Below the pieces are notes generated by a model, which saw only the letters and a program-made list of their open reading frames with translations, was not told where the DNA came from and ran no database searches. From contig JADHVS010000001.1 of assembly GCA_016783865.1 (NCBI GenBank), positions 13,509 to 77,508 of the forward strand: 64,000 nt of DNA. Reading direction: 5' to 3'. The position numbers and the translations under genes are program-made. Shown here in pieces: positions 1 through 64,000 of the stretch. Source of the DNA: Bacteroidales bacterium. Lineage in GTDB: Bacteria > Bacteroidota > Bacteroidia > Bacteroidales > SM23-62. The first letter of the stretch is position 1; every line of letters starts with the position of its first letter.

Positions 1-1424
1 TATTTTACCCTTGCCACCTCGGTTTTTTCGCCTTTTAAGGTTTTAACTAAAACCAGTTCATTTCTCTGTTTTAAAAACTGATAATGACAAGTGCTTCTGC
101 GGTACAATATCATTCCTGCCTGTTCATTCTCTTTTATGCTACTGAAGTTCATTCTCACTGTTGCCGAAAATTGGTGATGTTCAATTCTTCGTGCAATCAA
201 TGAAGGATTTACAAGACTATCTAATACTTCCTCGCGAAGTTCAATTGTTAAATTGCCATCTTTAAGCTCATACCATTTTTCATATGGAGTTCTCAGAAAA
301 TTCCACTCAAGATCTAATTCCGCACTATTAAACTCATCTTTTGCAGGCTTTTCTTCAAAGGGAGCCCATGGTAAATTCGGCCTTTCCTGTTCAAGTTGAA
401 TTATTCCAATTCCTGGATTAAACACCGGGGTTTGGCCCTCAAATTTCACTGGTGTTAAAAAAGTTTCTCTTGCCAGAAGAGTATATCCATCGACAAATCG
501 TTTGCCAAGCATAACTGCCCACCAGTCTCCATGTTGGGTTTGTATTAAATCGGCATGTCCAATGGAATGAATGGGGTAATCCCTTCCAAGATGCCTGTGG
601 GTAAATACCGGATTTACCATATCGGCTACATATGGCCCCCATAAAGAATCACTATGGTGAACTGTTGTGGCATGATTAAAACCCGTTCCACCCTCAGCGA
701 TCATCAGCATATATTTTCCATTTATTTTATAGAGGTGAGGTCCCTCAGCCCATACTGCATTGTTTGCGTGCCCATAGGTTAATTGAATCCTTTCACCAAC
801 CAGTTTTTCCTGCTCAAGATCAAGTTCCTGTAACCAGGCTCCCTGTTGATCCGGCCATTCGCGTTCTTCACCTAAGAAACCATGCCCCACATAATAACAT
901 TTACCATCATCATCCCACATTAGCGAAGGATCAATGCCAGGCGAGTTAAGCCAAACTGGATCGGACCATGGCCCTGCAGGATCTGTTGCTGTGAGGTAAA
1001 AATTCCCTCCACATTGAACACATGTTGTAATCAAATAATAAACGCCTTCATGGTGGCGGATGGTGACTGCAAAAATCCCCATAAAATCGCCTAAACCTTC
1101 TTGTAATTCAACCTGATCAGGACGTGTTATACCATAACCTATCAATTCCCAGTTCACCAAATCTTTGCTGTGATGAACAGGAATACCCGGAAACCACTCA
1201 AAGGTGGAATTAACAAGGTAATAATCATCTCCAACCCTGCAAATGGAAGGATCAGGATGGTATCCTGGTAGTATAGGATTTTGGAAAGTTTCCTGGGTAT
1301 AACCGGAAGTAGCTAATAAAAGTATAAAGAAAGCAATTAAACCATTTTCCAACCTGGCTTTTGACTTGATATTTAATCTTTTTTTTTTGATTATAGAATC
1401 AGATGAAAATTGATTTTTACTCAT
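1..1424 (-). CDS. GH43-family glycosidase (beta-xylosidase/arabinofuranosidase-like), 3' end outside window
   Basis: Read directly on the minus strand from an ATG at 1424 without a stop to the window edge (about 474 codons). The N-terminus has a basic stretch and then a hydrophobic segment ending near GYTQE (residues about 28-45), so it is probably exported. Five-bladed GH43 signatures follow: HPDPS with the likely catalytic base Asp57, GIDPSLMWDDDG with the likely pKa-modulating Asp165, and WAEGPH with the likely acid Glu227. The last roughly 150 residues look like the C-terminal beta-sandwich common in GH43 xylosidases. Known family members cut xylose or arabinose side chains of plant polysaccharides; the exact substrate cannot be read here. 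It lies about 8 kb from the pectin locus and may or may not belong with it. Confidence 0.9.
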   Translation of the reverse strand, partial: MSKNQFSSDSIIKKKRLNIKSKARLENGLIAFFILLLATSGYTQETFQNPILPGYHPDPSICRVGDDYYLVNSTFEWFPGIPVHHSKDLVNWELIGYGITRPDQVELQEGLGDFMGIFAVTIRHHEGVYYLITTCVQCGGNFYLTATDPAGPWSDPVWLNSPGIDPSLMWDDDGKCYYVGHGFLGEEREWPDQQGAWLQELDLEQEKLVGERIQLTYGHANNAVWAEGPHLYKINGKYMLMIAEGGTGFNHATTVHHSDSLWGPYVADMVNPVFTHRHLGRDYPIHSIGHADLIQTQHGDWWAVMLGKRFVDGYTLLARETFLTPVKFEGQTPVFNPGIGIIQLEQERPNLPWAPFEEKPAKDEFNSAELDLEWNFLRTPYEKWYELKDGNLTIELREEVLDSLVNPSLIARRIEHHQFSATVRMNFSSIKENEQAGMILYRRSTCHYQFLKQRNELVLVKTLKGEKTEVARVK

Positions 1425-1518
1425 AATTAATATACTTATTCTTAACCAGTTAAACTATTATTTTTTACCTATAAAACCTACTTTATTAATTGATATATAC
1501 CTATTTTTTACACTGGGT

Positions 1519-1707
1519 TTATCCAATAAAAAATTGAAGATTAAAAATAACATTATGGGTGAGATCACTTATCTCTGCAATATCACCATGCTCATCAGTA
1601 CCCGCCCATACAGCTCCTGCTTCCTTATAATTTAGGAAAGTAACATACTCTTTACCAGATCTATTCTCTTGCAAGAACTTATTTGTATTCTCTACGATTG
1701 GTTTCAT
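1519..1707 (-). CDS. Small hypothetical protein, doubtful
   Basis: A 62-codon open frame with ATG start, in the 550-bp gap between the GH43 gene and hicB. Its composition is protein-like and not strongly biased, but I recognise no domain, signal peptide or membrane segment. It contains an acidic GTDEHGDIAEIS stretch. It may be the remnant of a larger gene, since this part of the window is rich in broken genes. Apart from this frame and the repeat at 1820-1987 I see nothing else in 1425-1971. Confidence 0.25.
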   Translation of the reverse strand: MKPIVENTNKFLQENRSGKEYVTFLNYKEAGAVWAGTDEHGDIAEISDLTHNVIFNLQFFIG

Positions 1708-1819
1708 ATCTATTACAAATATACTAATCTAAAAATGCTGTGGGAAGGTATGCCTCCAAGGGTAGTGTGAATTGAAACAATAAATCAGCAGTAGATGTAA
1801 TTTGGATACCTGACATCTA

Positions 1820-1897
1820 TATTACTAAGACAGTCAATGACTTTGGAAATATCTTGCAACTTTTCCAGGTTAGAAATTTTGCCTGTCCCCGCTCCTA
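1820..1897. repeat. tRNA-tail-like / peptide-coding repeat, copy 1 (family 2)
   Basis: First of three diverged copies (others at 2789-2873 and 5145-5230). On the plus strand the core reads CCAGGTTAGAAATTTTGCCTG then TCCCCGCT, resembling a tRNA T-arm and acceptor 3' strand with an enlarged loop. On the minus strand the same DNA reads as GAGTGKISNLEKLQDISKVI, similar to the peptides read from the other copies. It is followed at 1919-1950 by a second tRNA-end-like string (GGGTCGAG then CCCCCGCTTCCA) and a terminator hairpin. Origin is inferred, not proven. Confidence 0.5.
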
Positions 1898-1952
1898 CAC
1901 TGTGGCACTTGCGAGGCTTTCAGGGTCGAGCAACACTGCCCCCGCTTCCAGG

Positions 1953-1987
1953 AAGCCTTCCGAACAGTTGTTCAGAGGGCTTTTTTT
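1953..1987 (+). terminator. Rho-independent terminator overlapping the 3' end of hicB
   Basis: AAGCCTTCCGAAC, loop AGTT, GTTCAGAGGGCTT, then a run of T. The 13-bp stem has two G-T wobbles. It points along the plus strand although no complete plus-strand gene precedes it; it follows tRNA-tail-like DNA. Its right arm and T-run are the last codons of the minus-strand hicB gene. Confidence 0.7.
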
Positions 1988-2301
1988 ATGGCTTCATTTA
2001 TGTATTGATTCAATGAAATGCCCCTTAGTGCAGCATTGTGGGCTGCCATTTTATGAAGTTCCGGTGTTAAACGGATATTAAGGTTCCCTCTGTAGGATTT
2101 TTCCAGCGGAAGATTATTGTTTTTACAATCCTTGATATGCTCATCAACCATATACTTAAAACCCTCTTCAAGTTGATCTACAGTTTCCCCTTCGAAGGTT
2201 ATTAAATCATTTATTCCTTCAATTTTTCCATAAAACACTCTGTCTTCCGATGCGAAGTGAACCGAACCTATAAAACCCTTATATGTAATTGCATTTTTCA
2301 T
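1972..2301 (-). CDS. hicB: HicB-family antitoxin
   Basis: 109 residues. The N-terminal two thirds has the HicB partial RNase H-like fold pattern (YKGFIGSVHF, then VFYGKIEGINDLITFEGETVDQ). Residues about 70-109 form a ribbon-helix-helix DNA-binding segment (GNLNIRLTPELHKMAA, then SLNQYINEAI). Known HicB proteins neutralise the HicA mRNA interferase and repress their own operon. The upstream hicA overlaps it by 4 bp (ATGA), the classic hicAB arrangement, but hicA has lost its 5' end, so HicB here is probably an orphan. The last codons (KKAL) lie on a plus-strand terminator hairpin. Confidence 0.9.
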   Translation of the reverse strand: MKNAITYKGFIGSVHFASEDRVFYGKIEGINDLITFEGETVDQLEEGFKYMVDEHIKDCKNNNLPLEKSYRGNLNIRLTPELHKMAAHNAALRGISLNQYINEAIKKAL

Positions 2302-2484
2302 AATAACCCATTTGATTTCAATTCATTAATTACCAAATCAATTTGATATTTCTTCAATATATTTCCAGGATGCGGTTTATGAAGTTTTATATTGTGCTTT
2401 AACTTCTCATTGAAAAATACAACTCGTGAACCTGATCCTTGTAATTCTTTATAATCAAAGCCACTCAATAACCTTTTTAATTGA
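2298..2484 (-). pseudogene. hicA: HicA toxin, 5'-truncated by repeat copy A
   Basis: Translation upstream of hicB gives LKRLLSGFDYKELQ, GSGSRVVFFNEKL, KHNIKLHKPHPGNILKKY and a C-terminal INELKSNGLL ending in TGA, which overlaps the hicB ATG. This is the C-terminal part of a HicA mRNA interferase with the catalytic His in the HKPHPG region. About 20 N-terminal residues expected for this HicA subtype are missing: at about 2481 the homology stops and structured repeat copy A begins. No ATG lies in the remaining frame; a TTG (RL-LSGF) is the only possible start. Probably non-functional, although the catalytic His remains. Confidence 0.85.
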
Positions 2485-2616
2485 CTCTCCTCGCAGCAAG
2501 CTGCGAGGAATCATCGATCCTTTATATAAATTTTTAATTGCGCTCGCTAACCCCGCAGCAAGCTACGGGGAAACGAGTTTCTGAGTTCGGCGAAGCCAAT
2601 GCGCTCGCAGGATTCA
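2481..2616 (+). repeat. Structured intergenic repeat, family 1, copy A (136 bp)
   Basis: Begins TTGACTCTCC and ends CGCTCGCAGGATTCA. It contains a perfect hairpin CCTCGCAGC-AA-GCTGCGAGG, an A/T-rich spacer (CTTTATATAAATTTTTAA), a second hairpin CCCCGCAGC-AA-GCTACGGGG with one mismatch, and two GCGCTCGC words. This long form includes an AAACGAGTTTCTGAGTTCGG block before the last GCGCTCGC. Other copies: 21270-21451, 25036-25144, 29862-29970, 63866-64000. It abuts the truncated hicA. Confidence 0.95.
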
Positions 2617-2788
2617 CTGTAAGCAAAATCCTCAGGCCGTTCCAAAAATCTGGATGTCAGTTTTTCAAACTTTGTCATTCAATTAAAATTTGTACTACAA
2701 AAATACAAAATGAATCATACAAATGCAACTAATATATAGTGGCGCATCTTCGTTGTAATCTACTTCCAGGTAAAATAATACATGTATC

Positions 2789-2873
2789 TACTCCATATAG
2801 CCCACATATTCAATTACTTTAAGAATATCCTTCACTAATTCCAAGTTATATATTTCGCCTGTCCCCGCTACTA
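2789..2873. repeat. tRNA-tail-like / peptide-coding repeat, copy 2 (family 2)
   Basis: Shares the plus-strand core TTCGCCTGTCCCCGCTAC with copy 3. On the minus strand it reads VAGTGEIYNLELVKDILKVI and ends in a stop a few codons later. Followed by a terminator hairpin at 2885. Confidence 0.5.
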
Positions 2874-2884
2874 CGCTGACTGAC

Positions 2885-2920
2885 AAACCCTTGTGATTCA
2901 TTGAATTGCAGGGTTTTTGT
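2885..2920 (+). terminator. Terminator-like hairpin after repeat copy 2
   Basis: AAACCCT and AGGGTTT form the outer stem with an inner ATTC/GAAT stem, followed by TTTTTG. No intact gene precedes it on the plus strand; it belongs to the tRNA-tail-like module. Confidence 0.55.
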
Positions 2921-3062
2921 TTATTAAGCTGACAGAATCATCTGTTCTGATCCAGAATAAAGTTTTAGAGATAGTTTCTTATCTTTCACCATGAAATGAA
3001 AGGTAAATATCAAATCCTTAAATCTATATTAAAAGAGATACAGGCAACTAAAAACACTGAAA

Positions 3063-4643
3063 ATGATAAATGAAGAAAGAATCAAAAGACTACCCGACTG
3101 GATAAAAAGAGCAACACGATTCTTAACGAAAATAAAAGTGCCGGGAAAAATAGTGTACATCCTTATCTCTCTGGTTGCTACAATTTGGTTTCTGATCCGG
3201 GTAATTCCAAAACCTTCAAGGGCATTGTATCCATGCATGCAGGTTGCTGCACCAATAATGTCGAGCCTCGTTATTTGGGTTTTAGCATTGGCAGGGGCCA
3301 CTTTTTCATTTAAAAAAGCCAGAGCTAAATTAATCGAATCGAAATATCTCGCTGCCGGTCTGTTTTTAATTTTAGGAATTGGGGCTTCATCGGTATTTAT
3401 GGTAAGATCGGCCAAAGAGTCAAGGGCCGATGGTCTTGAAATCTGGTACAAGCCAAATATCCCGCTTGGAGTTGCTAAAGGAACTTTTCCCGGAAGGGTA
3501 GCCTGGGGACACAATCCCAAAATTGCATCATGGGATGGTGTTACAGGTTTTTGGTGGGATGATGAATACAACGATCAAAAAGAAACGGATAAACTATTAT
3601 CGCAAACCCTTTTCAGCCTGACAGATAAACAAACTGAAAGAGATGCCTGGGACCTGTTATTCACCTATCACAACCAAACAAAACAAAATCGAAATCAAGG
3701 ATACTCACCCGGTGAAAAAATAGCTATTAAAATAAATATGAACAATACCGATGCCCAAGAAAGCAGCAATAGAATTAATGCTAATCCGCAACTAATTCTA
3801 TCCCTGCTAAAAAGCTTGATATATGAAGGTAATGTTCCTGAGGACGAAATTACGGTTACAGATCCAAGCCGCTTCATTACCGACAATATATTCGATAAGT
3901 GCCATACAGCTTTCCCAAATGTTCATTTTGTTGATCACAATGGCGGAAACGGACGCGAAATGGCAACTTTTGTGAAAGATGGATTTGTTTATTCTTATGA
4001 TTTCGATGGAATGACCAGAGGATTGGCAACCTGCTTTGTTGAAGCTGATTATGTAATAAATATGGCCTTGATGAAAGGGCATGTTAGCCAGGGTGTAACC
4101 CTAGGTTCAAAGAACTTTTTTGGGTGTGTTGATATTGAAACAGACTGGCGTAAAAACGCGCACTGCAGCGGTTTTAGTCAGAACAGGGAAGGCAAGAGAC
4201 AATACTCAGTGTATCCTGATTTTATGGGACATAAAGACCTGGGTGAAAAAACTATGCTTTTTTTAATTGACGGAATTTACAGTCATAAATTTGTTGGTGG
4301 GATCCCTGAGTTCAAATGGGCCTTAGCACCTTTCAACAATCAGTGGCCTGGCAGTTTATTCGCTTCTCAGGATGGAGTTGCCATTGAATCGGTTGTGCTT
4401 GACTTTGCCCTTGCAGAGTGGCCCGATGCGCCCGACATGATGTATAGCGATCATGCCATGGAAGAGATGGCATTGGCCAACAACCCGCCTTCGGGAACAG
4501 TTTATGATCCGGAGCGGGATGGAACAACATTAGGAAGTTTGGGCGTTACTGAACACTGGAACAATCCCATAGACAAGCAATACAGCCGAAATATGAAAAC
4601 CGGCGAAGGCATTGAATTAGTGTATTCTTTGATCAACAAATAA
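3063..4643 (+). CDS. Membrane-anchored DUF362-domain protein
   Basis: 526 residues. Three hydrophobic segments at about residues 27-47, 60-82 and 93-113 are followed by a large soluble domain. That domain has DUF362 hallmarks: KIAIKINMN, ITVTDPSRF, VDHNGGNGRE, ADYVINMALMKGH and GVTLGSKNFFGCVD. DUF362 proteins are poorly characterised; some carry ferredoxin-like clusters, but I see no CxxCxxC motif here. The function is unknown. The topology suggests the domain faces the periplasm. It sits alone, with an SDR pseudogene starting 6 bp after its stop, which may once have been cotranscribed. Confidence 0.85.
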   Translation: MINEERIKRLPDWIKRATRFLTKIKVPGKIVYILISLVATIWFLIRVIPKPSRALYPCMQVAAPIMSSLVIWVLALAGATFSFKKARAKLIESKYLAAGLFLILGIGASSVFMVRSAKESRADGLEIWYKPNIPLGVAKGTFPGRVAWGHNPKIASWDGVTGFWWDDEYNDQKETDKLLSQTLFSLTDKQTERDAWDLLFTYHNQTKQNRNQGYSPGEKIAIKINMNNTDAQESSNRINANPQLILSLLKSLIYEGNVPEDEITVTDPSRFITDNIFDKCHTAFPNVHFVDHNGGNGREMATFVKDGFVYSYDFDGMTRGLATCFVEADYVINMALMKGHVSQGVTLGSKNFFGCVDIETDWRKNAHCSGFSQNREGKRQYSVYPDFMGHKDLGEKTMLFLIDGIYSHKFVGGIPEFKWALAPFNNQWPGSLFASQDGVAIESVVLDFALAEWPDAPDMMYSDHAMEEMALANNPPSGTVYDPERDGTTLGSLGVTEHWNNPIDKQYSRNMKTGEGIELVYSLINK

Positions 4644-4648
4644 TTATA

Positions 4649-5085
4649 ATGATAGAGCTGAAAGGCAAAAATGCCCTCATTACAGGATCGAGCCGAGGGG
4701 TAGGCCAACAGGTTGAATTGGGATTAGCCAATCTGGGTTGCAATATAATTGTACATGGACGAACCAAAGAGACATGATAGAAAATGGTTTTGGACGAGTA
4801 ATTAACCTCACCTCAGGAATAAAAGATCTACCTGAACTTGCCCCTTATGGTGCATCAAAATGGGCAGTGAATAAACTAACCGACAACCTGGCAATAAAAC
4901 TCAATGATACAGGAGTTAGAATTAATACTCTGGATCCGGGTTGGCTTCGAACAGATTTGGGTGGAGAAAATGCCGATCATCCTGTAGAGGCTGTTCTTCC
5001 CGGTGCTCTAGCTCCCGCTTTAATTGAAGATGATGGGCCTAACGGTCAGTTTTTCTCAGCTATTGACCACAGCCTGGATTTGTAG
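4649..5085 (+). pseudogene. Short-chain dehydrogenase/reductase with internal deletion
   Basis: From ATG 4649 the frame reads MIELKGKNALITGSSRGVGQ (SDR Rossmann motif, here TGSSRGVG) to about residue 40 and then hits a stop (TGA, 4777). In another frame from about 4770 the C-terminal half reads GRVINLTSGIKD, PYGASKWAVNKLTDNLAIKL (catalytic YxxxK) and RINTLDPGWLRTDLGG. Roughly 90-100 residues between the cofactor-binding half and the catalytic half are absent, and the junction is out of frame. It is therefore a deletion pseudogene, not just a frameshift. The original was probably an ordinary NAD(P)-dependent reductase. Confidence 0.85.
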
Positions 5086-5144
5086 TATTTACGAATGAGA
5101 TAATATCATGGCTCGATTTTCGATGGAGATTGAAAATACATATG

Positions 5145-5230
5145 ATTCATCCATATATTCCATATAATCAATAACTTTTGCTACATCCTTCACCAATTCC
5201 AGGTTAGATATTTCGCCAGTCCCCGTTACC
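5145..5230. repeat. tRNA-tail-like / peptide-coding repeat, copy 3 (family 2)
   Basis: Plus-strand core CCAGGTTAGATATTTCGCC then AGTCCCCGTTAC; minus-strand reading GTGEISNLELVKDVAKVIDY. In comparison with copy 2, four differences are synonymous in that minus-strand frame (ACA/ACT, TTG/CTG, TTA/TTG, GTA/GTT). Followed by a strong terminator. The DNA from 5276 to 5553 shows nothing I can identify. Confidence 0.5.
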
Positions 5231-5238
5231 AGACAGAA

Positions 5239-5273
5239 CTCCTCACCATTTTCGGTGGGGAGTCCTTTTTTTT
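5239..5273 (+). terminator. Rho-independent terminator
   Basis: ACTCCTCACC, loop ATTTTC, GGTGGGGAGT, then CC and eight T. The stem is almost identical to that at 7751-7776 (ACTCCCCATC / GGTGGGGAGT), so the two are probably copies of one tRNA-tail terminator module. Confidence 0.75.
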
Positions 5274-5553
5274 AAGTCCTTTTTACAATTTGAAAATGAA
5301 CGCTTTACAGCGAAAATAGTATTCGCATTTGAAGCTAAATATTGACATTTTTGAGCTTACAGATCAATAATAGATAACCGCGGAAAAATATGCAATCAGA
5401 ATGCAGATATGTCCCGAAAAGAAAGAATTATTATTCCAAGACGAGACATAGTGTCGGCAAGGGATTGGGGGCGATGTCGATAACGAAGAAAAAGATTTTT
5501 TAATTATACAACCGATATTTCCACACTTTTCACATTAACCGGTAAAATACCTT

Positions 5554-7665
5554 ATGATGATGAAAAATTTTAATCGGTTATTTATTGGTGCAATGCTGAT
5601 TTTATCAATTTCAGCTCAAGCTCAGGATGGCTTATTCATTTCTGAGATCACAGATCCGGCAGATGTTTATTCCGGACGATTTATTGAACTTTTTAATGCG
5701 GGTGCTGAAGCAGTTGATTTCAGTGCCATTACACTCTACTTATCGCGCCAGAGCAATGGAGGAACGGGCTGGGGTGATGTGCAACTTACAGGAACAGTAG
5801 CCGCCGGTGAAACCTTTGTATTTGGCGGTTCAGCATTTGAAGATGTTTATGGCTTCCCTCCTGACCAGGAAACTGGTATTATTATCGGGAACGGTGATGA
5901 TGCATATTTTCTTTACCAGGATGGTGATCATAGTGCAGGAACGCTACATGACATTTTTGGTGCAATTGATATGGATGGAACCGGAGAACCCTGGGAATAT
6001 GAGGATTCCAGAGCAGTAAGAATTGAAGGTGTTATTGCTCCCAACACTACTTGGAGTGCTGCAGAATGGGAAATAACTTCAGCTAATGTTGCTGATGCCG
6101 ACCCGGGAACACACCATGGTTCAGGTACGGATGACACTCTTGATTTACCAGGGGATTATTCTCTTACCATATTAAATGATACAGCAGGTGAAGGTCAACC
6201 CGTTGAGGTTCTCATTTTTGTCAGTGAACTCACTACAGCCGATAATATTATCTCCTACCAGTTTAATCTGAATTTTGATACCTCAGTACTGGAATATACA
6301 GGAATCGATATTGCCGGAACAATTGCAGAAGGCGGTGAAATTGCAGTAAATGCCAATATTGCTGGTAATCTATCAATCAGTTATATGAATTTGACACCAT
6401 TGATCGGTACCGGTGCTTTATTAAAACTTCAATTTAATTCCCTGGCTTTAGATACAACCGAAATATCAATTTCCAATGCCTATTTAAATAATTTGTCTGT
6501 ACAGGATTTAACTAATGGTACAATGATTATCAGGAAGGTAATTCCACCAACCGCTGCAATTACTTACAGTGATACGATCAACAGATTTGCTGACACCCTT
6601 GTTATTACAGCAACTTTTAGTGAAATAATGGATGAAGCGAATGCAGTTCTGCTAAATCTCAGTGGTGCTGCAAATCTTGCAGGTGCTGAAATGATCCGTC
6701 AAAGTACAACGGTTTATACCTATAGCTATCAGATACCAAAAGCAGATGGTGATGTTTCCGTCAGCTTAAGCAATGGGACTGACATTTGGGGCAATGAAGT
6801 AGATTCAATACCGACAAGCGGAGTTAATTTTCACATAGTAAAATTTACCCTGGGAGATGTTGATGATGACGGTACAATTCTAGCTTATGATGCAGCAATT
6901 ACTCTTCAACATTCCGTTGGACTTGACCCTTTGCCAGCAATTGATCCTTTACCCTGGGAGAATTGGCGCGACAGTACTGCAAACGTTGATGGTATAAGTG
7001 GAATTACAGCATATGATGCAGGTTTGATTCTGCAGTATTCGGCTGGTATCATTACAGGTTTTTCCGGTGAATCCAATAAATCCTTTTCAGTTGCTGATGT
7101 ATCGGTTGATATTGTGGGGAATGAAATTATATTTTACTCCTGGGGTGAATTGTTGGGTTTAAACTTAAGCACAACGAATGAATATGAGATTCTGGGTATG
7201 CCGCAGGTTTTGAACGAAAATTTCATGTCAGCATTTAACAATAGAGGAACGACATATAATATTGGCCTTTGCACTGCTTTCTCCCCTGAAGATGGGAGTG
7301 CTATTATGAAGATCCCTTTCAATAAAAGCGGATCAGTAACCTTCAATATGCTTGTAAACACAGAAAAAAAGAGCGTCACCCTTAACCGGGCTACGGGTAT
7401 GATTGAATTTGGGAATAAGGATATTTCAATTTATCCCAATCCTGCCAGGGACCAATTATTCATTAACACAGGTAAATATTATAAGATGTCCGGATATCAA
7501 TTGAAGATCATCAACCAACTTGGGGTAACGGTCTTTAAGACAAAGATAAAAGAACCTCTATATGAGATTAATCTTTCTGATTGGTCAGGCCCGGGCTTGT
7601 ACTATTTGCAAGTGATTGAAAAAGCGGGAAGCATGGTAGCGACACGTAAGATTATAATACAATAG
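5554..7665 (+). CDS. T9SS-secreted protein with lamin-tail, cohesin-like and dockerin-like domains
   Basis: 703 residues. Signal peptide about 1-24 (ending SISAQAQ). Residues about 25-185 resemble a lamin-tail domain (LFISEITDPADVYSGRFIEL). About 200-327 is cohesin-like (VEVLIFVSELTTADNIISYQ, then FDTSVLEYTG). About 331-428 looks like a bacterial Ig-like domain. About 432-502 has two dockerin-type calcium loops: GDVDDDGTILAYDA and ANVDGISGITAYDA. About 620-703 is a type A T9SS sorting domain (ISIYPNPARDQLFI, then GLYYLQVIEK). It would be exported by Sec, passed through the outer membrane by the SprA-type translocon and then anchored or released. The biological role is unknown; adhesion or assembly of extracellular enzymes is an inference from the cohesin/dockerin parts. 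Confidence 0.9.
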   Translation: MMMKNFNRLFIGAMLILSISAQAQDGLFISEITDPADVYSGRFIELFNAGAEAVDFSAITLYLSRQSNGGTGWGDVQLTGTVAAGETFVFGGSAFEDVYGFPPDQETGIIIGNGDDAYFLYQDGDHSAGTLHDIFGAIDMDGTGEPWEYEDSRAVRIEGVIAPNTTWSAAEWEITSANVADADPGTHHGSGTDDTLDLPGDYSLTILNDTAGEGQPVEVLIFVSELTTADNIISYQFNLNFDTSVLEYTGIDIAGTIAEGGEIAVNANIAGNLSISYMNLTPLIGTGALLKLQFNSLALDTTEISISNAYLNNLSVQDLTNGTMIIRKVIPPTAAITYSDTINRFADTLVITATFSEIMDEANAVLLNLSGAANLAGAEMIRQSTTVYTYSYQIPKADGDVSVSLSNGTDIWGNEVDSIPTSGVNFHIVKFTLGDVDDDGTILAYDAAITLQHSVGLDPLPAIDPLPWENWRDSTANVDGISGITAYDAGLILQYSAGIITGFSGESNKSFSVADVSVDIVGNEIIFYSWGELLGLNLSTTNEYEILGMPQVLNENFMSAFNNRGTTYNIGLCTAFSPEDGSAIMKIPFNKSGSVTFNMLVNTEKKSVTLNRATGMIEFGNKDISIYPNPARDQLFINTGKYYKMSGYQLKIINQLGVTVFKTKIKEPLYEINLSDWSGPGLYYLQVIEKAGSMVATRKIIIQ

Positions 7666-7675
7666 CAAAAAAGGC

Positions 7676-7745
7676 TCATATCCGCCATCCGCCAGTGGTC
7701 GGACAAGGCTGGCAGACCCAAGTTCGAGTCTTACCCCGCTACTAA
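7676..7745 (+). other. tRNA 3'-end-like remnant
   Basis: Near 7720 the plus strand reads AAGTTCGAGTCTTACCCCGCTACT, which resembles the T-arm and acceptor end of an initiator-type tRNA (GTTCGAGTC T-loop). No tRNA 5' half, D-arm or anticodon arm can be folded upstream, so this is a tail only. It is followed by a terminator. Confidence 0.5.
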
Positions 7746-7750
7746 TGAAG

Positions 7751-7787
7751 ACTCCCCATCGGAAACGGTGGGGAGTTATTTATTTTT
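7751..7787 (+). terminator. Rho-independent terminator
   Basis: ACTCCCCATC, loop GGAAAC, GGTGGGGAGT, then TATTTATTTTT. It may serve the T9SS-secreted protein gene that ends 85 bp upstream. It shares its stem with the terminator at 5239. Confidence 0.75.
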
Positions 7788-7916
7788 GTCCACTGTTCCT
7801 TTTGATAATGAATGTTTTGTGATTTACTAAGTATCCAATTTGGATGTTAGATATTGGGTTTAGTTATATCTTGTTACATGGCAAATAGATAGATTTTGTA
7901 TTTGAAGCTATTTCGC

Positions 7917-9254
7917 TTAAATGGAACGGGATAAAATATTTTTAATATCAAAAATTAAATAAAATGGGATATTGAATAGCCTGAAGTTTTTGCCTTTTGG
8001 CGTTTTTATATCTTCAATTGAATATTTACCCGAGTGGATTCTTATGGCAATATTTTGCCCGGATTCATCCATGTAGAGAAGTAGAGATTTTAATTTGCCT
8101 GTTGAACCTGATTTTACTTCAATTGGGATTAGTTGCCCTTCATATAGTTGAATGTAATCCAGCTCCGCAGTGGATGACTTTTTATCTCTTACCCAGAAGG
8201 AAAGATTGCGTAATGCTGATCTCTCATTTGCCAATAACTCCTGTCCTGTAATGTGTTCAGAAACATTACCTTTATATACATTTTCGATGTTTTGAGCTTT
8301 AATCAAATCTAATTGTAAACCCGCTTTATAGTTCATTAACCCGGTATCAACAACATGTAATCGGGGTTTTTTCTTACGGTTTGGCAGCAGTGGTATTGTG
8401 TGTGATGTTTGAGGGTAAACCAGGTTAACAAGCATTGTTTTTTCCAATGTTAAAAATGCTTCCTTGATTTCACGACTTTTATACTCAGAATTACCAAATT
8501 TTTCAAATGTGATCCTTTTTCCAGCTTCGGCAAATGCAGAATTGATAATGTGGCGTATATACTGAACCTGAGCTGAGGAATTGGCATATTTTTCAACATC
8601 TTCAAGGTAGGAGAGGATGAGAGATTCATAGATGGTGCTTAGTCTTGAGATATCTCTGTTTTCCTTATAATTGTTAACTATTTCAGGCATGCCACCAATT
8701 AAGGTGTATTGAAAGAAAAGTTTTAATAATCCCCCATGTGCATAATCAGGTATAGAATGCTGAGTTAAGATATCCAGATACTGCTTTTCATTGCTAGCAA
8801 TTAAGAACTCCCGGAAAGAACATGGACGTAATAACATGTATTCAACTCTTCCTGCCGGAAAGGCTGTTTTTTGGTCCATAATATTTTCCAAAAGTGAGCC
8901 GGCTGTTATAATGTATAAATCGGGAGTTTCTTCGTAAAAGTATCTTAAAAAGGCAACAGCTTTTGGGGAATTTTGAATTTCATCAATAAAAATAAGGGTT
9001 TTTTTATGGCTCCGCAGAATTTTTCCATAGAGAAACAATGCTGCTAGCATGTCTTGAAAACTGTAATCATTCTCAAATAAAGCTTTCTCTTCTTTTAATT
9101 CAAGGTTAAGATAAAGGAATTGTTCAAACTCCTTTCCAAACATTTTTACCAGACTGGTTTTTCCCACTTGACGTGCCCCACGCAATACAAGCGGTTTTCG
9201 CTCTTTCTTGTTAGCCCAGGTCCTTAAATCTTCTATTTTTAACCTACTGAACAT
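7917..9254 (-). CDS. AAA_14/DUF4143 ATP-binding protein
   Basis: 445 residues. Walker A GARQVGKT at 26-33 and Walker B IFIDEIQ with Asp91-Glu92, followed by the sensor-like YIITAGSLLE. The C-terminal half is the DUF4143 domain, with a PD-(D/E)xK-nuclease-like pattern in ELDYIQLYEGQLIPIEVKSG. The family is widespread, often in many copies per genome and often next to mobile DNA. The biochemical role is not established. Monocistronic on the minus strand. Upstream (9276-9361) lie three 33-bp-spaced repeats that probably regulate it. Confidence 0.9.
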   Translation of the reverse strand: MFSRLKIEDLRTWANKKERKPLVLRGARQVGKTSLVKMFGKEFEQFLYLNLELKEEKALFENDYSFQDMLAALFLYGKILRSHKKTLIFIDEIQNSPKAVAFLRYFYEETPDLYIITAGSLLENIMDQKTAFPAGRVEYMLLRPCSFREFLIASNEKQYLDILTQHSIPDYAHGGLLKLFFQYTLIGGMPEIVNNYKENRDISRLSTIYESLILSYLEDVEKYANSSAQVQYIRHIINSAFAEAGKRITFEKFGNSEYKSREIKEAFLTLEKTMLVNLVYPQTSHTIPLLPNRKKKPRLHVVDTGLMNYKAGLQLDLIKAQNIENVYKGNVSEHITGQELLANERSALRNLSFWVRDKKSSTAELDYIQLYEGQLIPIEVKSGSTGKLKSLLLYMDESGQNIAIRIHSGKYSIEDIKTPKGKNFRLFNIPFYLIFDIKNILSRSI

Positions 9255-9275
9255 GAGGGGAATAATTATTTATTT

Positions 9276-9361
9276 GTTATAAATGAAAGGTAAATATATT
9301 AATTACACGTATTAAAAGCAAGGTTTATTTGCATATTTTATGTACTAAAAGAAAGGTAATT
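9276..9361 (-). promoter_or_regulatory. Three operator-like direct repeats at 33-bp spacing upstream of the ATPase gene
   Basis: Units at 9276-9295, 9309-9328 and 9342-9361 (plus strand consensus GTAxTAAAAGxAAGGTxxxT). Each matches the third unit at 15 of 20 positions. The starts are exactly 33 bp apart, about three helical turns. On the minus strand the core reads ACCTTTC, with TACCTTTC in units 1 and 3, close to the Bacteroidota -7 box TAnnTTTG. Nothing else is recognised in the 9255-9593 gap. Confidence 0.6.
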
Positions 9362-9593
9362 AAACTACCCCGGGGTAGAACCTCGAGGAATTCTTTTGAT
9401 TAAAATCTAAATCCATCCAGCCCATCTCACCTCAATATTTAGTATTCTGAATAGGTATTTCACGTGATTTTACTATTTATCAGGATTAGAATCTGTGTTG
9501 CCTTTCTTTTTTTCCCTGAAAGGCTTAATTTTAACGACCTGAGTATTTCTAATCTCTTACGGTTAAATAATTATTTACTTAATCTATCAATAC

Positions 9594-11057
9594 ATGAAAC
9601 GGCGCGAATTTTCAAAGTACAGCCTGTTGCTCGGAATTGGTGCACTGGCCGGGACCAAAATATCCTGTACAAATCCATCCGGCATCCAGGAAAATGCATA
9701 CCAGGAACCTTCATGCAAACTGCCTGCAAAGACATGCGATGTGGTGGTGGCCGGAGGAGGGACAGCCGGCGTGGTGGCAGCAATAGCAGCAGCACGAACC
9801 GGGGCTAAAACTATTCTTATTGAAGCAAAAGGCTATCCTGGTGGTACTGTCACCGAAGGGGGAACCGCACTCCACAGCTATTACAATATCTGGAAAGCTT
9901 TTCCCGGATCGGAAAAACGTCAGGTGGTAAAAGGTATCGCCCAGGAAATTATTGATAGATTACTATTGATCGGTGGAACATGCGGACATGCCGAAATGTT
10001 TGCCGGGGCCGATTTTGATTCGGTCTGCACTGCTATCGATACCGAATTATATAAGTTGGTTGCCTTTGAAATGCTGGTAGAAGCAGGTGTTACAGTTTAT
10101 GTTAATACATTGCTGACAGGAGCCATCAGGGAAGGGTCTGCTGTGAAAGGAGTGATCACTGAAAGCCGGTCAGGCCGTGAAGTCATTTATGCGAAATCAT
10201 TTATCGACTGCACTGCTTATGGCGACCTGGCAGCCTATGCCGGTGCAGAGTTCACCGAACCAAACGATTATGATGTCTGCAACAGCATCGGTATGGGGAA
10301 TGTGGATATTACCACCTTGTATGATTATTTCAATAACCAGGAGGATATCTACCAGCTAAGCCATGGCACAAGAGGAGGCAAGGATGATCAGATAGTCAGG
10401 GTCCAGGGAAGAATGGTCAATGTACCCCAGGAATTTATCGATGGAGCCTCTGAAATCGGAATGAGTATGGTTACCACTACAGTGCACGATAATTATCTGA
10501 TGTTCATTAAGTTTAACATGAAACTGCCGGAGAGCCCCACCGACCGCGATACTGTTGCAAAAGCCGAACTGGAACTCAGACAGCGGCAATTTAAAGGAGT
10601 TGAACTGTTTAAGAAATTCATCCCCGGTTGCGAAAAGTCATTCATTGCCCGGACCAGCCCTTCGCTGAATATCCGACGCGGCAGATGCATTACCTGTGAC
10701 TATGATATCACCCATGAGGATGTGACCGAAGCCAGGCATTTCGACGATGAAGTATTTGTATACGGATTCCACGACTGGGCACCTAAGTACCGTGTAAAAG
10801 ATGCAGGGACCTATGGCATTCCATACCGTGCATTGTGCGTAAAAGGTATTGAAAACCTTTTTGTTTCGGGAATGATGATCACCTCCGACCGCAGATCCCA
10901 TATGTCGACGCGGAATACGGTCAGCTGTTTCGGGCAGGGACAGGCAACAGGAACGGCAGCAGCTTTATGTGCTCAGAAGGAATACGGTTCACGTGACCTG
11001 CCTTTCACCGGGTTAAGAACAAAGCTTGAACAGGATGGTGTATATTTTGAGAGTTAG
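9594..11057 (+). CDS. Exported FAD-dependent oxidoreductase (FAD_oxidored family)
   Basis: 487 residues. The N-terminus MKRREFSKYSLLLGIGALAG has a twin-arginine-type motif (RRxFxK) and hydrophobic core, so Tat export is likely. The dinucleotide-binding motif is VVAGGGTAG (GGGTAG at 54-59), followed by the acidic residue Glu77 at the end of the second strand. The C-terminal part has NLFVSGMMITSDRRSHMST and ATGTAAALCAQ, typical of the family. The substrate is unknown. Family members often sit in polysaccharide utilisation loci. Here it opens the pectin locus and is followed by an acetylesterase remnant. Confidence 0.85.
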   Translation: MKRREFSKYSLLLGIGALAGTKISCTNPSGIQENAYQEPSCKLPAKTCDVVVAGGGTAGVVAAIAAARTGAKTILIEAKGYPGGTVTEGGTALHSYYNIWKAFPGSEKRQVVKGIAQEIIDRLLLIGGTCGHAEMFAGADFDSVCTAIDTELYKLVAFEMLVEAGVTVYVNTLLTGAIREGSAVKGVITESRSGREVIYAKSFIDCTAYGDLAAYAGAEFTEPNDYDVCNSIGMGNVDITTLYDYFNNQEDIYQLSHGTRGGKDDQIVRVQGRMVNVPQEFIDGASEIGMSMVTTTVHDNYLMFIKFNMKLPESPTDRDTVAKAELELRQRQFKGVELFKKFIPGCEKSFIARTSPSLNIRRGRCITCDYDITHEDVTEARHFDDEVFVYGFHDWAPKYRVKDAGTYGIPYRALCVKGIENLFVSGMMITSDRRSHMSTRNTVSCFGQGQATGTAAALCAQKEYGSRDLPFTGLRTKLEQDGVYFES

Positions 11058-11117
11058 GTAATAGCAAAGTAGTCATCCCGAATTTACCTGCCTGCCGGCA
11101 CATTCCCCGGTCAGGAC

Positions 11118-11330
11118 GAGGAATTAAAGGACAATTCTCATCACAGCACATACGGTGCCTATCAACTTGCCAGATGTGTTGTTAACGGAATCCGGGAGAA
11201 CCGGCTTAAGCTAACTGAATACCTGTTGGATGATTTACCAGGCTTTGATCCCGGTAAACCTGATCCTTACAGCACCTGGGACCTGCCACGCAGTCCGGCC
11301 ATTGATCTTGTCGCCCCGGAAGGAAGGTAA
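11118..11330 (+). pseudogene. Rhamnogalacturonan acetylesterase (SGNH) C-terminal remnant
   Basis: An open frame without a start reads DNSHHSTYGAYQLARCVVNG, then LKLTEYLLDDLPGFDPGKPD and ends LVAPEGR-stop at 11330. This is the C-terminal segment of SGNH-type rhamnogalacturonan acetylesterases, including the Asp-x-x-His pair region (DNSHH). All upstream domains are missing: only a REP-like string (GTCATCCCGAATTT, GCCTGCCGGC) lies between it and the oxidoreductase stop. So the gene has been reduced to about 70 codons. It cannot encode an active enzyme. Confidence 0.8.
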
Positions 11331-11340
11331 GCTCTGGTGC

Positions 11341-12501
11341 TTATCTCTCCATCTTGTACATCTCCGATCCTGCCAGCAGGAAACATCCCAGCCCATAATC
11401 TTCAAAATCAGGAACCCTTTTATATGTGACAGGCTGGCCCGTGGATGGCTCCTTGCCTGTTGACTGGACATATCCGAGAAAACCGTTGTCATGCACTGCT
11501 TTGGTGGCCATAGCATTCCAGGCTTTAATTACTGCTGGACGATATTTGTCGGCGGAGAGGAAATTATTGTTAATCCCCCAGGCTATTCCATAGACAAAAA
11601 GAGATGTCCCCGTGGTTTCCCTGCCTCCAAAGTTACCCGGATCATGCAAGCTGGCATTCCAGAATCCATCCTTTCTCTGTACTTTAAGAATGGCTTCACA
11701 CATTTCTTTATATGTACGCATATACTCTTCCCGGTATGGATGATCTTCCGGAAGGACATTCATTACACGAACCAGGGCAGCAAGCACCCAGCCGTTCCCC
11801 CTTGACCAGTAGCAATCTTCGCCGTTCGGTTCTGTGTATGGAGGATCATAATCGGCGTCCCTCCACCATAGGCCTTCCTCAAGATTGTACAACCCGTTCT
11901 CACCGTGGGATTCCTTAGTAAACAGGTACATTTCATGCATCCGGTCAATATAGGAGCTGTCTTCATAAATCATTCCCAGTCTGGCAAACACCGGCATGGC
12001 CATCTGCAGGGCATCGATCCAGTTCCAGTCATCTATCTTATCCGTTCTTAGCATGCTGTCGACCGATGCCTTGATGTATTCGATCCTTTCAGGTTGCGGA
12101 TCCAGTTGGTACAGATCAATATAGGTCTGCCCCGCACATTGGTTGTCGGCATTCCTTGTAAAAGTTTCTCCGTCCCGCAGGTTCCACCCGTGAAACTCAC
12201 CCCACCTGACAGCATAATCATAATATTCATGACGGGGATCCATCCTGTAGAGTTCCATAAGGCCTTCATAATAAACCGACCGGGTCCATATATTACTGGC
12301 CCTTTCCTTATTCGTTATAATAGTTTTACCCACATCCGGCCATTTCTCAATAAAATATGCGTTGCAGGTAGTCATGGTTTCAAGTATCTTTTCCCGGGAC
12401 ATGAGCTCCTGGCTCTTCGTAGAACATCCTGAAGTGAGGATGATCACTGAAAAAAATACAAGACTTACAGGCAGGATCTTTTTCTTTCTCATTGTTGACA
12501 T
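11341..12501 (-). CDS. GH105 unsaturated rhamnogalacturonyl hydrolase (YteR/RhiN-like) lipoprotein
   Basis: 386 residues with a lipoprotein signal (ILTSGC, Cys26). The (alpha/alpha)6-barrel signatures of GH105 are visible: NIWTRSVYYEGL, WNWIDALQMAMPVF with the likely catalytic Asp163, CYWSRGNGWVLAAL and ETTGTSLFVYGIAWGI. Known family members remove the unsaturated galacturonate left at the non-reducing end by lyases. It fits the adjacent PL22 gene, 24 bp upstream on the same strand, so the two are probably cotranscribed. Full length compared with the family. Confidence 0.9.
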   Translation of the reverse strand: MSTMRKKKILPVSLVFFSVIILTSGCSTKSQELMSREKILETMTTCNAYFIEKWPDVGKTIITNKERASNIWTRSVYYEGLMELYRMDPRHEYYDYAVRWGEFHGWNLRDGETFTRNADNQCAGQTYIDLYQLDPQPERIEYIKASVDSMLRTDKIDDWNWIDALQMAMPVFARLGMIYEDSSYIDRMHEMYLFTKESHGENGLYNLEEGLWWRDADYDPPYTEPNGEDCYWSRGNGWVLAALVRVMNVLPEDHPYREEYMRTYKEMCEAILKVQRKDGFWNASLHDPGNFGGRETTGTSLFVYGIAWGINNNFLSADKYRPAVIKAWNAMATKAVHDNGFLGYVQSTGKEPSTGQPVTYKRVPDFEDYGLGCFLLAGSEMYKMER

Positions 12502-12525
12502 GGTATTAATTTGTTAATTAGTTTC

Positions 12526-13788
12526 TTATTTAATCCCGGCAAATTCAACGGCATACACCTGGGTGCTCCCTTCAAAATTTGCCCTGAAAATAATCCATTT
12601 CCCATCGGGAGAGAAGTGTACATTGGGCTCAAGGCGATAGTCATGGTTTTTCATATTAACCAGCTTTTCTGACGACAGGCTATCGTTTTCCGGTCTGAAC
12701 AGGTAGAGCCACATCCCATCTTTTGCCAGTGCCACCTGGGAGGAATCCCCTCCGTCACCGGCAAACAGTTGCTGGTCAGGTGAAATATTAAAATGGATGG
12801 ACCATTCATCCCTTTTCATGCCATACCCGGTTTCCTTCCCTGTTGACAGGTCGAGCCCTGCCAGATAAAATGTCTCCCCTCTCGGGATCTGCAGGTCAAA
12901 CCAGATGGTTTCGCCATCCCTGCTGAAAAATTCATGTCCTGCGATCTCCCGGTGAACCGTTCTCTCATGCATCATCCTGGCCTGTGATGTTTGGATATTT
13001 ACGGTCCATATCCTGTCAAGGAGGTGCCACGGGCCCTCATGGCAGAACATCAGGAGTCCCGGATCTGTGGGGGAGAACTGGACGTGGTTCAGCCAGGCTG
13101 TATCACTGAAGACTTTCCGCAGTTTCCCGGTTTCAACCTCGATCGTAAAAAGGGAATGCGGAAGCCTTGCTTCGAAGATCTTATTAAAGAAGTCACCCTT
13201 ACGCGGAAACTGACGCAATAGTTCGGTTTTTTCCTTTCCGCTGGCCACTCCGCCAAGCAGGGTCTCATCCGCATTCAGGGTGGTAATGTTCCCCCTGATG
13301 CTGTCCGGAAATACATAGATCAAATTTGTCTCCAGGGATTCTACGTGTGTGGAAAAAACGCTGTCTCCACTCTGGTAGAAAACTTCTCTTCTGGTCTTTC
13401 CGGTTATCTCGCCTGATATCCTGGATGGATGATTGGTAATACGGATCTTTTCAAGTGTTTTCAGGTTCAGCGTATACAATTGCCTGTTCCCATACTCTGA
13501 ATATACCTGGTCGTTGGTATTCTCCGGATAATCCCCGTAAAAAACCATAAGGTCCCCTTCATCAGACAAAGCAGGAATGAACGGATTATTATGAAAGTAG
13601 AAACTTCTGTTGTTTCCATCCGGCCCGGTCAGGCGAACAACGCGGTGGTACGTATCCTGATCGATCCATTCATCGGGCATGGGAACGGTTCCTCCGGTTT
13701 CAAGAACAGGAACTGCAGGTTCATGGCAGGCTGCAAGAACAAAAACTGCACAAGCTGCAAAGATGCGAAGTTGATAGTTCATTTTCAT
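12526..13788 (-). CDS. PL22-type oligogalacturonate lyase-like lipoprotein
   Basis: Beta-propeller protein with PL22 signatures: YHRVVRLTG, FYFHNNPFIP, HVQFSPTDPGLLMFCHEG, DRIWTVN, REIAGHEF and HFSPDGKWIIFRAN. The last repeats resemble TolB. Known PL22 enzymes split short oligogalacturonides with Mn-dependent chemistry. I place the start at ATG 13788 (MKMNYQLRIF), which gives a lipoprotein signal ending VLAAC. The frame opens earlier at ATG 13827, but that adds 13 residues before the signal. It is the first gene of a likely PL22-GH105 minus-strand pair. Confidence 0.85.
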   Translation of the reverse strand: MKMNYQLRIFAACAVFVLAACHEPAVPVLETGGTVPMPDEWIDQDTYHRVVRLTGPDGNNRSFYFHNNPFIPALSDEGDLMVFYGDYPENTNDQVYSEYGNRQLYTLNLKTLEKIRITNHPSRISGEITGKTRREVFYQSGDSVFSTHVESLETNLIYVFPDSIRGNITTLNADETLLGGVASGKEKTELLRQFPRKGDFFNKIFEARLPHSLFTIEVETGKLRKVFSDTAWLNHVQFSPTDPGLLMFCHEGPWHLLDRIWTVNIQTSQARMMHERTVHREIAGHEFFSRDGETIWFDLQIPRGETFYLAGLDLSTGKETGYGMKRDEWSIHFNISPDQQLFAGDGGDSSQVALAKDGMWLYLFRPENDSLSSEKLVNMKNHDYRLEPNVHFSPDGKWIIFRANFEGSTQVYAVEFAGIK

Positions 13789-14008
13789 GGATGGTAATAT
13801 TGATATGCTAAAGTAAGGAATATACACTTTATATGAAGGTAGATTGCTGGAAAATCTGTATTCCTAAGGGTTTAGGATTTGTCATAAAGGAACCGATTTT
13901 ATAAATTTATTCACGGATTACATAAAGGACAGGATTGCTTTAATCCTTAGTAGAGATAATAGTCAATATTGTACCATTAACTAAATACTCCTGGAGAATA
14001 AATTAATT

Positions 14009-15730
14009 ATGAAATCAGATAAAACAATCTTTGTTGTAATGCTTCTTTTCATCCTGGTTCCCGGGCAGTCAAATATAACCCATTGCCAGTCATCCTTCCC
14101 AAACAAGGTTAATATTGACGTAAACCTCGACGCAAAAAAAGGTCCATTGAATCCGGTATGGGCATGGTTCGGGCATGATGAACCTAACTATACCTATATG
14201 AAAGACGGGAAAAAACTCCTGTCAGAAATCTCGGACGCTTTTCCTGTTCCTGCTTTTGTACGCACGCATAACCTGCTTAATACAGGAGATGGAACAGCTG
14301 CCCTGAAATGGGGTTCAACCAATGTCTATACAGAGGATGAAGACGGCAATCCGGTGTACGACTGGAGGGTGATCGACAGGATATTCGATACCTACATAGA
14401 AACAGGTATTAAACCACTTGTTGAGATCGGGTTTATGCCTGAAGCACTTTCGGCAAACCCGCAACCTTACAGGCATTCATGGGATCCCGGCGACCCCTAT
14501 GGTAACATTTATACCGGATGGGCCTATCCCCCGAAAGATTATGAGAAATGGGCGGAACTTGTGTACCGGTGGGTTTCTCATTCTGTCGAACGATATGGAG
14601 CCGGGGAAGTATCCACCTGGTACTGGGAGCTCTGGAATGAACCAAATATAGGTTACTGGCAGGGTACAACGGAAGAATACATCAAACTGTATGATTATAC
14701 AGCAGACGCAGTAAAAAGGGCATTACCGGAGGCTGTCTTTGGAGGCCCTCATGTCACGGGTCCAAGCTGGGAAGTATCTGAAACTTTCTTACGTGAATTT
14801 CTTGACCACTGCCTTACCGGGACAAATTATGTCACCGGCGAGCAGGGATCACCACTCGATTTCATTGCCTTCCATGCAAAGGGCTCACCGAAGATAGTCG
14901 AAGACCGGGTGCGTATGGACCTGGGCAGGCAATTACGTGATATTTCAGATGGTTTTGAAATCGTTGCTTCTTATCCTGCATTGAAGCATCTTCCCATTAT
15001 AATCGGTGAATCGGATCCGGAAGGATGTGCCGCCTGTCCAATGGAGCATTATCCCCACAATGCTTACCGGAACGGGACCATGTATTCGAGTTATACGGCA
15101 GCCGCTTTCGCCCGCAAACTGGACCTGGCGGAATATTATGGAGTGAATTTCCTTGGAGCAGTAACCTGGGCATTTGAATTCGAGGACCAGCCATGGTTTA
15201 ACGGATTTCGTGACCTGGCAACCAATGGCGTGGATAAACCTGTACTGAATGTATTCAGGATGTTCGGGATGATGCAGGGACAGAGGGTGGAAGTCAGCTG
15301 CAACAGGGCCTATGACCTATTTACAATCCGGGATTCAAGCGTAAGGGGAGACCAGCCTGATATTGGTGCACTGGCTGCAAAAGGGGAACATTCGGCTACA
15401 ATAATGGTATGGAATTACCATGATGATAATATTCTGCTACCTGAAACTCCTGTCACAATAGGCATCAGTGGCGTTCCTGAAGGAAGTGTCATGCTCAGGC
15501 ATTACCGGATCGACCAGGATCACAGCAATGCCTATGAACGATGGAAGAATATGGGATCCCCGCAGGATCCGACAAGCGAACAGTACCGGGAACTTGAGAA
15601 GGCCGGCCAACTGCAAATGATGGATTCCCCGCAGTGGCTGACAGTTAAGGATGGAATGCTTGGTATACACATGGACTTGCCCGGGCAGGGTGTTTCGTTA
15701 CTTGAATTCATCTGGCACACCGGGTATTAA
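14009..15730 (+). CDS. GH39-like glycoside hydrolase
   Basis: 573 residues with a signal peptide (hydrophobic core 7-18). TIM-barrel clan A residues are clear: general acid/base Glu211 in YWELWNEPNIGYW and nucleophile Glu334 in PIIIGESDPEG, with GFMPEALSA in between as in xylosidases of family 39. The C-terminal 150 residues form a beta-rich domain. Family members act on xylosides, iduronides or rhamnogalacturonan-linked sugars; the pectin context suggests a side-chain sugar. Its 3' end overlaps the convergent DUF4861 gene by 33 bp. Divergent from PL22. Confidence 0.85.
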   Translation: MKSDKTIFVVMLLFILVPGQSNITHCQSSFPNKVNIDVNLDAKKGPLNPVWAWFGHDEPNYTYMKDGKKLLSEISDAFPVPAFVRTHNLLNTGDGTAALKWGSTNVYTEDEDGNPVYDWRVIDRIFDTYIETGIKPLVEIGFMPEALSANPQPYRHSWDPGDPYGNIYTGWAYPPKDYEKWAELVYRWVSHSVERYGAGEVSTWYWELWNEPNIGYWQGTTEEYIKLYDYTADAVKRALPEAVFGGPHVTGPSWEVSETFLREFLDHCLTGTNYVTGEQGSPLDFIAFHAKGSPKIVEDRVRMDLGRQLRDISDGFEIVASYPALKHLPIIIGESDPEGCAACPMEHYPHNAYRNGTMYSSYTAAAFARKLDLAEYYGVNFLGAVTWAFEFEDQPWFNGFRDLATNGVDKPVLNVFRMFGMMQGQRVEVSCNRAYDLFTIRDSSVRGDQPDIGALAAKGEHSATIMVWNYHDDNILLPETPVTIGISGVPEGSVMLRHYRIDQDHSNAYERWKNMGSPQDPTSEQYRELEKAGQLQMMDSPQWLTVKDGMLGIHMDLPGQGVSLLEFIWHTGY

Positions 15731-16582
15731 AATTTCAGATACATGTGACAAGAAATCTTCCAGTGTGTTTATTTCCTTTCCCTTCCCGCATGCTGAAGTT
15801 ATCCATGTTTCAAGTGATTTGGCTGGCTTCGAAATAATCAGGTACTGGGTACTGTCATCCAGATTCCCCTCAAAGTCACCTGGGTCAAAGATTATGGCTG
15901 CACCCAGTTCAACACTTTCAACAGCGACATCCTCGGGGTGCAATCCCCAGGTAGCTATATAATTGTCCCCTTTTGAAACTTTCTGTCCATTGTGATAATT
16001 GATGCCAGTAACAAACTGTACCGGGTCACCGCCAGGCACCATTGCTTCCACTTTTGCTTCACGTTTGCCGGAATAAACCGTCACCCGAACAATTACATCA
16101 ACTATACCATCCTTGTAAGGAATCCCTTCTGAGCGCATCTCCATATAAGAGGATGAACCTTCTTTGCTCACCGCGGCATATCGATTTGTTACCGGGTCAA
16201 GTGGAACGACTTTTTCACCATCCCAGAGCCGCACACCTCCAAGTCCAACCGTGGTCCCTGCTTTGTAATAATCCGCTCCCCATCCATTTTGCTGTTGTTC
16301 AGGAGTGGGATACCAGCGTGCCTCCAATAGTTCCAGTCCCGGCCTGGACTTGGAATAAACATCAATAGCAGCTTTCTTATCAAAGTAGATGCGCAAGCTC
16401 ATCCACTCATTCTCGATGGCAGGTCCATGATGACCCAGCTCACTGAATAAATCTCCGGTTTCAGAAGAGATCTCTGTTAAGTAAGCAGAACTGTCGGCTC
16501 TCAGGAAAAGACTTACTTCTGTCTTGTTCCGGTTTACACAACTGCAGCAGACAATGCAAAAGATAATCAGATAATACTTCAT
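15698..16582 (-). CDS. DUF4861 lipoprotein
   Basis: 294 residues with a lipoprotein-type signal (IVCCSC, Cys15). The body carries DUF4861 patterns: GPAIENEWMSLRIYFDKKAA, WGADYYKAGTTVGLGGVRLW, VEAMVPGGDPVQFVTGINYH and NYIATWGLHPED. DUF4861 genes are known to cluster with rhamnogalacturonan and pectin enzymes, but their activity is not established. It lies 18 bp downstream of the GH28 gene on the same strand and is probably cotranscribed with it. Overlaps the GH39 3' end by 33 bp. Confidence 0.85.
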   Translation of the reverse strand: MKYYLIIFCIVCCSCVNRNKTEVSLFLRADSSAYLTEISSETGDLFSELGHHGPAIENEWMSLRIYFDKKAAIDVYSKSRPGLELLEARWYPTPEQQQNGWGADYYKAGTTVGLGGVRLWDGEKVVPLDPVTNRYAAVSKEGSSSYMEMRSEGIPYKDGIVDVIVRVTVYSGKREAKVEAMVPGGDPVQFVTGINYHNGQKVSKGDNYIATWGLHPEDVAVESVELGAAIIFDPGDFEGNLDDSTQYLIISKPAKSLETWITSACGKGKEINTLEDFLSHVSEILIPGVPDEFK

Positions 16583-16600
16583 AATTTAATGGTTTAGATA

Positions 16601-18562
16601 TTAATTTTGATTGTAGGATTGAAGAGAGACAGGTGACTGTTGAGCAATCAGCTTTTGTATCCGGATATTTAACTTTGATCCTGTTCCCCTGATCAGCAGC
16701 CAGTGGTTATCAGCGTCATATTGCCAGGTATCTGCACCGAAAACCGTTTCAGGCTTTCCCTCTGTTTTTATGTAAAAAATCCAGGTATGAGACCGCTCAC
16801 CCGAGACTGACAGCCGGCCCGTTTCCTGATCATACCGGATATCTACCTGGGAGATATAGAAACCATCGCCCAGGGGTTCGAAAAATGCAAACTCCTTTTC
16901 AATGCCAGGATGCACATACAAACGAATCGTATCTGAATACAACGTATCCCCGCTACTGAATTTTCTTACTTTACCGTTAACAACAGCAATACCTGCCGTT
17001 TGATCTCCAGACACTAGATTTTCCAGCAACGCCGGCAAATCCAATATTTGCTGGTCCTGCTCAGTATCAGGAGGGGAGGCAGGTATTATATCAGGAAGCC
17101 GGACATTAACACAATTAACCAGTTTAATGGTATCATCACCAGGGAGAGCAAGGCTGACATTTTCCATTGTCCAGTCCTTTGCATGGCTTATTGAACCCGG
17201 TTCATCCGCTTCTATACGGATATCTTTCCATTGGACGTTCCATATTGGCTTTTCGGGAAATGCATTTACGTAAAAAGCCTGCCTGGCTTTTTTTATGGTC
17301 ATATTGCTTAGCTTCAGGTTCCGGAATTCAGGTATCCCTCTTTCAGGGGGCAGCACAGGCTGAGCCATTATTTTCCAATGGTCAGGGATAGAGTCGGGCG
17401 GTATGGTCTCAGGAATTTCAGGATAGCTGTAAGCGGGGTACCAGTTCAACTCGAAATGAAAAGGAAAGTTTACCTCTTCCATCTCTATATCGTGGAACCA
17501 AATATTTTCGATAATACCACCTCTAACTTTGGCTGACTTGAACCGGATGCCCATATTGGTTCCAATAGCTTTCAGGCCGTATACCTCAATATTCCTCATG
17601 CCGCCTGATGTCTCGCTTCCCAGTGTAATAAGCCCGTGCCCTGAACGGGTGATGCAATTGCGATACACGATGTTTTCGGACGGCCTGTTCACACGGAGGC
17701 CATCGTAATCCCTGCCGGCCTTGATGCATAAATTATCATCGTTGCAATCGATATCACAGTTTTCCACCAGGATGTCACTCGAGGAATCGGTATTAATCCC
17801 GTCTGAACTGGGCCCGAAACCGCCGATATTATTCCGGATTACCACCCCGGTTACATGCACCCTGTTACAATAGGTCATTGAGATGGTCCAGAATCCTGAA
17901 CGTTCAACAGTAAAATCCTTCAGCGATATATCTTCTGATCCGAAAACAGCCAGCGCACGTACCCTCTTACAGTCATAATCCACAGCCCAGCGGAGCCCCC
18001 GGTCAATATAATCCTTGTACATCCCCCCGCTCCGGGGAGGGTCTCCCCAGAATTTATCCCACCAGTACTTTCCATTGCCGTCAATAATTCCTTTGCCACT
18101 GATGCGGACATTTTTCTGCTCATAGATATTGATCAGGGCAGCGGGCCAGTACATTTCAATTCCGGCAATCCTCGTCCAGATGTCAGGGTATTCCTTTTCG
18201 TCCTGGATGGCCCGGATCACTACTCCCTCATCAACCCGAAGATCCACATTTGATTTCAGGAATATGGCCCCGGAAAGATATACTCCTTCCGGAAATGTTA
18301 CCACCCCGCCACCTGCCTCTGCAGCTGCATCAATGGCTCCCTGGATAGCCCTCGTATCAAGCACTTCACCGTCACCGACGGCGCCAAAATCCACAACACT
18401 GAAAGTACGGTCCGGGATCCTGGCAAAGGAAGGATCATAAAAAATGGACTCAAGCCTTTTAACGAGGCCGCTCTTTCTTTCTGCTTCACATGCAGACAGG
18501 ATTAACAGGATCAAAATCCCTCTAAAAGTGCATAGAGCAATTCTAATAAAACGATTTTTCAT
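16601..18562 (-). CDS. GH28 polygalacturonase-family lipoprotein
   Basis: 653 residues, longer than a simple GH28 (about 400-450), because of a beta-rich C-terminal extension from about residue 470. Lipoprotein signal ILSAC (Cys25). Right-handed beta-helix with the classical GH28 set: NTD at 257-259, DD at 275-276, SGHG at 307-310 and RFK at 340-342. The VVDFGAVGDG motif at 57-66 is the usual start of the helix. It would hydrolyse galacturonan or rhamnogalacturonan in the envelope. First gene of the GH28-DUF4861 pair. Confidence 0.93.
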   Translation of the reverse strand: MKNRFIRIALCTFRGILILLILSACEAERKSGLVKRLESIFYDPSFARIPDRTFSVVDFGAVGDGEVLDTRAIQGAIDAAAEAGGGVVTFPEGVYLSGAIFLKSNVDLRVDEGVVIRAIQDEKEYPDIWTRIAGIEMYWPAALINIYEQKNVRISGKGIIDGNGKYWWDKFWGDPPRSGGMYKDYIDRGLRWAVDYDCKRVRALAVFGSEDISLKDFTVERSGFWTISMTYCNRVHVTGVVIRNNIGGFGPSSDGINTDSSSDILVENCDIDCNDDNLCIKAGRDYDGLRVNRPSENIVYRNCITRSGHGLITLGSETSGGMRNIEVYGLKAIGTNMGIRFKSAKVRGGIIENIWFHDIEMEEVNFPFHFELNWYPAYSYPEIPETIPPDSIPDHWKIMAQPVLPPERGIPEFRNLKLSNMTIKKARQAFYVNAFPEKPIWNVQWKDIRIEADEPGSISHAKDWTMENVSLALPGDDTIKLVNCVNVRLPDIIPASPPDTEQDQQILDLPALLENLVSGDQTAGIAVVNGKVRKFSSGDTLYSDTIRLYVHPGIEKEFAFFEPLGDGFYISQVDIRYDQETGRLSVSGERSHTWIFYIKTEGKPETVFGADTWQYDADNHWLLIRGTGSKLNIRIQKLIAQQSPVSLQSYNQN

Positions 18563-18689
18563 AATATATTACCGTTACTATATCTGGAGTGTTAGATTGT
18601 ACTACAAATTTCGTAATTTGTTAACAGTATTAATTCATAATTCCTATTAATTTTAAAAAAGCTTCATTTCAACCGAATAAAACCTGGTT

Positions 18690-19961
18690 ATGAAAAAAAT
18701 TATCATCCCGCTTGGACTATCACTCATGCTTTGTATGCTTGCAGGGTCCCGTTCAAAAAATCCGGATAAGGCCTCTCCCTGGCCTGAAATAACTAAAGAG
18801 ACCAAACCATGGACCCGATGGTGGTGGCTGGGATCTGCAGTTGACAAAGAAAATATCACCTCCCTGATGGAAGAATATGCTAAGGCAGGTTTCGGGGGTG
18901 TGGAAATTACCCTGATATACGGAGTAAAGGGGTGTGAAGACCAGTACCTTGAATTTCTGTCTCCGGCCTGGATGGATATGTTAAATACCTGCGTTTTGGA
19001 AGCAGAACACGTAGTAATGGGTGTTGATATGAACCTGGGGACGGGCTGGCCCATTGGCGGACCTCAAATAACACCGGAACACGCAGCAAGCAGACTGATC
19101 CTGCAGAAATATGAAATCTCCGGGAATGAATCCCTTGAAGCTAAAATAATACCTGAGGATCCCCGCCAGGTTGAACTTGGAGTAAACCTGGAAGCATTAA
19201 TGGCTTATTCGGAAGATGGGAAGAGCCTTGATCTTACCGGTCGTGTCGGAGAAGACGGTACACTGGACTGGATACCTGAAAAAGGGATGTGGAATCTTTA
19301 CGCAGCATTCTGCGGTAAAACACGGCAGAGGGTGAAAAGGGCTGCACCGGGTGGTGAAGGATATACGATGGATCATTTGTCTGAAACCGCCCTGGGAACT
19401 TACCTGGAGAGGTTTGATCAGGCATTTACTACACCCACAGGTGTACGGTCATTTTTTAACGATAGTTATGAAGTGTACAATGCGAGCTGGTCACCTGGTT
19501 TTCTTGAGGAATTTTCTGAAAGAAGGGGTTATGACCTGAGTAAGTACCTGAAGCATCTTGCCGGTGAAGGTGATACCAACGAAATTGCCCGTGTGAAATC
19601 CGACTACAGGCAGACCATGTCGGAAATGCTGCTTGAACACTTTACTGTTCCCTGGACTGAATGGTCTCACAAACACCAGAGCCTTACGCGTAACCAGGCA
19701 CACGGATCCCCCGGGAACCTGATCGACCTCTATGCTGCAGTGGATATACCCGAATGCGAAATATTCGGCCACAGAACCTTTGATATCCCCGGCCTTCCGG
19801 TTAATGATGATGATTCCCGCAACGTAGAACCGAATCCGATGATGCTTAAACTGGCTACATCGGCGGCTCATATTATGAATAAACCACTCATTTCGAATGA
19901 AACATTTACCTGGCTGGCGGAACAAATGAATAATGGTTGGCCAGGAGCCCTCCCGGATTAG
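18690..19961 (+). pseudogene. GH106 alpha-L-rhamnosidase-like, 3' truncated
   Basis: 423 residues with signal peptide. GH106-type N-terminal signatures: PWTRWWWLGSAVDKENI, GFGGVEITLIYGV, GVDMNLGTGWPIGGP, FFNDSYEVYNASWSPGFLEE and LISNETFTWLAE. Family members run to about 900-1100 residues. Homology stops at about 19925 just after ETFTWLAE and the frame closes 12 codons later, directly before the convergent enolase-superfamily gene. More than half of the catalytic and all accessory domains are missing, so it is probably inactive. Confidence 0.8.
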
Positions 19962-19998
19962 CAGGATCACCCATTTACCACTTCTCATTATCCAGACC

Positions 19999-21255
19999 TT
20001 AATCGTCCAGCCTACTCACCTGATATTCAGCCGATTGCAGCCATTCTTCATGGAAGGACACGCCCCAGCCCGGTCCGGGAGGCAGACTGATTTTGCCATC
20101 CTTGAGTTCCGGATGCGGTGAATATAACGCTTTGGCCGTTTTATTGATACCCTCGTCCCATTCAATGGAATACTCCAGGTATTTCCCCGGATTGGAAATG
20201 GCTTGCATCATATGCAACGTATAGATCAGCACATTGCAATGATTAGCCGAATGTGGGATGCAGGGTAATCCCGACTCCTCAGCCATCCTGGCCACCCTTA
20301 ATGTCCGGGCGATTCCTCCCATGTATAATATATCCGGCTGCACAATATCCACAGTGTTAATTTGGATCATCCTCCTCCACTGGGCCAGGTCATTATCCTG
20401 TTCCCCTCCGGATACATCCATATCCAATTCAGCCGTCACTTCGGCTGTCCATTCCAGCTCCCAGTAAGGACATGGCTCTTCAAACTGTCTGATACCATAT
20501 TCTTCAGCCAGTCTTCCCACTTCAATGGCCTTGTCAGGTGTATAACAACTATTGCCGTCCATGAGAAGGTCACATGAACCTGCCAGCTCTGAGCCAACTG
20601 TCTTGATGATCTCTTCAGTCCTCCCCGGCCAGGCATCCTCGTTGTGACCAACAGATGTTCCCACCCTGAATTTAAATGCACCGATCCCCTTCTCATCCCT
20701 GAGCTTCAGGAACCGCGCGACTTCATCGGCCGGTTTGATCGACCTGCTCATCGAAGAGCCATAAACAGCCACCGGATCGGGACTTCCTCCCAATAATTCA
20801 CAAACCGGTTTACCTTTAATCTTACCATACAGATCCCAGATGGCCGTTTCCACACCACCCAGGGCCCTGCATACAAATGACCACGGATACTTCATATTCC
20901 CTTCAATGCTGTTGTCCACAATCTGATCAATGTTAGCCAGATCTTGTCCCAGAACATGTTGGGCAATATGCCTATGGAGAACAGTAGCAGCTATATCAGA
21001 ACTGTAAGTAGAAATCTGTCCCCAACCTGTCTCTCCGCTATCAGTCGTGATTTTCACTACGGCCACTTCAGGCCTGGCAAAGGTTTCGATTCGGATAATT
21101 TTCATCCCCGGGTTGAGGATTGAAGGTTCTTCCTTACCAAAATTTTTCAACTGGTGATCAAACAGCTGTTTTTCCTTCCCTGCTAATTCTCCTGGCAACA
21201 GATTGATCATCGCCAAAGTAGACAATGTTCCCTTAACAAAATTTCTTCTCTTCAT
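19999..21255 (-). CDS. Exported mandelate racemase/muconate lactonizing-family enzyme
   Basis: 418 residues. N-terminus MKRRNFVKGTLSTLAMINLL has a twin-arginine-like motif, so export is likely. Enolase-superfamily barrel with metal ligands Asp233 (LLMDGNS), Glu259/Glu260 (FEEPCPYWE) and Glu285 (SGGEQDN). KFR at 195-197 and His335/His339 (PHSANHCN) are the likely acid/base residues. Known relatives dehydrate acid sugars (galactonate, rhamnonate, fuconate). Substrate not readable. An exported acid-sugar enzyme next to pectin enzymes is unusual, as most homologues are cytoplasmic. Confidence 0.85.
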   Translation of the reverse strand: MKRRNFVKGTLSTLAMINLLPGELAGKEKQLFDHQLKNFGKEEPSILNPGMKIIRIETFARPEVAVVKITTDSGETGWGQISTYSSDIAATVLHRHIAQHVLGQDLANIDQIVDNSIEGNMKYPWSFVCRALGGVETAIWDLYGKIKGKPVCELLGGSPDPVAVYGSSMSRSIKPADEVARFLKLRDEKGIGAFKFRVGTSVGHNEDAWPGRTEEIIKTVGSELAGSCDLLMDGNSCYTPDKAIEVGRLAEEYGIRQFEEPCPYWELEWTAEVTAELDMDVSGGEQDNDLAQWRRMIQINTVDIVQPDILYMGGIARTLRVARMAEESGLPCIPHSANHCNVLIYTLHMMQAISNPGKYLEYSIEWDEGINKTAKALYSPHPELKDGKISLPPGPGWGVSFHEEWLQSAEYQVSRLDD

Positions 21256-21269
21256 TATAATGTGCTTTA

Positions 21270-21451
21270 ATTGAAACTCCTCGCCCCGGTTATCGGGGAG
21301 AAACGAGTTTCTGAGTTCGGCGAATTGACTCTCCTCGCAGCAAGCTGCGAGGAATCATCGATCCTTTATATAAATTTTTAATTGCGCTCGCTAACCCCGC
21401 AGCAAGCTACGGCCAATGCGCTCGCAGGATTCAATGCGCTCGCAGGATTCA
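21270..21451 (+). repeat. Structured intergenic repeat, family 1, copy B with nested partial copy
   Basis: A partial unit (TTGAAACTCCTCGCCCCGG with hairpin CCCCGGTTATCGGGG and the AAACGAGTTTCTGAGTTCGG block) runs directly into a full unit starting TTGACTCTCC at 21325. In the full unit, CTACGG is joined directly to CCAATGCGCTCG. The tail word AATGCGCTCGCAGGATTC occurs twice. It occupies much of the 21256-21604 gap; the rest holds only the promoter of the next gene. Confidence 0.9.
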
Positions 21452-21604
21452 GATGACAACAATGCTATCAATTTAGTTATTAAATAAAAGTGATCAAACA
21501 AAATTGGCATTAAACCTCAACTTTATTGATCCGGCAGTAGCAAATTATGATATTATTGTAACTTCGTGTATCATCAACATCACAACAATCAAAAACTAAC
21601 TAAC

Positions 21605-22621
21605 ATGAAAAAACTGATTTTAGCATTGCTAAGCTTCTTATTGTTTCTTCCCGGATTTTCACAGGAGGGGAAAATCAACACAGAGAATTTCGGAAAACAA
21701 ATGGAAGGATATGTCATCAAATCCAACGGTAAGAAAATGACAGGAAATTTTCTTTATGCCCACCCTGTTGAGATGTCAAAAGAGGTATTGTTTAACGGAA
21801 CTATTTATAAACCTGACCAACTTAAGGAATTTTTCGTGGACGGGAACAACTGGATTTCGGTAACAGAGAAAAATGATCAGATGTTTGCCGTGTGTACACG
21901 GTATGGCCCGATCACCGCTTACAAGACATTTTCTTATCCGGAAGGGGTGGAATATGGCAATGAAAGCACTCCCTGGGAAGATGTTCTTTACCAGAGAAAA
22001 CTCGACGAGGAAAGGGTTGCTGTGGCCGGTTTTCTATTAGGATTTAAAAATAAAATGAGTGAATATGTCAGTGATTATCCGGAAATGGCCAAAAAGATCG
22101 AAAATAAGGAGAAAGGTTACGGAGCGATGAACCATTATAATATAGTCGACGAATACAATGCCTGGTACATAGAGCAACATCCCGAATATGCCACGGCGGC
22201 AAGTTCAGAGGAAGGCGGTGTAACTATCCCCGAAGGTGCCGTAACAGTTGATATTCCTGAAGGTCTTTATGGCAAATGGCACCATGAGGATTATACTTTT
22301 ACAATTGAAAAAGGAATAATAAAGTTTGATTACGATGTGGGTGGAGGCCAGACTGTCAATACAGTCTATTTAATCCAGGAATACGATGAAAAATATGGAT
22401 TTATCTGCGGGGAGCTGATCGATTATATGTCATTCGGTTTTGATGCCATGGAAGGCTTCACGGATCATTGCGGGTTCCTGTATTTCACCGAACTAACCGA
22501 TAATACTGTATTGATATATTTCCAGGGACATGGTGTGCTGGCCAATGCGGATAAATACGTCCTGCATCAGGAACCTGATGATTTTAAATTTCTGGCGAAT
22601 TCCTATTCCAGAGTAGAATAA
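21605..22621 (+). CDS. Exported protein of unknown function
   Basis: 338 residues from ATG 21605 (MKKLILALLSFLLFLPGFSQ, signal peptide 1-19). The frame opens at GTG 21566, but a -7-like TAACTTCG box covers 21559-21566, so translation must start later. Residues about 30-110 form one possible beta-rich domain (EGYVIKSNGKKMTGNFLYA). Residues about 215-330 look like a lipocalin-type barrel (LYGKWHHEDYTFTIEKGIIK). No known family recognised. Monocistronic; preceded by repeat copy B. Confidence 0.75.
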   Translation: MKKLILALLSFLLFLPGFSQEGKINTENFGKQMEGYVIKSNGKKMTGNFLYAHPVEMSKEVLFNGTIYKPDQLKEFFVDGNNWISVTEKNDQMFAVCTRYGPITAYKTFSYPEGVEYGNESTPWEDVLYQRKLDEERVAVAGFLLGFKNKMSEYVSDYPEMAKKIENKEKGYGAMNHYNIVDEYNAWYIEQHPEYATAASSEEGGVTIPEGAVTVDIPEGLYGKWHHEDYTFTIEKGIIKFDYDVGGGQTVNTVYLIQEYDEKYGFICGELIDYMSFGFDAMEGFTDHCGFLYFTELTDNTVLIYFQGHGVLANADKYVLHQEPDDFKFLANSYSRVE

Positions 22622-22629
22622 GCACGGGA

Positions 22630-22765
22630 GGCTGTCTCATAAGTCATAAAATTTATGCTTATTGTCATTCTGAATTTATTTCAGAATCTAATTATCAGAT
22701 AGTTATAGATCCTGATCCGCCAGCGGGCGGACCAGGATGACTCATTATTTCCTTTTGAGATGGCC
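22630..22765. repeat. Imperfect inverted-repeat element (MITE/REP-like)
   Basis: Outer arms GGCTGTCTCATAAG (22630) and CTTTTGAGATGGCC (22752) match as an inverted repeat at 11 of 14 positions. Inside, GTCATTCTGAATTTATTTC and CAGGATGAC form a second inverted pair of the common Bacteroidota GTCATCCTGAA type. No coding capacity. It separates two convergent genes. Confidence 0.6.
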
Positions 22766-22772
22766 CAATATT

Positions 22773-23276
22773 TTATAATTCCTTCGTGTATTTCATCTGC
22801 TCAATCCCGGTAATACCTGAAAGGGCATAGAGCATATCTGCATCCAGTCTGCCTTTGATCGAAACCATGACATTTTCCTCACCTCCCACAATGATCACCA
22901 GGTCGCGGATACAATCACCCTTTTTTCTTCCCAGGATGAGTACGTCCTGATCCTCTTCATGGACGGTCAGCATCATCACATATTCAGAATTTTTTTCGTC
23001 GAAATTTATTTCGTCAACAAAATTCACACGCTCATTGATCGCGTCATTTTCTACTACCAGCAGTTTAATAGATTTGATTGACCTGAGAAGAACCTCTTCT
23101 TCGTATTCCAGATCACCCAGGCTGGCGGCCAGGCGGCAGAGAAATCCGGGAATGTACATGGATATCACTTCAGATTCTCCCTGATAAGTATAATAGAGGC
23201 GATTGATGTCGCCCGATTGCGCAAATATTCCTGCCCCAAATGCAAGAACAATAATGGATAGAATTGCTTTTTTCAT
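22773..23276 (-). CDS. DUF4252-type exported protein
   Basis: 167 residues from ATG 23276 (MKKAILSIIVLAFGAGIFAQ, signal peptide). The frame opens further upstream at 23390, but those residues precede the signal and overlap the divergent gene. The pattern of a short exported protein with an alpha/beta core (MLTVHEEDQDVLILGRKKGD, then LVIIVGGEENVMVSIKGRLD) fits DUF4252. The function is unknown. Divergent from the gene at 23397 with about 120 bp between, so the two may share regulation. Confidence 0.7.
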   Translation of the reverse strand: MKKAILSIIVLAFGAGIFAQSGDINRLYYTYQGESEVISMYIPGFLCRLAASLGDLEYEEEVLLRSIKSIKLLVVENDAINERVNFVDEINFDEKNSEYVMMLTVHEEDQDVLILGRKKGDCIRDLVIIVGGEENVMVSIKGRLDADMLYALSGITGIEQMKYTKEL

Positions 23277-23396
23277 GTCTTTAAGATGTTTACTGCATAT
23301 AAGACGAGTCTGGACGGATATCGTTACAGGATAACCGATTTTTTTTTCAGGCACAAGATTTGCATTCAGACCAGACAGACAATTAACCAAAATGCC

Positions 23397-23843
23397 ATGA
23401 AAATACTAATATTTCTTCCCATACTTCTTTTAATTCCCTGGATAGGGCAATCACAGGAGGTGCCTAAGAACGCGAACGTTATCCATATCTGGCACGATAC
23501 TCAAAGCAGGTTCGATCTATTTGATGAAGTCATATTCGTGTTACGGGATGAGGGATATGTTTTGTCCACGTTTGATAAATACTGCTACACAACCACTGCG
23601 CTCAGAAAGACAAAAATCTTCAGTACCGAGAATATGTACAGGATCTTAGTCGATGTAGAGGATCAGTTGGTGGTATTGCGCATTGAATGGTACGATAAAT
23701 ACGAATACCCGGATTGGGAAAGGGGATATTATCATCGAATCAAACGAAGCCAGCCGCGCGAATACTGGAACATCCTGGTAGATTTTGCTGAAAAGGTGGT
23801 GGACGAGGTTGGAGGGGAAGTTCATTACCTGGTTGAGGAGTGA
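23397..23843 (+). CDS. Small exported protein, unknown
   Basis: 148 residues from ATG 23397 (MKILIFLPILLLIPWIGQSQ, signal peptide). The frame opens at 23286, but that would precede the signal. The mature part is about 128 residues with mixed charge and many aromatic residues (VIHIWHDTQSRFDLFDEVIF, RIEWYDKYEYPDWERGYYHR). No family recognised. Divergent to the DUF4252 gene and of similar size, so they may form a functional pair. Confidence 0.7.
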   Translation: MKILIFLPILLLIPWIGQSQEVPKNANVIHIWHDTQSRFDLFDEVIFVLRDEGYVLSTFDKYCYTTTALRKTKIFSTENMYRILVDVEDQLVVLRIEWYDKYEYPDWERGYYHRIKRSQPREYWNILVDFAEKVVDEVGGEVHYLVEE

Positions 23844-23965
23844 TGTGTGAAGAGTGACGAGTGAAGAGATGAGTGGGTGTGAGGTTTGGGATTTGGTCAC
23901 CTATCACCTCACCACTCACCACTCACCATTTCCCCTTCTGACTTCTACTGTCTACTGTCTACTTC
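23844..23965. repeat. Low-complexity stuttering spacer
   Basis: The spacer repeats short words: GAGTGACGAGTGAAGAG, then its near-complement CACCACTCACCACTCACC, and ACTGTCTACTGTCTACTTC. The string GGGTGTGAGGTTTGGGATTT recurs in similar form after sufE (near 60694). No coding content. Confidence 0.6.
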
Positions 23966-24940
23966 TTAAATTCTTTTCGCCATATCCTCGACAAGTCCTG
24001 AAAATAAAAGCAGATACCTGAAATTCCGCCACACAAAATCATAATTCTCGGTTTTCCTGAACAGGGGTGGTTCAAACAGGTTTCGCTTCATGTACACCCC
24101 AATATATAGCTTATTTGCTGCAAATGAGACAAATACCCGGCCGTTTGTTATCTTTTTGAAATCGAGTATCCATTGCATTAGTCCGGGAGTAATCATTCCT
24201 TGTGCCTTGTCAGGCTCTTCGGAATAAACAGCATATTCTTTCCGGAATTCCTCATCACCGAGGTCTATTCTCTTACCCATTAATGCATCCTGGATCAGCC
24301 TGGCCAGTGTACCTATCCGCAGTACTTTACTCAGGTTTGGAAAAACAACCGCATCGGCCTTGAAAGCCCGTTTAAAATCAGCAATGTAGAAGATACCGGC
24401 GAACAACTTGTGCATTGATGATTTTGAGCGCTCGTCAGGTATAGTGCGCATATAAACATTCAACCAGGAAAATCGAAAAGGGATTCCTTTCAGGGTCCCG
24501 GTCACAAGGTCTCTCCCCTGATATCTGGCAATTTCACCCTTGAAGATCCTGCTTGCTTTAAAATCATGTACCTGGATATTATCGTTCGGGGAATAATCCA
24601 GCTCATCACTGATCTGGTTGACCAGTTTTGAGATAATATTCTTCTTATAGAGCACCCTGAATCCTTTATAAAAACCCACCAGCGCAAAACCAAAAATTAT
24701 CAGTAACACAATCAGGGAGCCGGCAATCAAAAATATCAATCCGAAATCAGGTCCCGGGGAATTTGGCCGCTCAGGCCTGAAAAATAAAGAATAGATTATG
24801 ATCGCAATGAAAATAATAAGTTCAACAATGATCAGAGTCCTTGCCCTGTTAGCAATACGAAGTCTTTTGATCTCAAGCTCTTTGAGATCAGGAACCAGGG
24901 TTTGGTCATAATAAGTTTTAAAGTCGGATTCGGTTTTCAT
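23966..24940 (-). CDS. DUF3137-domain membrane protein
   Basis: 324 residues. Two membrane segments at about residues 35-53 and 66-90 follow a short N-terminal helix. The soluble C-terminal domain has DUF3137 features (IFKGEIARYQGRDLVTGTLK, FAGIFYIADFKRAF, NGRVFVSFAANKLYIGV). In characterised genomes DUF3137 proteins resemble Galanin-like envelope proteins without known activity. Minus strand, alone; its upstream region carries repeat copy C. Confidence 0.8.
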   Translation of the reverse strand: MKTESDFKTYYDQTLVPDLKELEIKRLRIANRARTLIIVELIIFIAIIIYSLFFRPERPNSPGPDFGLIFLIAGSLIVLLIIFGFALVGFYKGFRVLYKKNIISKLVNQISDELDYSPNDNIQVHDFKASRIFKGEIARYQGRDLVTGTLKGIPFRFSWLNVYMRTIPDERSKSSMHKLFAGIFYIADFKRAFKADAVVFPNLSKVLRIGTLARLIQDALMGKRIDLGDEEFRKEYAVYSEEPDKAQGMITPGLMQWILDFKKITNGRVFVSFAANKLYIGVYMKRNLFEPPLFRKTENYDFVWRNFRYLLLFSGLVEDMAKRI

Positions 24941-25035
24941 GATATTTTGATAAGGATTACTCTAAAATTAGACCAAAAAAAATTAACCTCAAAGTCCTGA
25001 CAAAAGTATATACTGTTCATTTCATGAGAAAATAA

Positions 25036-25144
25036 TTGACTCTCCTTGCAGCAAGCTGCGAGGAATCATCGATCCTTTATATAAATTTTTAATTGCGCTC
25101 GCTAACCCCGCAGCAAGCTACGGGGAATGCGCTCGCAGGATTCA
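25036..25144 (+). repeat. Structured intergenic repeat, family 1, copy C (short form, 109 bp)
   Basis: Short form lacking the AAACGAGTTTCTGAGTTCGG block: after GCTACGGGG it goes directly to AATGCGCTCGCAGGATTCA. One change (CTCCTTGCAGC) weakens the first hairpin. It lies between the divergent DUF3137 and M23 genes. Confidence 0.95.
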
Positions 25145-25222
25145 AATTTGAGAATCCCCCGAGGCCCCGGGGGGACAATCGCTTCGCTTTCACATGATTT
25201 TTATTAATCATACTCATTTCAC

Positions 25223-25230
25223 TATCTTTG
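25223..25230 (+). promoter_or_regulatory. -7 box TATCTTTG of the M23 peptidase gene
   Basis: Exact match to the Bacteroidota -7 consensus TAnnTTTG. It ends one base before ATG 25232, which therefore lies at or before the expected transcription start. The next in-frame ATG (25256) is the likely translation start. Confidence 0.65.
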
Positions 25231-25255
25231 TATGAATTTTTTTGAAAGTAAACAG

Positions 25256-26119
25256 ATGGCAACCAAACAAAACAGTAGTTTTATTAATAAATTAAAAGAT
25301 AAATTCAGGCTGATTATATATAATGACCAGACCTTTGAGGAGGTCTGGTATCTTCGTTTATCAAAGTTGAATTATATCGCCCTGTTTAGTTCTGTAATTC
25401 TTTTTCTTATAGCAGGGATTTTTGCACTGGTAGCCTACACAGGTGTCCGTGAATTGATTCCCGGTTATCCTGACGGCAACATCCGGAGGACCATCCTGAT
25501 GAATTCTCTCAGGCTCGATTCCCTGGAAAACGAGATCAGGATCAGGGACATGTATCTGGAAAATATCAATGCCATCATAGCGGGTGAAGAACCAACCAAT
25601 CTGTTTGTCACTTCAGATACCATGATCGACTATGGCACCATTGATTTTTCCAAATCCATAGAAGATTCAATTTTACGGAATCAGATTGAAGAAGAGGAGC
25701 AATACAACCTGGCTGTAGTTGATAACAGACCCAAGGCATCGGGACTTGCCGGAGTGCATTTTTTTGCACCGATACGTGGCATTGTATCCAGTCCATTTGA
25801 TGCAACAAAGAATCATTTCGGGACAGATATAGTTGCCTCCCCGGATGAAGTGGTAAAGGCTACCCTTGATGGAACAGTTATCATGGCATCCTGGACGGTA
25901 GAGACAGGTTACGTGATACAGGTACAACACAAAGACAACCTTATCTCGGTATATAAACACAATGCTGAACTATTAAAGAAAACAGGAAATGTGGTCAAGG
26001 CGGGAGATGCCATAGCCATCGTGGGAAATTCAGGTGAGTTAACCACAGGGCCACATCTCCATTTTGAAATCTGGCACAATGGCACGCCCGTAAATCCTGA
26101 AGAATATATTGTTTTTTGA
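25256..26119 (+). CDS. M23-family metallopeptidase (membrane-anchored)
   Basis: 287 residues from ATG 25256; the frame is open from ATG 25232, but a -7 promoter box sits immediately before that codon. One membrane anchor (LNYIALFSSVILFLIAGIFA) follows a short cytoplasmic tail. A possible coiled-coil segment (LMNSLRLDSLENEIRIRDMY) leads to the C-terminal lysostaphin-type domain. Zn ligands are visible as NHFGTDI (HxxxD) and HLHFEIW (HxH). It would cut peptidoglycan cross-links or act in cell elongation/division. First gene before dxr (21 bp gap) and probably in the same unit. Confidence 0.9.
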   Translation: MATKQNSSFINKLKDKFRLIIYNDQTFEEVWYLRLSKLNYIALFSSVILFLIAGIFALVAYTGVRELIPGYPDGNIRRTILMNSLRLDSLENEIRIRDMYLENINAIIAGEEPTNLFVTSDTMIDYGTIDFSKSIEDSILRNQIEEEEQYNLAVVDNRPKASGLAGVHFFAPIRGIVSSPFDATKNHFGTDIVASPDEVVKATLDGTVIMASWTVETGYVIQVQHKDNLISVYKHNAELLKKTGNVVKAGDAIAIVGNSGELTTGPHLHFEIWHNGTPVNPEEYIVF

Positions 26120-26140
26120 CCTCAACCCGGCAACATCTTA

Positions 26141-27307
26141 ATGGGAAAGAAGCACATAGCTATTTTAGGTTCAACAGGATCGATCGGCACCCAGGCCCTT
26201 GAAGTTATTGAGAAAAATCCTGATCTTTTTGAGCTGGAAGTCCTGACGGCCGGGAACAATGCTGAACTGCTCATCAAACAGGCCATTCAATATGTTCCCA
26301 ATCACGTGGTTATTGCCAATGAGGAGAAGTATGATGTGGTCAGCCAGGCACTGTCGGATCATCCCATTAAAGTATATGCAGGGAATGATGCCGTTGAGCA
26401 GGTTACAGAGATGGATTCGATCCAGATCGTACTGACTGCTATGGTAGGTTTCGCAGGGCTAAAACCTACCCTCCGGGCCATTCGTGCAGGCAAGGACATT
26501 GCCCTTGCCAACAAGGAAACCCTGGTTGTGGCAGGTGAACTCATCATAAATCTTGCGGAAGAGTGCCGGGCAAATATTTATCCGGTTGATTCAGAACACT
26601 CAGCCATTTTCCAGTGCATCGTTGGCGAAGAGCTCAATCCTGTGGAGAAGGTTATTCTTACCGCTTCAGGCGGTCCTTTCCGGGGAAAAGATAAAGCCTT
26701 CCTGAGAAAAGTCACATGTGAGGAAGCATTAAAGCATCCTAATTGGTGTATGGGGACGAAGGTCACTATTGATTCGGCATCTCTCATGAATAAAGGGCTG
26801 GAAGTGGTTGAGGCACACTGGCTGTTCAGTTTAAAACCCGACCAGATTGAAGTGGTGGTCCATCCTCAATCGATTATTCATTCCATGGTTCAGTTCGAAG
26901 ATGGATCCATTAAAGCCCAGATGGGTATTCCGGATATGAAACTACCCATTCAATATGCATTTGGTTTTCCCAAAAGAATAAAATCGGATTTCCCGCGTTT
27001 TAATTTTTCCGATTATCCTAATCTTACTTTCGAAGCACCTGATTTGAAAAATTTTCGTAATCTTGCACTGGCTTTTGAAGCGCTCAGGAAAAAGGGTAAT
27101 ATGCCATGTATCCTGAATGCCGCCAATGAGGTTTCAGTAGAAGCCTTTCTTACAGGCCGGATTGGTTTTCTTGATATGCCTGAGATCATTGAGAAAACCA
27201 TGGATTCGGCAAATTATATCAGGCACCCCGAATTTGATGATTACATTAAATCGGATCAGGAAGCAAGAGAAATTGCACTGCGTTTTATTAACGTCAAAGG
27301 AGTATGA
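26141..27307 (+). CDS. dxr: 1-deoxy-D-xylulose 5-phosphate reductoisomerase
   Basis: 388 residues, usual length. N-terminal NADPH-binding motif GSTGSIGTQALEVI, catalytic-site motifs ALANKETLVVAG and PVDSEHSAIFQC, then TVTIDSASLMNKGLEVVEAHWLF and VHPQSIIHSMVQ. It converts DXP to MEP, the committed step of the non-mevalonate isoprenoid pathway, in the cytoplasm. The stop overlaps the rseP start by 4 bp (ATGA), so the two are translationally coupled. The dxr-rseP order is common in Bacteroidota. Confidence 0.97.
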   Translation: MGKKHIAILGSTGSIGTQALEVIEKNPDLFELEVLTAGNNAELLIKQAIQYVPNHVVIANEEKYDVVSQALSDHPIKVYAGNDAVEQVTEMDSIQIVLTAMVGFAGLKPTLRAIRAGKDIALANKETLVVAGELIINLAEECRANIYPVDSEHSAIFQCIVGEELNPVEKVILTASGGPFRGKDKAFLRKVTCEEALKHPNWCMGTKVTIDSASLMNKGLEVVEAHWLFSLKPDQIEVVVHPQSIIHSMVQFEDGSIKAQMGIPDMKLPIQYAFGFPKRIKSDFPRFNFSDYPNLTFEAPDLKNFRNLALAFEALRKKGNMPCILNAANEVSVEAFLTGRIGFLDMPEIIEKTMDSANYIRHPEFDDYIKSDQEAREIALRFINVKGV

Positions 27308-28626
27308 AAATTTTAATCCAGGCATCCCAGTTTTTATTGAGCCTTTCCATCCTGGTTTTTTTACATGAATTGGGACACTTTGTATTTGCCAGAATTTTCA
27401 AGGTACGCGTCGAAAAATTCTATATTTTCTTCAATCCATGGTTTTCATTATTTAAGAAAAAGGTTGGTGATACCGAGTATGGGATCGGTTGGTTACCCCT
27501 TGGAGGATATGTTAAAATATCCGGGATGATTGATGAATCGATGGATAAGGAACAAATGAAAAAGCCTCCGCAACCCTGGGAATTCAGGTCGAAACCGGGT
27601 TGGCAGCGTCTTTTTATTATGGTTGGAGGAGTACTTGTAAATTTTCTGCTGGCACTTTTCCTCTATGCTACTTCATTATACATATGGGGTGAACAATACC
27701 TTCCCAACCAGAATGCCAGGTATGGTATCATGTGTGATACACTGGCGCTTAGCATGGGTTTGCAGAACGGTGATAAAATTGTCTCACTTGATGGACACGA
27801 AGTAGAAAGGTTCCACCAGGTAGTCCACGACATCATTATCAATAAGACACAGGTCATACAGGTAGAAAGAGATGGCAGGTTGGTGGATGTCACTGTACCC
27901 GATGAGATCATAGCCCCGCTGATTAAGAGTACCGGTTTTATCGAAACCAGGATACCTTTCATTGCCGGGGATTTCCCGAAAGAATCGGGAGCCCGTGACG
28001 CCGGTATCAGAAAGGAAGACCAGATGATCGGGGTGAATGATACCAGCCTGATGTTTTTCGATGAATACCAGGCTATACTGGCAAAATATAAAAACCAGCC
28101 TGTTGATATACATGTAGTCAGGGGAGAGGAAAAACTCACATTCCCTGTCAATGTCTCAGAAGAAGGAAAAGTCGGTATTTATCCGGTGGTTAATTATTCC
28201 CGGTTCTTTGAAATGGAAAAAATTGAATACACCTTTTTATCATCCATACCTGCAGGAATAAGCAAAGGTATCTCAAACATGGTGAGTTACCTCAAACAGC
28301 TCAAGTTACTTTTCCGGCCGAAAACAAAAGCATACGAATCACTGGGAGGTTTCATCAAGATCGGCAGCTTCTTCCCTGATGAGTGGGACTGGCAAAGGTT
28401 CTGGAACCTTACAGCCCTGCTATCCATTATCCTTGCCATCATGAATATTCTTCCTATTCCTGCACTGGACGGAGGCCATGTTATGTTCCTTTTATATGAG
28501 ATTGTCTCCGGACGAAAACCAGGGGATAAATTCCTTGAATATGCACAGATCACAGGCATGATCCTGCTCCTGGCACTACTTTTGTATGCCAATGGGAACG
28601 ATGTGATACAGCTGTTCAGGAAATAA
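27304..28626 (+). CDS. rseP: RseP-type site-2 zinc metalloprotease
   Basis: 440 residues. Catalytic HELGH at 21-25 in the first membrane helix, LDG motif in NILPIPALDGGHVMF near the C-terminus, and four predicted membrane segments. Two PDZ-type domains lie in between (LQNGDKIVSLDGHEVERF; AGIRKEDQMIGVNDTSLMFF). Known homologues cleave anti-sigma factors within the membrane in envelope-stress signalling. The start overlaps the dxr stop by 4 bp. Confidence 0.95.
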   Translation: MKILIQASQFLLSLSILVFLHELGHFVFARIFKVRVEKFYIFFNPWFSLFKKKVGDTEYGIGWLPLGGYVKISGMIDESMDKEQMKKPPQPWEFRSKPGWQRLFIMVGGVLVNFLLALFLYATSLYIWGEQYLPNQNARYGIMCDTLALSMGLQNGDKIVSLDGHEVERFHQVVHDIIINKTQVIQVERDGRLVDVTVPDEIIAPLIKSTGFIETRIPFIAGDFPKESGARDAGIRKEDQMIGVNDTSLMFFDEYQAILAKYKNQPVDIHVVRGEEKLTFPVNVSEEGKVGIYPVVNYSRFFEMEKIEYTFLSSIPAGISKGISNMVSYLKQLKLLFRPKTKAYESLGGFIKIGSFFPDEWDWQRFWNLTALLSIILAIMNILPIPALDGGHVMFLLYEIVSGRKPGDKFLEYAQITGMILLLALLLYANGNDVIQLFRK

Positions 28627-28646
28627 ATCTATGCAACCTTTTATAT

Positions 28647-28665
28647 CCGATGGCTAAACCAACGG
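28647..28665. repeat. Degenerate REP-like hairpin
   Basis: CCGATGG CTAAA CCAACGG, followed by CAATT. It is a weakened form of the perfect hairpin CCGTTGGTT-TT-AACCAACGG between sufB and sufC (56572), in inverted orientation. Confidence 0.45.
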
Positions 28666-28683
28666 CAATTGAATAATAATTTG

Positions 28684-28691
28684 TAAATTTG
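28684..28691 (+). promoter_or_regulatory. -7 box TAAATTTG of tatA
   Basis: Exact match to TAnnTTTG, 27 bp before the tatA ATG. I could not place a clear -33 box. Confidence 0.5.
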
Positions 28692-28717
28692 ATCCGCTAA
28701 ATTAAACTTCAGAAACC

Positions 28718-28915
28718 ATGAACCTATTTATTATACTTGGAATGATCGGGCCCTGGCAGATAGTACTTGTAGTGATTGTACTGTTATTGCTTTTCGGAGG
28801 CAGAAAAATACCTGAACTCATGAAAGGCCTGGGCCAGGGAATGAAAGAATTTAAAAAAGCCACTAAAGAGGAAAAACCGGACACTGAAAATAATACTGAG
28901 ACAGAAAACGATTAA
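28718..28915 (+). CDS. tatA: Sec-independent protein translocase subunit TatA/TatE
   Basis: 65 residues. One N-terminal membrane helix ([16 protein letters not shown]), the conserved hinge [20 protein letters not shown] as amphipathic helix, and a short charged tail. It forms the Tat translocation pore with TatC (not in this window). It is relevant here because two proteins in the pectin locus carry RRxF-type signals. Followed by a clear terminator, so it is probably monocistronic. Confidence 0.95.
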
Positions 28916-28945
28916 TTATCACAACGTATTCGTTTTCAACAGCTT

Positions 28946-28985
28946 ACCTGTCTTCTGGAAATATTTCTGTTAGACAGGTTTTTTA
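28946..28985 (+). terminator. Rho-independent terminator of tatA
   Basis: ACCTGTCT and AGACAGGT form an 8-bp perfect stem around an 18-nt loop, followed by TTTTTT. It lies 30 bp after the tatA stop. Confidence 0.75.
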
Positions 28986-28996
28986 TTCCCTGACCG

Positions 28997-29813
28997 ATGC
29001 AATCCTTCTCCTCACTCGTTCAAATCCGAAAACTGTTATCTGACCAACAGGTAACGCTTCCTTCTGTTGTTGAACACTATCTTGGTAACATCGATAAGAA
29101 CCAGGACCTCAATGCCATTATTGAGGTTTTCAGGGAAGAAGCCCTGGATAGCAGCAAACAGATCCAGAAAAAAATTGGTCAGGGGAAAGCAGGCAAACTG
29201 GCCGGACCAATTGTGATGAATTTGCCATGGGTGGAACCAATGAGACCTCCGTGCATGGCCCGGTATTGAATCCTGTTAACCGTACCAAAGTAGCGGGGGG
29301 TTCTGCGGGGTAACCGGCATTAAACCTACCTATGGAAGGGTATCCCGTTATGGCGGCATCCATTATGGCTACAGGAACAGGGAGTCAAAGGACATCAAAT
29401 CGACCTATACCCTTTCGCGCAGTGAAAGTTTCGGACTGGAAGTTAAAAGAAGGATCATGACCGGCACATTCGTCCTGAGCGCAGGATATTATGATGCCTT
29501 CTATGCCAAGGCCCAGAAAGTGAGGAGACTGATCTCTGAAAAGACACAGGAAATTTTTAACCGGTATGACCTTATCCTGCTGCCCACAACACCCCGGACT
29601 GCTTTTGACCTGGGAAGCATGGGCGATGATCCCGTAGCGCTTTACCTCGAAGACATCTTCACCACTCATGCTAACCTGACCGGTATTCCGGCCATGTCAT
29701 TACCCCTGGGCCGGCACACAAATGGTCTGCCTTTTGGGGTCCAGGTTATGGCCAATCGGTTTGAAGAAAGCAAGATATTGGCTTTTGGCCAATATCTCGT
29801 GAATCGAGGGTGA
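28997..29813 (+). pseudogene. gatA: gatA-type amidase with several internal deletions
   Basis: Segments in order: N-terminal helix region up to [31 protein letters not shown] with [55 protein letters not shown]; and the C-terminus LILLPTTPRTAFDLGSMGDD to ILAFGQYLVNRG. These are pieces of the glutamyl/aspartyl-tRNA amidotransferase A subunit in the right order. Missing are the catalytic Lys region after KLAG, the GSSGGSA to PAAFC block with both catalytic Ser, and most of the middle. About 817 bp remain of about 1430. Frame changes at the junctions confirm inactivity. Confidence 0.88.
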
Positions 29814-29861
29814 GTGAGTTGGTTAAAAAAAAGATTACATTGGTATAATATTTGTGAGTAA

Positions 29862-29970
29862 TTGATTCTCCTCGCAGCAAGCTGCGAGGAATCATCGATC
29901 CTTAATATAAATTTTAAATTGCGCTCGCTAACCCCGCAGCAAGCTACGGGGAATGCGCTCGCAGGATTCA
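29862..29970 (+). repeat. Structured intergenic repeat, family 1, copy D (short form, 109 bp)
   Basis: Same architecture as copy C with a few base changes (TTGATTCTCC, CTTAATATAAATTTTAAA). It begins soon after a possible promoter (TATAAT at 29844) and ends 19 bp before the DUF4837 start codon. If that promoter is used, the repeat is the 5' untranslated region of that gene. Confidence 0.95.
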
Positions 29971-29989
29971 ATCCACAATTACAACTATA

Positions 29990-30976
29990 ATGACAAGATT
30001 TTGCATAACAATTTCAGTAGCATTTTTCATTCTTCTCGGGGCATGTGACTCAGATAAGCAGCCCCTTTTGCCCAAAGTAACCGGGAAGCCGGGGGAGATT
30101 GTACTGGTAATGGATGAATATCAGTGGGGATCAGAAACAGGAGAGTTTTTCAGGGAGACCTTCTCCCAACCCGTAATAGCATTGCCGGAGGATGAACCAA
30201 TTTATGACATCGTAAGAATTCCCTCCTCAGGATTTAGTAACCTTTTTAAATCTCATCGTAACATTATTCTTACAAAGATATCTTCACGGCATCAAAAGCC
30301 CAGGATCATTGTACAGCGCGACATATGGGCCAAGCCCCAGATTGTGATCAATGTGATAGGCCCGAAAGATTCTACTACACTCAATTACCTCATCGAAAAC
30401 AGAGAGAAGCTGGTAACCCTGATAGACCAGATTGAGATTGAAAGAACAGTTCAGAACTACAAAAAGAACAGGGCAAAAGGGATAGACCAGATATTACGTA
30501 CTGAACATAACCTGTCAATCTCTGTTCCCGCTGGTTATAATTTTGATGTCGACACTGCCCGGTTTATCTGGATCTCACATGAGCCGAGTGACCGTATGCA
30601 GGGAGTGCTGATTTACTATTACGACTATACTGATCCCAATACATTCACTGAGGATTTCCTGGTGAAGAAAAGAAATGAATATACCCGGCGGTTCGTACCC
30701 GGGCCCAATGCGGGATCATACATGTCGGTTGAATCGGAAGCCCCGATCTATTTCAGGGAATACACAAAGGATGACCGCTATTTTGCTGAAATCAGGGGCC
30801 TCTGGAAACTGGAAAACGGATTTATGGGAGGGCCGTTTATTAGTATCACCACACTCGATGAATCGAGGAACCGTGTGATTACGGCGGAAGGATTCGTGTT
30901 TGCCCCCGGGAAGGAAAAAAGAAACTACATCAGGGAACTCCAAGCCATCCTCCAAACTTTCAAGGTGGTCGAATAG
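29990..30976 (+). CDS. DUF4837 lipoprotein
   Basis: 328 residues with lipoprotein signal FILLGAC (Cys19). DUF4837 features: GKPGEIVLVMDEYQWGSETG near the N-terminus, IYDIVRIPSSGFSNLFKSHR, and FIWISHEPSDRMQGVLIYYY in the middle. The family is confined largely to Bacteroidota and has no established function; an envelope role is inferred from the lipid anchor. The M17 peptidase gene follows within 50 bp, so cotranscription is likely. Confidence 0.88.
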   Translation: MTRFCITISVAFFILLGACDSDKQPLLPKVTGKPGEIVLVMDEYQWGSETGEFFRETFSQPVIALPEDEPIYDIVRIPSSGFSNLFKSHRNIILTKISSRHQKPRIIVQRDIWAKPQIVINVIGPKDSTTLNYLIENREKLVTLIDQIEIERTVQNYKKNRAKGIDQILRTEHNLSISVPAGYNFDVDTARFIWISHEPSDRMQGVLIYYYDYTDPNTFTEDFLVKKRNEYTRRFVPGPNAGSYMSVESEAPIYFREYTKDDRYFAEIRGLWKLENGFMGGPFISITTLDESRNRVITAEGFVFAPGKEKRNYIRELQAILQTFKVVE

Positions 30977-31025
30977 GAGGGTTTTACTATCTTTACAGAT
31001 TATTCTTTTCCAAATTTATTTCATA

Positions 31026-32468
31026 ATGAACATCAGGCCGGTAACTAAAATTACATCCAATCAGCATTTGATCCTGATTGGAAAAGACGATACCTCCTTC
31101 GGCGATTATATCACCTCCAGCCATGAAATTAAATTCCTGGCAAACAGTTTGAAACAGAAAAAAAAGCAGGTTGCAATTAATCAATACAACCGCTGGGTAT
31201 TTATTCAACTGATCGATAATCCGGATAAAACCGATGATATTGTCATTGAAGATTTGCGGAAGGCAGGAGATAAATTACAAGTTACTCTTAATCAGAATAA
31301 AATAAAGGAAGTCACCGTGATTGACCTTACCGGCAATTCATCATATCCATTTGCTCTGGTTGAAGGGCTGGCACTGGGCAATTACCAGTTTTTAAAATAC
31401 CTGACTAAAACAGAGGAAACTGAGAATTCTCTTAAATCAATCAGAGTTCCGGGCAATTCAATAAAAGCTAATCTGCTGGCTCAGCTCGATCACAACATCC
31501 AGGCTGTTTACAATACACGTAATCTTGTTAACGAACCCCTCTCCTTTCTAACGGCTGTTCAGTTATCAAAAGAGATTGAGCGGATGGGAAAAGAAGCCGG
31601 ATTCACAACGGAAGTATTTCAAAAGAAAAAAATTGAGTCGCTGAGAATGGGTGGTTTGCTTGCTGTAAATAAAGGAAGTATTGATCCCCCAACCTTCACA
31701 ATTATGACCTGGAAACCGGAAAAGCATATTAATAAAAAACCATATGTCCTGGTGGGAAAAGGTATTGTATTTGATACGGGAGGAATAAGCCTGAAATCCA
31801 CACATGACAGCATGGACTATATGAAATGTGATATGGCCGGAGCAGCTACTGTGGCTGGCGCTATGTATGCCGTGGCTAAGGCAAAACTACCTCTTCATGT
31901 GATCGGTCTTGCCCCTGCCACTGACAACAGGCCTGATGGCAACTCGTATGTTCCCGGTGATGTGATTAAAATGTATGACGGAACCACAGTTGAAGTTTTG
32001 AACACAGATGCAGAAGGACGGATGATCCTGGCCGATGCATTGAGTTGGGCGAAAAAATATGATCCTGAACTGGTCATTAACCTGGCCACGCTCACCGGCT
32101 CAGCACATGCAGCCATCGGGAAATATGGGATAGTAGGAATGGGGAATGCCTCCAGGGTGGTCATGGATCAGTTAAAGGAAAGCGGTGACCAGGTGTGTGA
32201 AAGGATTGCAGAATTCCCATTCTGGGATGATTATGCAGAAATGTTAAAATCAGATATCGCCGACCTGAAAAACATTGGCGGAAAATATGCCGGAGCGATC
32301 ACCGCAGGTAAATTCCTCGAACATTTCACCGGTTATCCTTTTATTCATCTCGATATTGCCGGACCATCATTTAATAAAACAAAGGATAAATACTGGGGCA
32401 AGGGAGGCAGCGGCATGGGCGTGAGGTTACTGTTTGATTTTCTTAAGAGAAGGAGCAGTAAAAGATAA
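31026..32468 (+). CDS. pepA: Leucyl aminopeptidase (M17 family)
   Basis: 480 residues from ATG 31026. The frame is open further upstream but that part overlaps DUF4837 and is not homologous. The C-terminal catalytic domain has the M17 metal and active-site motifs: LVGKGIVFDTGGISLK, MKCDMAGAATVAGA and NTDAEGR at 326-332. It removes N-terminal residues from peptides in the cytoplasm using two divalent metals. The divergent N-terminal domain is typical of Bacteroidota members. Confidence 0.92.
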   Translation: MNIRPVTKITSNQHLILIGKDDTSFGDYITSSHEIKFLANSLKQKKKQVAINQYNRWVFIQLIDNPDKTDDIVIEDLRKAGDKLQVTLNQNKIKEVTVIDLTGNSSYPFALVEGLALGNYQFLKYLTKTEETENSLKSIRVPGNSIKANLLAQLDHNIQAVYNTRNLVNEPLSFLTAVQLSKEIERMGKEAGFTTEVFQKKKIESLRMGGLLAVNKGSIDPPTFTIMTWKPEKHINKKPYVLVGKGIVFDTGGISLKSTHDSMDYMKCDMAGAATVAGAMYAVAKAKLPLHVIGLAPATDNRPDGNSYVPGDVIKMYDGTTVEVLNTDAEGRMILADALSWAKKYDPELVINLATLTGSAHAAIGKYGIVGMGNASRVVMDQLKESGDQVCERIAEFPFWDDYAEMLKSDIADLKNIGGKYAGAITAGKFLEHFTGYPFIHLDIAGPSFNKTKDKYWGKGGSGMGVRLLFDFLKRRSSKR

Positions 32469-32502
32469 CTCACAGAATTCATTCACAAAGCCCACTCCCC
32501 AA

Positions 32503-32540
32503 TTTTAGTCATTTTAGTTCAATTTAGTCACTTTAGTCAT
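32503..32540. repeat. Short tandem-like repeats of TTTAGTCA before pdxA
   Basis: TTTTAGTCA, TTTTAGTTCAA, TTTAGTCAC, TTTAGTCAT in a row. The word ATTTTAGTCAT occurs in inverse orientation after sufE (60650-60692). It lies in the 5' region of pdxA. Confidence 0.6.
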
Positions 32541-32547
32541 TTCTTTT

Positions 32548-33603
32548 ATGAATTCACAAAAAATAAAAATAGGCATTACCCAGGGTGACATCAACGGGAT
32601 TGGTTATGAGATCATTATTAAGAGTTTGCTTGATCCCCGCATCTTTGAGATATGTACTCCCATCGTATATGGATCATTAAAAGTCGCGGCATACCACAGA
32701 AAAGCACTGGACATTGAAAACTTCAGCCTTACAAGCATAAAATCTCCGGATGAAGCCAACACAAAAAGGGCAAACATCATCAATTGTGTCGATGATGACG
32801 TACGGGTCGAACTGGGCAAATCAACCGAGATTGCAGGGGAAGCATCCTACACGGCGCTCATTAGGGCAGTCGAAGACCTAAAGGCAAACAAACTGGATGC
32901 CCTGATCACGGCCCCCATCAATAAATACAATATTCAATCCGACAAATTCTCCTTTGCCGGCCATACCGAATTCCTGAAAGATTATTTTGAATCGAAGGAT
33001 GCGTTGATGCTCATGGTCAGTGACCTGTTGAAAATAGGTTTAATCACCGCACACATCCCCCTGAGTGAAGTCCCGTCAGTCATTACAGAAGAACTGGTCC
33101 TGAATAAGATCAAATTACTGAATGATTCATTAATCCGCGATTTTGGAGTCAGGAAACCAAAAATTGCTTTGCTGGGACTCAATCCGCATGCCGGAGAAGA
33201 GGGAATGATCGGCCATGAAGAAAAGGATATTATCCTGCCGGCAATAGCAAAAGCGAAGGAGGATAAAATTTATTGTTTCGGCCCATATCCTGCAGATGGG
33301 TTTTTCGGCTCAGGAGATTTCAGGAATTTTGACGGAACGCTTGCCATGTATCACGACCAGGGACTGATACCTTTCAAATCATTGGTCATGGATGAGGGAG
33401 TGAATTATACTGCCGGACTCCCTATCATCAGGACCTCACCGGCACATGGAACAGCTTTCGACCTGGCAGGCAAGAACGAAGCAAGCCCGAAGTCCTTCCT
33501 CAAGGCTATTTATACGGCTTGTGATATCCATCATAACAGGCAATTCTTTACCGAAATAAATAAGAACCCCCTGGCTGTTTCCGACCTGAGCGACCAGGAT
33601 TAA
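32548..33603 (+). CDS. pdxA: 4-hydroxythreonine-4-phosphate dehydrogenase
   Basis: 351 residues. PdxA signatures: IGITQGDINGIGYEIIIKSL, ALITAPINKYNIQ, FAGHTEFLKDYF, LGLNPHAGEEGMIGHEE, MYHDQGLIPFKSL and TSPAHGTAFDLAGKNEA. Metal-binding His residues lie in AGHTE, YHDQG and SPAHG. It oxidises and decarboxylates 4-phosphohydroxy-L-threonine in pyridoxal phosphate synthesis. The N-terminal TQGD replaces the TxGDPxGIGPE of proteobacterial enzymes, as usual in this phylum. Confidence 0.95.
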   Translation: MNSQKIKIGITQGDINGIGYEIIIKSLLDPRIFEICTPIVYGSLKVAAYHRKALDIENFSLTSIKSPDEANTKRANIINCVDDDVRVELGKSTEIAGEASYTALIRAVEDLKANKLDALITAPINKYNIQSDKFSFAGHTEFLKDYFESKDALMLMVSDLLKIGLITAHIPLSEVPSVITEELVLNKIKLLNDSLIRDFGVRKPKIALLGLNPHAGEEGMIGHEEKDIILPAIAKAKEDKIYCFGPYPADGFFGSGDFRNFDGTLAMYHDQGLIPFKSLVMDEGVNYTAGLPIIRTSPAHGTAFDLAGKNEASPKSFLKAIYTACDIHHNRQFFTEINKNPLAVSDLSDQD

Positions 33604-33622
33604 TCCTTCATAATTTGCTGCT

Positions 33623-33641
33623 CAAAAACATCATGTTTTTG
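33623..33641. terminator. A/T-rich hairpin after pdxA
   Basis: CAAAAACA TCA TGTTTTTG, a perfect 8-bp stem 20 bp after the pdxA stop. The T-run is part of the stem, so it is a weak terminator at best. Confidence 0.4.
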
Positions 33642-33684
33642 ATTGTCGGATAATTTTTGTCAGGTTTTTGATCCCATTAATCAC

Positions 33685-33692
33685 TAGCTTTG
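33685..33692 (+). promoter_or_regulatory. -7 box TAGCTTTG of maeB
   Basis: Exact match to TAnnTTTG, 27 bp before the maeB ATG. T-rich TTTTTG strings lie upstream, but the spacing to a -33 box is not canonical. Confidence 0.5.
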
Positions 33693-33718
33693 TTAATAAT
33701 TAACCAAAAAATATCCTC

Positions 33719-35980
33719 ATGACTAAAATAACTAAGGAAGATGCCCTGAATTATCATTCATCAGGGCGTCCTGGTAAAATTGAAGTAGTACCCACCAAAC
33801 CACATTCCACCCAGATAGATCTGTCGCTTGCTTACACACCCGGAGTTGCAGAACCGTGTAAAGAAATTCAAAAAGATCCGGAGAACATTTATAAGTATAC
33901 AGCGAAGGGAAACCTCGTGGCCGTAATTTCAAATGGGACGGCAGTCCTTGGATTGGGAGACATTGGAGCAGGTGCAGGGAAACCGGTTATGGAAGGGAAA
34001 GGCTTGCTTTTCAAGATCTTTGCCGATGTGGATGTTTTTGATATTGAGGTAGATGAAAAAGATCCGGAGAAACTGATAGAAGTAGTACGAAAGATCTCTC
34101 CAACTTTCGGAGGGATTAATCTTGAAGATATCAAGGCTCCGGAGTGTTTTGAAATTGAGGAAAGGCTTATCAGGGAGTTGGATATTCCTGTTTTCCATGA
34201 TGACCAGCATGGAACAGCCATTATTTCCGCTGCCGGCCTTCTGAACGCCGTGGAAATAACTGGTAAAAAGATTGAAGACCTGAAGGTGGTGGTGAACGGT
34301 GCCGGAGCATCTGCCATATCCTGCTCAAAGCTTTATGTATCCCTCGGCGTCAGGAAAGAAAATTTAATTATGGTCGACAGCAAGGGAGTCATCAGCACAA
34401 AAAGAAAAGACCTTAACAAATACAAAATTGAGTTTGCCCGCGATACCGACCTGGAAACCCTCGCAGATGCCTGTAAAGGGGCCGATGTTTTCCTTGGCCT
34501 GTCGGTGGCCGATGTCTTTTCGGCTGAAATGCTCAAAAGCATGGCCCCGGAGCCGATTGTCTTCGCTATGGCAAACCCGAATCCCGAAATCGAATATGAT
34601 CTTGCCATGAGAACAAGGGATGATATGATCTTTGCAACGGGAAGATCCGACCATCCCAACCAGATTAATAATGTACTGGGATTTCCTTTCATATTCAGGG
34701 GAGCACTGGATGTCAGGGCCAGAGAAATTAACCTGGAAATGAAAATTGCTGCTGTGAATGCACTGGCCGCACTGGCAAAAGAAGATGTTCCTGAAATTGT
34801 GAGTACTGCATATCAAAAACAAAACATCGTTTTTGGAAGAGAATACATCATTCCTAAACCCCTTGATCCCAGATTGATTACAACGGTTGCTCCTGCTGTT
34901 GCCAAAGCAGCAATGGACTCAGGAGTGGCCAGACAGCCCATCAAAAACTTCGAAGTATATAAAGAAACCCTCCGTAAACGGCTCGGGCTCGACAACCAGC
35001 TGATCAATGTGATCCAAACAAAAGCAAGACAGGAACCTAAAAAGATCGTTTTTGCAGAAGCCGAAAACTTTCAGGTGCTTAAAGCCGCTCAAACAGTTAT
35101 CCATGAAAAAATTGCAGAACCCATTCTACTGGGGAATAAAAAGAAGATATTATCTCTCATTAAGGAGACCGAACTTGATCTTGTTAATCCTGTAATAATT
35201 GATCCGGCGAGCGAAGAAGAATCAAATCGCCGAAATGCATTAGGCAGGTTGTTTTTTGAAAAACGTCAACGCAAGGGAATAACCCTTGATGATGCAACCG
35301 AATTAATGTTTCACAGGAATTATTTCGGAGTTATGTTGGTTGAAACCGGTCAGGCGGATGGATTCTTATCAGGAATGACCACTAAATACAGTGAAACCAT
35401 CAGGCCTGCTTTGCAGATTATTGGCACCAATAACCCGAAAAAACGTATTGCAGGTATGTATATTGTATTTACCAAACGCGGACCGATATTCTTTGCCGAT
35501 ACCACGGTTAATATTGAACCCTCCGGACAAACCCTGGTGGATACCACTGTTCTGGTTGCCAAACAAATCCGTAAATTTAATATTGAACCCAGGATCGCGA
35601 TGCTGTCATATTCTAATTTCGGGGCCACACGTAGTGACAGTTCTCAAAGGGTTCAGGAGGCGATTAAAATCCTTCATAAAGATCATCCCGATTTGATTGT
35701 CGACGGCGAAATGCAGGCCAACTTCGCATTGAACACAGAACTTAGAATAAGCAAGTTCCCATTTTCCCGACTACAGGATAAGCAAGTCAATACCCTTATT
35801 TTTCCGAATCTCAGCTCGGGTAATATCGCCTATAAGCTGATGGGAGAACTTGCAGGCCTGGAAATAATTGGACCAATCCTCGTGGGCATTGGTAAACCGG
35901 TTCACATCCTGCATATGGAAAGTTCTGTAAGAGAGATCGTTAATATGGCCGCAATTGCCGTGATCGATGCGCAGGGCTAA
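33719..35980 (+). CDS. maeB: NADP-dependent malic enzyme, MaeB type
   Basis: 753 residues, a two-domain protein. Residues about 1-425 are malic enzyme: SLAYTPGVAEPCKEI, GNLVAVISNGTAVLGLGDIG, PVFHDDQHGTAII, VVNGAGASAISC and FAMANPNPEI. Residues about 430-753 are a phosphotransacetylase-like domain (KKIVFAEAENFQVLKAAQTV; DGFLSGMTTKYSETIRPALQ), which in MaeB proteins is regulatory and binds acetyl-CoA. It converts malate to pyruvate with NADPH formation. First gene of a maeB-ruvA-sprA set. Confidence 0.96.
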   Translation: MTKITKEDALNYHSSGRPGKIEVVPTKPHSTQIDLSLAYTPGVAEPCKEIQKDPENIYKYTAKGNLVAVISNGTAVLGLGDIGAGAGKPVMEGKGLLFKIFADVDVFDIEVDEKDPEKLIEVVRKISPTFGGINLEDIKAPECFEIEERLIRELDIPVFHDDQHGTAIISAAGLLNAVEITGKKIEDLKVVVNGAGASAISCSKLYVSLGVRKENLIMVDSKGVISTKRKDLNKYKIEFARDTDLETLADACKGADVFLGLSVADVFSAEMLKSMAPEPIVFAMANPNPEIEYDLAMRTRDDMIFATGRSDHPNQINNVLGFPFIFRGALDVRAREINLEMKIAAVNALAALAKEDVPEIVSTAYQKQNIVFGREYIIPKPLDPRLITTVAPAVAKAAMDSGVARQPIKNFEVYKETLRKRLGLDNQLINVIQTKARQEPKKIVFAEAENFQVLKAAQTVIHEKIAEPILLGNKKKILSLIKETELDLVNPVIIDPASEEESNRRNALGRLFFEKRQRKGITLDDATELMFHRNYFGVMLVETGQADGFLSGMTTKYSETIRPALQIIGTNNPKKRIAGMYIVFTKRGPIFFADTTVNIEPSGQTLVDTTVLVAKQIRKFNIEPRIAMLSYSNFGATRSDSSQRVQEAIKILHKDHPDLIVDGEMQANFALNTELRISKFPFSRLQDKQVNTLIFPNLSSGNIAYKLMGELAGLEIIGPILVGIGKPVHILHMESSVREIVNMAAIAVIDAQG

Positions 35981-35992
35981 AAAATAACTAGT

Positions 35993-36574
35993 ATGTATGA
36001 TTACATAGCGGGTAAGGTCGCCGAAAAAACACCAACCTATATCATCCTTGAAGCCGGCCAGATAGGATATTTTATTAACATATCCCTGAATACCTATTCC
36101 AACCTTGGTAAAACAGAGCCCTGCAAACTTTTTATCCACCAGATCATCCGTGAGGACGCCCATCTCCTTTTTGGTTTTATCGACCAGAGGGAAAGGGAGA
36201 TCTTCCGTCAACTGATCTCTGTATCAGGCGTTGGTGCCAATACGGCCAGAATGATCCTCTCCTCAATGACGCCAGACGATGTTATCCGTTCAATCAATGA
36301 AGGAGATGTATTCGCCCTTAAGAGTGTGAAAGGCATCGGAGCCAAGTCGGCTCAGCGGATAATTGTCGATCTGAAGGACAAAGTGTCTAAAGTCGAACAA
36401 TTAGAGGAAATATTCGAATCAGAAAGCAATACTATCCAGGAAGAATCGTTATCTGCATTAGTTAATTTAGGGTTTTCTAAAGCAATGGTTGAAAAGGTGA
36501 TACGGCAGATCCATAGCGAAAAAAGTGATCTCACCGTTGAAGAACTGATCAAGGAAGCCTTGAAACGTCTCTGA
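35993..36574 (+). CDS. ruvA: Holliday junction branch migration protein RuvA
   Basis: 193 residues. N-terminal OB-fold (MYDYIAGKVAEKTPTYIILE), two helix-hairpin-helix motifs (LISVSGVGANTARMILSSM; LKSVKGIGAKSAQRIIVDLK) and the C-terminal three-helix domain (LSALVNLGFSKAMVEKVIRQ) that contacts RuvB. It binds Holliday junctions as a tetramer. It lies 12 bp after maeB and 25 bp before sprA, as in many Bacteroidota genomes. Confidence 0.97.
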   Translation: MYDYIAGKVAEKTPTYIILEAGQIGYFINISLNTYSNLGKTEPCKLFIHQIIREDAHLLFGFIDQREREIFRQLISVSGVGANTARMILSSMTPDDVIRSINEGDVFALKSVKGIGAKSAQRIIVDLKDKVSKVEQLEEIFESESNTIQEESLSALVNLGFSKAMVEKVIRQIHSEKSDLTVEELIKEALKRL

Positions 36575-36599
36575 TTGAACCTAATCCTTATCAGGTATA

Positions 36600-39500
36600 T
36601 TGAACAGGGTAACCAAATATCTGGCTGCTGGAAATGTTATTCTCATCTTAACATCATTTTTTGCTGTTAATGCAGAAAGGATATCATTTTCAATCGATTT
36701 TTCTGATGAGTTTTTTAGTTATTACGCACCACAGGACACATCGGATAAGGATTCGATCGATTTGAAGTACCCATTCAGAAAAGATCCCAGTTCACCTTTT
36801 TCGGATGTAGGAAAAACTTCACCATTGTTCCTTCGGAATCCATCTAACATCCGCTCAGAAATCATTTACGATCCCGCCACCAATTCATATGTGTTTTCAG
36901 AAAAAATCGGAGAACTTAATTACCGGCCCAGCACCGCCATGTCGCTCGATGAATACAGACGGTTCGAAATGGAGCAGGCCAAACGCGATTATTGGACACA
37001 ACGCAGACTGGGTGAATCTCCCGATATGCAATCCTCATTTATTCCGGCTATTAATATCGGAGGTGAAGCATTCGACAAGGTATTCGGGACAAATACCATC
37101 AACATTATTCCCCAGGGATCGGCTGAACTCATCTTTGGCTTTAACCTGTCGCGCCTTGATAATCCCACCCTTTCTGAGAAGCTGAGGCGTACTCCAAGTT
37201 TTACTTTCGAGGAGAAGATCCAGATGAATGTAACAGGAACCATCGGGGATAAAATGAAACTTGGTTTAAATTATAATACAGAAGCCACCTTTGAATTCGA
37301 AAACAAAACCAAGATTGAATATTCCGGAAAGGAGGATGAGATCATTAAGAAAATTGAAGCGGGAAATGTCAGCCTGCCACTAGCCGGATCGCTTATCACC
37401 GGTAGCCAGAGCCTGTTCGGTCTGAAAACCGAATTGCAGTTCGGCAAGTTGACGGTCACTTCCATCTTCTCCCAGCAGGAGGGTGAGACTTCGGTCATCA
37501 ATGTGGAAGGAGGCGCTCAACTCAGTGATTTTGAAGTGAATATCGATGACTATGATGCCAACAGGCATTTCTTCCTGTCGCACTATTTTAAGGACAATTA
37601 CGACCGTGCCCTTCAAAACCTTCCCATAATCAACACTGGAATCAACATTACCAAGATCGAGGTTTGGGTAACCAATAAGACCAGTAACTTCGAAAACTCC
37701 AGGAACTTTGTGGCCTTCATGGACCTTGCCGAAGATCAGTCCAATATCTTTTCACCCGTATTCACCCAGACCCCCGGTGAAAGAGGGGCCAATCCCAGGA
37801 ACGAAATAAACAACCAGTACCAGCAGATGACCACCGCTTTCAGCAATATCAGGAACATCAATATGGTGAGTAGTACACTGCAGGGTTCAATACCCGGATT
37901 CCTCGCAGGACAGGATTTTGAGAAGGTGGAAAATGCCCGGAAGCTGTCATCCAGGGAATTTACAATCAATACCAAACTGGGTTATATATCACTGAATTCT
38001 GCCCTTAATGCGGATGAGGTTCTGGCAGTGGCCTATGAATATACCTTAAACGGAAGAACATTTAAGGTAGGGGAATTATCCTCTGATGGTATAGATGCCC
38101 CCGGTTCCCTGATCGTTAAGCTTCTGAAAGGAACCAATTTGACCCCGCGGCTGCCATCATGGGAGCTGATGATGAAAAATATTTATGCTATCGGTGCCTA
38201 TCAGGTAAATCCCGACGAATTTGTCCTTGAAGTGATGTATGAAGATGACCAGACGGGAACATCCATTAATTATCTCCCTGAAGGCAACATTAAAAACCAG
38301 GTGCTTCTGGGGGTATTGAACCTGGATAACCTGAATGAGCAACTCGACCCTGTTCCGGATGGTATGTTTGATTTCATTTCAGGGATAACCATTAACACGC
38401 AGAACGGACGAGTCATATTCCCTGTGCTTGAACCGTTCGGGGAATATCTTGAAAAGAAAATAGGACAACCGGATATTGCGGAGAAATATGTCTTCAATGA
38501 GTTATATGACTCGACTAAAACCCTTGCATCCCAAGTGGCGGAGAAGAATAAATTTAAACTGGTGGGGACCTACCGCTCTTCCTCCAGCAGCGAGATCATG
38601 CTCAATGCGATGAATGTCCCGCAGGGATCTGTGGTGGTGACAGCGGGTGGTCGTCAGCTGACCGAAAATGTCGACTTTACGGTTGATTATCCCCTGGGAC
38701 GGGTAACCATTATCAACCAGGGACTCCTCGAGTCGGGGACACCCATCAGGATCTCCCTGGAGAGTCAGTCATTGTTTGCAATCCAGACCAAAACCCTGGT
38801 TGGAGCACATTTAAACTACAAGTTATCGGATGATTTTAATTTAGGGGGAACTATATTAAACCTGACCGAGCGCCCGCTTACCCAGAAAGTAAATATCGGT
38901 GACGAGCCCATATCAAATACTATTTGGGGAATTAATGGATCCTACCGGAAACAGTCACAGCTACTTACAACAATGATCGATTACCTGCCACTGATCTCCA
39001 CCAGTCAGACATCCAACATTACTTTCACAGGGGAATTTGCCCATCTTATCCCCGGACATTCAAGGGCCATTAAGAAGGAAGGGGTAGCATACATCGATGA
39101 TTTTGAGGGGAGCCAGACATCGATCGATATGAAGAACTTTGCTGCCTGGGTATATTCAAGTACACCATCGGGGCGATTCCAGGAGGGTAGCATGGTGAAT
39201 AATTTAATGTATGGCTACAACCGGTCGAAACTGTCTTACTATGTGATCGATCCACTCTTCCTGAGAAATAATTCCCTGACACCCGGACACATAAAAGCCA
39301 ATCCCGACCTGCAATCGAGCCACTTCGTCGAGGAGGTATTTGAGACAGATATTTTCCCCAATAAGGAGAATCCGAGTGGTGTCCCGACCAACCTGGCTGT
39401 ATTGAACATTTCATTTAATCCGCGGGAAAAGGGACCATATAACTATTCGCTTGACATCGACCAGAATGGATTCCTGCTTAATCCAACCGAATCCTGGGGA

Positions 39501-42500
39501 GGTATCATGCGGGAGATCCAGACCAATGATTTTGAAAATGCCAACGTTGAATTTATTGAGCTCTGGATGATGGATCCATTTGTCGAAGATCCGGATCACA
39601 AGGGTGGTGATCTCTATTTTAACCTGGGGGATATCTCTGAGGATATCCTGAGGGATTCAAGGAAATCGTTTGAGAACGGTTTGCCTTCCACCGAGCTTGT
39701 CAATCTGGTTGATACCACAGTTTGGGGAAGGATCCCCATCTCCCAATCACTGGTAAACGCATTTAATAATGATCCCCCATCACGGCAATACCAGGACATC
39801 GGACTGGACGGGCTGAGTGACCTGGATGAAGGATCATTCTTTGTTAATTACCTTGATTCAATCCGCCTGTTGCATGGAAACAATTCTCCTGCTTATATTA
39901 ATGCATTGGAAGATCCCTCGAACGACAATTTCCATTATTTCAGGGGAACAGACTATGATCAGAATGAGGTAAGCATCCTCGACCGGTACAGGTATTATAA
40001 CGGGCTTGAAGGAAATTCACCAACCTCAGAACAAACGGATGAATCGTATCCTACAACAGGGTCAACCTTACCCAATGTTGAAGATATAAACCGGGATAAT
40101 ACCCTGAGCGAAACAGAAAAATATTATGAGTACCATGTCAGCCTTCGGCCGGAAGACTTCGAGGTAGGGTCAAACTATATCACCGATAAGGTTACCAAGA
40201 TCTCTGATTTTCCGAACGGATCGAAATCGAGTGTCGACTGGTACCAATTCCGTATACCTATTAATGATTGGCAGGACAAAACAGGAGGTATCCAGGATTT
40301 TAAGTCTATCCGTTTCATGAGAATGTACCTTACCGGATTTGATGACAAGGTTGTGCTGCGATTTGCACGCCTGGATCTTGTGAGGGGAGAATGGAGAAGA
40401 TATAACTACCCGCTCACCCAGGGTGGGGAAGGGATAACATCGCCTGAACCAACAGACGGGGTACTTGATGTTTCGGCAGTAAACATTGAGGAGAACGCAG
40501 GAAAAACTCCGGTTAACTATATACTACCTCCCGGTATCGACAGGGTTATCGATCCCACCAACCCGCAGCTCAGGCAATTAAATGAGCAGTCGATCCTGAT
40601 GAAAGTGACCGACCTGGAAGATGGTGATGCCAGGGCAGTATATAAGAATATTTTCATGGACATCAGGCAGTATAAGAAAGTCCAGATGGAGGTACATGCC
40701 GAGGCTATCGAAGACCTGGTCCTGAATGATAACGACCTGGTTGCCTTTATCCGGCTGGGCTCTGACTATAAGAACAATTACTATGAATATGAGGTTCCTC
40801 TCATCCTGACTCCTCCGGGAAGATACGACAATAATAATCTGAACGACCGCCGCACAGTATGGCCGGTCGAAAACAGGTTTGAAATACCACTTGAGATTTT
40901 TCAGGATGTTAAACAGGCCAGGAACGACGACATGCGTGTAACGGGTGCTACCGTGACCATGAATACCATTTACAGCTTTTTTGATAAAAAGGGAAACCGG
41001 GTAAGTGTGAAAGGAAATCCAAACCTGAGCAATGTAAGGACCATTATGATCGGTATCCGGAACCCAAGGGCTTCAGGTAATTCACTGGAAGATGACGGTA
41101 TGCCCAAATCGGGAGAGATCTGGATGAATGAGCTTCGCCTGACCGATTTCAATGAAGACGGAGGCTGGGCTGCCAATGCCCGGATGACTACCAAACTGGC
41201 CGACCTTGGATCAGTTACTATTGCAGGGAACACCAGCACACCGGGCTTCGGTGGCATTGAGAAAAAAGTGAATGAACGATCCAAAGAGGAGGTTATTCAG
41301 TATGATATTTCATCGAACCTGGAACTGGGTAAATTCTTCCCTGAAAAATCCGGTATTAGCATCCCCTTGTATGTAGGTTTCTCGGAAACCGTAATCAATC
41401 CACAGTACAATCCCCTCGACCCTGACATACAATTAAAATCTGCACTGAGGAATGCAGAGACCGCGAAAGAAAGAGACGAAATAAAATATAATTCGCAGGA
41501 CAGGACCACAAGGAAAAGCGTCAACCTCACCAACATCAGGAAAAACAAAATGGAAGGGCAGCCCAGGTTTTACGACCTGGCCAACTGGTCGACAAGCCTG
41601 GCTTATAATGAGACCTACATGCGTAATATAAAAACCGAATATGATTCAAGGAAAAGATACAGGGGAGCCATAGCCTATAACTTTAATACACGTCCAAAAA
41701 ATGTGGCGCCTTTCGCCAAGGCAAATATTTTCAAGTCGCAATACATGAGGATGTTCAAGGATATGAATTTTTACTTCTATCCTTCACGTTTTTCTTTCCG
41801 GACGGACCTTTCGAGAGATTACAATGAAAGGCTGCTGAGGAATCTGGCTAATCCCGGAGCAAGAATAGATACCATTGTTAATAAGAATTTCCTCTGGAAC
41901 AGATATTATGATGTTAAATTCGATATCACCAAAGCGCTTAAGCTTGACTTTAGCGCAACCAACATAGCCCGTATTGATGAACCGCTTGGTGTTATGGACA
42001 AGGAACGGGATGACTACCAGGCCAAGAAGGATTCGATATTGCAGGAGCTGTACAGTTTTGGCCGTACTACCCATTATGATCACAGTATCAATGCAGCATA
42101 TACTATCCCCATTAATAAAATACCCATATTGAACTGGGTAACAGCATCGGCCCGGTACAGTGCAAATTATTACTGGGATGTGGGACCCATAACACCCGAC
42201 ACAATTGAGCTTGGGAATACGGTAAAAAATTCAAATAACCTGCAGCTAAATGGCCAGCTAAACATGCTTAACCTCTATAATAAGGTACCTTATCTGAAAC
42301 AGGTCAATGAAAAATTCCGGTCAGGATTCCGCCGGCCGAGTAATGAAAAACGTACAAAGGAGGTCAGGTTTGAAAGCGAAGGATTATCCCTGAGGGCAAA
42401 CCGTGCCCGGTCGATCTCTCATAATTTGAAAACCGAAAACGTACAGGTCACCTTTTACGATGAGAACGGACAGGAGATTGAAGGTGAACTTGAGGTAACC

Positions 42501-44015
42501 GGGCCCAACCGGATTATATTCACAACAAAAGAGGACTACCGGAATGTAAGGTGCGAAATAGTTGGGACAATTGAGCTGGGTGATCATCCGTTGATCATCA
42601 TTGCAGATTATACAAGTAAGATCCTCATGGGTGTTCATAATGTCTCTATCTCCTATTCCCAGGGAGAGGGATCCCTTCTGCCCGGTTATCTGCCTACGAC
42701 CAGTGCCTTTGGAATGGAAAACTACCAGGGTACCACAGCCCCGGGATGGCCGTTTGCCCTGGGCTACCAGGATCCACGGTTCCCACAGAGGGCTATTGAA
42801 AACGGGTGGTTATCAAGAGATTCACTTCTGAACTCGCCATTCGTAATGAATTTCACCAACACCTTTAATTTCAGAGGAACAATAGAACCATTGCCTGGAT
42901 TTCGTATTGATCTGACAGCAAACAGGAGTTTTGCTCAAAATGCCAATGAGTATTATATTGCCGATTTTAATGGAAATTTTCCCGACAGTACGCGCAGCAG
43001 GCAGATTACAGGAAATTTCAGCATGTCGTATATCACGTGGGGGACCGCTTTTGAGAAGGTGCACAGCGATGAGGAATTTGCCTCTGAAGTATTTGAGAAC
43101 TTCAGGAACGAGTACAGGTTTATCATATCGGAACGACTCGCTTTTCGACGGGCCGAAGGAGGCGATTATATACCTGGTACCGATTCAGCTGGCTATTACC
43201 TGGGCTTTGGATCCAACTCCCAGGATGTATTAATACCGGCGTTTCTGGCAGCATACGGAAATAAGGATCCAAGAAAGATTACCCTCAATGCATTTCCTTC
43301 TGTAACCCAGATACTTCCTAACTGGCGGGTAACATTCGATGGACTATCCAAAATTCCATTCATCAAAAAATTATTCAGGTCAATAAACCTGAATCACTCT
43401 TACAGATCTTCATACAATGTGGGCAGTTACATCTCTAATCCGTTTTTCTTTGAAAACTCGGATGGATTTGTCGATTTAAGGTCCCTCGACCTTAATAACA
43501 ATTTTTATTCACCTAACGAAATCACATCCGTCTCCATTAACGAGCAATTCAGTCCGCTCATCAGTATCGATATGAATTGGCTGAACAGCCTTACTTCACG
43601 GTTTGAGATCAAGAAATCGAGGTCACTCGCCCTGAGCCTGGCCAATAACCAATTGAATGAAGTATCGAGCAATGAAATTGTCATTGGAGGAGGTTACCGG
43701 TTCAGTGAGGTTCCGATCATTTTCAACCTGCCGGGAGGTGGTCAGCAGGCACTTACAAGTGATCTGAATGTAAGGACCGACCTGTCGATTCGTGATAACA
43801 GGACCATCATACGGAAACTTACCGAAGAGCCTGATCAGATCACTGCCGGACAGCGGGTAATCAAGATCAATCTCACCCTCGATTATGTGCTCAGTGATCG
43901 ATTCAACCTGCGATTGTTTTTTGACCGTGTTGTCAACAAGCCGTTCGTATCACTCAGCTACCCAACAGCCAATACCAATATTGGTTTCAGCGTCAGGTTC
44001 ACACTTGCACAATAG
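36600..44015 (+). CDS. sprA: Type IX secretion outer-membrane translocon SprA (Sov)
   Basis: 2471 residues, the size expected for SprA. The frame starts at TTG 36600, giving an N-terminal hydrophobic signal (LAAGNVILILTSFFAVNA). The long body is beta-rich, with repeated strand patterns and large loops, ending in typical outer-membrane strands (VSLSYPTANTNIGFSVRFTL). Characteristic SprA stretches include DNPTLSEKLRRTPSFTFEEK, IDDFEGSQTSIDMKNFAAWV and GEIWMNELRLTDFNEDGGWA. It forms the giant 36-strand barrel through which T9SS cargo leaves, such as the cargo protein encoded at 5554. Its neighbours (ruvA, gcvH) match the conserved order. Confidence 0.96.
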   Translation: MNRVTKYLAAGNVILILTSFFAVNAERISFSIDFSDEFFSYYAPQDTSDKDSIDLKYPFRKDPSSPFSDVGKTSPLFLRNPSNIRSEIIYDPATNSYVFSEKIGELNYRPSTAMSLDEYRRFEMEQAKRDYWTQRRLGESPDMQSSFIPAINIGGEAFDKVFGTNTINIIPQGSAELIFGFNLSRLDNPTLSEKLRRTPSFTFEEKIQMNVTGTIGDKMKLGLNYNTEATFEFENKTKIEYSGKEDEIIKKIEAGNVSLPLAGSLITGSQSLFGLKTELQFGKLTVTSIFSQQEGETSVINVEGGAQLSDFEVNIDDYDANRHFFLSHYFKDNYDRALQNLPIINTGINITKIEVWVTNKTSNFENSRNFVAFMDLAEDQSNIFSPVFTQTPGERGANPRNEINNQYQQMTTAFSNIRNINMVSSTLQGSIPGFLAGQDFEKVENARKLSSREFTINTKLGYISLNSALNADEVLAVAYEYTLNGRTFKVGELSSDGIDAPGSLIVKLLKGTNLTPRLPSWELMMKNIYAIGAYQVNPDEFVLEVMYEDDQTGTSINYLPEGNIKNQVLLGVLNLDNLNEQLDPVPDGMFDFISGITINTQNGRVIFPVLEPFGEYLEKKIGQPDIAEKYVFNELYDSTKTLASQVAEKNKFKLVGTYRSSSSSEIMLNAMNVPQGSVVVTAGGRQLTENVDFTVDYPLGRVTIINQGLLESGTPIRISLESQSLFAIQTKTLVGAHLNYKLSDDFNLGGTILNLTERPLTQKVNIGDEPISNTIWGINGSYRKQSQLLTTMIDYLPLISTSQTSNITFTGEFAHLIPGHSRAIKKEGVAYIDDFEGSQTSIDMKNFAAWVYSSTPSGRFQEGSMVNNLMYGYNRSKLSYYVIDPLFLRNNSLTPGHIKANPDLQSSHFVEEVFETDIFPNKENPSGVPTNLAVLNISFNPREKGPYNYSLDIDQNGFLLNPTESWGGIMREIQTNDFENANVEFIELWMMDPFVEDPDHKGGDLYFNLGDISEDILRDSRKSFENGLPSTELVNLVDTTVWGRIPISQSLVNAFNNDPPSRQYQDIGLDGLSDLDEGSFFVNYLDSIRLLHGNNSPAYINALEDPSNDNFHYFRGTDYDQNEVSILDRYRYYNGLEGNSPTSEQTDESYPTTGSTLPNVEDINRDNTLSETEKYYEYHVSLRPEDFEVGSNYITDKVTKISDFPNGSKSSVDWYQFRIPINDWQDKTGGIQDFKSIRFMRMYLTGFDDKVVLRFARLDLVRGEWRRYNYPLTQGGEGITSPEPTDGVLDVSAVNIEENAGKTPVNYILPPGIDRVIDPTNPQLRQLNEQSILMKVTDLEDGDARAVYKNIFMDIRQYKKVQMEVHAEAIEDLVLNDNDLVAFIRLGSDYKNNYYEYEVPLILTPPGRYDNNNLNDRRTVWPVENRFEIPLEIFQDVKQARNDDMRVTGATVTMNTIYSFFDKKGNRVSVKGNPNLSNVRTIMIGIRNPRASGNSLEDDGMPKSGEIWMNELRLTDFNEDGGWAANARMTTKLADLGSVTIAGNTSTPGFGGIEKKVNERSKEEVIQYDISSNLELGKFFPEKSGISIPLYVGFSETVINPQYNPLDPDIQLKSALRNAETAKERDEIKYNSQDRTTRKSVNLTNIRKNKMEGQPRFYDLANWSTSLAYNETYMRNIKTEYDSRKRYRGAIAYNFNTRPKNVAPFAKANIFKSQYMRMFKDMNFYFYPSRFSFRTDLSRDYNERLLRNLANPGARIDTIVNKNFLWNRYYDVKFDITKALKLDFSATNIARIDEPLGVMDKERDDYQAKKDSILQELYSFGRTTHYDHSINAAYTIPINKIPILNWVTASARYSANYYWDVGPITPDTIELGNTVKNSNNLQLNGQLNMLNLYNKVPYLKQVNEKFRSGFRRPSNEKRTKEVRFESEGLSLRANRARSISHNLKTENVQVTFYDENGQEIEGELEVTGPNRIIFTTKEDYRNVRCEIVGTIELGDHPLIIIADYTSKILMGVHNVSISYSQGEGSLLPGYLPTTSAFGMENYQGTTAPGWPFALGYQDPRFPQRAIENGWLSRDSLLNSPFVMNFTNTFNFRGTIEPLPGFRIDLTANRSFAQNANEYYIADFNGNFPDSTRSRQITGNFSMSYITWGTAFEKVHSDEEFASEVFENFRNEYRFIISERLAFRRAEGGDYIPGTDSAGYYLGFGSNSQDVLIPAFLAAYGNKDPRKITLNAFPSVTQILPNWRVTFDGLSKIPFIKKLFRSINLNHSYRSSYNVGSYISNPFFFENSDGFVDLRSLDLNNNFYSPNEITSVSINEQFSPLISIDMNWLNSLTSRFEIKKSRSLALSLANNQLNEVSSNEIVIGGGYRFSEVPIIFNLPGGGQQALTSDLNVRTDLSIRDNRTIIRKLTEEPDQITAGQRVIKINLTLDYVLSDRFNLRLFFDRVVNKPFVSLSYPTANTNIGFSVRFTLAQ

Positions 44016-44039
44016 GGTTATTTATACAATAAAAAATGC

Positions 44040-44047
44040 TAAATTTG
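44040..44047 (+). promoter_or_regulatory. -7 box TAAATTTG of gcvH
   Basis: Exact match to TAnnTTTG, 22 bp before the gcvH ATG and 25 bp after the sprA stop, suggesting that gcvH has its own promoter. Confidence 0.5.
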
Positions 44048-44068
44048 ATGGCTTAAATCACACCAATT

Positions 44069-44449
44069 ATGAACGTACCCGATAACCTGAAGTATACTGA
44101 AAAGCATGAGTGGCTTCGCCTGGAAGGTGATGAAGCCTTTATTGGAATAACCGAATATGCACAGGGTGAGCTGGGAGATATCGTCTTTGTTGAGATTGAG
44201 ACAGAAGGTGAAAAGCTGGCCACGGGAGATGCTTTTGGTACCATCGAGGCAGTGAAAACAGTTTCCGATCTGTTTATGCCGGTGGCTGGTGAAGTACTCG
44301 AATTCAATGCAAAACTGGAAGATGAACCTGAACTGGTCAATAAGGATCCTTTTGGAGATGGGTGGATGATCAGGATAAAGTTGGATAATGCAGCTGAAAT
44401 TGAGGAGCTTCTTTCAGCAGATCAGTACACTGCTCTGATTTCTGCCTGA
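44069..44449 (+). CDS. gcvH: Glycine cleavage system H protein
   Basis: 126 residues. MNVPDNLKYTEKHEWLRLEG at the N-terminus, GELGDIVFVEIETEGEKLAT, and the lipoylated Lys63 in GTIEAVKTVSDLF. It carries the aminomethyl group between the P, T and L proteins of the glycine cleavage complex. The gene is convergent with infB with only 7 bp between stops, so there is no room for a separate terminator. Confidence 0.97.
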   Translation: MNVPDNLKYTEKHEWLRLEGDEAFIGITEYAQGELGDIVFVEIETEGEKLATGDAFGTIEAVKTVSDLFMPVAGEVLEFNAKLEDEPELVNKDPFGDGWMIRIKLDNAAEIEELLSADQYTALISA

Positions 44450-44456
44450 AGGGAGC

Positions 44457-47291
44457 CTATAATTTCTTTTTAACTTCAGTTTCTTTATAACCCTCAATGA
44501 TATCGCCTGCTTTGATATCGTTGAAGTTTTCGATATTCAAACCGCATTCCAGTCCGGATCCCACTTCCTTCGCGTCATCTTTAAATCGCTTGAGCGATCC
44601 AAGCATACCGGTATAGACCACAATTCCTTCCCGGATTACCCTTACCTTGGTATTCCTTGATATTTTTCCTTCCTTCACCATACAACCGGCGATAGTACCC
44701 ACTTTTGTGATCTTGAAAGCCTCAAGTACTTCAAGCGTGGCAATAATATCTTCCTTTATTTCGGGAGAAAGCATTCCTTCCATGGCTGCCTTGACTTCCC
44801 CGATGGCGTCATAAATAACAGCATAGAGGCGGATATCGATTTCTTCTTTCTCAGCAAGTTTTCTTGCATCAAGGGATGGCCGTACCTGGAATCCGACAAT
44901 AATGGCATTGGAAGCAGCAGCCAGCATAACATCCGTGTTGGATATCTGACCTACTGCCTTATGGATTACATTAACCTGAATTTCTTCTGTTGATAGTTTG
45001 ACGAGGGAATCAGTAATGGCCTCGATCGATCCGTCCACGTCACCTTTCACAATTATATTAAGTTCCTGGAAATTGCCGATGGCTATTCTCCGTCCGATCT
45101 CATCCAATGTGATGTGCTTATGGGTTCTAGTTTCCTGCTCACGCTGCAGTTGCTCTCTTTTGTTGGCAATCTCCTTTGCTTCCCTGTCGCTTTTCATCAC
45201 ATGAAAACGGTCACCCGACTGTGGAGCTCCGTTTAATCCGATGATCAGGATTGGAGTGGAAGGCCCTGCCTCATCCACTTTCTGGTTTCTCTCATTATAC
45301 ATTGCCTTGATGTGTCCGTAGTAAGTTCCTGCCAGGACCAGGTCGCCAATCTTTAAAGTTCCATTTTCAACCAATACAGTAGCCGCATATCCACGTCCCT
45401 TATCCAAAGTTGATTCAATGACAGTCCCAACGGCTGGACGGTCAGGATTAGCCTTCAGATCGAGCATTTCAGCTTCAAGTAATACCTTCTCAAGAAGCTC
45501 GGCGATATTGATACCATTCTTGGCTGATATTTCCTGTGATTGATATTTACCACCCCAATCTTCTACGGCCAGGTTCATTTTGGCCAGTTCATCCTTGATC
45601 TTATCCGGATTTGCGGTACTCTTATCGATCTTATTAATAGCAAATACAATTGGTACGCCGGCTGCCTGTGCATGGTTGATTGCTTCAACGGTTTGAGGCA
45701 TGATACCATCATCGGCAGCTACTACAATAATGACCACGTCAGTGGCCTGGGCACCCCTGGCACGCATGGCTGTAAAGGCTTCATGACCCGGTGTATCCAG
45801 GAACGATATCTGACGCCCGTCATCTAATTGTACACTGTAGGCACCAATATGCTGTGTGATACCTCCGGCTTCACCGGCCACAACATTGGCACTTCTTATG
45901 TAGTCAAGCAATTTGGTCTTACCATGGTCCACATGCCCCATTACTGTAACAATGGGTGGACGTGGTTTCAGGTCACCAGGTTCATCCTGCTGGTCCTCGA
46001 GAATGTTTTCCTGAAAATCAACACTAACAAATTCAACTGTAAAGTTAAATTCTTCTGCGATCAGGCTCAATGTTTCTGCATCCAGGCGCTGGTTAATGGA
46101 AACAAACAATCCCAGTTCCATGCACTTTGAAATCACATCATTGGCGTGAACACTCATCATGGACGCCAGCTCGCTGACAGAAACGAATTCCGTGACCTTT
46201 AAGATGTTTTTATCATCTTCCTGCTTCTGAAGCTCTTTCTGTAGTTTCTGACTTGCAGCATCCCTTTTCTCGCGGCGGTATTTCGAAGCCTTAGATTTTC
46301 CTTTGGAGGTCAGGCGGGCAAGTGTATCTTTGATTTGCTGCTGTACTTCTTCCTCACTTACTTCATGCCTGGCCGGGCGTTTCTTCTTCTTGCCTGACCT
46401 TTTATCGCTCCTGTCAGTTTCCGCAGCATCAGATTTTTTCTTAACATCGACCCTTCCGGTGGATTCTTTTATGATTCGCGTTCTCCTCCTTCTCGTAGCC
46501 GCAGCCTCATCCTCTTTTTCCCTGGATTCTTTGGCAGGCAGGTCGATTTTACCTACCACAGTCGGACCAGAAAGCTTTTCGACATCAGCACCTGCAAAAT
46601 CAGCCTCATCTGCAGTTTCTTTATCTTCAGCAACAACATCATCGACTTTTGCAGTTTCAACTTTTTCAGTCTTTTTGGTTTGGTTCTTTCTGGCTTCTTC
46701 TTTAGCGGCTTTTTCTTCTTCTTTCTCTTTTTTCGTTTTCCTGGCAGGCCGGGTTTTCTGGTTCATTGATTCAAGATCAATTTTACCTATTACTTTCAGG
46801 TCAACCTCGGTTTTTATTTCTTCCGGTTCTTCTTCCTCTTTCTTCTGTTTCTCCTTTGCAACTTCGGCTGCCCTTTTGGCCTCTTTGTCTTTTTTCGCTT
46901 GTTCCTCTTTTTCCAGATCAACCTTGCCAACCACCTTAACTTCAGGTTCAGTTTCTTCTTCTTCAAATATAGCTGAACCGGTCGTATCCTTGATAAGAAA
47001 TTCTTCTTCCTTCTTCGAAACCTGGGCACGGCCCATAACAAAATCATTGATGGAGATGGTTTCCTTCTTATCTCTCAGGTTCTTAAGATTGAGCCGCTCC
47101 GATTCCTTTTTAGCGCTGAAATCAGAACTATACTCCGTCACCAGGATTTCATAGATATCGTCTGTTACCTTGGTATTCGGATTTGAGTCGATATTATACC
47201 CCTTCTTGTGAAGAAATTCAACAATTGTGTTGATCCCCACATTAAATTCCCTCGCTATTTTACTCAATCTTGTTGCTTTACCTTCTACCAT
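44457..47291 (-). CDS. infB: Translation initiation factor IF-2
   Basis: 944 residues. N-terminal IF2_N domain ([20 protein letters not shown]), a very charged Lys/Glu-rich linker about 100-350, a second IF2_N-type helix bundle about 362-425, and the GTPase domain with G1 GHVDHGKT at 452-459, DTPGHEAF, and NKIDKS. Domains II to IV follow to the C-terminus. It brings initiator tRNA to the 30S subunit. The linker contains the same heptad three times (VVGKVDL 120-126, VIGKIDL 167-173, VVGKIDL 245-251). Third gene of the rimP-nusA-infB operon. Confidence 0.97.
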
Positions 47292-47364
47292 TCTCCGGAC
47301 TTATTATTAAAACTATTTCTTCAAGGGTTTTTCAAACCCGTAAAGATAAGACTATTCAAATAAA

Positions 47365-48603
47365 TTAATCAAATTCGGCCTTCAATATTTGGATTACATC
47401 CTTTATCGTTTCTTCTTCTAAATCAGTTCTTTTAATCAGGTCTTCCATCGACAGGTCGAGGACACTTTTAGCCGTATCACAGCCGATCGACTTAAATTCA
47501 TCGATGACCCAGCTTTCAATTTCATCTGCAAACTCCTCAAGATTAACATCTTCCTCATCTTCTGCAATGGCTTCGCGATAAACATCAATCTCATAATTTG
47601 TCAACTGGCTGGCCAGGCGGATATTAAGACCTCCCTTTCCTATGGCCAGTGAAACTTCATTGGGTTTGAGGTAAACTTCGGCTGTATTATTCTCATCATT
47701 GATCTTTATGCTGGTGATCTTTGCAGGGCTCAGTGACCTTTGTATGAACAATTGGGTATTCGTTGTGAAATTGATCACATCGATGTTTTCATTTTTCAAC
47801 TCCCTTACGATACCATGGATACGTGAGCCTTTCATCCCGACGCATGCCCCTACAGGATCGATCCTTTCATCATAGGATTCAACGGCCACTTTAGCCCTTT
47901 CACCTGGGATCCTGACGATTTTTTTAATGGTGATGAGTCCGTCGAAAATCTCAGGCACTTCGAGTTCGAACAACCGCTCCAGGAAGACCGGTGAGGTTCT
48001 CGACAATATGATCAACGGATTGTTGTTCCTCATCTCCACTTTTATAACCACCGCCCGGATTGTATCTCCTTTGCGGAAATAATCTGAAGGTATTTGTTCA
48101 GACTTGGGCAAAATGAGTTCGTTACCTTCATCATCCAGTACAAGTATTTCTCTTTTCCAAACCTGGTAAATTTCCCCGGTAATAATTTCACCTATCCTGT
48201 CTTTGTATTTCGCGTAAACATTATTCTTCTCCAGGTCAAGGATCCTTGAGGTCAGGTTTTGCCTCAGGCTTAAAATGGCCCGGCGGCCAAAATCATGCAG
48301 TTTAACCTCATCGGTGACATCTTCCCCAACTTCATAATCTTCATCAATTTTCTTTGCATCTGATAATGCAATCTGAATATTTGGATCTTCCACCTCTTTG
48401 TCTTCAACAACTTCCCGGTTCCTCCAAATCTCAAAATCGCCCTTATCGATATTGATGATTATGTCAAAGTTTTCATCTGTGCCATAGCGCTTTAATAACA
48501 TGCTCTTAAAAACATCCTCAAGCACTGTCATCATGGTCGCCCTGTCAATATTTTTCAGTTCTTTGAACTCAGAAAAAGTATCAATCAGGTTAATGGTTTC
48601 CAT
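47365..48603 (-). CDS. nusA: Transcription termination/antitermination factor NusA
   Basis: 412 residues. N-terminal RNA polymerase-binding domain (METINLIDTFSEFKELKNID), S1 domain (IGEIITGEIYQVWKREILVL), then KH domains with KVAVESYDERIDPVGACVGM and KGSRIHGIVRELKNENIDVI. The C-terminus is short and acidic (EDEEDVNLEEFADEIESWVI), without the two long repeats of E. coli NusA. It modulates pausing and termination. It lies 17 bp downstream of rimP and 73 bp upstream of infB. Confidence 0.96.
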   Translation of the reverse strand: METINLIDTFSEFKELKNIDRATMMTVLEDVFKSMLLKRYGTDENFDIIINIDKGDFEIWRNREVVEDKEVEDPNIQIALSDAKKIDEDYEVGEDVTDEVKLHDFGRRAILSLRQNLTSRILDLEKNNVYAKYKDRIGEIITGEIYQVWKREILVLDDEGNELILPKSEQIPSDYFRKGDTIRAVVIKVEMRNNNPLIILSRTSPVFLERLFELEVPEIFDGLITIKKIVRIPGERAKVAVESYDERIDPVGACVGMKGSRIHGIVRELKNENIDVINFTTNTQLFIQRSLSPAKITSIKINDENNTAEVYLKPNEVSLAIGKGGLNIRLASQLTNYEIDVYREAIAEDEEDVNLEEFADEIESWVIDEFKSIGCDTAKSVLDLSMEDLIKRTDLEEETIKDVIQILKAEFD

Positions 48604-48620
48604 TGCCTTTTCTCCCTTAT

Positions 48621-49091
48621 TTAAAATTTAATAATAACCTTTGTTGATTGGATCTCATCAAATGAGATCCTCTTATCTTCAAGCTGCTTCACTTTTTTTT
48701 TGCCACTCTTGTCCTTGCTTGAAATACGAACAACAATAAAATTTTCATCGGCCGTTATCAGTTCACCTGTGTAATTCTCATTATCATTAGTCACTACAGA
48801 AACCTCCCGTCCGATGTTTTGAATGTATTGCTGAAAAACTCTCAATGGTGTACCCACTCCAGGTGAAGACACCTCCAGTTCAAAATCATCCCCACCCCTG
48901 TCCAGCTCCTTTTCAAGGTACTTACTGATCTGCACACATTCATCAACATTAATCCCTTTTTCACTGTCGATCAATACCTTAATACGATTATTTGACCTGA
49001 TCGACAGGTCGACCAGGAACAAACCCGATTGTTCAAGGACCGGAATAAGAACAGACTTTATTTTTTCGATATTATACAAGTCGTATGTCAA
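48621..49091 (-). CDS. rimP: Ribosome maturation factor RimP
   Basis: About 156 residues if started at TTG 49091 (or 152 from TTG 49079). The frame is open up to a TTG at 49148, but that codon is part of a -7 promoter box (TACTTTTG on the minus strand), so it cannot be the start. The protein has RimP signatures: FLVDLSIRSNNRIKVLIDSE, NVDECVQISKYLEKEL and FELEVSSPGVGTPL, with a C-terminal SH3-like domain. It assists 30S assembly. First gene of the rimP-nusA-infB operon. Its leader holds a GC-rich hairpin. Confidence 0.92.
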   Translation of the reverse strand: MTYDLYNIEKIKSVLIPVLEQSGLFLVDLSIRSNNRIKVLIDSEKGINVDECVQISKYLEKELDRGGDDFELEVSSPGVGTPLRVFQQYIQNIGREVSVVTNDNENYTGELITADENFIVVRISSKDKSGKKKVKQLEDKRISFDEIQSTKVIIKF

Positions 49092-49098
49092 TAAAATA

Positions 49099-49114
49099 GG
49101 GGACTCACGTCCCC
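49099..49114 (-). promoter_or_regulatory. Hairpin in the rimP leader
   Basis: GGGGAC GTGA GTCCCC is a perfect 6-bp GC stem with a tetraloop on the minus strand, about 8 bp before the likely TTG start of rimP and about 30 bp after the inferred transcription start. It may mask or regulate the start region. Confidence 0.6.
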
Positions 49115-49145
49115 CATCGCCAAAAACATCCCTTCTTTCGAGTTG

Positions 49146-49153
49146 CAAAAGTA
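49146..49153 (-). promoter_or_regulatory. -7 box TACTTTTG of the rimP-nusA-infB operon
   Basis: Exact match to TAnnTTTG on the minus strand. It implies transcription starting near 49140 and a leader of about 50 nt. Confidence 0.55.
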
Positions 49154-49322
49154 TGAATAATCACTGAATATTCAAAATCTTGTCTTATGCCTGTTATCAG
49201 TACATTTCAGGTGATTTGAAAGATTATATGAAGCGGATCATTCCCGATAGATACTTTTTTTTACCTTTATTCCGTTAATACGAGATGTACCAGTATAAAA
49301 GGACAAATCCACTTCATCCATA

Positions 49323-50597
49323 GTGAACAACCATACTTCCAACAAAAGAAAAATTATCAACGATCCTGTTCATGGTTTTATAAAAATTAACGCGGATATC
49401 CTTTTTGACGTTATCGAACATCCTTATTTTCAGAGACTTCGCAGGATCAAACAACTTGGGTTGACACATTATGTTTATCCAGGCGCCACCCACTCACGTT
49501 TTCAGCATGCCCTCGGATCGTTTCACTTAATGAATACCGCAATCAATGTATTAAGGCAAAAAGGGCATGAGATCACTATGGAAGAGGAAGAGGCTGCCAG
49601 CCTCGCTATTTTGTTGCATGACGTAGGTCATGGTCCGTTTTCCCACACCCTGGAAAGCACCATCATTCAGGGCATTCATCATGAACAATTGTCGCTGTTG
49701 TTCATGCATTCGATAAACCGGGAAATGAATGGAGCACTCGGCCTGGCAATATCTGTTTTCAAGGATGAATACCCTAAAAAATTCCTGCATCAGCTGGTTT
49801 CCAGTCAGCTGGATATGGACCGGCTCGATTACCTTAAAAGAGACAGTTATTTTACAGGTGTTACCGAAGGTGCAATAGGATCTGACAGGATTGTCAGGAT
49901 GCTAAATGTTGTTGATGACAAACTGGTGGTTGATATCAAAGGCATTTATTCAGTAGAGAAGTTCCTGATTGCCCGCCGTCTGATGCACTGGCAGGTATAT
50001 TTGCATAAAGCAGCCATTGCAGCCGAGTTACTCCTCCAGAAAGTATTGATCCGGGCACGTTCCCTGGCAAGGATGGATGAAGAGCTTTTCTGCTCCACCC
50101 CCCTCAGGTTTTTTCTTTACAACAAGGTGAAACAGGCCGATTTCCAGGAAACCATCAACACAAGCCGGGCGGATGCACGGCAGGATGCATTGAGCTTTTT
50201 TGCCCTGCTGGATGATAATGATATCATGACCGCGGTAAAAGAATGGATCAACAATCGTGATCCTGTGCTTTCAAGAATGTGTTACAACCTGACAAACAGG
50301 AATTTATCCAGAATTGATATGCAATCAGAGCCATTCCCCGGGGCAACGGTTGAGCAAATCAGGAGGGCCGTTCAGGAGAGGTATGAAATAAAGGATGACG
50401 AAGTGAATTTCTTTGTCGAAACAGATACCATTTCAAATAGTGCATACAGTGCTATGGATGATAAGATACAAATCAGGTATAACGACGGCACATTAAAAGA
50501 TGTATCTGAGGCTTCTGATTTACTGAATCCATCCGCCCTTTCGGGCGCAACGACGAAACATTACCTGTATTATCCAAAAGAAATTCTTAAATATTAA
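49323..50597 (+). CDS. HD-domain phosphohydrolase (dNTPase-like)
   Basis: 424 residues, start GTG 49323. The fold-defining residues are present: IKINADILFDVIEHPYFQRL, RRIKQLGLTHYVYPGATHSR (with His57), and LAILLHDVGHGPFSHTLE with His99-Asp100. QLDMDRLDYLKRDSYFTGV supplies the later metal-binding Asp. Relatives include deoxynucleotide triphosphohydrolases and SAMHD1-like proteins; the actual substrate is not known. The order HD protein-lpxD is common in the phylum. The next gene starts 49 bp later. Confidence 0.92.
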   Translation: MNNHTSNKRKIINDPVHGFIKINADILFDVIEHPYFQRLRRIKQLGLTHYVYPGATHSRFQHALGSFHLMNTAINVLRQKGHEITMEEEEAASLAILLHDVGHGPFSHTLESTIIQGIHHEQLSLLFMHSINREMNGALGLAISVFKDEYPKKFLHQLVSSQLDMDRLDYLKRDSYFTGVTEGAIGSDRIVRMLNVVDDKLVVDIKGIYSVEKFLIARRLMHWQVYLHKAAIAAELLLQKVLIRARSLARMDEELFCSTPLRFFLYNKVKQADFQETINTSRADARQDALSFFALLDDNDIMTAVKEWINNRDPVLSRMCYNLTNRNLSRIDMQSEPFPGATVEQIRRAVQERYEIKDDEVNFFVETDTISNSAYSAMDDKIQIRYNDGTLKDVSEASDLLNPSALSGATTKHYLYYPKEILKY

Positions 50598-50646
50598 CAG
50601 ACTAACAGACCAACCATAAAACAGACTAACGATAAAACCAAATAAG

Positions 50647-51684
50647 ATGGAATTTTCAGCCAAACAAATAGCAGAATTTGTACAGGGAGAGATCGTTGGG
50701 GATCCGGATGCCAGAGTGAACAATGTTTCGAAGATCGAAGAGGGGAAGCCAGGGACCTTATCGTTTCTTGCCAATCCCAAGTACGAGAAATATGTATATG
50801 AGACGAGTTCTTCGATAGTATTAATAAACGAATCATTCGAACCCGAGAAACCAATTTCAGCCACCCTCATCAAAGTGAAAAATGCTTATGATGCTTTTGC
50901 CAAACTGCTTGAGCTTTATGACCAGATGAAACCTAAGAAACAGGGCACCAGCTCATTGGTCAGCATTCATGAAACGGCGGTAGTAGGTGAAGATGCCTAC
51001 ATTGGCGATTTTGTGTGCATTTCGCAGAACGTGAAAATTGGGAACAAGGTAAAGATCTATCCACAGGTTTATTTAGGTGATAATACTGAGGTGGGTGACA
51101 ATACCATTATATATCCCGGGGTGAAAATCTATAACGATTGTAAGGTAGGTGCCAATTGTATCATCCACGGAGGGGTTATCATTGGTTCCGACGGATTTGG
51201 ATTTGCCGGCCAGGAAGAGAGGCATTACAGGAAAATCCCTCAGCTGGGTAATGTGATAATTGAAGATGATGTGGAAATTGGCGCCAATGTTACCATCGAC
51301 AGGGCAACAATGGGATCAACCGTCATAAGAAGGGGTGTAAAAATTGACAACCTGATCCAGATAGCGCACAATGTGGAAATCGGTGAAGATACAGTGGTCA
51401 TTGCCCAGGCAGGCATTGCCGGATCAACCAAGATCGGCAAGAAATGTATCATAGCCGCTCAGGCAGGTATCGTCGGGCACCTGAATATTGAAGATGAAGT
51501 GATCATTGGTGCACAGGCCGGAGTCTCACGTAACCAGAAAAAAGGAGCCATAGTCATTGGATCACCGGCATTCCCGATCAGCGAATTCAGAAGATCAAGT
51601 GCAATCTTTAAAACACTTCCGGAACTACGCAACATGGTGCTGGAATTACAGCGCGAGGTTGCTAAGCTGAAAGGTGAGTCGTGA
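50647..51684 (+). CDS. lpxD: UDP-3-O-acylglucosamine N-acyltransferase
   Basis: 345 residues. N-terminal uridine-binding domain ([20 protein letters not shown]) and a left-handed beta-helix built from hexapeptide repeats ([20 protein letters not shown], then [10 protein letters not shown]). The catalytic His is probably in [13 protein letters not shown]. It adds the second acyl chain in lipid A synthesis. It starts the lpxD-lpxC/fabZ-lpxA cluster. Confidence 0.96.
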
Positions 51685-51738
51685 GTCGATTCACTATTTT
51701 TTGTATCTTGCGTGCTTTATATTTTATTGACACTTGAA

Positions 51739-53127
51739 ATGGCCGAAAAGCAGAAAACACTCAACAAACCTGTAAGTTTCTCTGGAAGGGGTCTGCATAC
51801 AGGTGTAGAGGTTGAGATGACACTCTCACCCGCACCGGAAGATCACGGGTTTCAATTTGTCCGCACCGATCTTAATGACAAGCCTGTTATTAAGGCTTTT
51901 GCTGAAAATGTGGTTGAGACTTCGAGGGGGACTACACTGGAAGAGGATGGGAACCGTGTAAGTACCATTGAACACGTTATGGCCTCGTTGATGGGAACAG
52001 GCGTCGATAATTGCCTGATTGAAATGAATGGACCTGAAGCTCCCATCCTTGATGGCAGTGCAAAACATTTTACAGAAGAAATTTTAAAGGCAGGCCTCAG
52101 AGAGCAGAATGCCCTAAGATCTGTTTTTAAACTGTACGAAAAGATTGAATACAAGGATGAGAAAAATGGTATCGAGATAATTGCTTATCCGGATGAAAAA
52201 TTCAGCATAGACGTAAAGATTGATTATAACTCCAAGGTGTTGGGTTTCCAGTATGCCAACATGGACAGCTACGATAACTTCGTTAAAGAACTGGCTCCGG
52301 CGCGAACATTCGTATTTCTTCATGAGCTGGAATTCCTTTTGAAGAACAACATGATCAAGGGAGGTGATGTTGATAACGCTATTATTATAATTGACAGGAA
52401 GGTATCACAGCCGGAACTCGACCGGTTAGCCGAACTCTTTAACAAACCCAAGGTAAAGGTACAACCCGAGGGTGTTCTGAATAATATCAAGCTGAACTTC
52501 AGCAATGAACCTGCCCGTCATAAATTACTTGATATTCTGGGTGACCTTTCACTGATTGGACAACCCATCCAGGGAAGGATCATTGCAACACGTCCGGGGC
52601 ATTATGCCAATAACCAGTTTGCCCGCCTGGTTAGAAATATCATTAAAAAAGACAAAATAAAAAAAAAGGCCCCCAAGTATGATTTGACCAAATCCCTGCT
52701 GGATGTAAATCAAATCATGGAGATCATGCCGCACCGTCATCCATTTTTACTGGTCGACAGAATCCTGCACCAGGATGAAAAAACGGTGGTTGGATTGAAA
52801 AATGTCACCATAAATGAGGGTTTCTTTCAGGGTCATTTCCCCAAAGAACCTGTCATGCCCGGTGTCCTCCTGGTGGAAGCCATGGCCCAGGTCGGTGGTA
52901 TCCTCGTATTAAATACGGTACCGGATCCCGAAAATTACAGCACCTACTTCCTGAAGATTGATAATGTGAGATTTAAGAAAAAGGTAGTTCCCGGTGATAC
53001 GCTGGTCATAAAAATGGACCTTCTTGAACCCATCAGAAGAGGGATTGCCCATATGTTCGGCCAGGTTTTTGTCGGCGACAATCTTGTATCCGAAGGAGAC
53101 CTGATGGCCCAGATCGTAAAAGAATAA
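51739..53127 (+). CDS. lpxC/fabZ: Bifunctional LpxC deacetylase / FabZ dehydratase
   Basis: 462 residues from ATG 51739 (MAEKQKTLNKPVSFSGRGLH); the frame opens 9 codons earlier, but the homology starts here. Residues about 1-305 are UDP-3-O-acyl-GlcNAc deacetylase with STIEHVMASLMGTGVDNCLI and the Zn ligands around RHKLLDILGDLSLIG. Residues about 315-462 are FabZ with EIMPHRHPFLLVDRIL and GHFPKEPVMPGVLLVEAMAQ. The fusion links lipid A acyl turnover with fatty acid dehydration and is typical of Bacteroidota. Between lpxD and lpxA. Confidence 0.97.
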   Translation: MAEKQKTLNKPVSFSGRGLHTGVEVEMTLSPAPEDHGFQFVRTDLNDKPVIKAFAENVVETSRGTTLEEDGNRVSTIEHVMASLMGTGVDNCLIEMNGPEAPILDGSAKHFTEEILKAGLREQNALRSVFKLYEKIEYKDEKNGIEIIAYPDEKFSIDVKIDYNSKVLGFQYANMDSYDNFVKELAPARTFVFLHELEFLLKNNMIKGGDVDNAIIIIDRKVSQPELDRLAELFNKPKVKVQPEGVLNNIKLNFSNEPARHKLLDILGDLSLIGQPIQGRIIATRPGHYANNQFARLVRNIIKKDKIKKKAPKYDLTKSLLDVNQIMEIMPHRHPFLLVDRILHQDEKTVVGLKNVTINEGFFQGHFPKEPVMPGVLLVEAMAQVGGILVLNTVPDPENYSTYFLKIDNVRFKKKVVPGDTLVIKMDLLEPIRRGIAHMFGQVFVGDNLVSEGDLMAQIVKE

Positions 53128-53131
53128 TTCT

Positions 53132-53932
53132 ATGAATCAACCCACTGCTAACGTCCACCCCGAAGCGAAAATTGGAAAAAACGTAATCATTGAACCATTT
53201 GCCACCATTGGCCAGGATGTAGAAATCGGTGATGGGACCTGGGTCGGACCAACCGCCGTTATCATGGATGGTGCCAGGATCGGTAAAAATTGTAAAATAT
53301 TTCCTGGTGCGATTGTCTCTGCCATTCCACAGGATTTAAAATATGAAGGGGAGAAATCTTTGCTGGAGGTGGGTGATAATACCACCATCAGGGAGTTCTG
53401 TACGGTTAACCGGGGTACCAGGGCCACCGGTAAAACAGTTATCGGGAATAATACCCTCCTTATGGCCTATGTTCATGTGGCCCACGACTGTGTCATCGGT
53501 AACCAATGTGTACTGGTAAACGGAGTTACCCTGGGCGGGGAAGTGATTGTCGATGATTGGGCTATCATCAGCGCTCAAACCATAATTCATCAGTTTTGCA
53601 GCGTGGGAAAGCATGTGATGATAAGCGGTGGTTCGAAGATGGGAAGAGACGTACCTCCCTATGTTACTGCCGCCAGGGACCCCTTGTCCTACTACGGAGT
53701 AAATTCCATCGGATTGAGCAGACGTAATTTTTCCAAAGAAAAAATTGCCGGAATTCAGGATATTTACAGGATCATTTTCCAGAAAGGCTACAATACTTCT
53801 AACGCCGTTGAGATAATTGAGAAAGATTTCCCGAAATCTGAAGAAAAAACCGAGATCCTTGCTTTCATAAAAAAATCGAGAAGAGGTTTGATAAAAGGAA
53901 CCGGCAACGATGATCAGGTCGAAATAGGCTGA
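53132..53932 (+). CDS. lpxA: UDP-N-acetylglucosamine acyltransferase
   Basis: 266 residues. Left-handed beta-helix hexapeptide repeats from the N-terminus (NVHPEAKIGKNVIIEPFATI). The catalytic His lies in LLMAYVHVAHDCVIGNQCVL, and the C-terminal helices end with GLIKGTGNDDQVEIG. First step of lipid A synthesis. The start lies 4 bp after lpxC/fabZ. The last 19 bp overlap the convergent thiL gene. Confidence 0.97.
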   Translation: MNQPTANVHPEAKIGKNVIIEPFATIGQDVEIGDGTWVGPTAVIMDGARIGKNCKIFPGAIVSAIPQDLKYEGEKSLLEVGDNTTIREFCTVNRGTRATGKTVIGNNTLLMAYVHVAHDCVIGNQCVLVNGVTLGGEVIVDDWAIISAQTIIHQFCSVGKHVMISGGSKMGRDVPPYVTAARDPLSYYGVNSIGLSRRNFSKEKIAGIQDIYRIIFQKGYNTSNAVEIIEKDFPKSEEKTEILAFIKKSRRGLIKGTGNDDQVEIG

Positions 53933-54966
53933 TCCATTGCATCCCAGCCAGAAGCCTGAAGTTCAATTTCATTTCCGTTTGTAGTAATCCACCTGCATCC
54001 GTCTTTCTTATCTACTGTGTGACCCAGCACCGAAATGCCATCTATTTTGTCCACCTGTTCCATCATTTCGACAGGAACCGTAAAAAGTAGTTCATAATCA
54101 TCTCCGCCATTAAGGGCACAAATGACCGGCTCCAGGTTCAGTTCGCGGGCAGTCTGGTCGGCTTCCACATCAATTGGAATGCGTTCCTGGAATATTTTAC
54201 ACCCAATGCCTGATTGCCTGCAGATATGAAGCAGGTCAGAAGATAATCCATCTGAAATATCAATCATTGCGGTAGGCAGAATGCCTTTTTCCTGTAAAAC
54301 TTCAAATATATCTTTACGGGCCTCAGGCTTTAACTGCCTTTCAACCAGGTAAGTATATTTATCAAGCACAGGCTGTAAACTGCTGTCCGATTCAAATATT
54401 TTTCTTTCCCTCTCCAGGATCTGCAATCCCAGGTAGGCTGCCCCCAGGTTTCCCGACACACAGATCAGGTCGTTTTTATTGGCACCACTCCTGTAAACCA
54501 GCTTCTCCTTCGGGGCATACCCAACCGCAGTGACACTGATCAGCATCCCTGTCATCGAAGACGAAGTATCCCCTCCCACCAGATCTACCTCATACTGCTC
54601 ACAGGCCAGTTTAATACCCTGGTAGAACTGGTCTATGGCCTGCACTGAGAATTTTCTTGATAACCCAATGGATACCAATACCTGGGCGGGTTTAGCATTC
54701 ATGGCATATACATCACTCAGGTTGACAACAACAGCCTTGTAACCCAGATGTTTCATTGGGTGATAAACCAGGTTAAAATGGATCCCTTCAAGCAACAGAT
54801 CCGTCGTTAAGACCATTTTGTTTTTCCCGTGATCAATCACTGCGGCATCATCACCAATCCCCTTCACACTACTTTTTTGTGTTAACTGAATTTTCCCCGT
54901 AAGATGTTCGATGAGTTTGAATTCCCCCATCTCTGAAAGTGTTGTTATTTTTTTCTTTTCGGGCAT
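53914..54966 (-). CDS. thiL: Thiamine-monophosphate kinase
   Basis: 350 residues. ThiL/PurM-like ATP-binding patterns: GEFKLIEHLTGKIQLTQKSS, KGIGDDAAVI, VLTTDLLLEGIHFNLVYHPM, VDLVGGDTSSS, AMIDISDGLSSDLLHICRQS and the ALNGGDDYELLFTVP motif near the C-terminus. It phosphorylates thiamine monophosphate to the active pyrophosphate. Convergent to lpxA with a 19-bp overlap and divergent from sufB with the operator-like palindrome in between. Confidence 0.95.
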   Translation of the reverse strand: MPEKKKITTLSEMGEFKLIEHLTGKIQLTQKSSVKGIGDDAAVIDHGKNKMVLTTDLLLEGIHFNLVYHPMKHLGYKAVVVNLSDVYAMNAKPAQVLVSIGLSRKFSVQAIDQFYQGIKLACEQYEVDLVGGDTSSSMTGMLISVTAVGYAPKEKLVYRSGANKNDLICVSGNLGAAYLGLQILERERKIFESDSSLQPVLDKYTYLVERQLKPEARKDIFEVLQEKGILPTAMIDISDGLSSDLLHICRQSGIGCKIFQERIPIDVEADQTARELNLEPVICALNGGDDYELLFTVPVEMMEQVDKIDGISVLGHTVDKKDGCRWITTNGNEIELQASGWDAMDQPIST

Positions 54967-55018
54967 CCGGCAAGGTTGTTATAAGGCGGTTAAATCAAAG
55001 TAAAATTGACCAAAATTA

Positions 55019-55062
55019 ATTTAGATTTAGTATATTTGTAATTATTTAGAATAAATCTAAAT
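55019..55062. promoter_or_regulatory. Palindromic operator and -7 box of the suf cluster
   Basis: The arms ATTTAGATTTA (55019-55029) and TAAATCTAAAT (55052-55062) are a perfect 11-bp inverted repeat. Within the right part, ATTTAGA-N5-TCTAAAT (55044-55062) is a second perfect palindrome. The -7 box TATATTTG (55031-55038) lies between the outer arms. The sequence resembles iron-responsive (Fur/DtxR-type) operators of Bacteroidota. It is placed to repress sufB and possibly thiL. Confidence 0.65.
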
Positions 55063-55119
55063 AAGCAATTTGCAAGCCATGACAGGGCATTCCCTGAGAG
55101 AAGTCTGGAGGATTATCAA

Positions 55120-56568
55120 ATGATGAATAAGAATGATGAAATATTGAAGGATGCAACCCGGTCGGACTACAAATTCGGGTTCTATACTGACATTGAGACA
55201 GATACCATTGGGAAAGGACTTAGTGAGGATACGGTTAAACTGATATCATCCAGGAAAAACGAGCCGGAATGGATGCTCGAATGGAGGTTAAAGGCATTTC
55301 GCCACTGGCAGAAGATGAAAATGCCGGAATGGGCCCATTTGAACATTCCTCCCATCGATTATCAGGATATCATTTACTATGCGGCGCCCAGGCAAAAGGC
55401 TGAACTGAAGAGCCTGGACGAAGTCGATCCGGAATTGCTCGATACCTTTAACAAGCTGGGTATCCCGCTGGATGAGCAGAAACAACTGACCGGTGTTGCT
55501 GTCGATGCAGTCATGGACAGTGTGTCAATCAAGACCACCTTTTCCGAAACACTTGCCGAGCTGGGGATTATTTTTTCTTCAATGAGTGAGGCAGTCCGGA
55601 ATCACCCCGACCTGGTTAAAAAATACATAGGCAGTGTTGTGCCTTATACGGATAACTTTTTTGCAGCGCTCAATTCGGCGGTATTCAGTGACGGATCGTT
55701 TTGTTATATCCCGAAAGGGGTACGTTGTCCTATGGAACTTTCCACCTATTTCAGGATCAATGCTGCCAACACAGGTCAGTTCGAAAGGACCCTGCTCGTT
55801 GCAGATGAGGAAAGCTATGTGAGTTACCTGGAAGGATGTACAGCACCGATGCGCGATGAAAACCAGTTGCATGCAGCCGTAGTGGAAATTGTATCGATGA
55901 GGAAAGCAGAAGTAAAGTATTCCACTGTGCAAAATTGGTATCCGGGTGACAAAGACGGCAAGGGTGGCATATTCAATTTCGTGACCAAAAGAGGTATCTG
56001 TAAAGGGGATTACAGCAAGATCTCCTGGACCCAGGTGGAAACAGGTTCTGCCATTACCTGGAAATACCCAAGCTGTATTCTCCGGGGAAATAATACAGTA
56101 GGCGAGTTTTATTCGGTGGCTGTAACCAATAACCATCAGCAGGCGGATACGGGCACCAAGATGCTTCATATTGGGAAAAATTCGAGAAGCACTATCGTGT
56201 CGAAAGGGATATCGGCCGGCGTAAGCCAGAACAGCTACCGGGGATTGGTTAAAGTGATGAAGAACGCTGAGAATGCAAGAAATTTTTCGCAGTGCGACAG
56301 TTTGTTGCTGGGAGATAAATGTGGCGCCCACACCTGGCCCTACATCGAGACAGATAATAGTACGGCTATTGTTGAACACGAAGCCACTACATCGAAGATA
56401 TCGGAAGACCAGATCTTCTACTGCAATCAGCGCGGCATCAACACTGAAAGTGCCATCGGCCTGATCGTTAATGGTTATGCACGGGAAGTGCTGAATAAAC
56501 TGCCCATGGAGTTTGCCGTAGAAGCTCAGAAATTATTACAAATCTCATTAGAAGGATCTGTAGGTTAA
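55120..56568 (+). CDS. sufB: Fe-S cluster assembly scaffold SufB
   Basis: 482 residues, usual length. SufB signatures: [60 protein letters not shown] and [20 protein letters not shown] near the C-terminus. It forms the SufBC2D scaffold on which clusters are built with sulfur from SufS/SufE. First gene of the sufBCDSE-sufT cluster, downstream of an operator-like palindrome. Confidence 0.97.
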
Positions 56569-56571
56569 TTG

Positions 56572-56591
56572 CCGTTGGTTTTAACCAACGG
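56572..56591. repeat. REP-like hairpin between sufB and sufC
   Basis: CCGTTGGTT TT AACCAACGG, perfect 9-bp arms, followed by A-rich rather than T-rich DNA, so it is not a standard terminator. It may be an mRNA processing or stability element. A degenerate copy lies before tatA (28647-28665). Confidence 0.65.
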
Positions 56592-56610
56592 ATAAAATGT
56601 TGACAAAACT

Positions 56611-57378
56611 ATGTTAAAGATAAAAGATTTAAAGGTTTCGATCGGTGGAAAGGAGATCATCTCAGGGATTAATCTGGAGGTTAAGGCGGGTGAGGTTCAT
56701 GCTATAATGGGTCCGAACGGATCTGGAAAGAGTACACTGGCCGCTACATTGGCTGGCAGGGAAATGATGGACATTACCCATGGATCTATTCACTATTTAG
56801 GGAAAGACCTGACTGAAATGTCGCCCGAAGAGAGAGCACGCGAAGGGATCTTTCTTGGATTCCAGTACCCGGTAGAGATTCCCGGTGTTAGCATGGTAAA
56901 TTTCATGAAGACCGCTGTTAATGAACAAAGGAAATACAAAAAACTGGAACCTTTGTCGGCAGGCGATTTCCTGAAATTCATGAGAGAGAAAAAGGACATC
57001 GTTGAGATCGATTCCAAGCTGACCAATCGTTCTGTTAACGAAGGATTTTCCGGCGGTGAAAAGAAGAAGAACGAGATCTTCCAGATGGCCCTGCTGGAAC
57101 CCAGGCTGGCTATCCTTGACGAAACCGATTCAGGTCTCGATATCGATGCACTCAGAATAGTGGCAAACGGTGTTAACGCACTAAGGACCAAGGATAATGC
57201 GTTTGTACTTATAACGCATTACCAAAGATTACTTGACTATATCATCCCCGATTTTGTACATGTATTGTACGATGGAAGAATTGTAAAATCCAGCACAAAA
57301 GAACTTGCCCTCGAACTCGAAGAAAAAGGTTACGATTGGATCCGGGGCGAAATGAACGGATCTCAGAATAATGATTAA
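56611..57378 (+). CDS. sufC: Fe-S assembly ATPase SufC
   Basis: 255 residues. ABC-type ATPase: Walker A GPNGSGKST at 34-42, signature FSGGEKKKNEIFQMALLEPR and Walker B LAILDETDSGLD. It powers the conformational change of the SufBCD complex; it does not need a membrane partner. Next gene sufD follows after a stuttering 85-bp spacer. Confidence 0.97.
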   Translation: MLKIKDLKVSIGGKEIISGINLEVKAGEVHAIMGPNGSGKSTLAATLAGREMMDITHGSIHYLGKDLTEMSPEERAREGIFLGFQYPVEIPGVSMVNFMKTAVNEQRKYKKLEPLSAGDFLKFMREKKDIVEIDSKLTNRSVNEGFSGGEKKKNEIFQMALLEPRLAILDETDSGLDIDALRIVANGVNALRTKDNAFVLITHYQRLLDYIIPDFVHVLYDGRIVKSSTKELALELEEKGYDWIRGEMNGSQNND

Positions 57379-57429
57379 CGATTTTTGATTTATGAAGTGA
57401 AGAACAGGAGAAGAGGATCTCAGAATATC

Positions 57430-57457
57430 GATTCACGATTCACGATTCACGATTCAC
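57430..57457. repeat. Tandem repeat (GATTCAC)4 in the sufC-sufD spacer
   Basis: Four perfect 7-bp units directly before the sufD start. The spacer also has AACGATTTTTGATTT, which recurs before sufE (about 60159). Low-complexity spacers of this kind occur at several places in the window. Confidence 0.7.
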
Positions 57458-57462
57458 GACTA

Positions 57463-58839
57463 ATGAACATGCAGAGCACTATAGAAATAAATAAGACATT
57501 AATAGATCAGTTCACTAAGAACCAGGAACAGATCTCTGCTTCTTCGCCCGGATTCATACAGGATCTCCGGTTAGAAGCATTAGATCGTTTCAGGGAGCTT
57601 GGCCTTCCCGGGAAACGGAATGAATTATATAAATACACTCCGCTCGATTCCGTTTTTCATCCGGAATATATGATGCAGTTTGCACCCAGCCAGCTCGACC
57701 TGAATGTGGAGGAAATGTTTACCTGCGATGTGCCAAACCTGAAGACCCGCCTTGAAATCATCCTGAATGGATTTTATTTCAATCAGGGTAAAACATTGAC
57801 AGTTCAGGATAATGGGATCATCATTGGAAGCCTGGCCGAAGCGCTGAAAACCTATCCCGATATAGTCAAAAAACACTATGCAAAATATGCCAGCTTTGAG
57901 CAGTCGGGACTGACTGCACTTAATACGGCTTTTGCACAGGACGGACTCTTCATATATATCCCGAAAAACACTGTGCTCGACCAACCAATACAGGTGGTGC
58001 ATCTGCCTATGACAGGATTGGATACCTTGCTGCACTATCGCAATCTGTTTATCCTTGAGGAACATGCAGAGGGTGAAGTCATTATTTGTGATCACACCTT
58101 ATCGCCATTCAGGTTCCTCACCAATTCAGTCACCGAGGTTTTTGCCGGTCCGGGTGCCCGATTTAACTATTCCCGTGTGCAGAATGAACACCTTAACTCA
58201 AACCTGATCACCAACCTTTATATTCACCAGGAGCGCGACAGCAATGTAACTTCCAACACCATCTCGCTTCATGGTGGAATGATACGAAATAATACCCATG
58301 TCAGATTGAATGCCGAAGGATGCGAAAACAACACCTTTGGATTATTCTTTGCCGACAAAAAGCAACATGTCGATAATTATGTTTTCATCGACCATGCTAT
58401 GCCCAATTGTGTAAGCACGCAATTGTTCAAGGGGATACTGGACGATCAGGCGACCGGGGCATTTAACGGCCATATCCTGGTAAGACCCGATGCACAAAAG
58501 ACCAACGCATATCAAACCAATAACAACATCCTGCTTTCGGATGAATGCAAGATGAATACCAAGCCTCAGCTCGAGATCTACGCCGATGACGTAAAGTGCA
58601 GTCATGGAGCTACAACCGGGCAACTGGATGAAGAGGCTTTATTCTACATGCAATCGAGGGGTATCCCGCGCAAGGAGGCCCGCCTCTTAATGCTGTATGC
58701 CTTTACCTGGGAGGTGATTGATAAATTATCTGTCACACCATTAAAAGACCGGATATCTTATCTTGTGAACAAGAGATTGCGTGGAGAATTGTCGAGGTGC
58801 AATAACTGCTCCATGAACTGTGGTGAAATTCAAATTTAG
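57463..58839 (+). CDS. sufD: Fe-S cluster assembly protein SufD
   Basis: 458 residues from ATG 57463 (MNMQSTIEINKTLIDQFTKN). The frame is open from 57385, but that part is spacer DNA with the GATTCAC tandem. The C-terminal SufBD core is present: QTNNNILLSDECKMNTKPQL, KCSHGATTGQLDEEALFYMQ and RGIPRKEARLLMLYAF. It pairs with SufB in the SufBC2D scaffold. Ends in a Cys-rich NNCSMNCGEI tail. sufS follows after 4 bp. Confidence 0.95.
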   Translation: MNMQSTIEINKTLIDQFTKNQEQISASSPGFIQDLRLEALDRFRELGLPGKRNELYKYTPLDSVFHPEYMMQFAPSQLDLNVEEMFTCDVPNLKTRLEIILNGFYFNQGKTLTVQDNGIIIGSLAEALKTYPDIVKKHYAKYASFEQSGLTALNTAFAQDGLFIYIPKNTVLDQPIQVVHLPMTGLDTLLHYRNLFILEEHAEGEVIICDHTLSPFRFLTNSVTEVFAGPGARFNYSRVQNEHLNSNLITNLYIHQERDSNVTSNTISLHGGMIRNNTHVRLNAEGCENNTFGLFFADKKQHVDNYVFIDHAMPNCVSTQLFKGILDDQATGAFNGHILVRPDAQKTNAYQTNNNILLSDECKMNTKPQLEIYADDVKCSHGATTGQLDEEALFYMQSRGIPRKEARLLMLYAFTWEVIDKLSVTPLKDRISYLVNKRLRGELSRCNNCSMNCGEIQI

Positions 58840-58843
58840 GATT

Positions 58844-60076
58844 ATGGCCACTGCAACCACTTTCGATGTAACAAAGATCAGGCAGGACTTCCCGATCCTT
58901 TCCCAGGAAGTGTATGGTAAACCCATCGTCTATTTTGATAACGGGGCCACCACCCAGAAGCCCAATGTTGTCATCGATACGATTCAAAAGTATTACCGGG
59001 AACAGAACAGCAGCATCCACCGCGGGGTTCATTTTCTGAGTGAACTATCCACTGAAACTTATGAGGCAGCCAGGGAGTATGTCAGGTCGTTCATTAATGC
59101 CGCATCTGTAAATGAGATCATATTCACCAGCGGGGCAACCGGGTCGATCAATGCGGTGGCTTTTTCATTTTCAGAGAAATACCTTCGAAAGGGCGATGAG
59201 ATTTTAATTTCCGGGATGGAGCACCATGCCAACATTGTACCCTGGCAAATGGCTTGCGAAAGGAAGGGGGCTAAATTGAAAGTAATCCCCTTCAGCGAGA
59301 CCGGGGATCTCGTCCTGAGTGAATATAAAAAGTTATTAACTGAAAGAACCAAGCTCGTGGCGCTGATCCATGTTTCAAATACACTGGGAACCATTAATCC
59401 GGTGAAAGAGATGATCCGTGAATCGCACAAGCATGATATTCCTGTTTTGCTTGATGGTGCACAGGCGATACAGCATGGGAAAGTGGATGTGACCGGCCTC
59501 GATTGTGATTTTTATGTTTTTTCGGGGCATAAGATTTACGGGCCGACTGGCATCGGGGTATTGTACGGAAAAGAAAAATGGCTCGATGAGATGCCTCCTT
59601 ACCAGGGGGGTGGTGACATGGTTGATTGCGTGACCTTTGAAAAAACAAGTTATAATGTACTGCCATTCAAGTTTGAGGCAGGCACAACAAATTATATCGG
59701 AGCGGCAGGATTAAAGTCGGCCCTTGAATACATTAAGAATATCGGGCTCGACCGGATAGCTGAATACGAAAACAATCTGCTGGCTTATGCGTTAAAAAAG
59801 CTGGAGGTGGTTGAGGGGATGAAGATATATGGGAAATCAAAAAATAAAATCAGCATTATCTGTTTTCTGATGGATGGGATACATCAATACGATGCAGGTA
59901 TGGTACTCGATAAAATGGGCATCGCGGTAAGGACAGGAACACATTGCAACCAGCCGGTGATGGATTATTTCAAGATCTCCGGTACGCTGCGCGCATCCAT
60001 GGTTTTTTACAATACATTTGATGAGGTCGACAGGCTTTATGAGGGATTACTGAAAGTTAGAAAAATGTTTGGATAG
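58844..60076 (+). CDS. sufS: Cysteine desulfurase SufS
   Basis: 410 residues from ATG 58844. PLP-Lys230 in FSGHKIYGPTGIGVL, catalytic Cys368 in VRTGTHCNQPVM, and the aminotransferase class V signatures YFDNGATTQKPNVVIDTI and ISGMEHHANIVPWQMA. It takes sulfur from cysteine and passes it to SufE. Group II (SufS-type) by the short loop around the catalytic Cys. Between sufD (4 bp) and sufE. Confidence 0.96.
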   Translation: MATATTFDVTKIRQDFPILSQEVYGKPIVYFDNGATTQKPNVVIDTIQKYYREQNSSIHRGVHFLSELSTETYEAAREYVRSFINAASVNEIIFTSGATGSINAVAFSFSEKYLRKGDEILISGMEHHANIVPWQMACERKGAKLKVIPFSETGDLVLSEYKKLLTERTKLVALIHVSNTLGTINPVKEMIRESHKHDIPVLLDGAQAIQHGKVDVTGLDCDFYVFSGHKIYGPTGIGVLYGKEKWLDEMPPYQGGGDMVDCVTFEKTSYNVLPFKFEAGTTNYIGAAGLKSALEYIKNIGLDRIAEYENNLLAYALKKLEVVEGMKIYGKSKNKISIICFLMDGIHQYDAGMVLDKMGIAVRTGTHCNQPVMDYFKISGTLRASMVFYNTFDEVDRLYEGLLKVRKMFG

Positions 60077-60235
60077 CAGACGGATTGAACTCAGAATATC
60101 GATTGCTCGGCACGCACAAGGCCACAATCACAACCACCCTCGCGAATGCAGAGCATTTAACGATTTTTGATTTGAGAAGTGAAAACAAACACTCACGGAA
60201 CCCGGAACTCAGAACCCGGAACTTTTAATAATGCC

Positions 60236-60661
60236 ATGACCCTGGAAGAAACACAACAAGCCATAATTGAGGAATTCGAAATCTTCGATGACTGGCTGGA
60301 TAAGTATGATTATCTGATCGAATTAAGCAATAATCTTCCGCTGATCGATCCCAGGTTCAAAAACAACGAATATGTGATCAATGGCTGCCAGTCGAAGGTT
60401 TGGCTGCACGCCGACCTGGTTGATGGCAGGATCAGGTTCACCGCCGACAGCGATGCCATTATTACCAAAGGAATTGTTGCCCTGTTGATCAGGGTGTTGT
60501 CCGGCAGGGAACCAAAAGAGATCATGGAGGCTGATTTGCATTTCATCGATGAGATCGGATTGAAAGATAACCTTTCGCCTACGCGATCGAATGGGTTGCA
60601 GTCCATGATAAAGAAAATGAAACTGTATGCACTGGCATATCACACGAAAATGAATGACTAA
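60236..60661 (+). CDS. sufE: Sulfur acceptor SufE
   Basis: 141 residues from ATG 60236 (MTLEETQQAIIEEFEIFDDW); the frame opens 19 codons earlier in spacer DNA with the words GGAACCCGGAACTC. The sulfur-accepting Cys51 is in YVINGCQSKVW. C-terminal SufE helices follow (TRSNGLQSMIKKMKLYALAY). It receives persulfide from SufS and stimulates it. A stuttering spacer precedes it and another follows. Confidence 0.95.
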   Translation: MTLEETQQAIIEEFEIFDDWLDKYDYLIELSNNLPLIDPRFKNNEYVINGCQSKVWLHADLVDGRIRFTADSDAIITKGIVALLIRVLSGREPKEIMEADLHFIDEIGLKDNLSPTRSNGLQSMIKKMKLYALAYHTKMND

Positions 60662-60791
60662 AATTACGAATGAGCTAGAATGACTAAAATTTGGGTGTGA
60701 GTTTGGGGTTTAGTATGAACTTAATAGAATAATACCTCGTAACTAGCAACTCGTAACTCGCGATTGAATTGAAACAGAAAATTGTGATTAC

Positions 60792-61118
60792 ATGGAAAAC
60801 GGAGAACTGGATTTTTTACAGAGAGAGACCGAAATAATTGAGGTTCTCAAAAATATATATGATCCCGAAATACCGGTGAATATCTATGATCTCGGGCTGA
60901 TCTATGAGGTGGATGTGGATGATGATAATAATGTGAAGATTCGCATGACACTGACCGCTCCGAATTGTCCTATGGTTGATATATTGCTGGAAGAGGTTCA
61001 AATGAAAGTGACTGCGGTTGAATGGGTGAAAGAGCTTGACCTGAAGCTTGTCTTTGATCCACCATGGGATCAGTCGATGCTCACTGAAGAGGCCAGGCTG
61101 GAGCTTGGATTTTTATAA
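60792..61118 (+). CDS. sufT: SufT-type DUF59/MIP18-family protein
   Basis: 108 residues. DUF59 signatures: EVLKNIYDPEIPVNIYDLGL, IRMTLTAPNCPMVDILLEEV and the C-terminal VFDPPWDQSMLTEEARLEL. Members of this family help Fe-S protein maturation, and the position after sufE supports the SufT name. The invariant Cys is in PNCPMVD. queG follows after a REP-like inverted repeat. Confidence 0.9.
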   Translation: MENGELDFLQRETEIIEVLKNIYDPEIPVNIYDLGLIYEVDVDDDNNVKIRMTLTAPNCPMVDILLEEVQMKVTAVEWVKELDLKLVFDPPWDQSMLTEEARLELGFL

Positions 61119-61130
61119 CCCCGGTTGCAC

Positions 61131-61158
61131 GTCATCCTGAATTCAGTCCAGGATCTTT
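61131..61158. repeat. REP-like inverted repeat of the GTCATCCTGAA type
   Basis: GTCATCCTGAATTCAGTCCA then GGATCTTTT: ATCCTG and CAGGAT pair around a short loop. The same word type is seen at 11074-11120 and inside the element at 22630. Confidence 0.5.
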
Positions 61159-61168
61159 TACCATCTAT

Positions 61169-62095
61169 TTGAACAAAAAACAGCATACCGACCTCATCAA
61201 ACAGGAAGTCCTGAAGCTGGGGTTTCTTGATTGTGGGATCGCCTCGCCAGAGCCACTTAATGAAAGGGGACAATTTCTCGCCTCCTGGTTAAAAAATGGA
61301 TATAATGGAACCATGTCCTACATGGAAAACCATTTTGATATCCGTGTTAATCCGCACCAGTTTTTCCCCGGAGCAAATTCGGTTATCATGGTCATTATAA
61401 GCTATCATTCAACTGAAAAACAGAAGGATCCGGCCGCCCCTAAGATATCAAAATATGTTTATGGAAGGGATTATCATAAGGTTATCAGGAAGAAACTCAA
61501 ACAACTGGAGAGTGTTGTCACGGGGATTTCCGACCAGGCTGAAACAAGGATCTTTGTTGATACGTCTCCTGTAATGGAAAAGGCGATGGCGCGGAGGGCC
61601 GGACTGGGATGGACAGGTAAACACTCTGTTTTATTGTCGCGTAACTATGGCTCTTTCTTTTTCATCGGGGGCATTATGACCAACCTGGAACTACCCTTTG
61701 ACAAACCGGAAAAGGAATCTTGCGGGAATTGTACACTGTGTATCGATGCCTGTCCCACCGGAGCAATTGTCGCTCCATATGTTCTGGATGCCAGGAAATG
61801 CATTTCATGCCTGACTATCGGGCACAAAGGCGAATCACTGCCGGAAGAATTCAGGGATAAGATGTCCGGCTATGTATTCGGCTGCGACATCTGCCAGGAT
61901 GTATGTCCATGGAACAAAAATGTCAAGCCGCATATTGACTCCGACTTCACCCCCGAAACGGAATTATTGGAGATGACCCGTGATGATTGGCATGAAATGG
62001 ATGAAGACCGCTTCAATGATCTGTTTAAGGATTCAGCTGTTAAAAGGTCGAAGTACGAAGGAATTAGAAGGAACCTGAACTATTTAAAGATTTAG
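61169..62095 (+). CDS. queG: Epoxyqueuosine reductase QueG
   Basis: 308 residues, start TTG 61169. N-terminal cobalamin-binding fold (YVYGRDYHKVIRKKLKQLES; VDTSPVMEKAMARRAGLGWT), then two 4Fe-4S motifs: CGNCTLCIDACPTGAI and CDICQDVCPWN, with an additional CISC pair. It reduces epoxyqueuosine to queuosine in tRNA and depends on Fe-S clusters, which fits its place directly after the suf cluster. The C-terminal HEAT-like tail of some homologues is absent. Confidence 0.95.
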   Translation: MNKKQHTDLIKQEVLKLGFLDCGIASPEPLNERGQFLASWLKNGYNGTMSYMENHFDIRVNPHQFFPGANSVIMVIISYHSTEKQKDPAAPKISKYVYGRDYHKVIRKKLKQLESVVTGISDQAETRIFVDTSPVMEKAMARRAGLGWTGKHSVLLSRNYGSFFFIGGIMTNLELPFDKPEKESCGNCTLCIDACPTGAIVAPYVLDARKCISCLTIGHKGESLPEEFRDKMSGYVFGCDICQDVCPWNKNVKPHIDSDFTPETELLEMTRDDWHEMDEDRFNDLFKDSAVKRSKYEGIRRNLNYLKI

Positions 62096-62562
62096 GCAAG
62101 AGCTCTTTTATCATTGATGCTTTTTATAAACTCATAAATGGAAGGCACTTTAAGAATCTCCTTCCTTTCAGCAGGATTTAATTTTACTGATTTCGATCCT
62201 GCAACCAGTGACTCCAGAGGAATGCCGAGATAACGGTTCAATAAAATGATCATCTTGATTGACAATGGCCTTTTTTTATTGAGTACCTCAGATGCTCTGG
62301 TTTTGCCACCAAACAAAGAAGCAATATCTTTCTGCTTCAGATTCATCTGATCCATTCTAAACCTTATTGCTTCTATTGGATCAGGAGCTTCTATTGGGTA
62401 ATGTTCCCTTTCATATTTTTCGACAAGAAGAGATAAAAGTTCCAACTCCTCTCCTTCGGAGGTACCAGGTTCAACTGATTTCTCACTTTGATGCATTAAA
62501 CTGTAAATCCTCTTGCATGAAGATTCATATTGCTTTTCAGTCTTAATTACTTTTATTCTCAT
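62092..62562 (-). CDS. higA: HigA-type antitoxin
   Basis: 156 residues. The C-terminal half has an XRE helix-turn-helix (FRMDQMNLKQKDIASLFGGK; SEVLNKKRPLSIKMIILLNR). The N-terminal half (GEELELLSLLVEKYEREHYP) is typical of the COG5499 branch of HigA. Normally it binds and silences HigB and represses its own promoter. It is intact and overlaps the 3' end of the broken higB. It also overlaps the queG 3' end by 4 bp on the opposite strand. Confidence 0.9.
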   Translation of the reverse strand: MRIKVIKTEKQYESSCKRIYSLMHQSEKSVEPGTSEGEELELLSLLVEKYEREHYPIEAPDPIEAIRFRMDQMNLKQKDIASLFGGKTRASEVLNKKRPLSIKMIILLNRYLGIPLESLVAGSKSVKLNPAERKEILKVPSIYEFIKSINDKRALA

Positions 62563-62862
62563 AGCTTACCTTATTAACATCTAATTTATCATATTCAATG
62601 TGCCTACCAAACCAGACTACAAACACAATTTTTAGTTTGTATTCCACATCCACCACCAGTCGAAATTCATTTCCTTAATATTAAATACTACACGCTTTGA
62701 ACTAATAATGCTTGCACTCTTATATTTCGCCTTCAATACAGCAGAATTGTTCCAATAGGAGAATCTTACTTCATACACCCAGGATCTGATAGCAGATGCT
62801 GCTATTTTATATCTACTTTGCTCACAATAATCCTTTAAAGTTTTCTCCTTTATGATTCTCAT
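62543..62862 (-). pseudogene. higB: HigB-type mRNA interferase toxin with a 1-nt frameshift
   Basis: From ATG 62862 the frame reads MRIIKEKTLKDYCEQSRYKI to RVVFNIK, then diverges and stops at 62632. Shifting one base near 62675-62678 restores GNEFRLVVDVEYKLKIVFVV, WFGRHIEYDKLDVNKV and an end overlapping higA. This is the complete HigB fold with its catalytic C-terminal strands. One base is missing in what was probably an AAA run (ATTAAGGAAATG). It may be a real inactivating mutation or a homopolymer sequencing error. Confidence 0.85.
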
Positions 62863-62871
62863 TCTACTGCA

Positions 62872-62915
62872 AAAATAAAGAAAAGTTACCTTTTATGGTA
62901 ACTTTTCTTTATTTT
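62872..62915. terminator. 19-bp perfect palindrome: DUF1080 terminator and possible higBA operator
   Basis: AAAATAAAGAAAAGTTACC, loop TTTTAT, then the exact complement. On the minus strand it ends in a T-rich run about 90 bp after the DUF1080 stop, which fits a rho-independent terminator. It also lies just 10 bp before the higB start and has a GTTACC-N6-GGTAAC core, like a HigA operator. Confidence 0.65.
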
Positions 62916-63001
62916 ATTTGATTATTCCTATCAGAAGAGTTCCAATATATAACCACAACGCTCTAACCCACACTCCACTTGGCCCCTTAAATCCTCAAAC
63001 C

Positions 63002-63736
63002 CTATAATTCTTTTATGTAGATATTCCTGAACTGCACCAATGCAGGAGGACTCACCCACTCGCCATCCAGTTTGTTTCCATGATGCTGCAAACCAATGGG
63101 GCCGCTTCCAGGTAATTCAGGCAGATAGGCATTTTCTATGACGGTCACACCATTCAGCACCACTGTGAGGAAGTCATCCTGCAAGGTGATCTTGAAGGTA
63201 TTCCATTCCCCGATATTGTTGTCGGCAAGCACCTTTGGGGTTACTGCACTGCGAACTTCTGCCGGCATGTTCTTGTCCATCCGGTAGCCATACACCTCAC
63301 CCGATCCTGTAGGCCAGCACCAGATGTTCACCTGCGATTTGCCCTGTCCACGCAGCAATATTCCTGAGTCTGAATCAGGGACCGTAATCGTAATTTCTTC
63401 TCCGTTCTCATCCAGTTTATGTAAACCACTGGGAAGGATAATGGGAACGCGGGGATTTTTCCACGGGGTTTCCTTAATCCGCCAGTCGACAAACAAAATG
63501 AAGTCTTCATACTCCTTTTCTGACCAAAGATTCTTATCCTTTTCGGCTTCGCTCTCGGCATCATAATCGATCACGCCATCCAGGATCTTCCAGTGCCCGT
63601 TATCACCAACCGGCACTTTCCAGTTTGTAAAATCCTTACCGTTATAAAGTGAAACAAATCCTTCCGGTGCCTTATTCTGGGACCAGGATGAGGATGCAAC
63701 AAACATTAATGCAATTGTAAAAAGTAAAGTTCTCAT
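63002..63736 (-). CDS. DUF1080 (3-keto-disaccharide hydrolase-like) secreted protein
   Basis: 244 residues with a signal peptide (MRTLLFTIALMFVASSSWSQ). Concanavalin-like fold with DUF1080 hallmarks: GFVSLYNGKDFTNWKVPVGD, GHWKILDGVIDY, DFILFVDWRI, SDSGILLRG and GPIGLQHHGNKLDGEWVSPP. Some relatives hydrolyse 3-keto-glycosides; the rest are uncharacterised. Monocistronic, with a terminator-like palindrome downstream and repeat copy E upstream. Confidence 0.9.
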   Translation of the reverse strand: MRTLLFTIALMFVASSSWSQNKAPEGFVSLYNGKDFTNWKVPVGDNGHWKILDGVIDYDAESEAEKDKNLWSEKEYEDFILFVDWRIKETPWKNPRVPIILPSGLHKLDENGEEITITVPDSDSGILLRGQGKSQVNIWCWPTGSGEVYGYRMDKNMPAEVRSAVTPKVLADNNIGEWNTFKITLQDDFLTVVLNGVTVIENAYLPELPGSGPIGLQHHGNKLDGEWVSPPALVQFRNIYIKEL

Positions 63737-63865
63737 GATATTATCATTTATTGGTTTGACTTTGTAAACAAATCAATTTTTTCAAAATCTTTAAGGATGG
63801 TCATCGAATCTTTCCTCACTAAAAAAGATTCTTTCTTAAGCTGTTTTTTAATTTTTTTTCTTCTA

Positions 63866-64000
63866 TTGACTCTCCTCGCAGCAAGCTGCGAGGAATCATC
63901 GATCCTTTATATAAATTTTTAATTGCGCTCGCTAACCCCGCAGCAAGCTACGGGGAAACGAGTTTCTGAGTTCGGCGAAGCCAATGCGCTCGCAGGATTC
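63866..64000 (+). repeat. Structured intergenic repeat, family 1, copy E (long form, reaches window end)
   Basis: Identical in plan to copy A, including the AAACGAGTTTCTGAGTTCGG block, and runs to the last base of the window (CGCTCGCAGGATTC). It lies 5' of the DUF1080 gene. Confidence 0.95.

Follow-up and report, generated by a model that had tools for sequence, protein, structure and literature searches.

Two-hairpin repeats of a Bacteroidales contig as probable non-autonomous transposable elements with IS200/IS605-like ends

The stretch of Bacteroidales DNA analysed here (64,000 nucleotides; the window) carries a two-hairpin repeat in five copies, all on the + strand, which raises the question of what kind of element this is and by what means it was dispersed. 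A sequence-only reading had placed the five same-orientation copies correctly and proposed a mobile or selected non-coding element of REP or MITE type; its mobile, non-coding character is borne out, since empty sites exist, the ends are sharp and unrelated loci carry almost identical copies. We consider it likely that the repeats are palindrome-associated transposable elements (PATEs), non-autonomous, of single-strand type and with ends like those of IS200/IS605, which consist of little beyond a left and a right end.

Layout of the window copies

On the + strand, the element reads TTGA, hairpin 1, AATC, spacer, hairpin 2, AATG and tip, followed by TTCA, with both hairpins in one orientation. 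On the - strand, the left end comprises the target TGAA, the tip, the putative guide CATT and a hairpin, while the right end comprises the putative guide GATT, a hairpin and TCAA. The likeness of the window copies exceeds chance: they are 75-100% identical over 136 bp and score 84-112 bits against a covariance model that has two of the five copies among its training set.

2481..2612, + strand: copy A, long form, 132 bp, followed by target TTCA (2613-2616)
2488-2509, + strand: hairpin 1 of copy A
2551-2570, + strand: hairpin 2 of copy A
2571-2597, + strand: extra block of copy A
2598-2601, + strand: putative left-guide word AATG of copy A
21270..21324, + strand: foreign hairpin fragment abutting copy B upstream, starting with ATTGAA and including the AAACGAGTTTCTGAGTTCGG block
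21325..21429, + strand: copy B, short form, 105 bp, followed by target TTCA (21430-21433)
21332-21353, + strand: hairpin 1 of copy B
21395-21414, + strand: hairpin 2 of copy B, 3' arm altered to GGCC
21434..21451, + strand: 18-bp duplicate of the right end of copy B (ATGCGCTCGCAGGATTCA)
25036..25140, + strand: copy C, short form, 105 bp (first noted at 25036-25144), followed by target TTCA (25141-25144)
25043..25064, + strand: hairpin 1 of copy C, the right-end hairpin on the - strand
25064..25067, - strand: putative right guide GATT of copy C, at the foot of hairpin 1
25036-25039, - strand: putative right cleavage site TCAA of copy C
25106..25125, + strand: hairpin 2 of copy C, the left-end hairpin on the - strand
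25126..25129, - strand: putative left guide CATT of copy C, at the foot of hairpin 2
25141-25144, - strand: TGAA, predicted target of the left guide of copy C
25073..25075, + strand: TCC 3' of hairpin 1 of copy C, complementary to the right tip GGA (25138-25140)
29862..29966, + strand: copy D, short form, 105 bp, followed by target TTCA (29967-29970)
63866..63997, + strand: copy E, long form, followed by TTC of the target and then the window end

The limits first assigned to the copies are too wide at one end: the element proper starts with TTGA and stops short of the closing TTCA, which belongs to the target, as comparisons of filled and empty sites demonstrate. Within 21270-21451, formerly taken as a single copy, only 21325-21429 is element, the remainder being the foreign fragment and the right-end duplicate. 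The core CGCAGCAAGCTACG is shared by all five copies as claimed, whereas the exact core CGCAGCAAGCTGCG is present in four, the copy at 25036 having TGCAGC. The division into two size classes stands for the copies at 2481 and 63866, which contain the AAACGAGTTTCTGAGTTCGG block, but not for copy B, where the block lies in the preceding foreign fragment. This block has positional counterparts outside the window in G133 (L072, L073) and G016 (L052), and in all three genomes it is situated between hairpin 2 and the left-guide word (window 2571-2597 and 63956-63982; L052, L072, L073); it may itself form small hairpins. As to a location near the 5' end of a gene, the distance from the originally given end to the next + strand ORF is 446, 114, 87 and 19 bp for the first four copies, copy E ending with the window.

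The ORF just before copy D (29457-29813) has an amidase match confined to its C-terminal part (profile positions 334-445 of 445) and is possibly a broken or frameshifted gene. The window also encodes a pectin/rhamnogalacturonan degradation cluster (11341-19961; GH88, oligogalacturonate lyase, GH39, DUF4861, GH28 and GH106) and proteins of Bacteroidota-like look (SprA, Por secretion tail and DUF4837).

Insertion sites and distribution

Insertion occurs at A^TTCA on the + strand, equivalent to 3' of TGAA on the - strand, and is precise, with neither duplication nor deletion of the target. The joined flanks of 14 insertions were searched against six genomes, and 13 spanning matches, representing 10 insertions, were aligned. 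Nine of these 13 alignments leave exactly four bases at the TTCA position: three have TTCA itself, five differ from it by one base and one by two. Two more show no difference in length but mismatch at the final flank base; a T run makes another ambiguous, and one is not clean. Filled and empty sites are thus of equal length in 11 of the 13, and the target-site duplication that had been sought, and that a MITE with terminal inverted repeats would carry, is absent from the alignments; the element also has no terminal inverted repeats, the right-hand TTCA being target, and is no MITE in that sense. A dispersed repeat within one genome is likewise filled at two loci (L127, L145) and empty at two others (L137, L144), the difference being the element at A^TTCA.

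An A precedes TTGA in 68 of 77 elements, giving TGAA^T, and among 27 distinct flanks in G209, taken from copies chosen by their TTGA...TTCA ends, A stands before in 26 and after in 27. Such a base preference beside the cut recalls TTAC^C of IS608 and TTGAT^G of ISDra2 (PMC5934647). One copy in G133 (L049, 1501-1607) interrupts a reading frame whose peptide, by eye, looks like a prolyl oligopeptidase, and this frame closes again, by eye, with everything up to TTCA removed. The worry that the copies might be assembly duplications could be dismissed because their flanks differ.

The repeat also occurs outside the window. A gapped pattern run against genome contigs led to three places, in Bacteroides sp. 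SM23_62, Ca. Manganitrophus GAC4 and a Ca. Desulfaltia MAG, while a covariance model built from 18 elements had matches in 9 of 198 relatives of Bacteroides sp. SM23_62, 50 of 245 Nitrospirota genomes (the phylum of Ca. Manganitrophus), 31 of 247 Desulfobacterota genomes (the phylum of Ca. Desulfaltia) and 39 of 345 genomes from the phylum of G133, the centre genome being counted in each set. Relatives of the element are thus present in three phyla, Bacteroidota, Nitrospirota and Desulfobacterota. Among the matches listed outside G133 in its phylum, all score 43.1 bits or less, and most of the low scorers read belong to a cousin family of 91-97 nt. Copy numbers per genome are lower bounds, as 10-18 candidates were scored in each; G209, for which 40 of 85 candidates were scored, has at least 41 matches, 29 of them at 98-100% identity. 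The copies read are about 80-180 bp long, too short for a transposase gene.

BLAST against plasmids and phages with the window copy as query gave no match. A Desulfaltia copy matched three Ca. Manganitrophus plasmids and no phage, and four patterns had no match among viral contigs. The plasmid-borne copies are located on CP114557.1 (L212), CP114554.1 and CP114562.1, and these plasmids are a possible route of spread between replicons.

Hairpins, putative guides and joined ends

Folded as single-stranded DNA, the window copy is slightly better than its shuffles (z -1.7 and -1.5) and the other copies reach z -3.3 to -4.4. In the best predicted RNA fold of the L015 copy, the two hairpins pair with each other. 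Over 18 sequences, 86.5% of the stem cells pair, whereas slid alignments reach 44.0% at most. For hairpin 2, the outer stem (GCGCTCGC) was set aside, as only 64.8% of its cells pair. As to compensatory stem changes, the covariation score is matched by 1 of 500 shuffles; two of the five measures do not exceed the shuffles, the count of pairs with changes on both sides being reached by 157 of 500 and that of further pair types by all 500 (18 sequences).

One variant is common to both hairpins in some G003 copies (L007, L017, L031), and the two hairpins differ in G217-type copies, among others. In solo forms (L016, L018 and G255 C2:120568-120618), the first half of one end is fused to the second half of the opposite end, and small foreign GC-rich hairpins are found inside the element hairpins at L155-L158 and L162-L170 (G209, G335, G233, G431, G410 and G348), as if the hairpins attracted further small elements. 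L092 (G210) is a tandem pair of single-hairpin units of the form ATGAATAACCC-hairpin-TATC; its left end and the foot of its hairpin agree with the TCAT/GATA set given below.

The landing site appears to be chosen by pairing of a four-letter DNA guide, much as in IS608, for which target choice by a DNA guide has been shown and re-set in the laboratory (PMC5934647). In IS608, the left cleavage site (CL) is TTAC, the left guide (GL) AAAG, the right cleavage site (CR) TCAA and the right guide (GR) GAAT, with A+16 and A+17 of the left guide pairing with T-3 and T-4, respectively (PMC5934647). On our own reading, its two guide sets suggest that guide base 4 may also pair with cleavage base 4. In the present element, CATT would match the target TGAA and GATT the end TCAA. 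Guides were parsed in 83 of 94 distinct elements, where CL is TGAA in 73, GL is CATT in 70, CR is TCAA in 78 and GR is GATT in 69. GL starts at +16 in 55 of the 83, at +12 in eight (the window and four relatives of G001), at +13 in five (G080, G226), at +17 in four (G335), and at +15 and +8 in one each.

The idea of covariation between guide and site was drawn from seven loci, to which 40 further loci were then added. The test covered 142 rows (99 distinct per genome) and 5000 permutations, some ends being adjusted by rule before counting and kinship among rows not being corrected for. Three of the six predicted base pairs lie above all permutations, namely guide 1-cleavage 2 of the left end (81 of 99 paired; permuted mean 65.1, maximum 77), guide 1-cleavage 2 of the right end (71 of 99; mean 61.2, maximum 68) and guide 4-cleavage 4 of the right end (83 of 99; mean 57.3, maximum 72), whereas guide 2-cleavage 1 at both ends and guide 4-cleavage 4 of the left end hardly vary and are not significant. 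Among four control pairings per end, guide 4-cleavage 2 of the right end gave p 0.021 (pooled 0.0064) and the others were not significant. The frequent right-end sets (cleavage/guide) are TCAA/GATT (46), TCAT/GATA (9), TTAT/AATA (8) and TCAA/GAAT (2), the last being the IS608 set; those of the left end are TGAA/CATT (35), TAAA/TATT (11), TGAA/TATT (7, with a G-T pair), TTAA/AATT (5) and TGAA/CAAT (3). These sets leave out 34 of the 99 rows at the right end and 38 of the 99 at the left end; parsing failures and rule-breakers are among them, and all were kept in the counts. On this statistical basis, the predicted guide and cleavage site change together across families.

The last 3-5 bases before TTCA complement bases 3' of hairpin 1, so that the joined ends could make one long hairpin; the pairs are GGA/TCC for the window copies and CGG/CCG, CCTG/CAGG, CATT/AATG and CGGAA/TTCCG elsewhere. 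Among the 78 of 95 rows that start with TTGA and end with TTCA (26 distinct types), the joined-end score is 3.15 versus 1.97 (sd 0.21) and is reached in none of 20000 permutations; for Nitrospirota genomes not used before, it is 2.44 versus 1.62 (p 0.0043, 16 types). The complementarity is absent from the Bacteroidota cousin family (0.22 versus 0.36, p 0.96, 9 types). We know of no such end-to-end complementary stem in IS200/IS605 elements.

If the repeats are PATE-like and, as is probable, moved in trans, a Y1-type (HUH) transposase would excise the - strand as a circle, joining TCAA to the left tip, and the circle would be re-inserted at a TGAA picked via pairing with the left guide. Complementarity over the joined ends may prolong the right hairpin in the circle and help to hold or mark the junction.

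Known systems and competing explanations

The PATEs are Haloquadratum walsbyi elements whose movement has been reported though the IS200-type transposases are mostly broken (PMC3119063). In common with the element, they are too short for a transposase, have no terminal inverted repeats and no target duplication, carry near-terminal palindromes alike at both ends, give rise to terminal-only forms via deletion between the palindromes and contain inserted small elements (PMC3119063). The present element differs from the PATEs, as described there, in being bacterial and spread over three phyla, in its joined-end complementarity and in the covariation of its putative guides. IS608 shares with it insertion 3' of a tetranucleotide without duplication, hairpins close to both ends with a guide 5' of either one, GL at +16 and CR TCAA, and its GR GAAT also occurs in one element family (PMC5934647); the element, unlike IS608 as described there, is about 90-180 bp long, has no tnpA or tnpB and has other left guides and targets. 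Like IS200/IS605 transposons in general, it inserts 3' of a short fixed target that is not duplicated and has predicted hairpin-foot guides pairing with CL and CR, but it encodes no TnpA (Y1).

The PATE reading fits save for one point, namely that no IS605-type parent with matching ends was found, whether at 40 of 57 PF01797 loci or at three TnpB loci. PF01797 (Y1_Tnp) was searched in 3, 12 and 6 genomes, and nine of 13 carrier genomes have such proteins. G002, G133, G335 and G080 have element copies and no credible PF01797 gene, the ORFs listed for weak matches in G133 and G335 resembling ordinary proteins by eye. TnpB gave three matches in 13 genomes, with the family hairpin words absent from their loci. 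No transposase family was found among thirty window proteins, and no autonomous parent or mobiliser at the half elements L074 and L076 or in 799,629 bases of G255. The recurrent neighbour clusters examined after all-against-all BLASTP were mainly frames over the element itself. Orientation relative to GC skew agrees with IS200 logic for 15 of 23 copies in G002 (one-sided sign test about 0.1), a lagging-strand trend which is not significant and which is absent from the local skew of G209. Against the reading also stand the rows outside the frequent cleavage/guide sets, the control pairing that reached significance, the weak single-stranded DNA fold of the window copy, the L015 fold and the lack of joined-end complementarity in the cousin family. 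A wider reading, which we regard as speculative and rather doubtful, is that of a cross-phylum superfamily of gene-less DNA-guided transposons, the site being re-programmed by guide mutation (TTCA, TTTA, TTAA), the circle secured by the end-to-end stem and the enzyme lying outside PF01797.

Under the REP type first suggested, a domesticated TnpA-REP protein (RAYT) would move or process hairpins resembling REPs. REPs are likewise dispersed hairpins thought to be moved in trans by a Y1 enzyme (PMC6006769, PMC3733652), many of the PF01797 proteins of the carriers are of about 320-370 aa, and one related hairpin lies some 60 nt downstream of a broken PF01797 gene (L037). This explanation is nevertheless unlikely, as four carriers have no PF01797 gene, the hairpins by eye have no GTAG/CGTC foot, and none of the 40 PF01797 loci inspected for hairpins (of 57 matches; nine read more closely) is bordered by an element pair, three of them (L103, L113, L121) having hairpins of another kind that are GTAG-tagged in two or more. 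Moreover, precise insertions with two defined ends and a defined four-base target are unlike single REPs as described there.

Equally improbable is an integron-like process, in which a tyrosine recombinase would act on the folded single strand of the joined ends and recombine N^TT with chromosomal A^TTCA. It would account for the cut before TT in element and target alike and for the long hairpin foldable from the joined ends, which may resemble attC, but it leaves unexplained the target C versus the element G and the covariation of hairpin foot and cut site, and the copies are dispersed and form no cassette arrays. Still less probable is an IS110- or IS607-type recombinase joining a 2-base TT core of circle and target, with a bridge-RNA-like piece in the IS110 version; TT is present at both ends and in the target, and an internal stretch complements the joined ends, yet 4-nt hairpin-foot guides with IS608-like spacing are, to our knowledge, foreign to both systems. 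A conserved RNA element or terminator under selection, suggested by stable RNA folds (z -2.9 to -4.7 in four copies) and by four window copies preceding genes, can practically be dismissed given the orthologous empty sites, the near-identical copies at unrelated loci, the insertions within reading frames and the lack of any Rfam match above gathering score in the window.

As far as literature searches go, three features of these probable PATE-like elements are new: their spread over three phyla, guides rewritten in nature and the stem formed across the joined ends. A sharp question is which enzyme moves them where genomes show no Y1 transposase. The dispersed hairpins of a widespread class, itself not found described in the literature searches, now have an explanation. 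Nature seems to have rewritten the IS608-like guide code more than once in these very small elements, several times over, and the natural guide/target pairs form a ready test series.
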